Origin: Candidatus Poribacteria bacterium | Lineage (GTDB): Bacteria; Poribacteria; WGA-4E; PCPOR2b | Assembly: GCA_022822785.1 (NCBI GenBank) | Contig: JAJEAL010000058.1 | Location: 1-47,901 of the forward strand | Direction: 5' to 3' | DNA: 47,901 nucleotides | Shown: positions 1 to 47,901 of the stretch, piece after piece | How positions within the stretch are numbered: position 1 is the first letter of the stretch | Layout of the letters: each line of letters opens with the position of its first letter | Translations under genes and position numbers: made by a program | Notes under the pieces: generated by a model | What the model saw: the letters and a program-made list of their open reading frames with translations, nothing else | What the model was told of the DNA's origin: nothing | The model's database searches: none

Positions 1-878
1 TCAGGGGGTTCGCTGTGCTTTATATCTAGCGGTTCATCAATCTCCTCCCGGATAAACTCACCGGCTTTATGTCTCGAAATCCCGCCGTCTGTTATTGCAC
101 CGGTGCTGCCGTAGAGTTCTATGATAGTTGGTGTGGGGGTATGTACCATTCGTGAGCAATCGATCTGAATCGTTTTCCCGCCCTCCAAACCAACCAATCC
201 TGTGAAGTAATCGTCAGCAGCACCCTCAGGACCGTCGTATGCCGGATAGACCACATGCTTGGCACCAAACGCCCACGTCGGCTTCGGACACCCCATCCAC
301 CACCACGCCAGATCCAACTCATGGGAATAGTGCTGCCCTAACGATCCCCCTTTTTGACCGTAGACGTGCAGCCAACGGTAGTTGTTGTCTGGTGGTGGAA
401 TATGATTGTATTTCCCAAAGATTCGAGCGTGGTACGGGTTTCCAATTTTACCGTTAAGCACCGCCCGACGAATCTGACGATTGTTGGGGAAATGGCGCAT
501 AAAATAGCAGAATTGCAGCGTCTTACCTGCCGCTGCTGCCGCATTTGCCATCTCCATAATCTCCTCTGCTCGAATCGCATGAGGCTTTTGGACTAACGCA
601 TGTTTACCCGCAGCGAGTGTCTCTAGCACCATTGGCAAGCGGACATCGGGAGCCGTACCGAGATACACCGCATCAATGTCATCATCTTCAAGAATCTCTC
701 GGTAGTCAGCGTAGACGCGTGGCACAGAATATTCATCGGCTACCTCTTCGCGCCGAGCGGGATCGAGGTCTGCTAGCGCAACGGTGGTCATACGCGACAT
801 TACAGTAGTTGCGAAAATCGTTTGTCTGCCTGTGAAACCACAGCCGACGACACCAAGTTTGATTGGCTGATTCGTCAT
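1..878 (-). CDS. Gfo/Idh/MocA family oxidoreductase, C-terminus cut by window edge
   Basis: The reverse-strand frame opens at the ATG ending at 878, behind a clean GGAGGAAG ribosome site, and stays open to base 1, so the C-terminus is missing. The first 292 residues show an N-terminal Rossmann fold with a GVVGCGFTG nucleotide-binding loop, then the GTAPD turn. VQKPHA stands where this family has EKP, so the NAD(P)-proximal Lys is kept and the Glu is Gln. The family consists of NAD(P)-dependent dehydrogenases of sugars, inositol and related polyols, probably cytoplasmic. The substrate cannot be read from the sequence. It lies downstream of the glycosyltransferase on the same strand, in a block rich in carbohydrate enzymes. 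Confidence 0.85.
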   Translation of the reverse strand, partial: MTNQPIKLGVVGCGFTGRQTIFATTVMSRMTTVALADLDPARREEVADEYSVPRVYADYREILEDDDIDAVYLGTAPDVRLPMVLETLAAGKHALVQKPHAIRAEEIMEMANAAAAAGKTLQFCYFMRHFPNNRQIRRAVLNGKIGNPYHARIFGKYNHIPPPDNNYRWLHVYGQKGGSLGQHYSHELDLAWWWMGCPKPTWAFGAKHVVYPAYDGPEGAADDYFTGLVGLEGGKTIQIDCSRMVHTPTPTIIELYGSTGAITDGGISRHKAGEFIREEIDEPLDIKHSEPP

Positions 879-912
879 GAAGCTTCCTCCTCTATGTGTA
901 TTAAGGGTATGT

Positions 913-2085
913 TTAGGAAGTCATACAAAGGCAATCCTGATAAACCGCTTCCAATTGCTGGATAGACCTATCGCTATCAAACATCTCCTCAATCCTTCGC
1001 CGTGCGTTTCGTCCTAGATATACTGCCAATTCCTGATTGGTTAAAATATCATTGATTGCCTCCGCCAATGCTCCGCTCGCTCTTGGTGGAATAAGCAAAC
1101 CGTTATCTCGATGGTCAATGAGATCGAGAACACCCCCAACGCTGGACGCGATGCACGGTAGTCCAAATCCCATCGCTTCGATGAGAGCGTTGGGTGAACT
1201 TTCGTGCAGCGACGGCAAGACGAAAAGGTGTGCAGTAGATAGCATAGGAAAGATATCGTTGCAGAAACCGGGCATCTGGATCCGGTCTGACAGGTCATAG
1301 GAATTGACGAGCTGGGTTAGCTCTGCCTGCAACGCTCCATCTCCGAGGATTGTCGCTGTGAAGTCTTGCCGATTGAACTTTGTGTTGAGTAGATGTAACG
1401 CTTCAATGAGATATTGATGCCCCTTTTCCGCGGTCAATCGACCGACGCTTACAATGTGGGACCCCGGTGGTACGTCGGAAGTTGAGCGTGGTGCTATGTC
1501 AGGCAGGTCAAGCAGGTTGCGAATCGCTAGGATACGTTTGCTGGGATAACGGTGCTGAAGGTTATCTCTGATGCTATCGGAATTGGTTAAGAGGACATCG
1601 GCATGGCGATAGATGATTTTTTTTGTTAGCCACAACCTTGAGCGACCATATCTTGCGTAGTAATCGCCGCGCTGTGAAACAATAAGAGGATACATCCCCG
1701 AAGGAATCAGGGAAAATTGGCGAACAAGACCGCAGAGGAAATTGGAATACCAAAGCCAACTGTGAACGATTGCAGGTTTCACCGACTTTATAATCCCTGC
1801 TAGCCTGAAAGCCTTTTGCGCTAAAGATAGTATCGAAGATCTACTCTGATGGGATTGCAATTCAAGACAACCGGCATCGTACAGTACGGTGATGTCTTGA
1901 ACGATTGGGAGTGCTGCAAGCTGCGCGTAGAAAGCACCGGGTTCACGAGTTAATACGATAAAGGCTTCAAATCGATCTAGCGATAATCGCGCTAAGGTCT
2001 TCAACAGCTGCGTTTCAGCCCCGCCCCGGTTCATAGAATCGATGACATAGAGAATTCGAGTCCGATTCAAGGCGCACTCCCGCAT
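913..2085 (-). CDS. Glycosyltransferase family 4 (GT-B)
   Basis: A 390-residue GT4-type glycosyltransferase, expected to transfer a sugar from a nucleotide-sugar donor on the cytoplasmic face. The N-terminal acceptor domain has the usual GGAE loop (residues 21-24). The C-terminal donor domain has GRLTAEKG near 215-222 and the E-x7-E signature (Glu295 and Glu303) in HESSPNALIEAM. No signal peptide or membrane span is evident. The ATG at 2085 lies 2 bp after the stop of the UxuA-like gene. A TTG at 2070, preceded by GGGAG with 6-nt spacing, would start the protein at MNRTRILYVID and may be the true start. Acceptor and donor cannot be predicted. Confidence 0.88.
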   Translation of the reverse strand: MRECALNRTRILYVIDSMNRGGAETQLLKTLARLSLDRFEAFIVLTREPGAFYAQLAALPIVQDITVLYDAGCLELQSHQSRSSILSLAQKAFRLAGIIKSVKPAIVHSWLWYSNFLCGLVRQFSLIPSGMYPLIVSQRGDYYARYGRSRLWLTKKIIYRHADVLLTNSDSIRDNLQHRYPSKRILAIRNLLDLPDIAPRSTSDVPPGSHIVSVGRLTAEKGHQYLIEALHLLNTKFNRQDFTATILGDGALQAELTQLVNSYDLSDRIQMPGFCNDIFPMLSTAHLFVLPSLHESSPNALIEAMGFGLPCIASSVGGVLDLIDHRDNGLLIPPRASGALAEAINDILTNQELAVYLGRNARRRIEEMFDSDRSIQQLEAVYQDCLCMTS

Positions 2086-2087
2086 TT

Positions 2088-3056
2088 CTAGTTGGCTGCG
2101 TTCAATCTTTCAAGGCATGCAGCCATATAACCAATTGTATAGGCGCGTGCACGGTGTCCTTGTGGTGTATCGTTTATCATGTTCGGAACATGATCTGTAA
2201 TCATCCAGCCGGTAAATCCACTTTCCTTTAATGCCCGCATCACCTCAAACATATCGCAGTTCCCGTCATTTACAAAGGACTCCGCAAACTTGGGCACATA
2301 TCCTTGCACATCCCGAAAATGGACGTAGAAAATCCGATCGCGCTCGCCAAAATAGCGAACAGCGTCAATAACGCCGGGTCCCATCTCAGACCAGGATCCG
2401 ACACAAAAATCAAGTCCGTGCATAGGACTGTCAACGAGCGATATGCCGTGCTTGAAACCTTCAAAGCTACGAAACAGACGAGGTATCCCTGCAAGGCTTT
2501 CTACCGGTGGGTCATCGGGATGGAGTGCGAGCCGAACGCCTGCCTCCTCAGCGACCGGAAGAATCGCCCTCATATAGTATTCGTAATATTCCCACATCTC
2601 TTCTTCGGTATACACTCTTTCGTGAGAAAGTGGTGCGTCCTTGACCAGCTCCATGTCGAAGCTGGTAACTGTCGCCCCGCCCCGAGTGGGTGTTGTGTTG
2701 GAAGTCCGCCATACGCTGTTGGGCATCCAATGATAGCCGAGGGTGTCAATACCCGCCGCTCCCATATTGCGGATGGTGGCTGCCATATTCTCAATCTGCT
2801 CATCCCGTCCGGGCGTGCCGAGCATGATTTTGTCATAAAAAGAGGGAGGAACATTCTCAATAGCGGCAAGTCGAGGACCTACATTTTCGATTGTCGTCCG
2901 CATCTGCAGCAGGTCCATAAACTCCCAGCGGCCGTCGCCCGGCAGTTGAGGGTTAGCCATGACGACAGCTTTGACACCCAGTTGATTGACAAATGTTAGC
3001 CATTCTTCATCCACTTCGCCGAATAGGTATAAGCCAAGTTCCATTTTGCGTTCCAT
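2088..3056 (-). CDS. Mannonate dehydratase (UxuA)-like TIM-barrel protein
   Basis: A 322-residue TIM-barrel protein resembling mannonate dehydratase, which converts D-mannonate to 2-keto-3-deoxygluconate in hexuronate breakdown. UxuA-like signatures include a LHPDDPP segment in the middle, a following GIPRLF, a CVGSWSEM strand and a C-terminal VHFRDVQG with a MITDHVP end. It is shorter than classical UxuA (about 390 residues), so a sugar isomerase or epimerase of the same barrel class remains possible. The start at 3056 (MERKMELG) is chosen because GGAAGGAGG precedes it; a longer frame to 3095 has no such site. It is co-directional with dtd upstream and the GT4 gene 2 bp downstream. Confidence 0.72.
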   Translation of the reverse strand: MERKMELGLYLFGEVDEEWLTFVNQLGVKAVVMANPQLPGDGRWEFMDLLQMRTTIENVGPRLAAIENVPPSFYDKIMLGTPGRDEQIENMAATIRNMGAAGIDTLGYHWMPNSVWRTSNTTPTRGGATVTSFDMELVKDAPLSHERVYTEEEMWEYYEYYMRAILPVAEEAGVRLALHPDDPPVESLAGIPRLFRSFEGFKHGISLVDSPMHGLDFCVGSWSEMGPGVIDAVRYFGERDRIFYVHFRDVQGYVPKFAESFVNDGNCDMFEVMRALKESGFTGWMITDHVPNMINDTPQGHRARAYTIGYMAACLERLNAAN

Positions 3057-3091
3057 AGTAGCCTCCTTCCAAGCATGAAAGTCGTTACAGG

Positions 3092-3541
3092 TCAAAACAG
3101 TTTATTGCTATCTAGCATTATTGTAACGGGTCCATCGTTAATTAATTCAACATCCATCATTGCTTGGAATATGCCAGCCTTAACAGATACGCCCAATCGC
3201 GAGATCTCGTCCATAAACGCTTGATAGAGTGGGTCCGCTTTTTCAGGACGGGCAGCAGCGATGAAGCTGGGGCGTCTTCCCTTGCGACAATCGCCGTAGA
3301 GTGTGAATTGAGAGACAACAAGGGCTTCGCCTCCCATATCTAAAATCGACAAATTCATTAAGCCTTCATCATCTTCAAAGATTCGGAGATTAGCAATTTT
3401 GTTCGCCACATAATTGACATCGGCAGGGGTATCCTCTTGAGCGACGCCGAGAAAAACGAGCAATCCTTGGCGAATCTCCGAGACGATCTCCCCTTCGACG
3501 GTTACACTAGCAGATTTAACCCGTTGGATAACAGCTCTCAT
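3092..3541 (-). CDS. dtd: D-aminoacyl-tRNA deacylase
   Basis: A 149-residue cytoplasmic DTD enzyme that hydrolyses D-amino acids wrongly attached to tRNA. The sequence is full length and starts with the family's typical [15 protein letters not shown]. It carries the SQFTLYGD motif (residues 77-84) and a C-terminal NDGPVT (135-140) with the Gly-cisPro pair that gives chiral selectivity. GGTGAG precedes the ATG. It sits 35 bp upstream of the UxuA-like start, so the two are probably co-transcribed, although the function is housekeeping. This identification is secure. Confidence 0.96.
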
Positions 3542-3660
3542 ATCTCACCGTAATTGTTTTCTGATATATCAGTTTTCAAACTATATCTGGTAGGGCGTCT
3601 GTATTCTAACATAGACAATTTTTTACGGGCAAGATTCTTCTTTCCATCAGTTATTGGCTA

Positions 3661-3684
3661 TTTTTAGATGGCTGGATCTAAAAA
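3661..3684. repeat. A/T-rich stem-loop over a gene end
   Basis: TTTTTAGAT and ATCTAAAAA form a perfect 9-bp inverted repeat around a GGCTGG loop. It overlaps the TAG stop of the propeller gene. It lacks a G/C stem followed by a T-run on the minus strand, so it is at most a weak 3' end hairpin. Confidence 0.4.
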
Positions 3685-4787
3685 ACTAAAAATCTGTCTG
3701 GAATTTCAGCTTCGTACACCTGACTATGTCCAGTCCTATCCGATGTATAAACTACCAACTTTCCATCGGGACTGAAAGAGGGGTGCGGGTGGGTATGTTG
3801 CTCGGAATGGACCTTGACTGGTCCCTTCGCATACGGAAACGGTCCATTCCAATGCTCACCGATGGATGATGCTTCCGGATAGCACAGTGTCATAGGTTCT
3901 CCAACCCCATCGCGTGGATCAAAAAGTTGGAGACCAATGTCGGGAAAATTGGTGTCAGCGACCATGAGTGTGCCTTGGCGGTTACAGATCGCGTGCCAAG
4001 CGTTACAGGACGTAACACGCCGTTCAGCGCCTGTATCCACATGGACGCAACGGATACCGTGAGGCCAATCAACAAACGCTAATTCGCGGGTGCCGGGAAT
4101 CCACGACTCATGGGTGATCCATTCGTTTTTCTCAATGTTACGGGCGTATAGTCGCCGGTTACCACTACCATCCCGCCGAATTATCCATACGCGGTCAGTG
4201 AGAGGCCCCGCGTAGAAAAGCAGATTTGAATCGTCCGGACAGAATTGCAAGTGCCCGACGCTATCACGGCGAAGAACGGTGTCATGTTCGCCCGTTTCAG
4301 TGTTGATAATTGCCAACGCTGAGACGCCATCGACGTTGAAGCGCACTGCCCACCACCAATCATCGTAACTCAGGCCTGTTGTTCCTGCTACGGGGTGGAC
4401 CGTGTTCGCTTGTTCGCTTTGTGTTATGGCAAAGTTGACCAACTCCCGCTCTTTGAGTGTCTCAAGATCCAACCGCCACGCGCTTGTTCCCGCTGTAAAA
4501 AAAACAGCACGCCCATCGTGTGAGGGATAAATTGACCAATCACTGAGGTCCGGGCGATCTGTCAGTTGGATAAGCGAACCGGTGGAACGCTCTTCGGCAA
4601 AAATCTGAGGTGAGCCTGTGCGGTATGAGATGAATATCAACCGCCGCATGGCATCGTCGTAAGCGGGAATGAAGAAGAAGGGATGGTGATGGATCGAAGG
4701 CTGATCGGTTACCTGTCGGATGTTTGCCCCGGTGCGCGCATCCTGAAACGTTTTGGCTTCCGATGGGTGAATTGTACCTTTAGGCAT
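3678..4787 (-). CDS. Oligogalacturonide-lyase-like beta-propeller protein
   Basis: A protein of about 369 residues with repeated WD40/TolB-like propeller blades such as SYRTGSPQIF and the C-terminal FSPDGKLVVYTSDRTGHSQVY. The N-terminal SIHHHPFFFIPAYDD and overall length resemble oligogalacturonate lyase (Pectate_lyase22), which cleaves unsaturated digalacturonate in the cytoplasm. No signal peptide is visible. Two ATGs are possible: 4799, with no ribosome site, and 4787, preceded by GGGA; I take 4787. The hairpin element at 4801-4892 lies directly upstream. Together with the UxuA-like gene it suggests uronate use, but a non-enzymatic propeller cannot be excluded. Confidence 0.65.
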   Translation of the reverse strand: MPKGTIHPSEAKTFQDARTGANIRQVTDQPSIHHHPFFFIPAYDDAMRRLIFISYRTGSPQIFAEERSTGSLIQLTDRPDLSDWSIYPSHDGRAVFFTAGTSAWRLDLETLKERELVNFAITQSEQANTVHPVAGTTGLSYDDWWWAVRFNVDGVSALAIINTETGEHDTVLRRDSVGHLQFCPDDSNLLFYAGPLTDRVWIIRRDGSGNRRLYARNIEKNEWITHESWIPGTRELAFVDWPHGIRCVHVDTGAERRVTSCNAWHAICNRQGTLMVADTNFPDIGLQLFDPRDGVGEPMTLCYPEASSIGEHWNGPFPYAKGPVKVHSEQHTHPHPSFSPDGKLVVYTSDRTGHSQVYEAEIPDRFLVF

Positions 4788-4800
4788 CTTTATTCCCATT

Positions 4801-4892
4801 GGCTTATGTCAAAAGAGAGTGCAGAGCAACTTGGAGAAACCGAGTTTTCAAGAAAAAACTCGGTTTCTTTGCACGATTTCTTTACATGAGCG
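4801..4892. repeat. Dispersed hairpin element, copy 1 (92 bp)
   Basis: An imperfect 92-bp palindrome. The core pairs AAACCGAGTTTT with AAAAAACTCGGTTT, and the ends are CTTATGT and ACATGAG. It is alignable over its whole length with the copy at 9347-9437, and its core recurs at 8471-8517. It lies between the first PhyH-type gene and the propeller gene, just upstream of the latter's start. It carries no coding sequence and fits a MITE- or REP-like unit. Confidence 0.8.
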
Positions 4893-4924
4893 TTCCCATT
4901 TTGTCGAACTTGAGTTTTCCTTTT

Positions 4925-5725
4925 CTATTCATCTAACACAGGACGGTCTAGCCGCGTATGATACGGTGGTTCCATAACCGCCCGCTGTCGCTCATTTGCC
5001 CATTCAGGCATAGGGTAGGCAGGAACATACGCTAAGTTGCCCGCTGTGTAGCGAGTCAGTATTGACCGACGTGGTTCGTCTGATGTCCAAGGCAGCGTGC
5101 CGTGCGTCACCGCCTCTGTGAAGATGATGACCCCACCCGCTCTGCACACAACCTGCCGAACGTGTTCCTGATGGTTCTCATAACGTCGTATCTCTTGAGG
5201 GCATGGGAAATTGCTCTTGTGACTGCCGGGGATAACTATCAAGCCTCCATCACCCGGATTTACATCGGTAAGTTGAAACGCCACGACCGTGAGGCCACAG
5301 TGCATCTGACCATTGCGGAAGATGTAGTATTGGTTTGGATCGAAGCCTGGTCCCGATGATCCATGAAAGATGAATCCCTCTGCCCCTTTCTCCATTGATA
5401 ACAGAAACATATGGTGATCCATCCGAAAGCCTTTGCCGAGGATTTGGTTTAGATAGGGAATAATTCGTGGATGTGCTAACATCTCTCGGAAGGGATTACA
5501 CCACGGTTCTTCCCAATTGAGCATATTGCCCAGTTCCCCGCGTCCCTTATCACCTCTCAGTGCAGGGGAACCACCATCCAACGCTTGATCGCGCGGACGC
5601 ATGCGCCCCTCGTCCGAATGACGGTCAATAGCTTCGTTGGCGTAGGCAACCTCGTCAGGGGTGAGCACATCTTCAATAACGAGATAGCCGTTGAGATCAA
5701 ACAGATATTTTTCAGCATCGTTCAT
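4925..5725 (-). CDS. PhyH-type Fe(II)/2-oxoglutarate oxygenase lacking the HxD aspartate
   Basis: A 266-residue phytanoyl-CoA dioxygenase family protein with the double-stranded beta-helix signatures LTDVNPGDGG and VIPGSHKSNF (about 152-173). The distal iron ligand is His208 (EAVTHGTLPW), and the 2-oxoglutarate-binding Arg is probably Arg220. The proximal motif, normally H-x-D, reads HGSSG (His121-Gly122-Ser123), so the carboxylate ligand is absent at its usual place. In known non-heme halogenases such as SyrB2 (Ala) and WelO5 (Gly) the same position is changed. Alternatively Asp129 or His142 may compensate. It starts at an ATG following AAGGAGGAC. Substrate unknown; it may be a hydroxylase, halogenase-like enzyme or inactive relative. 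Confidence 0.82.
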   Translation of the reverse strand: MNDAEKYLFDLNGYLVIEDVLTPDEVAYANEAIDRHSDEGRMRPRDQALDGGSPALRGDKGRGELGNMLNWEEPWCNPFREMLAHPRIIPYLNQILGKGFRMDHHMFLLSMEKGAEGFIFHGSSGPGFDPNQYYIFRNGQMHCGLTVVAFQLTDVNPGDGGLIVIPGSHKSNFPCPQEIRRYENHQEHVRQVVCRAGGVIIFTEAVTHGTLPWTSDEPRRSILTRYTAGNLAYVPAYPMPEWANERQRAVMEPPYHTRLDRPVLDE

Positions 5726-5829
5726 AGATTAATGTCCTCCTTATTCTAAAAAAATCAGGTTCAGTTTTATCAGGCGTCTCGATAGAATTTCCGATTCATC
5801 GGTGGATTAGGGATCCCTTGAACACACAG

Positions 5830-7143
5830 CTAATGTTCTAAGCCTTGTCGGACATCTATCTTGCCGGTCACCGCTTCGGAAATAAGGGATTGACGGTACT
5901 CTTTGAGGAGTTCAATTTTTCGCCCCTCTATGGCTATCAATTCATCAATTTGCTGCGTCTTACAGTCAAGAAAGTTGGCGATTTCTGTTTGTTCTCTAGC
6001 CGGAGGAAATGGGATTTTGACACCCATCAATGCCGTTTTGCTGATGTTATCCCTTGTTGCCCCAAAGAACAGAGGGATAATCGTATTAAAGAAGGAGGCA
6101 GAATGTATGAAGTAGAATAGAAATTTTGAATCCACCCTTGTTGCACGGAGTCCAGCTACTTGGGCACTTAAAATTGAGGGATAATCAAAAGCGTAATATG
6201 TACTCTCTCCCGCCCGCCTTCCAATCATTACAATCAGTGTGTCACCATGACAAAGTTCGTTTTGCTTGAGTCTTTTTACTTGTTGAGTTGGCACCCGTTT
6301 AACTTGTCCCATCTTAATGGATTGGGTGATGTCGCCTATACGGAATATTGGGATTCCTTTATCTGTATATGATTCACTTCCGAATTCAGAGTAACCGCCT
6401 ATAAACAGAGCAATTTGTTTGATTTGCGTCACTTCCCAATGTGCTGGCATCTTCCCAATCCACTCTATCCCCGACGGTTTCATCTCCACATTTGGGTCAA
6501 GTCCCTGCGTCACTACCTGATTTATCAGGACAGTTCGTTTTTCATGCAGCAGTTCTACCTGCCGTTCCTTGATGCGGATGAGTTCGTCAATTTGTCCTGT
6601 CTTGTGGTCAAGGAAGTTAGCGATTTGGCGTTGTTCAGAAAATGAAGGGACTGGAATTTCAAGGTTGGAATATTTTTGACCGTTTACATTTCCAATCGTT
6701 GATTGAACTGTATTCAGTGTTATCCAATGCTCAAAACATTGAGATCTTGTAAAATAAAAGATAAAGCGTGATTTGACAGAACACCCAAAATTGAATCGAA
6801 CTAAGTATCCACCGTAGGTATATTTTTTATTTGATCGATGAAGATAGGTTCTTCCTAGAGTCCCACTTCTCGAAATTAGGAAATCATTGGGTTGTGTTAG
6901 ATAATTTTTTTCGACAGATTCAGTCTCAAGATAAACCCCTGTATCAATCAGTTCTCCGTCCTCTGTAATATCTGTAGTTCTGATAAACCTTATTCCCTGT
7001 TCGACATAGAGATCGGAGTTTATGTTCAAACCGTATTGAACGGGCACCAACGATTCATACTTGAGTCGAGATTTTCGCCAATGCGTTGGTATCTCTCCAA
7101 TCCACTCCACACCACTCTCTTTGTATGCAGGATAACGCCGCAT
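5830..7143 (-). CDS. hsdS: Type I restriction specificity subunit HsdS, orphan
   Basis: A full-length 437-residue S subunit with two target-recognition halves. Each half starts with a matching segment (residues 4-22 and about 221-237; SGVEWIGEIPTHW and SGIEWIGKMPAHW) and ends with a conserved helix (about 171-212 and the C-terminus; QIANFLDHKTGQIDEL and EIANFLDCKTQQIDEL). HsdS selects the DNA target for HsdM methylation and HsdR cleavage. Neither hsdM nor hsdR is in this window. It starts 15 bp after the Gfo/Idh/MocA stop with GGGAGGT as ribosome site, so it appears to be read from that gene's transcript. A stranded remnant or a subunit acting with a distant HsdM are both possible. Confidence 0.92.
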   Translation of the reverse strand: MRRYPAYKESGVEWIGEIPTHWRKSRLKYESLVPVQYGLNINSDLYVEQGIRFIRTTDITEDGELIDTGVYLETESVEKNYLTQPNDFLISRSGTLGRTYLHRSNKKYTYGGYLVRFNFGCSVKSRFIFYFTRSQCFEHWITLNTVQSTIGNVNGQKYSNLEIPVPSFSEQRQIANFLDHKTGQIDELIRIKERQVELLHEKRTVLINQVVTQGLDPNVEMKPSGIEWIGKMPAHWEVTQIKQIALFIGGYSEFGSESYTDKGIPIFRIGDITQSIKMGQVKRVPTQQVKRLKQNELCHGDTLIVMIGRRAGESTYYAFDYPSILSAQVAGLRATRVDSKFLFYFIHSASFFNTIIPLFFGATRDNISKTALMGVKIPFPPAREQTEIANFLDCKTQQIDELIAIEGRKIELLKEYRQSLISEAVTGKIDVRQGLEH

Positions 7144-7158
7144 AGCTTTATACCTCCC

Positions 7159-8373
7159 TCACCGCGCCTTAAAATTGACTGCCAACGCCTTCCCCAGATC
7201 TTTACGGGGATGGACGCCGAACCGCCCCTCAAAATTCCGGTCAAACGCCTCTTCCTCAGACGGATCCGGCGGTAAGGGCAGCGCAACCGGCTGCCGATTC
7301 ATCTGAATTGATCTGCGGGCAGCTAAAACCATCTCCTGATCGGCTCGTCCCATCTCACCCGTCCAGAGAGGATCGATGTCCTTACGCACAGCGCGTCCAA
7401 TTCCATCAAGCATCGTTGCTAATGAGATGTTACGTTCTTGGAGTCCCATCTCTGAATACGGATTCTCCCATTCAATTGTTCCCCCCAATTCGTCCGGCAG
7501 CTCGACAAAGATTCGCTTCAGGGCATTTGATGCGTCATACTCGCGCTGAAATTCATAAGTCTTTGCCTGACCCGCTCGTTCGGCGATATCTGCGTCGGTA
7601 CAGACGTTAACCGTTTCCCCACCCGATGCGCTCTGGTTGCCGTTGGTCACAATCGTGCCGCGCTCACCACAAGTCTCGAATCCGACCAGCGGGTTCCGAC
7701 CGAGGCGGCCGTTTTTGTTGCCAACCATCGCAATCCCGATACTCCCGTTATCGAAATCGACTGCATAGAATTCAAGGTTTTCAGTATTGAAGTCACGTTT
7801 GGCATGGTCAACATAAGGTACAACCGGCATTGTATGACTGATGCTGCTGACAGCAACAGGCGTGGCATCCAAACGGCACCGTATCGCAGCTAGACCGTGA
7901 TACCCTGTTGTTGAAAAGAGGCGGTAACATTTGTGGACAGGTCCAATGACGTTTTCGCGGATGAGTTTACAAACAAACTGTTCGACCGGAACAAACGGAA
8001 AGTTTTCGGAGGTTTGCAGTTTGACGCTGTGTTTGGCAGCAGCCTCAATCATCATGTCCATCAATCCAAGTGTCGGTGCGAGCGGTGTTTCAACATTGTG
8101 GTGGATGCCGCATTGTGATAGATAACAAGAGACTACATGATGAAGTTCCGCGGGTACAACAACATCGCAGACCGCCGGGCTCTCACGGTCAACCATTTCG
8201 CGAACATCGGTGTAAGCGTTCACGTTGAACCGTGCAGCCCCTTCTTCTGCTGACGCCGGATGGGCATCGCAAACCGCTACAACTTCAAAGGTCTCTTTCA
8301 ACGATGCAGCAGTTTCGATATGTGATCGACCTCGACGACCATAACCGATGAGAGCATACCTCAAACGTGACAT
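7159..8373 (-). CDS. Gfo/Idh/MocA family oxidoreductase with altered EKP motif
   Basis: A 404-residue NAD(P)-dependent dehydrogenase-like protein. The N-terminal Rossmann loop is GYGRRG (about residues 10-15), followed by VCDAHP. The family's EKP motif is VETPLAPT here, so the cofactor-proximal Lys is replaced by Thr. The long C-terminal domain ends in RQPVALPLPPDPSEE and RFGVHPRKD, typical of a large subgroup in sponge and marine uncultured bacteria. AAGGGG precedes the ATG at 8373. The hsdS gene follows 15 bp downstream and a PhyH gene lies upstream. Sugar or polyol oxidation is the likely role, but the Thr change makes ordinary catalysis uncertain. Confidence 0.83.
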   Translation of the reverse strand: MSRLRYALIGYGRRGRSHIETAASLKETFEVVAVCDAHPASAEEGAARFNVNAYTDVREMVDRESPAVCDVVVPAELHHVVSCYLSQCGIHHNVETPLAPTLGLMDMMIEAAAKHSVKLQTSENFPFVPVEQFVCKLIRENVIGPVHKCYRLFSTTGYHGLAAIRCRLDATPVAVSSISHTMPVVPYVDHAKRDFNTENLEFYAVDFDNGSIGIAMVGNKNGRLGRNPLVGFETCGERGTIVTNGNQSASGGETVNVCTDADIAERAGQAKTYEFQREYDASNALKRIFVELPDELGGTIEWENPYSEMGLQERNISLATMLDGIGRAVRKDIDPLWTGEMGRADQEMVLAARRSIQMNRQPVALPLPPDPSEEEAFDRNFEGRFGVHPRKDLGKALAVNFKAR

Positions 8374-8470
8374 AAATTACCCCTTAAAATAATCCAAGTT
8401 GCTAGATTCTGTTGACATTTCATCGTAACCGGATAATAGAGAGGCACAAATCGGTTCGCTAACGTAGAAC

Positions 8471-8517
8471 CCATAGAAAAGAAACCGAGTTTTGCGAAAA
8501 AACTCGGTTTATAGTGC
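8471..8517. repeat. Dispersed hairpin element, copy 2 (core only)
   Basis: AAACCGAGTTTT (8482-8493) pairs with AAAAAACTCGGTTT (8497-8510) around GCG. It matches the core of the 92-bp and 91-bp copies at 4801 and 9347 but lacks their ATGT/ACAT ends, so it is a shorter or decayed copy. It lies between the PhyH gene ending at 8553 and the Gfo/Idh/MocA start at 8373. Confidence 0.7.
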
Positions 8518-8552
8518 ATTATAGTGCTTGGTTTATCCACTAGCAATTTGCG

Positions 8553-9296
8553 TTACTCATAATGGTCTGCGCCATGCAGTACACCTACTCCATTCTCCAT
8601 GCGCAGTAATTGCTTTTGGTGATCTGTCAACAGTTCTAGCCACCCCTCTGGGAATCGATGATGTGGGTCAAGTTGAAACCGCATCATAGGGCCCATTCGA
8701 TAGTGCCCAAAAATCGCATGACGGTTCCGATCTGCGGTATTCGCGCCGCCACCGTGCCAACACTGACCGTTAAAGACAAGCACGCTTCCCGCCGGTGCGG
8801 TTGCCGTCAATACGTGCTTAATTGCCCTGTCTTCCGGCGGTGGGTTTATCCCGCTTTTGTGTGTGCCGGGAACGATCCGGGTCGCCCCAATCTCCGGTGT
8901 AAAATCGTCCAGCATCCAAACAGTGTTCATCATGACAGGGTTCTTCCCATCTTTCTTCATCAGATCTTCAAGGATGTCCCCATGTAGACGTTGCACTGGA
9001 TCGCCGGGTCGCACGATGCGAGCGTTAAGACTACCAAGAATCAGAGGCACACGATTGGTCATTGTTCCTTCTAGCAGCGGCAAAATTCTCGAATGATCAA
9101 TCGTCTTGAAGAAGACCGGATCCATCGTCGGTAGATTCGAGATATGTATACAGTCTCCCCGGTCAACCCCTTTTTCCTCCACCAATCGGATTAGAACTTC
9201 TTTCATCTCCTCTACCTCATCAGGAGCGAGGACGTTCTCAAGGATTGTGAAACCGTAGACATCAATTTCAAATAATTCCTGCTTCAGATTGGACAT
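8553..9296 (-). CDS. PhyH-type Fe(II)/2-oxoglutarate oxygenase
   Basis: A 247-residue phytanoyl-CoA dioxygenase family protein with a complete facial triad: His105 and Asp107 (RLHGDIL) and His181 (CWHGGG). A likely 2-oxoglutarate-binding Arg is Arg192, and the core strand is IVPGTHKSG. It should hydroxylate a small organic substrate using O2 and 2-oxoglutarate in the cytoplasm; the substrate is unknown. The start at 9296 (MSNLKQEL) is preferred because AAGGAAG precedes it; a longer frame to 9323 has none. Hairpin elements flank the gene on both sides (8471-8517 and 9347-9437). Its intact HxD contrasts with the HGS in the paralogue at 4925-5725. Confidence 0.87.
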   Translation of the reverse strand: MSNLKQELFEIDVYGFTILENVLAPDEVEEMKEVLIRLVEEKGVDRGDCIHISNLPTMDPVFFKTIDHSRILPLLEGTMTNRVPLILGSLNARIVRPGDPVQRLHGDILEDLMKKDGKNPVMMNTVWMLDDFTPEIGATRIVPGTHKSGINPPPEDRAIKHVLTATAPAGSVLVFNGQCWHGGGANTADRNRHAIFGHYRMGPMMRFQLDPHHRFPEGWLELLTDHQKQLLRMENGVGVLHGADHYE

Positions 9297-9346
9297 GTTT
9301 CTTCCTTTAATACAGGATTTCACCTTCGTTTTTCATAAATTTTTTA

Positions 9347-9437
9347 GGCTCATGTCAAAAGAAAGTGCGAAGCACGAAGAGAAACCGAGTTTTGAAGAAA
9401 AAACTCGGTTTCTTTACACTAAATCGTAACATGAGCG
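9347..9437. repeat. Dispersed hairpin element, copy 3 (91 bp)
   Basis: A 91-bp palindrome with matching ends GCTCATGT and ACATGAGC and a central AAACCGAG/CTCGGTTT stem. It is closely similar along its length to the copy at 4801-4892. It fills most of the gap between the DapA-family gene and the downstream PhyH gene. This is the best preserved copy and the one that shows the terminal inverted repeats most clearly. Confidence 0.82.
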
Positions 9438-9443
9438 ATTTTT

Positions 9444-10388
9444 TTAATGTACACATTCATAGCCAATCGTCTCAAGGTTCCGGCGGATCTTGGCAATCTC
9501 AGCGTCAGGCAGTGGGCGGAGTGGACGACGCATCGTCATAGATGGGAACTTGCCCATCAACCAGCGTGCACACTTCATCCGTTGATGTGCATCACCGCTC
9601 GGTTCACCGAAGTTGTACACAATCCGAGATAGCGGGTCCACTAGCGTTCGCGCTTTGCGGGCCCCTATAAGGTTGCCATTAAGAGCAGAGTGAACAACCT
9701 CCACCATCAACTCCGGCACAAATCCGGCAAAGCCAATTAATGCGCCATCACAGCCTTCCAACAACGAAGCCAACAGATACTCATCATGGCAAGTTAGGAT
9801 AGGAACCTCGGGTGCTGCTTCTTTCAGTTGTTCATAGTCCCAACGCCAACGTGCCATGTCACGGGTCCCCATCTTGATACACACCACCTGTGGGATTCTC
9901 ACAAGGGCCAACATCTCTGCGAGGCTATAGCTCGCCTTCGTCCATGCGGGATATTGGTGGACGATTATGGGTATGTCTGCCCCTTCGGCAACGTCTTGAA
10001 AGAAGCCGATTGCGGTTTCGCTCGTGCGCCCAAAACGCAACCAGTGATGTGGCGGCATCAGCAAAATCGCATCGGCACCCGCCTCTTTCGCAGCGATAGC
10101 ATAATCGATAGCCTCTAAGCTACCTTCGGCATTCACGCCTGAGACAACTTTTACCTTACCTTCGGCTTCTTCGGCGACAAGTGCGGTCACTTGTGCGCGC
10201 TCACTCGGACGCAACGAGGTAATCTCACCGGTGTGCCCATTACAGACAAGTCCTTTGACACCATCGACAGCTGCAAGTTCGCGCATATACGCCCGCAACC
10301 CCGCTTCATCAATTGATTCATCTTCGTGAAATGGACAGAGGGTTGCGGGCAATACCCCCGCCCAGGGCTGGTGTTCTTGCCAGTTCAT
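9444..10388 (-). CDS. DapA/N-acetylneuraminate-lyase family aldolase or dehydratase
   Basis: A 314-residue class I TIM-barrel enzyme of the dihydrodipicolinate synthase family. It has GHTGE (about 51-55, where DapA has GTTGE), the catalytic Tyr136 (IIVHQYP) and the Schiff-base Lys162 (VCIKMGTRD). Family members condense or cleave pyruvate-containing acids, for example 2-keto-3-deoxy sugar acids. With a UxuA-like enzyme and an oligogalacturonide-lyase-like protein nearby, a sugar-acid aldolase or dehydratase is more likely than lysine synthesis, but this is inference. The ATG at 10388 has AAGGG 10 nt upstream; a GTG at 10394 is in frame but too close to it. The amidohydrolase gene ends 47 bp upstream. 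Confidence 0.85.
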   Translation of the reverse strand: MNWQEHQPWAGVLPATLCPFHEDESIDEAGLRAYMRELAAVDGVKGLVCNGHTGEITSLRPSERAQVTALVAEEAEGKVKVVSGVNAEGSLEAIDYAIAAKEAGADAILLMPPHHWLRFGRTSETAIGFFQDVAEGADIPIIVHQYPAWTKASYSLAEMLALVRIPQVVCIKMGTRDMARWRWDYEQLKEAAPEVPILTCHDEYLLASLLEGCDGALIGFAGFVPELMVEVVHSALNGNLIGARKARTLVDPLSRIVYNFGEPSGDAHQRMKCARWLMGKFPSMTMRRPLRPLPDAEIAKIRRNLETIGYECVH

Positions 10389-10435
10389 AGTCACGGTTCC
10401 CTTTCAATTTTTCAACTCAATTTGGAAAAAGTACG

Positions 10436-11452
10436 TCAAATTCTAAGACCGAATAATTCCACAGCATTGCCGCCGAAGATTTGCGTTTTCTCACTGTCAG
10501 AGATATCCATTTCCTCGACGAGTGTCACAAAAAGTTGCGGATCGACCCAGGGATGGTCAGTGCCAAACACCAAATGCTCTGGTCCAGAAAATTCGTAAGC
10601 ATATCGCAACGCTTGTGGGGACGGAGAAACGGTGTCCAAATAGATGCGGCGCATGTAGGCGCTTGGGGGCTGTTTTATATGTTCCCGTCCCCGTCCCATC
10701 ACCTCGGTTTGATGCTCAATGCGTCCCATCATGTACGGCAAAACGCCGCCGACATGGGGCATGACAACCTTCAACCTAGAATACCGTTCAAGCACACCGC
10801 CGAGTATTAACCGTAAAAGCGCGAAACTAGTGTCTACCTGAAGTCCCATCATGGGAATCATCGAATGGTCCTTGATCGCCTCACCCCATGTTGGAACTGT
10901 GGGATGCAAGACAATCGGCAACTCCATTGCTTGGGCATGTTTGTAGATAGGGTCAAAAATCGGGTCGTCCACGGAGCGTCCGCCGATGTGTGAATACAAC
11001 ATAACGCCACAGAAGCCTAGGTTTTGTACTCGTTCCATTTCATCAATTGAGGCATCCACAGCCTGCCAAGGGAGGCTCGCAAGTCCCGCAAATCGGTCTG
11101 GGTGTTGCTGCATCATTTCTGCAATCGCGTCGTTGATTACCTGTGCGCCTTTGATAGCCAGATCAGGGGCGAGCATACAGGGTCCGGGGATATTGGTACT
11201 GATGAGTGCCATGTCAATGCCTGCCCTATCCATGTCCTGAAGTTTACGTGTGGGAAGATACCTCTCCTCCTGTAGCTGAAATTGCTGGACATCACCGTAA
11301 GTGATAAGGAACTTGTTGCCATGCTGTACGCCTGATCTATCGGAGTTGCCTTGTGCTGCACTTCGGCGTTCAATCTGTGGTGAATAGGGGTTTTGGGCAA
11401 GTATATCAATGTACGCCCGAGGAAATATGTGGCTTTGGCAGTCAATCCGCAT
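10436..11452 (-). CDS. Amidohydrolase (ACMSD-like, amidohydrolase_2 family)
   Basis: A 338-residue amidohydrolase/decarboxylase TIM barrel. Metal-site motifs are present in order: IDCQSHIFP at the N-terminus (His8), PIVLHPTVP in the middle, VVMPHVGG, and the C-terminal FGTDHPW Asp. The N-terminal H-x-H is Q-x-H here (Gln6, His8), so one zinc ligand is changed. Relatives decarboxylate or hydrolyse aromatic and other carboxylic acids in the cytoplasm. It is the first gene of the minus-strand block and is followed closely by the DapA-family gene, suggesting one catabolic unit. Its start faces the ECF sigma gene across a palindromic intergenic region. Confidence 0.85.
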   Translation of the reverse strand: MRIDCQSHIFPRAYIDILAQNPYSPQIERRSAAQGNSDRSGVQHGNKFLITYGDVQQFQLQEERYLPTRKLQDMDRAGIDMALISTNIPGPCMLAPDLAIKGAQVINDAIAEMMQQHPDRFAGLASLPWQAVDASIDEMERVQNLGFCGVMLYSHIGGRSVDDPIFDPIYKHAQAMELPIVLHPTVPTWGEAIKDHSMIPMMGLQVDTSFALLRLILGGVLERYSRLKVVMPHVGGVLPYMMGRIEHQTEVMGRGREHIKQPPSAYMRRIYLDTVSPSPQALRYAYEFSGPEHLVFGTDHPWVDPQLFVTLVEEMDISDSEKTQIFGGNAVELFGLRI

Positions 11453-11490
11453 TAGAATCCGTCCCTTTCAACACCATCGTATTTGCCAAA

Positions 11491-11510
11491 AATCTAATTT
11501 AATCTAATTA
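11491..11510. repeat. Tandem 10-mer in divergent intergenic region
   Basis: AATCTAATTT and AATCTAATTA follow each other directly, differing at one base. They lie between the amidohydrolase start and the palindrome at 11516-11559. Confidence 0.55.
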
Positions 11511-11515
11511 TCAAC

Positions 11516-11559
11516 GGGGGTCTGAAACTTTGAGATACAAGACTCTCTAAATGACCCCC
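11516..11559. promoter_or_regulatory. Palindromic regulatory candidate upstream of the ECF sigma gene
   Basis: GGGGGTC (11516-11522) and GACCCCC (11553-11559) form a perfect 7-bp inverted repeat, with an inner GAGA/TCTC pair. TGAAACTT (11523-11530) and TCTAA (11546-11550) inside it resemble the -35 and -10 elements of sigma-E type promoters. The site lies about 190 bp upstream of the sigma ATG, so an autoregulated promoter is possible but unproven. A stem-loop role is an alternative. Confidence 0.35.
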
Positions 11560-11746
11560 ATTATACGAATTCAGATTAGGAAGTCAATAAGAAAATCCCA
11601 TAGAATCATGTCATAACATCAGGAATCCGACTCACGGTGTAACCGACAACTCGGTAAAAATGTTTTGATTTTATTTGAAGAAATCTGTAAAATATTCTCA
11701 CCAATGTAATAATGGTACTGACTCGAATGTCGAAGTAGGCAGGCCT

Positions 11747-12307
11747 ATGATTCCCGACGAAATCTACGTGCAAAAAACAATTGAGGGAGATGCTGAAGCG
11801 TTCAATGAATTAGTGCAACGCCATCATGCTAGGATTTATGGACTTGCTTATCGGATGCTTGGTAATCCTGATGATGCTTCAGACGCAGCGCAAGAAGCGT
11901 TTCTTGAAGCTTACAAATCTATCCAGTCCTTCCAATTTCAGTCGAAGTTTGTCACGTGGATGTACAGGGTTGGGATCAATGTTTGCCAACAGTACAAACG
12001 TAAGTCAGATGCGCGTAACCGCACCTTAACCTCTTATACGAAAGATCTTCGGGATAGAGAAGGTCAATATGTGAACCATTGCCCGGATCGACTCTTGCTG
12101 AAAACGGAGCGGGACCAGTTGATACAACATGCAATTAGCCAATTACCCTCGAAACAGCAGATAGTTATCACTCTGTTTTATATGCAGCAGCTGAAATATC
12201 GCGAAATTGCTGAACTACTTGATTGTTCAGAGGGTACCGTTGCCTCGCGTCTGAATACTGCCGTGAGGAACCTCAAGTCAAAGCTTGAAAGCTTACAACC
12301 CCACTAA
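11747..12307 (+). CDS. ECF-type RNA polymerase sigma factor
   Basis: A 186-residue sigma-70 family ECF factor. Region 2 is near residues 20-90 with EAFNELVQRHHARIYGLAYRM, DDASDAAQEAFLEAY and FVTWMYRVGINVC. Region 4 is at the C-terminus with LPSKQQIVITLFYMQQLKYREIAELL and a helix-turn-helix GTVASRLNTAVRNLK. It redirects RNA polymerase to a stress or envelope regulon. The ATG at 11747 is preferred over an upstream TTG at 11675, because it starts the protein at MIPDEIYVQKT, as usual for ECF factors. The anti-sigma gene follows 112 bp downstream on the same strand. Confidence 0.93.
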   Translation: MIPDEIYVQKTIEGDAEAFNELVQRHHARIYGLAYRMLGNPDDASDAAQEAFLEAYKSIQSFQFQSKFVTWMYRVGINVCQQYKRKSDARNRTLTSYTKDLRDREGQYVNHCPDRLLLKTERDQLIQHAISQLPSKQQIVITLFYMQQLKYREIAELLDCSEGTVASRLNTAVRNLKSKLESLQPH

Positions 12308-12419
12308 GCCGACGATTCAGATTGTTCTATAGGCCAACCCTAGCAAAGTAGGGATTTATGCCAAGCAAAATTTGTGCATAACGCTTATTCCGATTGAAAA
12401 ATATAGAAAAGGAACAGCT

Positions 12420-12959
12420 ATGAGTCTCGACTGTAAACAAGTTATCGAAGATTTTAGCCTACATCAGGATCCAGCCCTGACACATCAAGAAAAGCTTGAA
12501 CGCCGGCAACATCTCATTGAATGTGAAGTGTGCCGAAACGAGTATGAGCAAATGTTGCACACAGCGGTCGTGCTTGAGAGCCTCCCGGAGCCTGTTCCGC
12601 CACCGGGTCTTGTCGAGCGCATTCAGACTCAAATCCGCCAAACCCACCGGCGTTCCATTTGGGATTTCCTCGCGAATCCAATTGCGCGTATCCTTGTTGC
12701 GATGAAATTGGGCCCTCATCCTACCTTTGTCAACTATACCGCGATGCTTTTTTACTTGATGTTAACAGCTTTTATGGTCAAACTGACATTTTTCAGCTCA
12801 ACAGAAACACCACCTGTTGCGTTGACACACGCCCCATCGCCACACGTTCGTCTTGTTCGGTTAGCTGATGTCAAACATGGTTCACTCAAGTCCGTTAGGA
12901 TAGAGAAGGAGAAGCCTAGCGAAGTTCCAATTCAGTCCACCCCTAGTGATTTTCATTGA
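12420..12959 (+). CDS. Zinc-binding anti-sigma factor (membrane anchored)
   Basis: A 179-residue anti-sigma factor with the ZAS signature H-x3-C-x2-C (His31, Cys35, Cys38 in HLIECEVCRN). One predicted transmembrane helix lies around residues 105-125 (FYLMLTAFMV), followed by a short C-terminal domain of about 50 residues outside the membrane. It should bind and silence the ECF sigma encoded just upstream until a redox or envelope signal releases it. The ATG at 12420 has AAAAGGA in front; a frame extending to 12372 lacks support. A strong terminator follows the stop at 12991-13040. Confidence 0.85.
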   Translation: MSLDCKQVIEDFSLHQDPALTHQEKLERRQHLIECEVCRNEYEQMLHTAVVLESLPEPVPPPGLVERIQTQIRQTHRRSIWDFLANPIARILVAMKLGPHPTFVNYTAMLFYLMLTAFMVKLTFFSSTETPPVALTHAPSPHVRLVRLADVKHGSLKSVRIEKEKPSEVPIQSTPSDFH

Positions 12960-12990
12960 TATCATGTATAGCGCCTAAATCGCACCGGAT

Positions 12991-13040
12991 AAAACGCTGT
13001 GAGCTATAGAAGTTTAACTGTAGCGACATGGCGTTTTTTT
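12991..13040 (+). terminator. Intrinsic terminator after the sigma/anti-sigma pair
   Basis: AAAACGC (12991-12997) pairs with GCGTTTT (13031-13037). TGT pairs with ACA, and GCTATAG (13003-13009) pairs with CTGTAGC (13018-13024) with one G-U. The hairpin ends in a T-run to 13040. It closes the sigma unit and separates it from the nusA operon. Confidence 0.8.
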
Positions 13041-13078
13041 ATTGATCGAGGCGAGCATCTGCGAATTTCTATTTTTAC

Positions 13079-13107
13079 TTGCATAATTCCGTCCCTTATG
13101 ATACTAT
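13079..13107 (+). promoter_or_regulatory. Sigma-70 type promoter of the rimP-nusA-infB operon
   Basis: TTGCAT (13079-13084) and TACTAT (13102-13107) are separated by exactly 17 bases. The start of transcription is expected near 13114, only a few bases before the hairpin at 13116. This gives an untranslated leader of about 300 nt before rimP. Confidence 0.65.
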
Positions 13108-13115
13108 TTAAATTG

Positions 13116-13161
13116 CCGCGAGAAATCCCTCTCAGGAGGACAGCAAATCGCGGTTTTTTTT
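13116..13161 (+). terminator. Leader terminator or attenuator directly after the promoter
   Basis: CCGCGA (13116-13121) pairs with TCGCGG (13148-13153), followed by eight T residues (13154-13161). CCTC/GAGG forms an inner hairpin (about 13128-13138). It starts about 2 nt after the predicted transcription start, so much transcription would stop after about 48 nt unless antitermination occurs. It fits autogenous control of nusA or a very short RNA. Confidence 0.7.
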
Positions 13162-13260
13162 GTGTATCACCGTTTGGTATTTTCAGCCAAATGTTGAAAC
13201 GCTGGACATTTACTAGGATCTGGCGTCGTTGTTTGATTAAGGTTACTCTTCTATCTTTCT

Positions 13261-13297
13261 AAGAGTGGGGTAGGTTTTCCCGCTCTTTATTATTTTT
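13261..13297 (+). terminator. Second leader terminator upstream of rimP
   Basis: AAGAGTGGG (13261-13269) pairs with CCCGCTCTT (13279-13287) through 9 bp with one G-U, followed by TATTATTTTTT. It is the second terminator-like hairpin between the promoter and rimP. Confidence 0.65.
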
Positions 13298-13326
13298 TGG
13301 TAAGAGATTGAACTTGAGTGGGGCAA

Positions 13327-13402
13327 CCAAGATTCTTGGGGGTACGCTTCTATCAGAGGCGTACTAGAGGGTTTGACTAAAAAATTCAGATCCGGGGGTA
13401 CG
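13327..13402 (+). promoter_or_regulatory. Structured 5' leader with competing pairings near the rimP start
   Basis: CCAAG/CTTGG forms a small hairpin at 13327-13339. GTACGCTTC (13342-13350) pairs with GAGGCGTAC (13356-13364) over 9 bp with one G-U. The 9-mer GGGGGTACG occurs at 13338-13346 and again at 13394-13402, where its G-run is the likely ribosome site of rimP. CGTAC at 13360-13364 can pair with either copy, so the two structures exclude each other and could hide or free the ribosome site. Confidence 0.45.
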
Positions 13403-13411
13403 TCCGATACT

Positions 13412-13867
13412 ATGGCAACCTCATTAGCATCCTCAATTTCCGATCTGTTATCACCCGTTCTAGCTGATGAAGACATCGAGTTAGTTGATGTCGAATATCA
13501 AGTCGATGTTCAGGTATTAAAGATTTTGATTCATAAGCCCGGTGGTATAAGTGCTGAAGATTGTCAGCAGGTGAGTCGAATTGCCTCGCCGATTCTTGAT
13601 GTGCATGACCTGATACCAAGGAGATACACGCTTGAAGTCGCTTCGCCGGGACTGAATCGACCGCTTATTACAGAAGCGGATTTTCGTAGGAATTTAGGTC
13701 AAAAGGTTGAGATCGAGGTGTCTAATACAACTGGCGATTTTGCAGGCTTCAGCGGCACCCTCAACCGTGTCTGTGATGGAAAAATTTTCCTAGCTTTGGT
13801 TTCTGGGAAAACGGTTCAAATTGCAATTGCTGAGATTGCTCAAGCCCAAATCCAACTGATGTGGTAA
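13412..13867 (+). CDS. rimP: Ribosome maturation factor RimP
   Basis: A 151-residue RimP, needed for maturation of the 30S subunit. The N-terminal domain has the family pattern ISDLLSPVLADEDIELVDVEYQ and ASPILDV. VASPGLNRPL marks the domain boundary, and the C-terminal SH3-like domain ends the protein. It is the first gene of the nusA-infB operon, as in many bacteria. The ATG at 13412 is favoured because of length and the G-run at 13394-13398; a TTG at 13373 would add 13 residues not expected in the family. Regulated through the long leader upstream. Confidence 0.93.
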   Translation: MATSLASSISDLLSPVLADEDIELVDVEYQVDVQVLKILIHKPGGISAEDCQQVSRIASPILDVHDLIPRRYTLEVASPGLNRPLITEADFRRNLGQKVEIEVSNTTGDFAGFSGTLNRVCDGKIFLALVSGKTVQIAIAEIAQAQIQLMW

Positions 13868-13896
13868 AGCTTTGGATGGATGACGGAGCTCATACA

Positions 13897-15228
13897 ATGA
13901 ATAACGATCTAGTCATGACTATTCGCCAAATTATGGATCAGACGGAGCTGCCGCAAACAATCTTTATTGAGGCTATTGAAGCCGCTTTATACTCAGCGGC
14001 CAAGCGGCGCTACGGTTCTACACGAGGGGTGTCGATTAAGGTAGATCCCGAGTTGGGGGATATTAGGTGTTATGTGCCCAAAAAAGTAGTTGAAATTATG
14101 CACCACTATGCTACAGAAATCCCCATTGAGGAGGCGTTAAAAATAAAACCAGATGCCCAACTTGATGAGGTTATTGAGGTTGAAATTGATCCGAGTGAAT
14201 TTGGGCGAATTGAAGCGCAAACGGCACGTCAGATTCTAGTTCAGAAAATAAAAGAAGCCGAGCGAGAACAGATTTATCAAGAATACAGGGAACAAGAAGG
14301 GGAAGTAATCACCGGTTATGTCCAACGGACAGAACGTGGTAACATCATCTTGGATTTAGAGCGTACGGAAGGGCTCCTCCCGTTTAGTGAAGTGCCTCGT
14401 CCACACAGCTATCGGCGCGGCGATCCGCTAAAATGCTTAATCATTGAGGTAAGCGTAGATCAAAAAGGTCCGCAAATTATTCTTTCCCGCACCCATAACG
14501 GTTTAATTGCTCGTTTATTTGAAATCGAAGTGCCTGAAGTTTACGATGGATTAGTGCGGATTATGGCTATTGCACGTGATCCCGGGGATCGTGCAAAGGT
14601 CGCCGTTGTTGCGACGGATGAGAGCATTGACCCAGTGGGCACCTGTGTAGGCGTTAAAGGTTCGCGGGTCCAAACAGTTGTCAGAGAGTTAGAGGGTGAG
14701 AAGATAGATCTCCTTCTATGGAGTCCGGATCCTGCAGTTTTTATTGCGAAAGCATTGCAACCGGCTAACGTTGTTCGCGTGAATATTAATGACGGAAATA
14801 CAAGTGCGGAAGTCGTTGTGCCAGATGACCAATTATCCCTAGCAATTGGTCGACGCGGGCAAAATGCCCGTCTCGCTGCGAAACTAACAGGTTGGAAAAT
14901 CGACATCAAAAGCGAATCTGAGGCGGATACGCAATTTAAAGAAGAAATTGCAGATGAGTTATTCAAGCCCGTGTCGGCTGATTCTTCTGACCTAGCCGAT
15001 GGATTAGATTCTGATGAGATGCCTATTCAATCTCATCCAACTGAACTCGATTTAACTAAGTTGGAGGGTATTGGTACTAAAACTGCTCAGCTGCTTAAGG
15101 ATGCCGGCTTTTCAACGGTGCACGCAATCGCTCAAGCAACGTTGGAAGAACTTTCATCGTTGCCGGGAATCGGTTCCAAAACCGCCGAAAAGATTCGCCA
15201 TGCTGCATCGGACCTGCTTTCGACTTAG
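13897..15228 (+). CDS. nusA: Transcription termination/antitermination factor NusA
   Basis: A 443-residue NusA that binds RNA polymerase and nascent RNA, controlling pausing, termination and antitermination. The N-terminal polymerase-binding domain is followed by an S1 domain (GEVITGYVQRTERGNIILDL), two KH domains (AVVATDESIDPVGTCVGVKGSR and LSLAIGRRGQNARLAAKLTGW) and a C-terminal helix-hairpin-helix region (LEGIGTKTAQLL, LPGIGSKTAEKI). The start at 13897 (MNNDLVMTIRQ) has GGAG upstream; a GTG at 13861 overlapping rimP is less likely. The linker of about 40 acidic residues before the HhH part is a common variation. Possible autoregulation at the leader terminators is inferred. Confidence 0.97.
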   Translation: MNNDLVMTIRQIMDQTELPQTIFIEAIEAALYSAAKRRYGSTRGVSIKVDPELGDIRCYVPKKVVEIMHHYATEIPIEEALKIKPDAQLDEVIEVEIDPSEFGRIEAQTARQILVQKIKEAEREQIYQEYREQEGEVITGYVQRTERGNIILDLERTEGLLPFSEVPRPHSYRRGDPLKCLIIEVSVDQKGPQIILSRTHNGLIARLFEIEVPEVYDGLVRIMAIARDPGDRAKVAVVATDESIDPVGTCVGVKGSRVQTVVRELEGEKIDLLLWSPDPAVFIAKALQPANVVRVNINDGNTSAEVVVPDDQLSLAIGRRGQNARLAAKLTGWKIDIKSESEADTQFKEEIADELFKPVSADSSDLADGLDSDEMPIQSHPTELDLTKLEGIGTKTAQLLKDAGFSTVHAIAQATLEELSSLPGIGSKTAEKIRHAASDLLST

Positions 15229-15283
15229 ACCTCATCTTCTTAATTAAAAGGTTGTGTTTGCTTATTTATTAAAGGGGGTTGAC

Positions 15284-15571
15284 GTGGCTGCGATACCTAT
15301 CCGTACCTGTCTAGGGTGTCGAGGTAGATTTCCCAAGAGTAATTTGCTTCGATTTGTGCAGGATACAGCGGGGAACCTCCAAACAGATTCCATGGGCATA
15401 TTGCCGGGACGTGGTGCCTATGTATGCCAATCACAAACGTGTATTAATAGCACTTTCAGATTTCAGAAAATCAATGCTCACTTGCGAGTCAATCTTTCGA
15501 AACAGGTTATTGATGCCTTCAAACAGGAACTCCTTCATCTAGTGAGTCATAGGAACGCTCAGGAGGTATAA
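15284..15571 (+). CDS. ylxR: YlxR family nucleoid/RNA-binding protein (DUF448)
   Basis: A 95-residue YlxR protein with the family signatures IRTCLGCRGRFPKSNLLRF near the N-terminus and LPGRGAYVCQSQTC in the middle. In other bacteria YlxR binds RNA or acts as a nucleoid-associated regulator, and its gene lies between nusA and infB exactly as here. The GTG at 15284 follows AAAGGGGG; an upstream TTG at 15254 would add an unlikely leader. The stop touches the infB ATG, so the two are probably translationally coupled. Confidence 0.93.
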   Translation: MAAIPIRTCLGCRGRFPKSNLLRFVQDTAGNLQTDSMGILPGRGAYVCQSQTCINSTFRFQKINAHLRVNLSKQVIDAFKQELLHLVSHRNAQEV

Positions 15572-17707
15572 ATGGTGAAAAATAGTCAAACCAAGCAGAG
15601 CGAAAGTACTCGAGCGAAAAATAAAAAAATTAGGGTTTATGAGCTTGCCAAACAGTATGGGATAAGCAGCAAAGAGTTTGTCGAAGAACTACGTGGCTAC
15701 GGCATTCCTATCAAAAACCACATGAGTACACTGGATTTGGAAACTGTGGAGCTAGTCGAGAGCGAACGGAATATTGCAAAGCGCCCCTCTGTTGAACCCC
15801 CTGAAGCCAAAGTTGAGCCGCCTAGCCCGAAAAAGAAAACAAAGAAAGCGACAAAAGTTGCAGCGGTTTCCACTGTTGATGAACCACAAGTTACTGCCAC
15901 AAAAACTGAAGCATCCAAAGAAGACACTGCTTCAATCAGAGATGAAGAAGCCGCTACGGTTGCTCCGCAAGTTCAAGAAGGAATTACTGTTGGTCTCCTT
16001 GCTACCGAGCTGGGATTTAAAGGCACTGAGATGATCATGCGGCTGATGAAGTTGGGGATTATGGCGAGCATCAACCAGCGCCTAGACTACGAGGCACTAC
16101 AAGCGATCAGCGATCAGTTTGGGTTTGAAGCTGTTCGTAAATTGACGCTCGAAGAGCAAATCCTTCAGGACGAACCGGATGATGTGAAAAATCTTCACTC
16201 ACGTTCTCCTGTCGTTACGATTATGGGGCATGTTGACCACGGTAAAACGTCTTTACTGGATGCCATACGACAATCAAATGTCATGGATACAGAGGCAGGG
16301 CAGATTACCCAACATATTGGCGCCTATCATGTGGAATTGGAAAGTGGAAGTGTCATCTTTCTGGATACTCCCGGACACGCAGCATTTACTGCGATGCGCG
16401 CCCGCGGTGCTCAAGTGACTGATATTGTTGTTCTTGTTGTAGCGGCGGATGATGGGGTGATGCCGCAAACTATCGAAGCGCTTAACCATGCAAAAGCCGC
16501 GGGAGTCCCAATTCTTGTTGCACTCAACAAAATTGACGTCGATAATGCTAGACCCGATTATGTCAAGCAGCAATTGGCAGAATACGATCTTGTCCCCGAA
16601 GAGTGGGGTGGACAGACGATTTTTGTCGAAATTTCTGCGAAGGAACGGATTGGCATTGAGGAGCTGTTAGAAATGCTCCTCCTTGAAGCAGAATTGCTTG
16701 AGCTTAGTGCCAATCCAAATAAGCCTGCTCGTGGAACGGTCGCCGAAGCTAAACTCGATAAGGGCCGAGGTCCCGTGGCAACTGTGCTCGTTCAAAGTGG
16801 AACCTTGAATGTTGGCGATGCTTTTGTTGCTGGACGCCATTATGGAAAAGTTCGTGCTATGATTGATGATCGAGGGCATCGTGTAAAACAAGCACCCCCC
16901 TCAACGCCTGTTGAGGTCCTCGGCTTCACAGGAGTTCCGGAGGCTGGAGACCAATTTTTTGCGGTTGATGCTGAAAGAGATGCGAGAGCGATTAGCGATT
17001 CTCGACAAGCTCAGCATCGGGCGACACAACTGGGGCCACAGAGTCGTATCAGCTTAGATGACCTTTTCCAACAAATTCGGGAAGGTGATATTAAAGAGCT
17101 AAACGTTATCGTTAAAGGCGACGTGCAAGGCTCCGTCGAAGCAGTGTATGATTCCTTGCAAAGATTGAGCACAGATGAGGTCAAGATTAATATTATTCAT
17201 CAGGCAGTGGGTGGGGTTACGGAAACGGATGTTTTACTAGCGTCTGCATCCAATGCAATTGTCGTTGGATTTAACGTCCATCCCACAACCGGTGCCTTAA
17301 TCGCAAAAGAGAACGAAGATATTGATGTCCGGACCTACAGTGTAATTTACGATCTGATTTCTGATGTCCAGTCAGCAATGGAAGGGCTACTTGACCCCGA
17401 AGTTCGGGAGGTTGTCGTCGGTAGGGGAATTGTTCGAGAACTGTTTAGGACACCGCGTATGGGCACGATTGCAGGAAGCTATGTGAATTGGGGCAGAATC
17501 ATCCGTAACTACGACCTCCGCGTTTTGCGAGACAATCGCTTAATCTACGAAGGGAAGGTTGATTCGTTACGACATTTTAAGGAAGATGTTACTGAGGTTC
17601 AGGCGAACTATGAGTGTGGTATTGGTGTCAATGCCTTTGATGATTTCAAAGTGGACGATGTTTTGGAATGCTATACCCATGAGCGTATACCGCGCTCGTT
17701 GAGGTAG
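15572..17707 (+). CDS. infB: Translation initiation factor IF-2
   Basis: A 711-residue IF-2, the GTPase that places initiator fMet-tRNA on the 30S subunit. IF2N domains lie at the N-terminus (about 20-70 and 137-190) around a Lys/Glu-rich linker. The G domain has GHVDHGKT (219-226), DTPGH (265-269) and NKID (319-322), and domains II, III and IV follow to the end. It is shorter than the E. coli alpha form and close in size to forms in Gram-positive bacteria. AGGAGG stands 5 nt before the ATG, and the ylxR stop abuts it. Confidence 0.98.
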
Positions 17708-17761
17708 AACCGGGATAGCGACTGCTTATTATCAGTAGCTCAACATTTTCCAATTGACTAG

Positions 17762-18058
17762 ATGACGCTTATGCATATTGGAGTTTGTACTATCTGGTTA
17801 ACGATTCCGGACAGCCACTCGCTTAAACAGAAGCGACGAGTGGTTAAAAGCCTCGCGGACCGTCTGAAAAATCGCTTTAATATTGCTGTTGCTGAGATTG
17901 GCGCGCTTGACATGCATCAACAAGCTATGCTCGGTGTAGTATCAATTTCAAATGATACTAAGCACCTCAATCGTGTGTTATCTTATGTTGTCAATTTTAT
18001 TGAGGGTGCACTGTTGGCAGAATTAACGGACTATGAAACTGAAATTTTGTCCTTATGA
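17762..18058 (+). CDS. ylxP: YlxP family protein (DUF503)
   Basis: A 98-residue DUF503 protein with the family pattern HIGVCTIWLTIPDSHSLKQKRRVVKSLADRLKNRFNIAVAE. Its exact role is unknown; it is almost always found between infB and rbfA and is thought to be linked to ribosome assembly. An ATG at 17762 or 17771 (MHIGVC) may be used; neither has a strong ribosome site. Its TGA overlaps an ATG at 18055 in the rbfA frame. Confidence 0.9.
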   Translation: MTLMHIGVCTIWLTIPDSHSLKQKRRVVKSLADRLKNRFNIAVAEIGALDMHQQAMLGVVSISNDTKHLNRVLSYVVNFIEGALLAELTDYETEILSL

Positions 18059-18066
18059 GGGAGACA

Positions 18067-18456
18067 ATGCCAGGAAGACGTACAGACCGTGTGAGCGTGC
18101 TCATACAAAGGGAATTGAGCGACATCATTCAACGAGATCTTAAAGATCCGCGAGTCGCTTTCTGCACTATTTCTCAAGTCGAGGTTTCTACCGATCTAAG
18201 GTATGCGGATGTCAAGGTGAGCGTTATTGGTGACAAGAGACAAAAACGGAGGTCTATAACAGGTCTTAAAAGCGCTGCTGGCTTTCTACGGCGTGAAGTT
18301 GTTCAGCGCGTTGGCTTACGCCATGCCCCCGAACTCCGTTTTGAATTAGACGATTCTGTTGATCAATTGATGCAGATAGATCGTCTACTCAAAAAAGTTC
18401 ATACCCAAGAACGGATTTCATCGGCAGCCGATGACGAGGTAGTGGAGACGAGTTAG
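18067..18456 (+). CDS. rbfA: Ribosome-binding factor A
   Basis: A 129-residue RbfA, a KH-fold protein that assists 16S rRNA 5'-end processing and 30S maturation. The signatures are RRTDRVSVLIQRELSDII, DPRVAFCTISQVEVSTDLRYADVKVSV and HAPELRFELDDSVD. The ATG at 18067 follows GAGGGAG closely and gives the usual MPGRRTDRV start. An ATG at 18055 that overlaps the ylxP stop is the alternative. The nrnA gene begins 10 bp after the stop. Confidence 0.95.
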   Translation: MPGRRTDRVSVLIQRELSDIIQRDLKDPRVAFCTISQVEVSTDLRYADVKVSVIGDKRQKRRSITGLKSAAGFLRREVVQRVGLRHAPELRFELDDSVDQLMQIDRLLKKVHTQERISSAADDEVVETS

Positions 18457-18466
18457 GTCAGCCGCT

Positions 18467-19441
18467 ATGAAAGCGTACCGAACAATTTTGCAGGTCTTTG
18501 ACCAACATCACTCTTTTGCACTCTCGACACACGTTAATCCCGATGGTGATGCCCTCGGATCTGAATTAGCACTCTACTCCTTCCTTAAAGACCTTGGAAA
18601 ACAAGTCAAGATTTTCAACACAGATGCTGTACCGAAGAATTACACATTTCTCCCCTTCTATGATGCTATTTTGCCTGCCAAAGCCTTTCAGAGCGACTTT
18701 CCCGAAATTTTGGTTGTTCTTGATGCCGGCGTGTTAAATCGCATTGGCGAAGACCTGTCGCACACCCTAATTCCAACTAAAGCAATGGTCAATATTGATC
18801 ACCACAACACCGCGGAGTGCTTTGGCGACTACAACCTCGTTGAAACCGATGCTTCATCGACATCGGAGATAATTTATCGGTTAATCCAACATCACGGAAC
18901 GCCAATAGGAAAAGACCGCGCCCTGTGTCTTTACACAGGGATTATGTTCGATACTGGTTGTTTTCGCTATTCAAACTCGACTCCGAATGCTCACCATGTT
19001 GCTGCGGATCTGATTCAAGAAGGCATTGCTGTTGATGAAGTATATCGCGCTGTCTATGAGACCTTATCTGTTGGAACTATTCGTTTGCTTGGTGAAGTTT
19101 TCCAAACGCTAGGCACGACGCCGGATGGCAAAATCGGTTGGTTATATGTAACACAGGAGATGTTTCGCAAAACCGGTACAAGCCACGATAATGTGGATGG
19201 ATTTATCAACCATATTCGTTCGATTGATACCGTTGAAGTTGCGATTCTTGTGAGTGAGCAGAAAAATGGTGACTCAAAGGCGAGTCTACGGAGTAAATCG
19301 TTTGTTGATGTTGGTGCAATCGCTTCCGTATTTGGTGGGGGTGGGCATCAGCGTGCTGCCGGTTGTGAGATTGATAAGTCCTGTGAAGAGGCAATTGTAC
19401 AACTCGTGGCGACAATACAGCAGCGGATGAGAGATGGATAA
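18467..19441 (+). CDS. nrnA: DHH-DHHA1 nanoRNase / pAp phosphatase (NrnA-like)
   Basis: A 324-residue DHH/DHHA1 phosphoesterase of the NrnA type, which degrades short RNA oligonucleotides and dephosphorylates pAp. Metal-binding motifs are HVNPDGDALGSE (about 22-33), VVLDAG, NIDHHNT and FDTGCFRYSN. The DHHA1 domain ends in GGGGHQRAAGCEI. It is placed directly after rbfA, as in many bacterial infB operons. Because pAp arises from sulfate assimilation, it may also serve the cysC pathway, although that gene lies far away in the window. Confidence 0.93.
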   Translation: MKAYRTILQVFDQHHSFALSTHVNPDGDALGSELALYSFLKDLGKQVKIFNTDAVPKNYTFLPFYDAILPAKAFQSDFPEILVVLDAGVLNRIGEDLSHTLIPTKAMVNIDHHNTAECFGDYNLVETDASSTSEIIYRLIQHHGTPIGKDRALCLYTGIMFDTGCFRYSNSTPNAHHVAADLIQEGIAVDEVYRAVYETLSVGTIRLLGEVFQTLGTTPDGKIGWLYVTQEMFRKTGTSHDNVDGFINHIRSIDTVEVAILVSEQKNGDSKASLRSKSFVDVGAIASVFGGGGHQRAAGCEIDKSCEEAIVQLVATIQQRMRDG

Positions 19442-19590
19442 ATCTGAACGGTCACAGAGGTTGATGCACGAAGAGTTATTAGGGAATTGGGGTAGGTTTC
19501 GCCGTCAGTCATGAGTTGATTGTTTCCGGTATGTAGTCAATATGGTATTTGGATTAATTGGACTGCTTCGGTGTACCCTTTTAATAGACA

Positions 19591-20316
19591 ATGGAAATTC
19601 ACGGTGTTCTTAATCTGAATAAATCCCCAAAGCTTACCTCAAGGCAGGCTGTTGATCGCGTGAAACGTCTACTAAATGTAAAGAAGGCGGGACATGGAGG
19701 TACGCTTGATCCAGACGCTACTGGCGTACTACTCATCTGTCTAGGAGATGGAACAAAACTATTTGAAGCGTTACAGACTGGCACAAAAGAATATGAAGGT
19801 ACGCTTAGATTAGGCATCACAACAGATACCCTTGATGCTAATGGTCAAATTATTAAGACCACGGATACGAGTGAGATAACCCCTTATCAAATTCGAGCTG
19901 TCTGCCGACAGTTTGTCGGGGAAATCCAGCAGATACCGCCAATGTTCTCTGCGGTGAAACATAAAGGCAAGCCGCTGTACAAACTGGCACGACAAGGACT
20001 TGAAGTCAAACGTCGCTCAAGGCAAGTTTTTATTGAATCTATCGAATTGTTATCTTTGAATATTCCTGAAGTTCGTTTCCGTGTCGTTTGTTCGAAAGGA
20101 ACATATATTCGGGCACTCGCTGCCGATATTGGGACAACGTTAGGTTGTGGTGCTCACCTTTCAAAACTTGTTCGCACACGCTCTGGTGTATTCAAGATTG
20201 AAGAGGCACATAGTTTTGATAGTCTTATGCATGTCCCCGAATGTGCACATCAGGCTGTAATCCCAATTGAGACCGTCGATGAGATGCTGAATCGACAGTT
20301 GGTATTGCCCCAATGA
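19591..20316 (+). CDS. truB: tRNA pseudouridine(55) synthase TruB
   Basis: A 241-residue TruB that makes pseudouridine 55 in the T-loop of tRNAs. It begins with the typical HGVLNLNKSPKLTS and carries the catalytic Asp40 in GHGGTLDPDATGVL, followed by KEYEGTLRLGITTDTLDANG and VRCSKGTYIRAL-like VVCSKGTYIRALA. It is shorter than E. coli TruB (314) and lacks most of a C-terminal PUA domain, which is common. A 150-bp gap precedes it; I see no clear promoter there. ribF follows 31 bp downstream. Confidence 0.96.
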   Translation: MEIHGVLNLNKSPKLTSRQAVDRVKRLLNVKKAGHGGTLDPDATGVLLICLGDGTKLFEALQTGTKEYEGTLRLGITTDTLDANGQIIKTTDTSEITPYQIRAVCRQFVGEIQQIPPMFSAVKHKGKPLYKLARQGLEVKRRSRQVFIESIELLSLNIPEVRFRVVCSKGTYIRALAADIGTTLGCGAHLSKLVRTRSGVFKIEEAHSFDSLMHVPECAHQAVIPIETVDEMLNRQLVLPQ

Positions 20317-20347
20317 TTTTCAATGGTTGGTCTCTGGAGATTGAATC

Positions 20348-21322
20348 TTGCAGGTTTATTACGATTTAGAAACTCCTGCCGAATTGGTTCAGGAATCTAT
20401 TGTCACTGTTGGGGTATTTGATGGTTTGCACCTTGGCCATCAAGCGGTTATCCAGCAGGTATTGACACAATCAGAAAAGTTGAATCTAGCCAGTTTTGTA
20501 TTGACTTTTGACCCACCTCCGTTGGCTTTTCTTGACCCTAAAAGATGTCCCCCGGCTTTAACAACCCCTGCAAAGAAGGTTGAAATATTAGAGCAATTTG
20601 GTGTTGATGGTGTTGTATTTGTGCCCTTTGATGCTTATTTGCAGCAAATGTCTCCTGATGCCTTTGTTCAGCAGGTTCTATTGCAGCGGTTACATGCTAG
20701 ACAGGTCATTATTGGTTATGATTGGCAATTTGGTAGGGGACGGTCTGGCAACGCCGAAGCTTTGAAACAGCTCGGCGATCGGTATCAATTTAATGTTATG
20801 ACTGTCGGTCCGGTACAACTTCACGGAATGCCTGTTCATAGTACCCGTATCCGCGAAGCAATTGCAGGGGGTAACCTGAATCTAGTATCTGAGCTCCTAG
20901 GACGCCGGTATTCGATTATCGGTGAGGTAATACCGGGTGCTGGGCGTGGCCGTCAAATCGGTTTTCCTACTGCTAACATTGATCCTAGAAATCAAATGCT
21001 ACCCCCTAGTGGGGTCTACGCTATCCGGGCCAAGTTAGCAGGACATATATTCAGCGGCATAATGAATATGGGAAATAGACCAACTTTTGATGGGGTAGAT
21101 TTCCAGATCGAAACCCACCTGTTTGATTTTGAGGAGATGATATACGGTAAAAGCATAGAGATTTTCTTCATTGAAAAAATTCGAGATGAACAGAAATTTC
21201 CAAACCCGGAGATATTAGTTAATCAGATTAAGCAGGACATTGCTACAGCGAAAACCCTCCTGAAACGAAGGACGGAAATGCCTATTACTGCTGAGTCTCG
21301 TGTAAATGGAAAGAAAATTTGA
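20348..21322 (+). CDS. ribF: Bifunctional riboflavin kinase / FAD synthetase RibF
   Basis: A 324-residue RibF that phosphorylates riboflavin to FMN and adenylates FMN to FAD. The N-terminal nucleotidyltransferase domain has VGVFDGLHLGHQ (about 21-32) and HSTRIREAI. The C-terminal kinase domain has PGAGRGRQIGFPTANI. The start is TTG at 20348, 8 nt after GGAG. It is the last gene of the nusA-infB unit before the rpsO promoter, a common gene order. Confidence 0.96.
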   Translation: MQVYYDLETPAELVQESIVTVGVFDGLHLGHQAVIQQVLTQSEKLNLASFVLTFDPPPLAFLDPKRCPPALTTPAKKVEILEQFGVDGVVFVPFDAYLQQMSPDAFVQQVLLQRLHARQVIIGYDWQFGRGRSGNAEALKQLGDRYQFNVMTVGPVQLHGMPVHSTRIREAIAGGNLNLVSELLGRRYSIIGEVIPGAGRGRQIGFPTANIDPRNQMLPPSGVYAIRAKLAGHIFSGIMNMGNRPTFDGVDFQIETHLFDFEEMIYGKSIEIFFIEKIRDEQKFPNPEILVNQIKQDIATAKTLLKRRTEMPITAESRVNGKKI

Positions 21323-21352
21323 TTTACAAAACGCTTTGGTTTGTGGTATATT
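21323..21352 (+). promoter_or_regulatory. Sigma-70 promoter for rpsO-pnp
   Basis: TTTACA (21323-21328) and TATATT (21347-21352) are 18 bases apart. They start one base after the ribF stop, giving a leader of about 60 nt before rpsO. A GTAAG/CTTAC hairpin in that leader (21367-21386) might take part in S15 autocontrol. Confidence 0.7.
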
Positions 21353-21419
21353 ACCTGCATCTATATGTAAGAAATGTATAGCTTACGAAAAGAAAACGTG
21401 CAAAAGGAGGTGAATTTAT

Positions 21420-21710
21420 ATGGCTCTCGCTGTTGAGAGGAAAAAGGAATTGGTCGAAGCGTACAAAACTCATGATAGCGATACCGGATCACCAGAAGTC
21501 CAGGTAGCACTTATTCAGACTCGTATTCGGGAATTGACGGAACATTTTCGGACCCATCAGAAAGACCACCATTCGAGGCAAGGCCTCTTTAGGCTCGTGA
21601 GTAAACAGCGCCGTTTATTGCGCTATTTGTATAAACAGGATGTTCAACGGTATCGTAATCTGATTACTCAACTTGAAATTCGTGATACGATTTCAGGTCG
21701 GAGAGGCTAG
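21420..21710 (+). CDS. rpsO: Ribosomal protein S15
   Basis: A 96-residue S15, a primary 16S rRNA binding protein of the 30S platform. The family pattern is clear: KKELVEAYKTHDSDTGSPEVQ, RIRELTEHFRTHQKDHHSRQGL and KQRRLLRYL. AAAGGAGGTG precedes the ATG. It stands immediately before pnp, the classic order. In E. coli S15 represses its own translation; a small hairpin upstream makes similar control possible but not shown. Confidence 0.98.
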   Translation: MALAVERKKELVEAYKTHDSDTGSPEVQVALIQTRIRELTEHFRTHQKDHHSRQGLFRLVSKQRRLLRYLYKQDVQRYRNLITQLEIRDTISGRRG

Positions 21711-21745
21711 TAGACCGCCGTCGAACATTGTGAGGAGGAAAGATA

Positions 21746-24001
21746 TTGAAAGTTGAAATGCAGCTTGGGAGCGAGAAACTCTCAATCGAAACAGGAAAGG
21801 TTGCTAAACAAGCAGATGGTGCGGTTTGGGTGCAATACGGTGGAACGGTTGTCTTAGTCGCAGTCGTTGCTGAGAGGAGGGAATCGAACCTAGACTTCTT
21901 TCCACTAACCGTAGATTATCGTGAAAAATCTTATGCAGCCGGACGCATCCCCGGTGTCTATGGTAGACGTGAACCACGTCCGGGATCAAGTGAGCTCTTA
22001 ACAGCACGGCTAATCGATCATTGTATTCGTCCTCTTTTTCCTAAGGATTTTCAAGTGGAAGTACAAGTCATGTGTACAGTGCTTGCTTCGGATCAGATTC
22101 ACCCTGCTGATGTGCCCGCTCTTATCGGAACGTCGGCGGCGCTCAGTATTTCCGATATACCTTTTAGCGGACCTGTCGGCGCTGTCACAATTGGAAGACT
22201 AGATGGGGAATCTTGCGTTAATCCGACTTATGAAGAATTAGAAAGGTGTGAATTAGAATTTTTCGTCAGTGGAACTGACAATGCCGTCATGTCTGTCGAA
22301 GGTGGGGCGCATGAGGTGCCGGAAGATGAGGTGATTGATGCAATTGTAGCCGCTCACCAAGAGATTAAAGAAATTGTCAAGCTTCAGGAAGGTTTAATTG
22401 CGCTTTGCGGGAAGCCTACTCGCGAGTACAACACAAAAGCGATTGATGAAGAGCTGAGCTCACGGGTGCGGAACCTGGCTACGGCACGAATCCGGGAATC
22501 CATTGGCATGGACCAGAAACAAGACCGTGAAGGCTATCTCGAACAGGTACAAGCAGATGTGCTATCAGAAATTCTTGATGATGTTGAGACAGAAGAAGAT
22601 GGACCTGACATCACAAAGGATGCTGTGTCGATATTAGGCGACATCGAGAAAGAAGAGATGCGCCAGTCTATCTTGAGTGAAGGCAAACGTGTTGATGGAC
22701 GGGGAGTCACAGATATTCGAGAAATTTCAGGTGAAGTTGGAGTCTTACCTCGGGTGCACGGTTCGGCGCTCTTTACCCGCGGACAAACCCAAGCTCTTTG
22801 TGTCACTACTCTTGGGACCAAAGGGGATGAGGATGTAAACCGGGCACTTACTGGAGAGATTAGAAAATACTTTTTCCTCCACTATAATTTTCCGCCTTAC
22901 AGCACCGGCGAAGTACGGAGAATAATGGGACCAGGACGAAGAGAAATTGGTCATGGTGCGCTTGCTGAAAGAGCGATTCTGCCCGTTATTCCAGATCGAG
23001 AAGAGTTTCGATACACCATTCGTGCGGTATCTGAAATTCTTGAATCGAATGCGTCCTCTTCCATGGCAAGTGTATGTGGGGTAACGCTTTGCCTATTAGA
23101 CGCAGGTGTACCCATCAAAAAGCCTGTGGCAGGGGTTGGTGTTGGATTAATTAAAGAAGGCGATCGCGAAGTTATCTTGACGGATATGCTCGGCACAGAA
23201 GATTTCCTCGGAGATATGGATTTTAAGGTTGCCGGCACTCCTGATGGCATCACTGCTATTCAGATGGACATCAAAATTGATGGCGTGACACCAGATTTGA
23301 TGCGAAGGGCTATCCATCAAGCAAAAGATGCGCGCATGGTTGTTCTAGATGAGATGGGTAAAATTATTGATAAACCACGCGCTGAAATTTCGCCACATGC
23401 ACCGCGTATCTATGAAATCCAAATTTCGCCATCGAAGATCAAAGATTTGATCGGTCCCCGCGGCAAAACCGTTCAGGCTATTCAAGAGGAGACCGGTGTA
23501 ACAATCGACATTGAGGACGATGGAAGGGTTGAGCTTTCATCGTTCAATGCTGAATCTGCTAATAAGGCCGAAGAGATGATTCTTGCCATTACTGCGATTC
23601 CTGAAGTTGGCAAAGAATACGCCGGGAAGGTTACCCGTATTACATCGTTTGGTGCGTTTATCGAAATTATACCCGGTCAGGACGGACTGCTTCATATCTC
23701 TCAGATGGGGGATGGATATGTCCGACAGGTTGAGGATGTAATGAATATTGGGGATGAAGTGACTGTGCGTGTTATTGAAATTGATGATCAGGGGCGCGTT
23801 GATTTAACCCTTGCCAGTAATCCAGTAACATCAGATTCTACTTCATCGAATCGAGAGAATTCACGAGATCGAGGGGATTCACGCTCGCGCGATAACCGCT
23901 CAAGTAGAGGGCAGCGTGATAATCGCGGCTCTCGTCAAAATCGTGGTGGCGATTCACGGGACCGGCGACCACCAAGAATTCCCAAAGGCAGATTTTCGTA
24001 A
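21746..24001 (+). CDS. pnp: Polyribonucleotide nucleotidyltransferase
   Basis: A 751-residue PNPase, the phosphorolytic 3'-5' exoribonuclease. Two RNase PH domains are present: the first around YREKSYAAGRIPG and ELLTARLIDHCIRPLFP, the second around KRVDGRGVTDIREI and FFLHYNFPPYSTGEVRR. A KH domain (PSKIKDLIGPRGKTVQAIQEETG) and an S1 domain (GKVTRITSFGAFIEI) follow. A basic tail of about 50 residues rich in Arg, Asp, Ser and Gly ends the protein. The start is TTG at 21746, 7 nt after AGGAGG. It is transcribed with rpsO from the promoter at 21323. Confidence 0.98.
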   Translation: MKVEMQLGSEKLSIETGKVAKQADGAVWVQYGGTVVLVAVVAERRESNLDFFPLTVDYREKSYAAGRIPGVYGRREPRPGSSELLTARLIDHCIRPLFPKDFQVEVQVMCTVLASDQIHPADVPALIGTSAALSISDIPFSGPVGAVTIGRLDGESCVNPTYEELERCELEFFVSGTDNAVMSVEGGAHEVPEDEVIDAIVAAHQEIKEIVKLQEGLIALCGKPTREYNTKAIDEELSSRVRNLATARIRESIGMDQKQDREGYLEQVQADVLSEILDDVETEEDGPDITKDAVSILGDIEKEEMRQSILSEGKRVDGRGVTDIREISGEVGVLPRVHGSALFTRGQTQALCVTTLGTKGDEDVNRALTGEIRKYFFLHYNFPPYSTGEVRRIMGPGRREIGHGALAERAILPVIPDREEFRYTIRAVSEILESNASSSMASVCGVTLCLLDAGVPIKKPVAGVGVGLIKEGDREVILTDMLGTEDFLGDMDFKVAGTPDGITAIQMDIKIDGVTPDLMRRAIHQAKDARMVVLDEMGKIIDKPRAEISPHAPRIYEIQISPSKIKDLIGPRGKTVQAIQEETGVTIDIEDDGRVELSSFNAESANKAEEMILAITAIPEVGKEYAGKVTRITSFGAFIEIIPGQDGLLHISQMGDGYVRQVEDVMNIGDEVTVRVIEIDDQGRVDLTLASNPVTSDSTSSNRENSRDRGDSRSRDNRSSRGQRDNRGSRQNRGGDSRDRRPPRIPKGRFS

Positions 24002-24053
24002 CAGTACCACTATTGATATATCCGCAAAATCCGGTGAATGGAAAAAATATCAC

Positions 24054-24099
24054 GCATGGCGTGGGACGTGAGAGATTAATGTGTCTCTCGCATCTCATG
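24054..24099. repeat. Stem-loop after pnp
   Basis: GCATG/CATGC and GAGAGA/TCTCTC (24070-24075 with 24084-24089) form nested pairings after the pnp stop. No T-run follows, so this is more likely a 3' stabilising or processing hairpin than an intrinsic terminator. Confidence 0.4.
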
Positions 24100-24199
24100 C
24101 CTTGTAGACCTTAAGATTTCCTGCTCCATTAATTTGCGATTTCCACCGGACGGATTCCTCAATATTTTTTTCACTACATTTTCTGAGGGGTTATTTCAA

Positions 24200-24409
24200 G
24201 TGCAAGCCAAGCATCCCAGCCAGAGAACAAGAAGGGCAATTCACAGAGAAAGAGACCTTCTTGATCAGAAATGGTTAACCTATCTGTTGACATGGGTCTT
24301 GGTTTTGCTTGGAGTTGTTTTTGTACTTGCTCTGACTCGTCGGGAATGGATAATCCATCAAGCGAAATGGATTTTCAAGTTCGCGAAGCTGGGACTTGGT
24401 TTAGAATAA
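24200..24409 (+). CDS. Small single-span membrane protein, unknown function
   Basis: A 69-residue protein, strongly basic at the N-terminus (KHPSQRTRRAIHRER), with one hydrophobic span at about residues 25-46 (LTYLLTWVLVLLGVVFVLAL) and an amphipathic, basic end. The GTG at 24200 has GAGGGG upstream; an in-frame TTG at 24134 lacks one. I do not recognise the family. It lies upstream of two lipoprotein genes, so an envelope role is plausible, but nothing more can be said. Confidence 0.6.
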   Translation: MQAKHPSQRTRRAIHRERDLLDQKWLTYLLTWVLVLLGVVFVLALTRREWIIHQAKWIFKFAKLGLGLE

Positions 24410-24468
24410 TCTACCTTTTCCCTATCTAATCCGTTGTAGGCATTAGCGATTCACGCCAGAGGTGTGAG

Positions 24469-25038
24469 ATGAATCTTCCTCGTTTTTTCTCATTCATCGT
24501 GGCTAATTCTGCGCGATTTGCTGCTGCATTACATACTGCATTTTCGGCTTGTGTCTTGAGTATAGTTTTTGTGGTTTCGGGGTGTGGTTATGTGTCAACC
24601 TCAGACTATCTCAATCATATAAAAACTATAGCGATTTCGCCGATTGAGATTCAGGATCCGGATTTCACATTTGATTCCTCCGGTAATCCATATGATGAGG
24701 TCATTCGAAACGCACTCATTGACCGTTTTAATCAGAAATGGCGGGATGGCAATGATTCACAACTCGATGTCATTATTTTAGATTACCATCTTGAGCCTTT
24801 TCGGTATGATGCCAACAATCAACCTGAGCAATTTCGCATGAGTTTAGAGATTGAATACGAATTTACAGATCGCGTGCAGAACAAAATTATCGATCGCCGA
24901 GATAATTATCTCCAAATTCACGATTTTTACGTTGTTTCGGGGCAGGGAGAACCGCCGGAAACGCGCGAGGAAGCGGAAAGCCGGCTCATTCAAGAACTAG
25001 TTGATGATTTCTACAGTACGCTCGCTGAACAATGGTAA
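24469..25038 (+). CDS. LptE-like outer membrane lipoprotein
   Basis: A 189-residue lipoprotein with a long N-terminal signal and a lipobox VVSGCGY, where the Cys is about residue 39. The KTIAISPIEI strand right after it and the C-terminal LIQELVDDFYSTLAEQW recall LptE, the partner of LptD in lipopolysaccharide insertion. No lptD is in the window. The protein would be processed by signal peptidase II and sit in the outer membrane. This supports a diderm cell. The ATG at 24469 follows GAGGTGTGAG. Assignment to LptE rests on pattern and length, so another envelope lipoprotein is possible. Confidence 0.65.
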   Translation: MNLPRFFSFIVANSARFAAALHTAFSACVLSIVFVVSGCGYVSTSDYLNHIKTIAISPIEIQDPDFTFDSSGNPYDEVIRNALIDRFNQKWRDGNDSQLDVIILDYHLEPFRYDANNQPEQFRMSLEIEYEFTDRVQNKIIDRRDNYLQIHDFYVVSGQGEPPETREEAESRLIQELVDDFYSTLAEQW

Positions 25039-25072
25039 GCTAATAGACGTATGCTTGCGAGACCATAAGACT

Positions 25073-26089
25073 GTGACTCTTCACGTATCGCGTTTCGTGT
25101 TTGGCACGCTACACTTTGAGATTTCTCATCGGAGGTGGTGGCACCCTTTAATCGTTTATCTGTTGCTTATGCCGCTATTGCTTTCGTGTCAGAGGGAACA
25201 AGGCAATTACACGGTTGTGAACCAGAATGGACAATATCTCTATGGCGTGTGGAAAGCCCGAACCGCTAAGGCCGCGGAAGTGCTCTCGCGCCAAACTCAA
25301 GACACATGGACGGAGGAACCACCTCAGGTTGATTTACTTTCCTCCATTACAACCGCAAAGCCAATTGAGTTGCTGCCAGCTGATGGAGAAGCCTCCCACT
25401 GGGTCAGAGTAGGGAAACCGAGCGTCGATGTTGGTAAGGATCTATACAAAAATGTGATTGGCGGAAATCCGGAATTATATCATAACTACGGGTTCATTGA
25501 AGGGGCGTCTGTCGAATATCAGACACCTCGACTCGGATCTCAACCGCTAATTCTATTAGAAGTTTTCGACATGGGAACGCCAGAGAATGCTTTCGGAGTT
25601 TATAGTCGCAACCGCTATCCACAGGATGAATTTGAATGGGTCGGCAGCAGAGCCATCGTTTCTGGGCGTGGACTGAACTTCTGGAAAGGTAGATACTTTA
25701 TACAGATTGAGGGCTACGAATTTGCAAGTCAAATAACACAGGGCATTGTTGAACTTGCTAAAGCAACAGCTGACCACATCCAAGATCCACTGATAACACC
25801 ACATCTTTTGACCCTCCTTCCTTCAGAAAACAGGGTGCCTCACAGCGAAAAATACTTCCCTTCTGGCATAACGTTGAAGGAAATTCACCGTTTCCTGCCT
25901 GAGCGTTTGCTAGAATTCAATTCAAACATAACAGGGTGCTCTGCTGCGTATCTACACAAAAAATCCTCTACCGATTGGATCGACACGATGACGGTATTTG
26001 TTTTACGTTATGAAGCTGAGTCGGATGCACAAACCGCCTACGACATCTATCTGAGTTACTTAGAGACGAATGCAGGGGCAGCTGATTGA
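25073..26089 (+). CDS. Lipoprotein, DUF6599-like
   Basis: A protein of about 338 residues with a basic start (HRRWW), a hydrophobic stretch and a lipobox LLLSC before QRE. The mature part contains the phrase LEVFDMGTPENAFGVYSRNR, typical of DUF6599 proteins of diderm bacteria, whose function is unknown. The start is not settled: a TTG at 25001 overlaps the preceding gene, and GTG codons at 25073 and 25097 are also in frame. I use 25073. It overlaps or closely follows the LptE-like gene, so both are probably co-transcribed. Confidence 0.6.
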   Translation: MTLHVSRFVFGTLHFEISHRRWWHPLIVYLLLMPLLLSCQREQGNYTVVNQNGQYLYGVWKARTAKAAEVLSRQTQDTWTEEPPQVDLLSSITTAKPIELLPADGEASHWVRVGKPSVDVGKDLYKNVIGGNPELYHNYGFIEGASVEYQTPRLGSQPLILLEVFDMGTPENAFGVYSRNRYPQDEFEWVGSRAIVSGRGLNFWKGRYFIQIEGYEFASQITQGIVELAKATADHIQDPLITPHLLTLLPSENRVPHSEKYFPSGITLKEIHRFLPERLLEFNSNITGCSAAYLHKKSSTDWIDTMTVFVLRYEAESDAQTAYDIYLSYLETNAGAAD

Positions 26090-26148
26090 ACTTCAATCGG
26101 TGAAGTCATTGCTGGAAAATAGTGAAAGCTGTGAGGGAATGAAGCAAT

Positions 26149-27507
26149 ATGAATCGAATCGAAGTCTCCGATCAATTACAGTTAGTTCGTGAACAATTGA
26201 AATTGCCCTACATCAAGAGCGCAGCAGAAAATTGCTCCCCTGAATCCGGAGACTGGGATTATGCAACAGCTAATACCAAAACAGAAACACACTGCTTCCA
26301 CACCTACCCGGCCATGATGATTCCGCAGGTCGCGCGACGCTTGATCAATATGCTCGGACGATGTGGAATGACACTTCTTGATCCGTTTTGTGGTTCGGGT
26401 ACAACGCTTGTAGAAGCACGCATGGCAAGGTTAAATGCTTGGGGTGTTGATATCAATCCACTTGCCCTATTAATTGCCCGTGCTAAAACGACTTTGCTTG
26501 ATATAACTCTTCTTCAACGCCACGCACTATGTCTTCTCGATAGTTTTGAGCAGGATTGTCAACGGATTAGAAAAGATCCTGAATATGCTCCGATTCCTAC
26601 TTTTTTTAACCTTGATTACTGGTTTAAACCAAGCGTGAGTCGTCAGCTGTCTGCTTTGCGTCAGCGAATTCTTGCGATTCAAGATCCTGCTGTCTGTGAG
26701 TTTTTTCGAGTGCCATTTTCTGAAACGGTGCGTGAAGCCTCCTACACACGCAATAGTGAATTCAAACTATTCCGAATGCCGGAAGACAAGCTGGCGGAAT
26801 ATAATCCGGATGTTGGTACTATGTTCTTCAGCAAGGTTGCCCGGAATTTGCGTGGTATGGCACAGTTAGCCCAGCAAGCAAAAGGGAGCACATGGGTTAA
26901 GGTCTTGCAAGAAGATACGTGCCACCTAACATCTGTGCCTTCCAATAGCATTGATCTTGTAGTTACTTCGCCACCATATGGTGATTCAAGAACGACAGTG
27001 GCTTATGGACAATTCTCAAGACTTTCACTACAGTGGCTGGGGCTCTCATGGGAAGAGGTTCGCAGTATCGACAGTCGCTTACTTGGAGGCCGACGGGTTG
27101 TAACGCTAGCGGATGCTGAGCACACACCTACGCTAAGAAAAATTCTTAATCGAGTTGCAAAGGAGGATGAAAAGCGAGCATTAGATGTTGCTAACTTCTA
27201 TTACGATTTTGTGCAATGCCTGAATCAACTCTGCCGGGTCTGTAAGTTGGAGGCAAAAGCGTGTTTTGTCGTAGGAAACCGAACGGTTAAACGTGTTCCG
27301 ATTCCCACAGATTGTATCCTTATTGAAATTGCTGAGCGCTGTGGATTTGAGTATATAGATCGGTTCTACCGTAACATTCCAAACAAAAGAATGCCTCACA
27401 AAAATTCCCCAAGTAATGTTCCGGGTGACTTAGGTAAAACGATTACACAGGAACACATTATAGTCTTAAAGAAAGTTGGGGAAGGTCCAAAAGATGATGT
27501 TAACTAA
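26149..27507 (+). CDS. Site-specific DNA amino-methyltransferase (N4-C or N6-A)
   Basis: A 452-residue S-adenosylmethionine-dependent DNA methyltransferase. Motif I (LLDPFCGSGTT, about 76-86) comes before motif IV (TSPPYGDS, 273-280). TSPPY favours N4-cytosine, but N6-adenine is not excluded. An N-terminal THCFHTYPAMM segment (about 47-57) is shared by a subgroup of such enzymes. GAGGGA precedes the ATG. The nuclease gene follows 19 bp downstream on the same strand, forming a complete type II restriction-modification unit in which this enzyme protects host DNA. The long region between motifs I and IV may contain target-recognition sequence. Confidence 0.88.
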   Translation: MNRIEVSDQLQLVREQLKLPYIKSAAENCSPESGDWDYATANTKTETHCFHTYPAMMIPQVARRLINMLGRCGMTLLDPFCGSGTTLVEARMARLNAWGVDINPLALLIARAKTTLLDITLLQRHALCLLDSFEQDCQRIRKDPEYAPIPTFFNLDYWFKPSVSRQLSALRQRILAIQDPAVCEFFRVPFSETVREASYTRNSEFKLFRMPEDKLAEYNPDVGTMFFSKVARNLRGMAQLAQQAKGSTWVKVLQEDTCHLTSVPSNSIDLVVTSPPYGDSRTTVAYGQFSRLSLQWLGLSWEEVRSIDSRLLGGRRVVTLADAEHTPTLRKILNRVAKEDEKRALDVANFYYDFVQCLNQLCRVCKLEAKACFVVGNRTVKRVPIPTDCILIEIAERCGFEYIDRFYRNIPNKRMPHKNSPSNVPGDLGKTITQEHIIVLKKVGEGPKDDVN

Positions 27508-27526
27508 CAATCTGAAGGCGTAACTC

Positions 27527-28378
27527 TTGGGAAGTCATGGGCTTGTCAGTCGTGCCCGAAAGGAATTTATTCCTACAGGTAAACAATTGGCGGCGCAGGT
27601 ATGGGATCAAATCTTTAAGGGTGTGGACCTAACAGCTCATGATGTAATACTAAACTTCAACGATTATTTGTGCAAATTGGTGGATACAGAATACCAATTG
27701 TACCTTGAATATGAAGAACAATGTATGACTCAAGGCGTTTCTAAACTGGTACTCGATCCTGAAATTGGGCTCGATTTTCCCAATGTTCGTCGGATAATTG
27801 AAAATGTTTTACGGGTAATGCGTGGAACGACGCTGAATGATATTGAGAAATTAGCAGAGGTGTGGGCCAAAATGCGTCCACTCTACCAACGCGTTGAGCA
27901 AAGTTTTGAACAGAGTCGTAAGACTCGCGCCGGTGGTAGCGCACAATATCATCTACAGAGTTTGATAGAAAGGGCGGGGTACGCAGGTGAGTTTGAAACT
28001 CAGCAGATTTTGAATGGAAAAATCGATTTCCTCTTTCCGAGCCATCAAGCTTGGGAACGTGATCGGAGAAGGTGCGTCATTGTTTCTATAAAGCGATCGT
28101 TGCGAGAACGATACAAGCAGGTCTTTGAGGAGTTGAGCATTGCTCAAAGTACTGTTTATCTTTTTGTTACTGAGACCTACGAGGAAGCCGAAAGAGATAT
28201 TACAGCACCTAAAGTCAAAGGACTTAACGAGCAAAACGTTTATCTCGTTGTGCGCGATGAAATCAAGAATATGCGGTTTGCCAAAGATGTCAATGTGATT
28301 GGATTTACAGCTTTCATTAGCGAAGAGTTGCCTAACCACCGAGCCCGTTGGACTAATCTGCTACAGGCAAGCAAGTAG
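27527..28378 (+). CDS. Type II restriction endonuclease, EcoRII C-terminal domain-like
   Basis: A 283-residue protein whose C-terminal half resembles the EcoRII-C nuclease fold. A RAGGSAQYHLQSLIERAG segment is followed by KIDFLFPS (Asp167) and VIVSIKRSLRERYKQVF (Lys189), matching the D...xK order of the PD-(D/E)xK class. The N-terminal 120 residues are helical and unassigned. The start is TTG at 27527, with GAAGG 9 nt upstream. Its place right behind the methyltransferase supports the restriction role. Recognition site unknown; known EcoRII-type enzymes cut CCWGG-like sites, but their partner is a 5-methylcytosine enzyme, unlike here. Confidence 0.78.
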   Translation: MGSHGLVSRARKEFIPTGKQLAAQVWDQIFKGVDLTAHDVILNFNDYLCKLVDTEYQLYLEYEEQCMTQGVSKLVLDPEIGLDFPNVRRIIENVLRVMRGTTLNDIEKLAEVWAKMRPLYQRVEQSFEQSRKTRAGGSAQYHLQSLIERAGYAGEFETQQILNGKIDFLFPSHQAWERDRRRCVIVSIKRSLRERYKQVFEELSIAQSTVYLFVTETYEEAERDITAPKVKGLNEQNVYLVVRDEIKNMRFAKDVNVIGFTAFISEELPNHRARWTNLLQASK

Positions 28379-28424
28379 TCGCTTATCACCTTTTACACTT
28401 TACAAACTCAAAAGGAGATTTACC

Positions 28425-29180
28425 ATGCGTGGAGATTTTGAAGCCTATTTGAACGACTCGTTCCGTGATGAAAACGGAAAACTCGATTTAGACAAGCTAT
28501 TAGCGCTTGAAGATGAGGCAGACATGGATGTTGCCGTCATTATGCCCAATACCCAACCTGAGCCCGACAATCAGGAACTTGGTGAGGCGATAAAAGACAA
28601 CCCGCGTGCCCTTGGTTGTGCGCTGGTCCATCCTACCGAAGATGATCCGGTTGGGCAGGTGCGAAAATCCGCCACTGAGTGGGGTATGAAAGGGATTAAA
28701 TTGATGCCAGCGGTTCACGGGTATGATGTCGATGATGAAACTGTTAGACCGGTTGTCGAAGCGGCACGGGATCATGGATTAATCGTTTCGATTCATTCAG
28801 GTCCCGCAAATTGCCACCCTACGCGTATCGGCAACGTGGCAAGCTGGATTCCTGAAACCCCCGTCATCATGGATCACATGGGGTTTCCCGATGACCTTGA
28901 TGCTGGGATCGAAGCTGCAAAAGCGAACAAAAATATCTCTTTAGGCACAACTATCCTCCGTTTCCATCGACGGTGGGGCACCGATCCGGACCAGGTCGTT
29001 CCTACCGAGGTGAAGAAAGCGGTTGATGAGTTGGGACCTGAGCAGATTGTCTTCGGATCCAATACCCCCGAGTATCGTCCAATCCAAGTTATCAATGCCA
29101 TTCGTCGCCTTGAATTAGGAGATGACGCTGAATCTTTAATTTTTGGAGACAATTTGGCTCGAATCTACGGTTTGGCGTAA
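28425..29180 (+). CDS. Amidohydrolase-like TIM-barrel protein with degenerate metal site
   Basis: A 251-residue protein of the amidohydrolase_2 type. The barrel core is recognisable (GCALVHPTEDD, GIKLMPAVHG, VSIHSGP, VIMDHMGFP and a C-terminal GDNLARIYGL). The N-terminal D-x-H-x-H zinc motif is absent; the protein starts MRGDFEAYLND after a clear AAAAGGAG site. The C-terminal GSDxP Asp is Asn (FGSNTPEY). It may therefore have lost hydrolase activity or use another mechanism. It begins 46 bp after the nuclease gene, and gcvT starts 8 bp after its stop, suggesting it belongs to the glycine cleavage operon. Confidence 0.75.
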   Translation: MRGDFEAYLNDSFRDENGKLDLDKLLALEDEADMDVAVIMPNTQPEPDNQELGEAIKDNPRALGCALVHPTEDDPVGQVRKSATEWGMKGIKLMPAVHGYDVDDETVRPVVEAARDHGLIVSIHSGPANCHPTRIGNVASWIPETPVIMDHMGFPDDLDAGIEAAKANKNISLGTTILRFHRRWGTDPDQVVPTEVKKAVDELGPEQIVFGSNTPEYRPIQVINAIRRLELGDDAESLIFGDNLARIYGLA

Positions 29181-29188
29181 GAATAGAC

Positions 29189-30286
29189 GTGACAGAACAA
29201 CTCAAGCGTACACCTCTTTACTATATCCATAAAAAACTTGGGGCGCGACTGATTGAATTTGGCGGTTGGGAGATGCCCGTGCAGTATAGCAGTATCATTG
29301 ACGAGCACCTAACCGTCAGATCTAACGTAGGGATATTTGACCTCTCACATATGGGAGAAATCGAAATCCGCGGTCCCGAATCCTTATCGCTGATTCAACA
29401 ACTCGCTACCAACGATGTCGCTAAGCTGGTTGATGGACAGGTGCTCTATACACCGATGTGCACGGAAACAGGTGGGATTGTAGATGACCTGCTCATTTAC
29501 CGTTTTGCGGCCGATCGATATATGCTTGTCGTGAATGCATCAAATATCGAAAAGGATTTGGAGTGGATACTCGCTCACAACAAGATGGGGGCAGAGATCG
29601 AAAACCTGAGTGATGAAACTGCTCTTATCGCACTCCAAGGACGAAACACCCTCCAGTGCCTTCAAACGGTAACTGATGTTGATCTGACAGCGATTAATTA
29701 TTACCGGTTTACAGTGGGAGAGGTTGCTGGAATTCCGACAATTATCTCGCGGACCGGCTACACCGGAGAAATTGGTTTTGAGCTTTATGTTGAAGCCGAA
29801 CACGGTGCGGATTTATGGAATGCTGTTTATGAAGCGACAGATGCCATCAGTGGAAAGCCTGTTGGGCTTGGCGCGAGGGATACTCTTCGACTAGAAGCGC
29901 GATTGTGTCTGTACGGCAACGATATTGACGAGACGAAGACGCCGCTGGAAGCCGGATTGCGATGGACGGTAGCTTTCGATAAAGGAGGTTTTATCGGCCG
30001 GGAGGCTTTGATTCGGCAGGATAGTGAAGGAGTTAAGCGGCGCTTGATGGGTTTTCGGATGCTAGATCGTAGTATCGCGCGATCGCAGCACACGATTTAT
30101 CGTAAAGATCGGTGTGTCGGAGAAGTGACGAGTGGTGCGCCAGCGCCGAGCCTGAAGTATAATATAGGCCTTGCCTATCTTCCAGTTGAAATAAGCAAGA
30201 TTAACGCCAAAATCGAGATTGAAATTCGCGGGAAACGTCATCCTGCGAAGGTAGTCAGAACGCCGTTTTATCACGCGTCGGCTTAG
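29189..30286 (+). CDS. gcvT: Glycine cleavage system T protein (aminomethyltransferase)
   Basis: A 365-residue GcvT, which transfers the methylene group from lipoylated H protein to tetrahydrofolate and releases ammonia. Signatures include LGARLIEFGGWEMPVQYSS, FDLSHMGEIEIRG, SRTGYTGEIGFELY and GARDTLRLEARLCLYGNDI. The start is a GTG at 29189. gcvH follows 12 bp downstream and gcvP overlaps gcvH, so the three form one operon. No lipoamide dehydrogenase gene is in the window. Confidence 0.97.
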   Translation: MTEQLKRTPLYYIHKKLGARLIEFGGWEMPVQYSSIIDEHLTVRSNVGIFDLSHMGEIEIRGPESLSLIQQLATNDVAKLVDGQVLYTPMCTETGGIVDDLLIYRFAADRYMLVVNASNIEKDLEWILAHNKMGAEIENLSDETALIALQGRNTLQCLQTVTDVDLTAINYYRFTVGEVAGIPTIISRTGYTGEIGFELYVEAEHGADLWNAVYEATDAISGKPVGLGARDTLRLEARLCLYGNDIDETKTPLEAGLRWTVAFDKGGFIGREALIRQDSEGVKRRLMGFRMLDRSIARSQHTIYRKDRCVGEVTSGAPAPSLKYNIGLAYLPVEISKINAKIEIEIRGKRHPAKVVRTPFYHASA

Positions 30287-30298
30287 GAGAGGAATTAG

Positions 30299-30688
30299 AT
30301 GTTCCCGGAAAATCTAAAGTATATGAAAAGCCACGAATGGGCAAGACGTGAAGGCGATATCGTTGACGTTGGTGTCAGTGACTACGCACAATCAGAAATC
30401 CAAGATGTGGTTTACGTTGAATTGCCAGAAGTGGGTACAAGTCTTGAGCAGCATACACCGTTTGGTGTCATTGAATCTGTTAAAGCAGCATTCGATCTTT
30501 ATGCCCCAGTCAGTGGGGAAGTTGTTGAAATCAATGAAGAACTTGAAGACGCACCGGAGTTGGTGAACGACACCCCTTACGATGGTGGTTGGATGGTGAG
30601 AATCCGTATGAATGATCCAAGTGAATTGGAAGAGCTCATGTCTGCAGCTGAATACCAGACAATGATCGAGGCAGAGGAAAATGAGTAA
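30299..30688 (+). CDS. gcvH: Glycine cleavage system H protein
   Basis: A 129-residue lipoyl carrier that shuttles the aminomethyl group between P, T and L proteins. The lipoylation site is Lys62 in [20 protein letters not shown]. Other signatures are [22 protein letters not shown] and [22 protein letters not shown] precedes the ATG. Its last 8 bases overlap the start of gcvP, which indicates translational coupling. Confidence 0.97.
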
Positions 30689-33614
30689 ATCCCTTGAAAT
30701 CCTCAATTTCACAGATACTTTTGCTGACCGGCATATCGGTCCTCGTCCGGAAGATGTTGAGGTGATGCTAGAAAAAGTGGGGTATGGGTCGGTCGATGAA
30801 CTAATTGAAGAGGCTATCCCGGCACGTACCCGCTATTACGAGCCGCTAAATGTCGGTAAACCCCGGACCGAGTCTGAAATGCTCGCTGACCTGAGGCGCA
30901 TCGCATTTCAGAATCAAGTTTTTCGGTCGTTTATCGGCATGGGCTATTACAACTGCATCACACCGCCTGTTATCCAGAGAAACATACTTGAGAGCCCCGG
31001 CTGGTATACTGCATATACCCCATATCAAGCAGAGATTGCACAAGGACGGCTTGAAGCGCTGTTAAACTTTCAAACGATGGTTATTGACCTGACTGGGCTG
31101 CCGATTGCCAATGCCTCGTTACTTGACGAAAGTACGGCAGCGGCTGAAGCGATGGGAATGTGTCTCGCTGTCAGTAAGCGGGGTACTAGCAAGACTTTTT
31201 TCGTCTCGGAAACTTGCCATCCCCAGACAATCGGAGTCTTAAAGACTCGTGCGGAACCGCTAGGGATTGAGTTAGTAATCGGGGACCATCGCACTGCTGG
31301 GTTTGATGCGCCTCTTTTGGGGGCCATTGTCCAATATCCGGCAAGTGATGGAACCGTTTATGATTACAGTGACTTTGCCCAAAGAGTGCACGATGCAAGT
31401 GGATTATTAGTGGTAGCTGCTGATCTTTTGAGCCTGGCACTCTTGAAACCGCCTGGCGAATTTGATGCTGATGTAGCGGTTGGATCTACCCAACGGTTTG
31501 GTGTGCCAATGGGATATGGCGGACCTCACGCCGCTTTCCTTTCAACGCGAGAAGAGTTTAAACGTAAGATACCGGGCAGAATCGCAGGGCTTTCGCAGGA
31601 TGTAGAAGGGCAGCCTGCCATTCGTCTTGCGCTTCAGACGCGCGAGCAACATATCCGGAGGGAACAGGCGACGAGCAACATCTGCACAGCACAGGTGCTG
31701 TTGGCGGTGATAGCGAGCATGTATGCGGTTTATCACGGTCCCAAAAGACTTCGCCGAATTGCGGAGCGTGTACATCTGCTCACCGGTGTCCTCCGTGAAG
31801 GATTGAAACGGATCGGATATGTGCTTGATGATGGCTGTTACTTTGATACTATCAGTCTCGATCTGAATTCATTCAAAGCGTCAAATTACAGTCGTAATAG
31901 CGAAGCGAGTCAGCAAGCAGCTAACCCAGCTACTCTTGATGATCTTCTATCCATTGCCGATGCACATCAGATCAACTTCAGGGTTTTCAACCATTCCCGC
32001 GTTGGAATTTCACTTGATGAGACAACTTCGATTCAGGATATCCGAGACCTCCTCGATATTTTTGCATTAGGGTGCTCTTTGCCTTTCGAGGTCGAAGGCC
32101 TAATCGTTCGGGCCCAATCGGCCATTCCTGAACCGCTGCAACGGAAGAGCGCTTATCTGACCCATCCTGTCTTTAATACTTACCACTCTGAGACAGAGAT
32201 GCTGCGGTACATCCACAGGTTGCAAGAGAAAGACCTATCCCTAACCACATCGATGATTCCGCTCGGGTCCTGCACGATGAAGTTAAATGCCACCGCTGAA
32301 ATGCTTGCTGTTACGTGGCAAGAGTTCAGCCAACTCCACCCGTTTGCTCCCCTTGAACAGACGAGGGGATACCAAATGCTGTTTGAACAGCTCGAAACAG
32401 GGTTGTCGGAGTTGACAGGATTTCCCGGCATTTCCTTGCAACCCAATGCTGGCTCGCAGGGAGAATACGCGGGGCTTCTAGTTATACGCAAATACCATCA
32501 GTACTGTGGTGAAAAACAGCGGGATATCTGCCTAATTCCACGGTCCGCACACGGTACCAATCCTGCTAGCGCAGTAATGGTAGGGATGCAGGTGGCGGTG
32601 GTCGACTGTGACGATGAAGGAAATGTTGACCTCACGGACCTTCGAGCAAAGGCAGAACAACACAGTCAAGAACTTGCAGCAGCGATGATTACCTATCCTT
32701 CAACCCATGGAGTGTTTGAGGAAAATATTCGAGAGATTTGCGAAATCATTCATCAGTGTGGAGGACAGGTCTACATGGATGGCGCGAATATGAACGCGAT
32801 GGTTGGACTCTGCCGTCCGGGAGATTTTGGTCCGGATGTTTGCCATGTGAATCTGCATAAAACCTTCTGTATTCCACACGGTGGCGGTGGCCCTGGAATG
32901 GGACCGATTGGTGTGAAAGCACATCTTGTTCCCTTCCTGCCGACCCATCCGGTTGTACCAATTGGTCAGAAAGACGGAATAGATCCGGTATCCGCAGCAC
33001 CTTGGGGCAGTCCGAGTATCCTCCCGATTCCTTGGGCATACATTGCAATGATGGGAGCAGCAGGACTCAAATATGCAACCGAAATTGCAATTTTGAACGC
33101 GAATTACATTGCCAAACGCTTAGAACCCTCCTATTCTGTCCTTTACAAAGGGAACAAAGGACTCGTTGCGCACGAATGTATCGTTGACCTCCGTGACTTC
33201 AGGAAAACCGCTGGCATTGGGGCGGCCGATGTTGCTAAACGCTTGATGGATTATGGTTTCCACGCGCCGACGGTATCGTTTCCGGTGGCAGAAACGATGA
33301 TGATTGAACCGACCGAAAGCGAATCAAAGGTGGAGCTGGATCGGTTCTGCGAGGCGATGATTGCCATCCGGAAAGAAATTGCGGAAATCGAGAACGGCAA
33401 AGCCGATCGTTTGGATAATGTTCTCAAAAATGCACCGCATACCGCAGCTCAAGTCACCCAAAACGAGTGGAGTCATGAGTATTCGCGAGAAAAAGCAGCT
33501 TTCCCCGCCTCTTGGACACGCGAGCGAAAATATTGGCCCCCTGTTGCACGGATTAACGAGGTTCAGGGAGACCGCAACCTTATTTGTGCTTGTCCACCGA
33601 TTGACGCTTATTAA
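30681..33614 (+). CDS. gcvP: Glycine dehydrogenase (decarboxylating), full-length P protein
   Basis: A 977-residue P protein that decarboxylates glycine with pyridoxal phosphate. Both halves, split into GcvPA and GcvPB in many bacteria, are fused here. The N-terminal half contains [15 protein letters not shown] and [23 protein letters not shown]. The C-terminal half contains [25 protein letters not shown] and the PLP-binding Lys in [19 protein letters not shown]. It starts inside gcvH. The pathway supplies one-carbon units; the T and H subunits are encoded immediately upstream. Confidence 0.98.
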
Positions 33615-33681
33615 TTCTAAGTTCACACAGTTGATATATTTTTCTTACCGGTATTGTACCTTGTCTAGACTGAGGCGATTC

Positions 33682-33710
33682 TTGTAAGTAAAGTACGTAA
33701 ATACTGTAAT
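33682..33710 (+). promoter_or_regulatory. Sigma-70 promoter for trkA-trkH
   Basis: TTGTAA (33682-33687) and TGTAAT (33705-33710) are separated by exactly 17 bases, about 35 bp before the trkA ATG at 33745. This separates trkAH from the gcv operon. Confidence 0.6.
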
Positions 33711-33744
33711 TTGAATATCCGTCACGTTTCGTGTAAATAAATCA

Positions 33745-35154
33745 ATGAAAGCGATTATTATTGGCGCAGGAGAGGTCGGATTTCATACAGCAAAACTCCT
33801 AGTGGAGGATAATAACGATGTCATCCTTATTGATCAGTCGAAAGAGGCTTGTCAGCGTATTCAGGAGCAGCTGGATTTAATAACCCTTGAAGGATCTGGG
33901 GCTTCACCTGCTTTATTAGTAGAAGCTGGAATTAAAGAAGCAGAACTTCTGATAGCAGTAACAAATTCCGACGAAATCAACATGTTGGCGTGCGTGATTG
34001 CTGCCCGACACAATGTCAAAACAAAAGTGGTACGCGTATCAAATCCCGACTATTTTGCCAACGAAACAGATTTATCCCCGAACGATATCGGCATTGATTT
34101 GTTGATTAATCCGGAACAACTTTGTTCAGAAGAATTCTATCGTCTGCTGAATATTCCCCAAGCCCGTGAGATCGTCGAGTTTGAAGATGGCAAGGTACAG
34201 TTAGTCGCATTTCAAGTGACGCCGACCAACCCACTCCGCGGTACACCTCTCACCCGTTTAGCGGATCACGGCATCTCCTCCGACTTGCGTGTTACCGCGA
34301 TTAAGCGCAAGGATGGGACGACAATTGTCCCCAAAGGTCGTGACTTCATCATGGAAGGAGACGAGGTGTTTGTCATCGGCAGCCGTGAATCAACTTCGCA
34401 GCTGCTTGAGCTTTCGGGAGTCGCATTAAGTCAGAAACTTCATCGTGTCATTATCGCTGGTGCACAACGCATTGGAATTTCACTTGCACAAGCCCTTGAG
34501 AAAAATGGTACACAGGTGAAGTTGATTGAAGCTGATCGGGAAAGAGCGGAAGAGGCAGCAATAATTCTGAGAAAAACAACCGTTCTACACGGTGACTACC
34601 TTGATCCCGGCTTTTTGGAGGAAGCTGGAGTTAATGGCGTGGACGGGTTCGTGTCTGTCACAGGTGATGATGAAAATGACGTGATGACTTGTGTAACCGC
34701 CAAGCAGCATGGGGCGACTCGTGTGCTTGCCCTAGTTCAAAAACCGCGTTACCTACCTATTTTGGAAAGTATCCCAACACTCGATGCCGTTGTAAGCCGT
34801 CATCTGACAGCTGTTAGTAACATACTCCGACTCGTCCGCCGGGGGCAGATTGTCTCAGCAGCATCACTACGTGAGATTGATGCTGAAGTTATTGAGCTTG
34901 TTGCCGGCCCAAATTCCCAAATTACCTATAACGAAATTCAACACTTAGGTGGAATGCTGCCTGAGGACGCGTTGATAGGGGCGATTGTGCGGCAAGATCG
35001 GGTCCTTATCCCGACTGGACAGAGCGTGATCCAAGCCGGAGATCGCGTGATTGTCTTTACCATGCCCGATTCTATTCCTACTGTTGAAAAACTTTTTGTA
35101 GAACCGAAGATTAAGCGTTTTCTTGGTCGCAAAAAGAAAATGAGCTCGTCATGA
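33745..35154 (+). CDS. trkA: Trk potassium uptake regulatory subunit TrkA
   Basis: A 469-residue TrkA with two tandem RCK (NAD-binding plus TrkA_C) units. The first opens with IIIGAGEVGFHTAKLLVEDNNDVILID. The second opens near residue 230 with VIIAGAQRIGISLAQALEKNG, a less perfect Gly-rich loop. TrkA forms a cytoplasmic gating ring under the membrane channel TrkH and senses NAD(H) or ATP. trkH follows 4 bp after the stop. It has its own promoter at 33682-33710. Confidence 0.96.
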   Translation: MKAIIIGAGEVGFHTAKLLVEDNNDVILIDQSKEACQRIQEQLDLITLEGSGASPALLVEAGIKEAELLIAVTNSDEINMLACVIAARHNVKTKVVRVSNPDYFANETDLSPNDIGIDLLINPEQLCSEEFYRLLNIPQAREIVEFEDGKVQLVAFQVTPTNPLRGTPLTRLADHGISSDLRVTAIKRKDGTTIVPKGRDFIMEGDEVFVIGSRESTSQLLELSGVALSQKLHRVIIAGAQRIGISLAQALEKNGTQVKLIEADRERAEEAAIILRKTTVLHGDYLDPGFLEEAGVNGVDGFVSVTGDDENDVMTCVTAKQHGATRVLALVQKPRYLPILESIPTLDAVVSRHLTAVSNILRLVRRGQIVSAASLREIDAEVIELVAGPNSQITYNEIQHLGGMLPEDALIGAIVRQDRVLIPTGQSVIQAGDRVIVFTMPDSIPTVEKLFVEPKIKRFLGRKKKMSSS

Positions 35155-35158
35155 TGCC

Positions 35159-36655
35159 GTGAATCTAAAGTTAGTTCTGTATACACTCGGTAATCTGTTG
35201 ATTTGTCTTGCTGCGGCCATGTTATTCCCGCTGCTGATTGCCTTTTACCGTAGAGGAATAGAGACCGGATCTGACCTGCGAGCGTTTATACTCTCTTTTT
35301 GTGTCACGCTCATTGTCGGATTGATACTTCGTCTGACCACCAAATCGGATCAAGGGCTTGGTAACAAAGAAGGGGTCGCCGTTGTCTCGTTAGGCTGGAC
35401 TGTTATCGCGCTATTTGGGTCGCTTCCCTATCTGTTTGATCGGGTATTTGCGGCAGCCGGAAGGAATTGGCTGGTTGAGTTTTCGTTCTGCTATTTTGAA
35501 TCCATGTCCGGTTTCACGACGACGGGAGCGACTGTCCTTCTTGAAATCGAGCATCTGACCTATGCTATCTTGTTCTGGCGCAGTCTGACACATTGGCTAG
35601 GTGGCATGGGCATTGTTGTGCTCGCCGTAGCGATCTTACCGATGTTAGGCGTTGGTGGGATGCAGCTTTTTCGTGCGGAAGTGCCGGGCCCTGAGAAAGA
35701 CCGTCTAACGCCACGCATCACACAGACCGCTAAGCTGCTCTGGGGCGTTTATGTGCTTATCTCTGGCCTCGAAATGCTACTGCTCTGGCTTGGTGGGATG
35801 ACATGGTTCGATGCGTTGTGTCATACCTTTGGAACGATGGCAACCGGTGGTTTTTCGACCCAAAATTTGAGTATCGGTCAATACAACACCGTCTACTTTG
35901 ATGTCGTTATTATCATCTTTATGTTCCTTGCCGGGGCGAACTTTTCCCTACACTATCGTGCCCTACGCGGCGATTTCAGAGGCTACGCTAGAGACTCTGA
36001 GTTCCGTTTCTACGGCTTGATGCTATTCGTATGTATTAGTCTTATCGTCTGGAACACAATGACCGCAAGGGTCGATGAGCAAGTTGTTTTTGACTCGTTT
36101 GGAACAGCACTACGTTACGCCGCTTTTCAGGTTGTATCAATCATCACAACGACAGGCTACGGAACTTTCGACTTTGAGCAGTGGCCCGCACTATCACAGT
36201 TTATTTTAGTTATCCTAATGTTTTTCGGCGGATGTGCAGGGTCAACAGGAGGTGGGATGAAACATGTCCGTCTTCTGTTACTGATTAAACAAGGATATGT
36301 TGAAATTAAACGTCTGATACTGCCCCACGCGGTGCTCCCCGTTAAACTTGGCGACCGGGTTGTTCCACAAGAGGTGATGACGAACATCCTCGGCTTTTTC
36401 TTTCTGTTTATTGGTATCTTTGCAATCGTTACTTGCATCATGGCGACCTTGGGATTAGATCTAATCAGTGCTGCTGCCGCTACAATCGCAACTATGGGGA
36501 ATATAGGTCCCGGACTTGGATCCGTTGGTCCCATTGATAATTACGCACATATCCCTACAATCGGCAAATTTGTTCTTTCTTTTTGCATGTTACTCGGACG
36601 GTTAGAACTATATACGGTCTTGATTTTATTTGCCCCAGAGCTGTGGCGACGATAA
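35159..36655 (+). CDS. trkH: Trk potassium uptake channel subunit TrkH
   Basis: A 498-residue polytopic inner-membrane K+ channel. It has repeated selectivity-type loops such as ESMSGFTTTGATVL, TMATGGFSTQNLSI, IITTTGYGTFDFEQW and ATMGNIGPGLG, each ahead of a hydrophobic helix, plus LTHWLGGMGIVVLAVAILPMLGVGG. The start is a GTG at 35159 without a strong ribosome site, probably coupled to trkA translation. The final conserved part ends LGRLELYTVLILF. It works with the TrkA ring encoded upstream. Confidence 0.95.
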   Translation: MNLKLVLYTLGNLLICLAAAMLFPLLIAFYRRGIETGSDLRAFILSFCVTLIVGLILRLTTKSDQGLGNKEGVAVVSLGWTVIALFGSLPYLFDRVFAAAGRNWLVEFSFCYFESMSGFTTTGATVLLEIEHLTYAILFWRSLTHWLGGMGIVVLAVAILPMLGVGGMQLFRAEVPGPEKDRLTPRITQTAKLLWGVYVLISGLEMLLLWLGGMTWFDALCHTFGTMATGGFSTQNLSIGQYNTVYFDVVIIIFMFLAGANFSLHYRALRGDFRGYARDSEFRFYGLMLFVCISLIVWNTMTARVDEQVVFDSFGTALRYAAFQVVSIITTTGYGTFDFEQWPALSQFILVILMFFGGCAGSTGGGMKHVRLLLLIKQGYVEIKRLILPHAVLPVKLGDRVVPQEVMTNILGFFFLFIGIFAIVTCIMATLGLDLISAAAATIATMGNIGPGLGSVGPIDNYAHIPTIGKFVLSFCMLLGRLELYTVLILFAPELWRR

Positions 36656-36675
36656 ACGCTAAGGCGGGAAAACCG

Positions 36676-37146
36676 ATGATTGATCCGGTCTATCTTAACG
36701 TCCTATGCCAGATCCACGCCCGGTTGTCCAACACAGATGTGAATTGGGTCGTTACAGGGAGTCTCGGTTTCGCCCTTCAAGGTGTCCCCGTCCAACCCAA
36801 CGATATTGACCTCCAGACCGACAAAGCGGGTGCTTATGAAATTGAACATCTATTTTCAGATGTGGTGATTAGGAAGGTCAGGTTTTCTACTACAGAGCGG
36901 ATTAAATCCCACTTTGGCGCATTGCAGATTGACGGCATTGAGGTGGAGATCATGGGAGACATTCAGAAAAGGGGAGCGGATGGTGTCTGGGAGGAGATTG
37001 TGGATCCGGCGCGTTATAAGCGAACAGTAGAGATTGACGGAATGCTTGTGCCGGTCCTATCGTTAGAATACGAATACCAAGCCTATCTAAAATTCGGAAG
37101 GGTCGAGAGGGCAAAGATGCTAAGGAAATGGCTGGACCATGGATAA
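36676..37146 (+). CDS. Nucleotidyltransferase-fold protein
   Basis: A 156-residue protein with a minimal nucleotidyltransferase signature: Gly28-Ser29 in VVTGSLGFALQG and the acidic pair Asp43/Asp45 in PNDIDLQTD. A third acidic residue may be in GIEVEIMGD. Such proteins include antitoxin or toxin-like MNT/AbiE relatives and sugar or tRNA nucleotidyltransferases; the role here is unknown. The ATG at 36676 has GGGA upstream. Its stop overlaps the start of the HAD hydrolase gene by 8 bp, so the two are probably made together. Confidence 0.7.
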   Translation: MIDPVYLNVLCQIHARLSNTDVNWVVTGSLGFALQGVPVQPNDIDLQTDKAGAYEIEHLFSDVVIRKVRFSTTERIKSHFGALQIDGIEVEIMGDIQKRGADGVWEEIVDPARYKRTVEIDGMLVPVLSLEYEYQAYLKFGRVERAKMLRKWLDHG

Positions 37147-37834
37147 GATTACAACCATCTCATTTGACGCAGATGATACGCTGTGGGATTTTGACGGAGT
37201 GATGCGGCACGCGCTAGGGTGCGCGTTGCAAGAACTTTGTCGTTTCGTTCCTTCCACTCCTGATTCTCTCTCTATTGCAACCCTGATTGCCATTCGGAAT
37301 CGAGTTGCTGAGGAACAAAAAGATAGAAGGGTGACCCATGAAGCGATTCGGCTCGAAGCGTTCAGGCGAACACTTCAGTTTATCGGAATGCCTAACGAGT
37401 GCCTAGCCGCTCACCTTCATGCGCTGTACCTCAAACATCGGTTTGAGGATATTCAATTCTTCGATGATGTGCTCCCTGCGCTGAATGCGCTGCGTGGTCG
37501 TTATAGTATGGGTGTATTATCCAATGGTAATACCTATCCGGACCGTTGTGGGTTGGCAGGTTACTTTCAATTTGTGGTGCTCGCCCAAGATTACGGCATC
37601 CGAAAACCGGATCCACGGCTTTTTGAGGTCGCCCTCGGACATGCAGGTTGCACAAAACGGCAGCTTCTGCATGTGGGTGACTCTTTCCAAAATGACGTCA
37701 TCGGTGCGAAGCAAGCTGGCGTGCGATCTGTTTGGCTGAATCGCCAAGGTACAGCTAATGACACAGAGCAGCAACCCGATTTTGAAATAGCATCTCTAAG
37801 GGAACTGACGGAGGTCCTTGAGCATCTCGCGTAA
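37139..37834 (+). CDS. HAD superfamily hydrolase (HAD-IA, YjjG-like)
   Basis: A 231-residue HAD phosphatase with all four motifs: Asp10/Asp12 in SFDADDTLWDF, Ser in VLSNGNTYP, Lys in GIRKPDPRLF, and the acidic pair in HVGDSFQNDVIGA. The helical cap of about 80 residues follows motif I. Relatives dephosphorylate nucleotides or small phosphorylated metabolites in the cytoplasm; the substrate is not predictable. It overlaps the preceding nucleotidyltransferase-fold gene. Confidence 0.9.
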   Translation: MDKITTISFDADDTLWDFDGVMRHALGCALQELCRFVPSTPDSLSIATLIAIRNRVAEEQKDRRVTHEAIRLEAFRRTLQFIGMPNECLAAHLHALYLKHRFEDIQFFDDVLPALNALRGRYSMGVLSNGNTYPDRCGLAGYFQFVVLAQDYGIRKPDPRLFEVALGHAGCTKRQLLHVGDSFQNDVIGAKQAGVRSVWLNRQGTANDTEQQPDFEIASLRELTEVLEHLA

Positions 37835-37882
37835 TCGTCAAATAATTCTGCATAAGCGTAAACTATCTACAGGAGGATAAAC

Positions 37883-38959
37883 ATGCCACAACTTTTTGGA
37901 ACTCAGTACACTAAACAGCAACTATTAGAATTAGTTGGGGATATGACCCAACTGGCGGGCGCCCGCCGAGCCGAATTGGTGGAAGGAAACGAACGAGGAT
38001 CCGATCTGATTGAAGTTTTCAACGCTTCTGGTCTCTGTTTTTCAATTCTATCAGGGCGTTCTCTTGATGTTGCGTCTGCCCACTACAAGGGGATGTCCTT
38101 GGGTTTTCGTGGTAGCACCGGCGATGTGGGACCTGCCTTCTACGAGCCCCAAGGTTATGGGTGGATGCGCGGTTTTTTTGGCGGGTTGGTGACCAGTTGC
38201 GGCATGATTTTTACGGGCCACCCTGAAGTCGATCCCGAAGAGGAAGACGAGGAACTTGGGCTTCACGGTCGCCTCTCCTTTATACCTGCCAAGGGTGTTG
38301 CCGCTGAGTGTGCTTGGGAAGGTGAGAATTATATAGTGCGTGTTAGAGGAAAGATGCGTGAGGCGGTGGTTTTTGGCACTAATCTAGAGCTGAGCCGAGA
38401 AATCTCTACGGTGCTAGGTGAAAAATGTCTGCGGATTCATGACCGCATTGAGAACCTCAGTGTAGACCCTTCGCCGTTAATGTTTGTCTACCATACAAAC
38501 CCCGGGTTTCCAATCTTGGATGCCGGCAGCCGCGTACTAATCAACAGTGAGAAGAGCACCGAATGGTTGGAAGATCAGGACGTCAGTCCTGAAGACTACA
38601 CGGTGGCGCTTGAACCGCAACAGGAAGCACACGACGATGTATACATACACCGGCCCATCGCAGACGCGGAAGGGAACGTACATGTCGGGTTGATTAACGA
38701 CAGACTACAGTTCGGGCTTTACTGGAAATTCCCCATTGAAGAGATGCCTATCGTTACCCATTGGCAACACTTCCACAGAGGCACGTATGTAACTGGCATC
38801 GAACCCGGCAATGTCAGTATGCTTGGACGGTCTTGGAATCGCAAGCACGGCTATTTGGAATATATCCAACCCGGCGAGGTCCGAGAGTTTCATCTAGAAA
38901 TCGGCATTCTGGAGGGTGAAAGCGAAATTCGTGCCCTAGAACAGCGGATTGGCGGGTAA
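37883..38959 (+). CDS. DUF4432 / aldose-1-epimerase-like protein
   Basis: A 358-residue beta-sandwich protein of the DUF4432 type related to galactose mutarotase. Signatures include LSGRSLDVASAHYKGMSLGF, LHGRLSFIPAKG and the C-terminal TYVTGIEPGN. The family is thought to act on sugars or sugar acids, but its reaction is not established here. AGGAGGATA precedes the ATG. It ends a long plus-strand run; the convergent DUF2007 gene starts 27 bp further on. Confidence 0.8.
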   Translation: MPQLFGTQYTKQQLLELVGDMTQLAGARRAELVEGNERGSDLIEVFNASGLCFSILSGRSLDVASAHYKGMSLGFRGSTGDVGPAFYEPQGYGWMRGFFGGLVTSCGMIFTGHPEVDPEEEDEELGLHGRLSFIPAKGVAAECAWEGENYIVRVRGKMREAVVFGTNLELSREISTVLGEKCLRIHDRIENLSVDPSPLMFVYHTNPGFPILDAGSRVLINSEKSTEWLEDQDVSPEDYTVALEPQQEAHDDVYIHRPIADAEGNVHVGLINDRLQFGLYWKFPIEEMPIVTHWQHFHRGTYVTGIEPGNVSMLGRSWNRKHGYLEYIQPGEVREFHLEIGILEGESEIRALEQRIGG

Positions 38960-38986
38960 TCGTCTAGTTCTCAAAGCTGTTGGGAG

Positions 38987-39451
38987 TTACTTGAACAGAT
39001 GTTCGCATTCCTGACACTTCCATTTTTTTCTAAGAAATGGAAGTGGAACACTCAAGAGGACCCAAGAAGCAAACACCAAACGGCGCGAGAATTTCTCATA
39101 ATACACATCTTCTGAACCGCATTGCGGACAACGAATCTTGCTGTCGTCACCTCCCTGGTCTATTTCAGATTCTGCTAAAGCAGGCTTGTCTCCAGTTGTG
39201 TCAGGATTCAAAACAGCTTGGAGGATTTCGTTCGCTCGCTCGACATCTGCTACTTTTACTTGTACTCCAACGCCACCAATGGCATTGGAGTAGAGCCAAT
39301 TCATAGTAACGGTGTGCTCGTTGGTAAGAAAACACTCGATTCCTTCCGACTCCAACCACGCTACAACCGGATCTGCCTCAGTCGGGTGACTAAAATTGGC
39401 AACTGTTATGAGATTCTCGTCATATGTGTGCGTATTCAAAGCGGCTGCCAT
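38987..39451 (-). CDS. DUF2007 plus zinc-ribbon protein
   Basis: A 154-residue protein. Residues about 13-80 form a DUF2007 signal-transduction-like domain (VANFSHPTEADPVVAWLESEGIECFL, GGVGVQVKVADVERANEIL). A C-terminal zinc ribbon follows with Cys108, Cys111, Cys146 and Cys149 (CPQCGS and CQECEH), split by a hydrophobic loop (LVFASWVLLSVPLPFL) that might touch the membrane. Function unknown. It is downstream of the sulfatase on the same strand, separated by 47 bp. Confidence 0.78.
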   Translation of the reverse strand: MAAALNTHTYDENLITVANFSHPTEADPVVAWLESEGIECFLTNEHTVTMNWLYSNAIGGVGVQVKVADVERANEILQAVLNPDTTGDKPALAESEIDQGGDDSKIRCPQCGSEDVYYEKFSRRLVFASWVLLSVPLPFLRKKWKCQECEHLFK

Positions 39452-39498
39452 TTTTCAACTCCTTTATCGAACACGAAAGAGCACAGGAGGTTACCCGA

Positions 39499-41241
39499 TT
39501 AAGCGATTTTTGTCACATAAACGTAGTAAGCGCCGATAGATTCTCCCGCATGGTCAGTCAGAAAAGTCCGTAGTTGCATCTCACCGGCAGCGAGGCGAAA
39601 AGTAAATGTAACACCGTTTGCGTTCGGATCAATTGATTGTGTTGCCTCCTGATCGCTGACACATAAACGGGCGGTCTTCAGATCGAGAGCTTTCCCGCCG
39701 TGATACCAGTCTATGATTTCACCCGGAATCCCAGCGGTGAGTGGCTTATCCTCCTCCTTGGGCCACCGTCTCAGTTCAAAAGCATACTCCCCATCTTCAG
39801 CGATTTCGATTGCCCAATATCCGTTACACACAAGTCCCTGACGAACCTGTCCCTGATTCCATGCTTGTTGTTCTCCGTGCCAATCGTGGGTGGTCAAGAG
39901 GGATACTTTTTCGTTCTCCGTGCCTAATACAATCGGAGGGTCTTCGCCAAAACGTGGCGATACCAGTTCCCACCACGCTTCGTAATGCTCCCGCAATTCT
40001 TTAACAACCTCCGGATGTTCAGCAGCGATGTCGTTTCGTTGTTCCGGATCAACCTCTATATCATAAAGTTCAACACCGTTAATCAAACGCCAACGCTGCG
40101 TCATGGTCGCGCTCTGTTTCCACTTAATTGGATGTTCAACGCGTTGGGAATCGGTCACAGTGACACGTTCAGGCAATATGCTCGTGGCGCCCCTGAGCAG
40201 CGGCGCGAGGCTCATGCCGTGAAAACTGCCCGCTCCGAAACCAACTTGTGAAATATCTAGTCCGCAGAGATCGATCAACGTTGGGAGTAGATCGATATTC
40301 GCAGTAAGCTGGTCGATATCTTTACCTTCCGTGAACCCACCGTTGGGCCAATGCATGAAAAGTGGCACGCGATGGCCCCCCTCGTATTCCGAGCCTTTCC
40401 TCCCACGCCTGCCAGCGTTGAAACCTTCTCTGACGAATTGCCTCTCGTCCAGTGTGCAACCCTCGGCTGAACCGTTGTCAGTCATAAAGATAAGGATTGT
40501 GTTGTCTTCAATACCAAGCTTACGGAGATGGTTCCTGAGCCTTGCCATATTCTCGTCGATATTGACAATCATGCCGTAAAAGTTGGCTCTAGCATCGGGG
40601 ATATGTCCATAATACGGTTCACTGTAGCCGTTTGGGACACGGTATGGACCGTGTGGGGCATTGGTCGGGAGGTAACAAAAGAAAGGGTGCTCTCTGTTTT
40701 TTTCGATAAACTTCATTGCTTCATCGAACCAGACATCGGTACAATAACCCTCAAACGGTTCTTTGACCGCGTTGCGGGAGTAAGTATCGTCGAAGTAGTC
40801 ATTTCCCCAGTGGTCGGGTGTTTGGCTAATCCCGCCGCCACCGTGATAGAGTGCTTCTTCAAATCCACGGTCATGGGGTCTATAGGGATAGTTGTCACCC
40901 AAATGCCACTTGCCAAACATGCCGGTCTTGTAACCGTTTGCCCGAAAAATATCCGCCATCGTACGCTCATCGTTTCGGAGGAGCGAGCGGCCACCGATAG
41001 TATGCCACACACCGGTGCAGTTGCAGTAACGTCCGGTCATAATGCCCGCTCGTGTGGGAGCACAGGTGGGACCGACATGCAGATTGGTCAAACGAAGGCT
41101 TTCGCTGTGTAAATTATCTAGATTCGGTGTCTCAATTATCGGATTCCCGTGACAACTAAAATCCCCGTAGCCTTGGTCGTCGGTGATGACAAAGACGAGA
41201 TTTGGCTTTTGCTCAAGTGAATCAGTAGGTGTTGGCATCAT
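39499..41241 (-). CDS. Formylglycine-dependent sulfatase
   Basis: A 580-residue type I sulfatase. The FGly motif is CAPTR (Cys60) followed by AGIMTGR; calcium-site residues appear in FVITDDQGYGD near the N-terminus and in FMTDNGS. The conserved FGKWHLGD is also present. It would remove sulfate esters from sulfated sugars. No signal peptide is visible, so it may act in the cytoplasm on imported material. The Cys must be oxidised to formylglycine by another enzyme not found here. The start ATG at 41241 has GAGGAAAATA upstream and lies inside the last 20 bases of recQ. Confidence 0.9.
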   Translation of the reverse strand: MMPTPTDSLEQKPNLVFVITDDQGYGDFSCHGNPIIETPNLDNLHSESLRLTNLHVGPTCAPTRAGIMTGRYCNCTGVWHTIGGRSLLRNDERTMADIFRANGYKTGMFGKWHLGDNYPYRPHDRGFEEALYHGGGGISQTPDHWGNDYFDDTYSRNAVKEPFEGYCTDVWFDEAMKFIEKNREHPFFCYLPTNAPHGPYRVPNGYSEPYYGHIPDARANFYGMIVNIDENMARLRNHLRKLGIEDNTILIFMTDNGSAEGCTLDERQFVREGFNAGRRGRKGSEYEGGHRVPLFMHWPNGGFTEGKDIDQLTANIDLLPTLIDLCGLDISQVGFGAGSFHGMSLAPLLRGATSILPERVTVTDSQRVEHPIKWKQSATMTQRWRLINGVELYDIEVDPEQRNDIAAEHPEVVKELREHYEAWWELVSPRFGEDPPIVLGTENEKVSLLTTHDWHGEQQAWNQGQVRQGLVCNGYWAIEIAEDGEYAFELRRWPKEEDKPLTAGIPGEIIDWYHGGKALDLKTARLCVSDQEATQSIDPNANGVTFTFRLAAGEMQLRTFLTDHAGESIGAYYVYVTKIA

Positions 41242-43060
41242 TATTTTCCTCATTCGGAGCGACGAGTCGTAAGCTCGGATCGCAGAGATCGCAGCTGCCG
41301 CACCGGGCGTCCTCCTTGACTTTCTCTCCGAAGTACTCTCTTACCAATCGCCCACGGCACTCTTCCGCAAGCGCGTAAAAGATAATCTGATCAATCTGAC
41401 GATTCTTGCTGCGAAGGTAGTCCTCAAAGCCCATCTGATCCGCGGATATTGAGGCGAACAGATCGCTGTCTTCAAGTAATTCAATCAATGTCAAATTCTC
41501 TGCTCCCCAATATCTCAGATAACCTTCGCTCTGCAAGTCAACTAGCTGCTCCATAAGTCGATCGGGACGTAGATCCATTTCTCGGCAAAAATCTATGATG
41601 TGCAACTCTGATCGAGAGCGCAGGTGGTTTAGTAGAGTTCGTGGTGATTCATCAACAGTCTCTGCCGTGTCACTGTAATTCACAGGAGGTGTTCTCACCG
41701 AGAGTTTTGAAGATACGTTATATGACCTCCGTAGAAAACCGAGTTTCTCCAAGTGGCTAAGCCCAACTCTAATTTTGCCTTCGTTGAAACCGCTCAGCCA
41801 CTCTAATTCCTCTGCTTCAAACATCCGAAAGTTAGCGACCGAGGGAAAAGTCTCAATAATTTGCAGGAGTTTGAGGAGATCCGGTTTATTGGGCGCACTA
41901 TCGTTGATGAAATACTCATGTAGATTTCGGTCCTCGGAGCAATAAAATAGGATACAGTGAGCAATTTCGCCATCCCGGCCAGCACGTCCCGCCTCCTGAT
42001 AATACTGTTCCAGAGTGCCCGTCATCGTCCAGTGGATGATATATCGGATGTTAGATTTATCAATCCCCATCCCGAATGCATTGGTGGCAACAACCAGATC
42101 GAGGCCGTCAGGTCCATCATTAAAGAACCGATCCTGCACCCGTTTACGCTCAAAATCTTCGCGTCCAGCGTGATAAAAATCGACACGGTGTCCACGTTTC
42201 TGCAGATAGCGCGCAATCTCCTCTGTTTCCCGCCGACGTCCGGCGTACACAATCCCCTTGCCCGTTAGCTGCTGCAGGTGTGTATCAAGGAGCGGGTATT
42301 TTTCGGCATCCGTCGAAACTTCACAAACACTAAACTTCAGATTACTACGTTCAATACCACGGATAGAAGTCTCAGGCGGTTGAATTTCTAACTGCTCTAT
42401 AATATCTTTCCTTACATCAGGCGTTGCAGTTGCTGTGAACAGAGCAATTGAATTTGGGTGTAATTTGCTGATGGCATCACGAAGCGCGAGGTAGGAAGGA
42501 CGGAAATCGTGTCCCCATTGAGAGATACAGTGTGCTTCGTCAATCACAAATAGGGAGATTCGGTGCGAATCTAGCAGGTTCAGAAACCGACGACTGCGAA
42601 AGCGTTCTGGGGCGATATAGAGCAGTTTGATATCTCCACGTCTTAGTCGTTCTAGCTCCGTACTGTACTCTTCCCAGCTTAGGCTGCTGTTAAGTAGTGC
42701 TACTGAATAAATCTTTTGCTCATGTAAGGCATCGACTTGGTCTTTCATCAAAGAAATCAGTGGAGAAACAACTACAGTTACTCCCGGCAACATTAGCGCT
42801 GGCAACTGGTAGCAGAGCGATTTCCCGTAGCCGGTTGGAAAAGAGGCAAGAGTATTTTCTCCATTCAGAATCTTTTCTACAACTTCACGTTGTCCGTCCC
42901 GAAAGTCGGGATAGCCAAAATACCTTTGTAGTGCTGCGAGTAATTCATCTGTTGCTTCATCTTGGGTGCCCTCCGTTGAAACTGGAATGGCTGCGGGCAC
43001 CTCACCCGGTGTATTGAGAAGCTCGTCTACATTTTGAAGGAGTGCTTTTAAATCTTTCAT
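41222..43060 (-). CDS. recQ: RecQ family ATP-dependent DNA helicase
   Basis: A 612-residue RecQ-type helicase. It has Walker A (PTGYGKS, about 75-81), the PLISLMKDQV motif Ia, the DEAHCISQWGHDFRP box, TATATP, NAFGMGIDKSN and the QEAGRAGRDG motif VI. The C-terminal zinc part ends in RCGSCDLC, and an intervening winged-helix-like region (VGLSHLEKLGFLRRSY) is present; I do not see a clear HRDC domain. It unwinds recombination and repair intermediates. The 3' end overlaps the sulfatase start. A 152-bp gap separates it from the upstream sigma gene. Confidence 0.93.
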   Translation of the reverse strand: MKDLKALLQNVDELLNTPGEVPAAIPVSTEGTQDEATDELLAALQRYFGYPDFRDGQREVVEKILNGENTLASFPTGYGKSLCYQLPALMLPGVTVVVSPLISLMKDQVDALHEQKIYSVALLNSSLSWEEYSTELERLRRGDIKLLYIAPERFRSRRFLNLLDSHRISLFVIDEAHCISQWGHDFRPSYLALRDAISKLHPNSIALFTATATPDVRKDIIEQLEIQPPETSIRGIERSNLKFSVCEVSTDAEKYPLLDTHLQQLTGKGIVYAGRRRETEEIARYLQKRGHRVDFYHAGREDFERKRVQDRFFNDGPDGLDLVVATNAFGMGIDKSNIRYIIHWTMTGTLEQYYQEAGRAGRDGEIAHCILFYCSEDRNLHEYFINDSAPNKPDLLKLLQIIETFPSVANFRMFEAEELEWLSGFNEGKIRVGLSHLEKLGFLRRSYNVSSKLSVRTPPVNYSDTAETVDESPRTLLNHLRSRSELHIIDFCREMDLRPDRLMEQLVDLQSEGYLRYWGAENLTLIELLEDSDLFASISADQMGFEDYLRSKNRQIDQIIFYALAEECRGRLVREYFGEKVKEDARCGSCDLCDPSLRLVAPNEENNDANTY

Positions 43061-43212
43061 AGGACAAAGATTGCTTCCAATTGACTTGCAGCGGAAGCAG
43101 ATGCCGCCTTTTTACGCGGAGCCGCCTGAGAAACATCGATTGTCTCGATCTGTTTTGGCAGGACTTATTGTATCATAACGAGGAAGTTAGGAGGAGTTTT
43201 CACAAAACTTGG

Positions 43213-43854
43213 TTAGGAGTTTAGGGCCCATTCCGGTCGTTCGTTCTTCAAATACGGACTTAGAAGTATCTGCAAGCGCTTATGGGCATGGTGAAGGTGC
43301 GCTTTGATTGTGCCTTCCGATCGATCCAATTGCGCGGCTATCTCCTTCAATTGAAGTCCATCGTGATATCGAAGATTAAAGACGCGCTGCTGTTTGGGCG
43401 GAAGTTGCTCTACTGCTTGACCAATGATATGTCCAAGTTCTTGAGCTTCTGCATGATCCGGTGGCAATGGACTTGCATCGTTAAACACTATCTCGTCGTT
43501 GTTCTCTGTTGTTAAATTTTCAAGAGATAAAGTTTGCCTCCGTTTCTGCTGGCGAATGAAGTCAATGCAGAGGTTAGTGGCAATCCGATAGAGCCAACTA
43601 TAGAAAGCTGATTGCCTTTTAAAATGAGGCAAGGCGCGAAAGGCTTTGATGAAAATCTCTTGCGAGAGGTCGCGCGCAGTTTCAGCGTTAGGTACATACT
43701 TATAAACCAAGTTATAAATTTTTCCCTGATATTTGATGACTAGCTCGTTAAAAACTTCCTTTTCACCGTTCTGGAATCGTTCGACAAGCTCTTTTTCGTC
43801 AGTAGGCGGAGGTGTTGAAGGTCTAGATCTGGATAAAGTGTTACATTCGATCAC
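43213..43854 (-). CDS. ECF-type RNA polymerase sigma factor (second)
   Basis: A 213-residue ECF sigma factor. Region 2 contains KEVFNELVIKYQGKIYNLVYKYVPNAETARDLSQEIFIKAF and SWLYRIATNLCIDFIRQQ. Region 4 contains LPPKQQRVFNLRYHDGLQLKEIAAQL and the helix-turn-helix SEGTIKAHLHHAHKRL. The GTG at 43854 is chosen because AAAGGAGA precedes it; a longer frame to a TTG at 43956 starts inside a tandem repeat. No anti-sigma gene is adjacent. A histidine kinase is divergently encoded across a 326-bp region. Confidence 0.92.
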   Translation of the reverse strand: MIECNTLSRSRPSTPPPTDEKELVERFQNGEKEVFNELVIKYQGKIYNLVYKYVPNAETARDLSQEIFIKAFRALPHFKRQSAFYSWLYRIATNLCIDFIRQQKRRQTLSLENLTTENNDEIVFNDASPLPPDHAEAQELGHIIGQAVEQLPPKQQRVFNLRYHDGLQLKEIAAQLDRSEGTIKAHLHHAHKRLQILLSPYLKNERPEWALNS

Positions 43855-43937
43855 GTTGCGTTCTCCTTTGCAGTGCCGAACAGGCAATGTAAACCAGTAC
43901 TTAGCAGCTGGTGCCAATCTTTTTATTACACACCGAT

Positions 43938-43973
43938 CTGTATCAAATTGTTCCAACCTGTATCAAATTGTTC
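43938..43973. repeat. Tandem 16-bp direct repeat, operator candidate
   Basis: CTGTATCAAATTGTTC occurs twice without mismatch (43938-43953 and 43958-43973), with a 4-bp spacer and a 20-bp period, close to two helical turns. It lies 84-119 bp upstream of the sigma GTG and 36-71 bp upstream of the kinase -35 element. A shared binding site for a regulator is a reasonable inference. Confidence 0.8.
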
Positions 43974-44008
43974 TCATTTCATGAATTTCTATAGTGGGTG
44001 CTTTCAAC

Positions 44009-44038
44009 TTGACATCCAGCGTAAATCTCGGCTATAGT
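44009..44038 (+). promoter_or_regulatory. Sigma-70 promoter of the histidine kinase gene
   Basis: TTGACA (44009-44014, perfect) and TATAGT (44033-44038) are 18 bases apart, with a predicted start near 44045. The leader of about 136 nt opens with a perfect CCCGCCA/TGGCGGG hairpin (44049-44055 with 44062-44068) and has a second one, TGCATC/GATGCA (44102-44107 with 44111-44116). Confidence 0.72.
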
Positions 44039-44180
44039 AATGAGCCAACCCGCCAATCCGGTGGCGGGGTAGATAGTGAGACAAGCGCTCCACTTCTGCT
44101 CTGCATCGAAGATGCAAGTATGTTGCCATTAATGCCTTTAAGCTCAGCTCATGTTCTTTAGGTATAGGTCTAAGATTCTT

Positions 44181-45584
44181 ATGCGTCGATATAGTATTCA
44201 AAACAAAATTGTTCTTCCTTTCATTCTGCTCTTTGCGGTAGTTGTGCTCATTGTGCCAGTTATCACGATCGCGCTTTTTGATCGGAAATATGATGAACAG
44301 AATAGCTTGGAAACCCAAAAATGGGTTCAAGCGATTGTGGACACCGGCTATATTCACGAACCAGAGAAGGTTAAAGAAGCATACGGGGCAGAAGTGACAA
44401 TTGTCAGCAGCGATAACACCGTCAATTATACTACCCTTCCTGGGGATTGGGCGAACTTTGCTGATGAGATGAGACTGCATGACATCCGCGAGCGCATTAT
44501 GGAATCAAATAGCGACTTAGTTTCACAAAATGTAATAGTTAGTGGGAGACACTATAAAGTTCTCTATTACTTACAGGCGTACGATCGATTGTACTGCTTA
44601 ATGCGTCCAATGGACAAAATCGCTGATGCGAAGCGAGATGTAACTTTGTTGATGTTAGGAATTGCCGTGGTTGTTATCCTATTGGTTGCCGTCATCAGCC
44701 ATCTTATTGGGCGAAATCTTACCAATCCAATTAAGGAGTTGGTACAATTCACCCAAAAGGTCGCCGATGGCAATCTAAACGAGCAGTGTGCGGTGAAAAC
44801 ACATGACGAAATTGGGGACCTTACCCTCGCGTTTAACCAAATGACGCGTAACCTCCGAAATTCGCGGAATGAGCTGTTAAGTGCTGAGCGCCTCGCCACT
44901 GCGGGAAAAATGGCAGCGTCGTTTGCCCATGAGATTCGAAATCCTCTCTCGTCTATGCAGATGCTAGCGCAAATGCTAATGCGAAAGGATAATCTCTCGG
45001 AAGCAAGGGGCAAGCAGTCGATGCAATATATCCTTGAAGAGATTCAACGCGTTGATGTTATTGTCAAAGGGTTCATGGATTTTGCCCGACCAGCGGCTCT
45101 TAAAGCTGTCTCCCACAATCTGAATCAGGTTCTACAGGAGGTCCTAGACCTAATGGAGGCTAACCTGAACCACCATCAGATCACGCTAGTCAGAAAGTTC
45201 ACTTCTCATCTTCCACCAATTTCACTAGATCGCGATAAGTTGAAACAGGCATTTATGAATATCGTATTAAATGCAATGGAGGCGATGCCGGAGGGCGGCA
45301 TCTTAGAAATCCTAACATTACAGGATTCAGACGAAGTCCGGATTGATGTCGTAGACACAGGTGTTGGCATCTCGCCGGAAGATTTAAACCGACTTTTTGA
45401 ACCTTTCTTCACAACAAAATCGCAGGGAACCGGACTTGGACTGGCAAACGCAAAACGCATTCTCGAACAACACGGTGGGGATATACAAAGCAAGAGCGTT
45501 GTTGGGCAGGGAACAACCATGTCGCTTTGGCTGCCGCTACCAAGTAATCCCGCCCCTTCAGATTTCAACAATATAGGAGAGTAG
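44181..45584 (+). CDS. Orphan membrane-bound sensor histidine kinase
   Basis: A 467-residue histidine kinase. Transmembrane helices lie at about residues 10-32 and 154-177, enclosing an external sensor domain of about 120 residues. A HAMP domain (about 177-230) follows, then a HisKA domain with the phospho-acceptor His250 in [13 protein letters not shown] and an HATPase_c domain ([32 protein letters not shown]). No response regulator gene is nearby. The start at 44181 or an upstream ATG at 44151 cannot be decided firmly. cysC starts one base after the stop. Confidence 0.92.
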
Positions 45585-45585
45585 T

Positions 45586-46203
45586 ATGACAGAACAAAAG
45601 GCAACAAATATCACTTGGCACGAAGCTAACGTTACCCAGACAGACAGAGAAAAACTTCTCAATCAGAAAGGGGGTGTCATCTGGTTCACAGGATTGTCGG
45701 GTTCCGGTAAGTCTACACTGGCTCTTGAAGTGGAAAGCACATTACATCAGCGTGGACATCTCACGTATGTGCTCGATGGTGACAACATTCGACACGGTTT
45801 GAATAAAAATCTCGGCTTTTCGCCCGAAGACCGGGAGGAAAATATCCGCCGGATTGGAGAGGTTGCGAAGCTGTTTGCCGATGCCGGTGTTATTGTGATG
45901 ACTGCGTTCATCTCACCCTACTGTGCAGACCGAGACAATGCACGGGACCTACTTGATGAGGGGCGCTTTGTGGAGATTTTCGTAGATTGCCCGCTAGAGG
46001 TGTGCGAAGCACGGGATACAAAGGGACTGTATCAGAAGGCGCGGGCGGGTGAGATTAAAGAGTTCACAGGAATCAGCGCGCCTTACGAAGCACCGCCCCA
46101 CCCGGAACTAATCGTGAATACAAGCAGCCAAACACTCAAAGAATGTACCGAGCGAGTCATTGCCTTCCTCGAAAGCAAATCGCTTATTCCCACATCACAA
46201 TGA
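45586..46203 (+). CDS. cysC: Adenylyl-sulfate (APS) kinase
   Basis: A 205-residue APS kinase that makes PAPS from APS and ATP in the cytoplasm. It has the P-loop GLSGSGKST (36-44), the substrate motif [15 protein letters not shown] and the phospho-acceptor Ser110 in TAFISPY. The typical GIKGFTG-like [14 protein letters not shown] is near the end. TAGGAGAG precedes the ATG. The stop of the histidine kinase lies one base before its start, an unusual partner. No cysN, cysD or sat gene is in the window. Confidence 0.95.
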
Positions 46204-46228
46204 TGTTGATAAGCACATCAGTTGGGTT

Positions 46229-47449
46229 TCAAAATCCCATTAAACCGCAGCATCGACGGCAAACGGGCATAGGACCGTCGGTGCTGATAGAATTGCGGAA
46301 TTTGCGGGCGGCAGCGTTATTCCACATATCTTCGACAGTATCTGTTTTGATATTGCCTATGATGTAATCATGGTAATCACGGCAGAGGCTAACGTCGCCG
46401 TTGCTGTCAATTTCCATTGTCATGTAAATACTGACACACTGATTATAGCCGAAAATCTCCGTGTGGTCGGTATAATAGCGCTGAATCTCCTCTCGCGTGT
46501 TCAGCCTCGGCATCATCATCGGTGGGCATCGTTCCGTCTGTTTTGAGAGTTTTTCCATCTCTTCAAACTTGTCGAGGATGACACCGTGATCAAAATCTTT
46601 CCACGTCCCAATCCAGCCGTAGTGAGTTTGGGGCTTGAAACCGAAACGTCCCTCAAAATCTTCAGTATGTGCCTGAGCAGAATGCGAGTCAATCCACCAT
46701 GTTAGATAGAAAATCTGTGTATCTGCATACTGGTTCGTAAATTTGTAGAGATCGACTACGTAGTCAATATTGTACATTGTGATACAACTGAGCGGGACGA
46801 TATACGGAAATGCAAGATTCCGATTCTTTTTCTTTTCACTCAGCGTTTCAAGCGCGGCTTTGACATCCTTAAAGTTATCATAATTTTCCGTGACCCCAGG
46901 ACGTTGATTGTTGTGAATCTCTTCATTTGGTCCATCAACGCTCAAATATAAGATTTTGCACGTTTCGAGAATGTCGTCGGCGCGTCGGGCAAGATGAGTG
47001 CCATTTGTCACAAGCGAAATCGGCATGTCACGTTCTTTGATATAATGCATTAGCTCAAGCAAACCGGGGTAAAGCATCGGTTCGCCGCCCCAGATATACC
47101 ATACAGGGGACCAGCCAGCATCAACAATCTGATCAACGAGTCGCTTGTAGATTTCGACCGGGACCTCCCGTTGCTTCAACGTTTTGAGGGATTCACCAAG
47201 CAGGTATCCGTTATCTCCCCACTGTCCGCACGAGTGACACCGTAAGTTACACATATCCGTGATTCGTAAACTTACCAGTTGAACATCGTCCCCTTTGCCG
47301 TGCTTGGCGCCAAATGGGTGTCTCCAGCTAAAGCTCTCTTTTGCCATCTGATATTTCATGAGTGCGTAGGACGTTGCCCAATCATCTGACATCGCTGTTG
47401 CAAGCTCATTCACAAAAAAACGGGGTGAAACACGACTGCGAATTGCCAT
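46229..47449 (-). CDS. Radical SAM protein with SPASM-like C-terminus
   Basis: A 406-residue radical SAM enzyme. The [4Fe-4S] cluster motif C-x3-C-x2-C is Cys67, Cys71 and Cys74 (CNLRCHSC). WYIWGGEPML matches the SAM-binding GGEP. The C-terminus has a SPASM-like Cys set (Cys in YNQCVSIYM, VSLCRDY and CRRCCGL) for an auxiliary cluster. The substrate is unknown; SPASM relatives often modify peptides or sugars. GAGGAAG precedes the ATG. Upstream on the same strand is the end of a membrane protein. Confidence 0.9.
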   Translation of the reverse strand: MAIRSRVSPRFFVNELATAMSDDWATSYALMKYQMAKESFSWRHPFGAKHGKGDDVQLVSLRITDMCNLRCHSCGQWGDNGYLLGESLKTLKQREVPVEIYKRLVDQIVDAGWSPVWYIWGGEPMLYPGLLELMHYIKERDMPISLVTNGTHLARRADDILETCKILYLSVDGPNEEIHNNQRPGVTENYDNFKDVKAALETLSEKKKNRNLAFPYIVPLSCITMYNIDYVVDLYKFTNQYADTQIFYLTWWIDSHSAQAHTEDFEGRFGFKPQTHYGWIGTWKDFDHGVILDKFEEMEKLSKQTERCPPMMMPRLNTREEIQRYYTDHTEIFGYNQCVSIYMTMEIDSNGDVSLCRDYHDYIIGNIKTDTVEDMWNNAAARKFRNSISTDGPMPVCRRCCGLMGF

Positions 47450-47507
47450 AGTCTTCCTCTTTCTTACGAAAAGTAAAATGTAGATTTACTCATAAACTCT
47501 TGAATGC

Positions 47508-47901
47508 CTAAACTGACCGCTTTCCGTGTTGGGCGTTTGTTTTATCTTCCTCGGTAATTCTGCCCAAAACACGGGATTCTGTCGCTGAAAGGATTTCGTA
47601 TCGCACGCCCCCCCATACAATCTTCTTCTGAAATAGCGCATATATCGCATTCAGTCCTGCAAGGAACATCGCTAGCGGCACAACGAGCGAGGCGATTCGG
47701 AGGGTCTCGCGTATTTTGGGGGTATCTCTCAACCAACGGGGCAAATTTCGCGAGAAAATGCGATAACTTTGAATTTCAATAAATGGAACAAGCAGGACAA
47801 GGAGGAGCCTATCCGAATAGAGTGTAAATGGAATAGAACCGAGCACAAGCAAAGCCTTTGGCAGAAATACCAGCAAGGTGCCCCACCACTGTGCTTTCAG
47901 T
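47508..47901 (-). CDS. C-terminus of a membrane protein, possibly a GT2 glycosyltransferase (partial)
   Basis: The frame is open to the last base of the window, so only about 130 C-terminal residues are seen. They contain hydrophobic spans (ALLVLGSIPFTLY, LLLVLLVPFIEI and ASLVVPLAMFLAGL) and end with KKIVWGGVRYEI and VLGRITEED. This layout resembles the membrane end of family 2 glycosyltransferases, where a W-x-G-x-x-Y motif follows the last helices. The assignment is tentative. The radical SAM gene lies 58 bp downstream and may be co-transcribed. Confidence 0.5.
   Translation of the reverse strand, partial: LKAQWWGTLLVFLPKALLVLGSIPFTLYSDRLLLVLLVPFIEIQSYRIFSRNLPRWLRDTPKIRETLRIASLVVPLAMFLAGLNAIYALFQKKIVWGGVRYEILSATESRVLGRITEEDKTNAQHGKRSV

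Follow-up and report, generated by a model that had tools for sequence, protein, structure and literature searches.

Organization of the Locus

The window, that is the whole stretch of 47,901 nucleotides analyzed here, is part of a 5.6 Mb Candidatus Poribacteria genome. Along the locus a sigma/anti-sigma gene pair with its own terminator is followed by a promoter, two leader terminators called E1 and E2, and the genes rimP, nusA, ylxR, and infB, all features being given on the forward strand. The rimP gene is found at 13412-13867; its ATG at 13412 was set by comparison with relatives and is kept in the loci L003-L006, and its product matches the Pfam families RimP_N (2.1e-19) and RimP C-terminal domain (1e-06). 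It is followed by nusA (13861-15228), which encodes NusA_N, S1, KH, and HhH domains (Pfam NusA_N 1.5e-32, KH_5 6.5e-29). According to the open reading frame list, ylxR and infB occupy 15254-17707 (Pfam YlxR 8.1e-19). Judging from their translations, we take the last of these to be infB and the genes further downstream to be homologues of rbfA, truB, rpsO, and pnp.

The region 11675-12959 contains a gene for an ECF-type sigma factor and then an anti-sigma-like candidate without a Pfam match, an arrangement also seen in L003 and L006. Downstream of this pair and outside the leader, the fold and the T run identify a terminator at 12991-13043 (7 T in a row; -22.1 kcal/mol, z -4.6), and a similar hairpin, GCCGTGAGC...GCACGGCGTTTTTT, is seen in L003-L006. 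Since the sigma/anti-sigma pair has a terminator of its own, E1 is not the terminator of that pair.

A sigma-70-like promoter is found at 13079-13107, with TTGCAT at 13079-13084 and TACTAT at 13102-13107 separated by a spacer of 17 nt. Promoters with the same hexamers, a spacing of 17-18 nt and a position 8-10 nt 5' of CCGCGA are present in 10 of the 11 loci from the families f1 and f2 (the window's own family, its genus included, and a sister family), the exception being a promoter interrupted by a mobile insert. The predicted transcription start, around 13113-13115, coincides with the first base of the E1 stem. Both the promoter with its 17-bp spacing and the terminator within about 2 nt of the start, proposed in a preliminary description of this DNA, are thus borne out.

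The interrupted promoter is that of L004 (genome G004), where an IS200/IS605-like insert at around 830-1200 on the operon strand parts the -35 from the -10 element and brings its own TTGAAA-17-TATAAT directed at E1. Similar inserts are found in the leaders of L002 and L005 (between E1 and E2) and L011 (after E2). In one family, several members carry an insert in this one leader; the terminators remain undamaged.

E1, a Terminator at the Predicted Start of the Transcript

E1 occupies 13114-13161, where the transcript is predicted to begin, and consists of a hairpin, CCGCGA...TCGCGG TTTTTTTT, with U8 (eight T at 13154-13161). It is identified by its fold, by a covariance model, R1, and by a pattern search. 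Its folding energy of -16.7 kcal/mol (z = -3.0) is better than that of all 200 shuffles. The U-run is directly followed by GTGTATC (13162-13168), and a GTGNRTC-like motif is present in most of the other f1 and f2 loci.

The first structural alignment of all E1 copies (A1) shifted the inner stem between families, and R1 was therefore built from nine sequences of f1 and f2 only. It gives one strong match per genome, upstream of rimP, in 9/9 family genomes, the next-best matches in these nine being no better than E = 0.8. L007, which was not in the training set, scores 39 bits (E = 9.5e-5). In the genomes of the phylum outside the order R1 finds no match. At genome scale it misses most of the copies in family f3, and a degenerate E1 pattern was used there instead. 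In 84,980 genomes this pattern has 25 matches, of which 22 are in Poribacteria, every one of them upstream of rimP. The remaining three, in other phyla, have no rimP downstream and are counted as chance.

The families of the order differ when it comes to E1. In f1 and f2 it coincides with the predicted start of the transcript. In f3, the largest family of the order, it is found in place of E2, as CCGCGA...TCGCG with a U-run 9-38 nt 5' of the rimP match, and in f4 no E1 was found. It is quite unlikely that E1 forms a small RNA gene of its own, producing a stable RNA of ~46 nt that acts in trans and leaving rimP to be transcribed mainly by readthrough or from another promoter. The compact set of promoter, hairpin, and U-run, with its fixed spacing in f1 and f2, would suit such a gene. 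However, E1 is found solely before rimP and nowhere else in these genomes, and the f3 copies, close to rimP and away from a promoter, fit a role in cis.

The outer stem of E1 is nearly invariant in sequence, so covariation is impossible there. In the inner stem, two-sided changes above the level of the shuffles are seen in 3 pairs of alignment A4, which was fitted to R1, so that the pair counts lean towards the R1 structure; examples of the arms are UCCUUC/GGAGGA, UUUCCC/GGGAAA, and CUUUCCA/UGGAAGG. The inner stem of f3 has just 3-5 pairs and is often no better than shuffled sequence. E1 would accordingly be described as a terminator with strong sequence conservation and modest covariation. 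As for the conservation of the hairpins in relatives, which the preliminary description had made decisive, both terminators are conserved. The covariation hoped for is limited, the stems of both being conserved in sequence, and two-sided changes are confined to the inner stem of E1.

A search of the window against Rfam, both at the gathering score and with E up to 10, matched no family to E1 or to any other part. The model for the rimP leader, RF01770 (gathering cut-off 47 bits), has no match in the window, and across the order 0/73 genomes exceed the cut-off, with sub-threshold matches only. As far as sequence can tell, E1 is a previously uncatalogued terminator, so far confined to one order of the Poribacteria. 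An undescribed leader RNA had been suggested as one possibility for this region, and for E1 this was right.

E2, a rimP-Leader Attenuator

E2, AAGAGTGGGG...CCCGCTCTT TATTATTTTT, is found at 13261-13297 by its fold and by a pattern search of the phylum. Its arms in the window are AGAGUGGG..CCCGCUCUUU, and its energy of -14.5 kcal/mol (z = -4.5) is again better than all 200 shuffles. The claims of a CCGCGA/TCGCGG terminator with eight T and of a second terminator at 13261-13297 therefore both hold, the two being well folded and conserved far beyond chance. Seen as GUGGG..CCCGC, E2 lies ~115 nt 5' of the rimP ATG. It is the already described rimP-leader attenuator (PMC2965389), a Rho-independent terminator with GGG..CCC and a U-run 4-130 nt upstream of the gene and specific for this operon; the flanking c/g of the published GGGc..gCCC are missing from the E2 of the window.

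The pattern AGAGTGGGN3-12CCCRCTCTTT is present in 19 of the 85 genomes of the phylum, with one copy in each, and the reversed pattern, used as a control, has 0 matches. Sixteen of the 19 copies have rimP downstream and 18 are upstream of either rimP or nusA, the last one (L129) being an unrelated match. Two genomes, G059 (L111/L230) and G070 (L116/L233), have E2 directly 5' of nusA and no RimP domain match in the genome. A third, G060 (L229), has a slightly different hairpin directly 5' of nusA and only a sub-threshold RimP match on another contig. The absence of rimP in these three Poribacteria rests on draft genomes that are 88-91% complete. An assembly gap is possible for one of them and improbable for the arrangement, as the three belong to three families and nusA comes immediately after the terminator. 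E2 thus tracks nusA and not rimP. A proteobacterium without rimP, G426, has GTCGGC..GCCGGC and T7 upstream of nusA, the form of hairpin that is found before rimP in related leaders.

The E2 pattern is also found in 171/299 Bacillota genomes, and rimP and nusA lie downstream in 25 of the 30 pattern loci that were fetched. A further sample of leaders was obtained by choosing 30 loci from Bacillota and 30 from Pseudomonadota by the RimP domain alone, disregarding the motif. Of these leaders, 28 from Bacillota and 14 from Pseudomonadota have a GGG..CCC hairpin that runs into U-rich sequence, about 12 of the latter being convincing. The GGG is preceded by U in 27/28 Bacillota, 12/14 Pseudomonadota, and 18/18 Poribacteria copies; this U is paired with A in Bacillota and in most cases with G in Pseudomonadota and Poribacteria. 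A stem free to vary would also use C-G and G-C pairs, so the retention of U opposite either A or G suggests that the upstream arm is constrained as sequence. The upstream arm of E2 may then be what is read.

It is unlikely that a factor other than NusA binds the hairpins and controls the leader, for example RimP, one of the ribosomal proteins, or NusB-S10 acting at the boxA-like CGCUCUUU of E2. Stems conserved in sequence do imply a reader, and the 3' arm of E2 in Poribacteria is one that we take to resemble boxA. The Bacillota, however, have CCCACUC as 3' arm, so that boxA is lost and the UGGG of the 5' arm kept, and the boxA reading was set aside. Feedback by RimP has also been considered (PMC2965389), but E2 stays before nusA in the genomes where rimP is not detectable.

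A highly improbable alternative is that the hairpins serve neighboring genes as ordinary terminators, insulating them or forming their 3' ends, and do not regulate the nusA operon. Upstream genes do end close by, and unspecified terminator-like hairpins are common, 2.4 being expected by chance in 2.5 kb. But the upstream pair already has its terminator, a promoter lies upstream of E1, and the sequence of E2 is conserved across phyla. Furthermore, the visible upstream genes vary among the loci and E1 and E2 stay with rimP or nusA.

Other Pairings in the Leader

The stretch between E2 and rimP contains a hairpin at about 13341-13365, within a region (13338-13402) bounded by a pair of GGGGGTACG repeats. 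The fold is strong (-15.5 kcal/mol, z = -4.0) and seen in this genome only; it has 11 pairs including G-U, and not 9 as first described. The two identical GGGGGTACG copies were described correctly, at 13338 and 13394, with no others in the window. Competing hairpins acting on the rimP ribosome site, the role proposed for them, are not borne out, as the stretch is poorly conserved and the repeats are missing from relatives. A switch between GGGGGTACG and the third hairpin was rejected, not being conserved even within the genus. The GGGGG ends 13 nt 5' of the ATG at 13412, which is a greater distance than that of a usual Shine-Dalgarno site, and it is not conserved.

A candidate antiterminator is ACTCTT at 13245-13250, which could base-pair with the AAGAGT in the upstream arm of E2 and is present in 4/5 of the genus members that have E2. 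The energy of the ACUCUU/AAGAGU hairpin (-4.5 kcal/mol, z -0.07) is no better than chance, and the pairing is a weak candidate limited to the genus. Inspection of the folds revealed no evident antiterminator alternative to E1.

Gain and Loss of the Terminators

The history of the two elements was read from a tree of the NusA proteins. On this tree E2 is likely to be the ancestral state. The gain of E1 would be placed at the base of the order, and E2 was apparently lost from f3 as well as from L003 and L008, the last two of which have E1. E1 itself seems to have been lost in f4, which is nested inside, although the fork placing f4 is weakly supported. All genera of the order but g11 have E1, E2, or both. 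In g11 (L030, L078) neither is found before rimP, and it is the only such genus in the order. With E2 missing from L003, L008, and f3, and both missing from g11, neither element alone is indispensable.

A Model for the Leader

The leader is probably a tandem-terminator leader in which premature termination stimulated by NusA feeds back on rimP-nusA-infB. Transcription would start at ~13114, and the polymerase would reach E1 after ~46 nt and E2 after ~180 nt. At each terminator part of the polymerases would halt, and readthrough alone would get to rimP, nusA, and infB. NusA bound to the polymerase may read UGGG, the upstream arm conserved in E2, and would most likely increase termination there, so that plentiful NusA would lead to less of its own operon. 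E1 would be another gate of this kind, confined to one lineage and able to replace E2, as its position, its U-run, and its replacement of E2 suggest. That NusA stimulates termination is the most likely direction given the published class (PMC2965389) and the experiments in Bacillus subtilis and Escherichia coli (PMC12288461; PMC6511841). We infer termination at the hairpins in vivo, regulation by NusA, and a mode of action of E1 like that of E2.

The preliminary description had proposed feedback of transcription factors on their own transcript. This part is the best-supported reading, E2 being a published attenuator; the element of competing hairpins and a ribosome site is not supported. That the terminator stays with nusA when rimP is missing, and that its upstream arm, and not the downstream one, is kept in sequence, points to NusA.

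A more specific proposal, held tentatively, is that E1 is an independently evolved attenuator, placed right where the transcript begins and read by a protein, which arose in one order and replaced E2 in its largest family. If so, the same nusA feedback has been rebuilt with a different RNA sequence, and the polymerase is tested within the first ~46 nt. E1 indicates that the gate of the nusA operon can be duplicated and exchanged for unrelated sequence with the operon still gated, and offers a natural comparison for the requirements of NusA-responsive termination.

Comparison with Known Leaders

The rimP-leader is the commonest predicted attenuator and is found in Firmicutes, Gammaproteobacteria, and others; either RimP or NusA has been put forward as its regulator (PMC2965389, Naville and Gautheret, 2010). 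Like E2 it has GGG...CCC before rimP-nusA-infB, a U-run, a stem conserved in sequence, and usually no clear antiterminator. The Poribacteria differ in having U-G next to GGG where the Bacillota have U-A, in a loop that is usually larger in the order of the window, and in the three genomes with a terminator before nusA without rimP.

In B. subtilis NusA stimulates termination in its own leader, as a review relates from Mondal et al. (2016) (PMC12288461). The operon is the same and the terminator is of the same motif class as E2; however, autoregulation was shown by experiment there and is deduced here, and that leader has no E1.

E. coli has two terminators, t1 and t2, upstream of rimP, and NusA controls its own operon (PMC6511841). 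This tandem gammaproteobacterial leader (RF01770) has the same order as the leader described here, with a C-first arm upstream and a G-first arm downstream: in E. coli CCCCGAUUUAUCGGGG with U6 is followed by UGGGCUUUAGGCCC with U7, and Pseudomonas-type leaders are alike. The C-rich 5' arm of the upstream terminator is matched by CCGCGA/UCGCGG of E1. E1 differs in its two-part stem, its unrelated sequence, and, in f1 and f2, its location at the predicted start of the transcript. As E1 shares no evident sequence with the E. coli leader, the likeness points to the same way of working and not to common descent.
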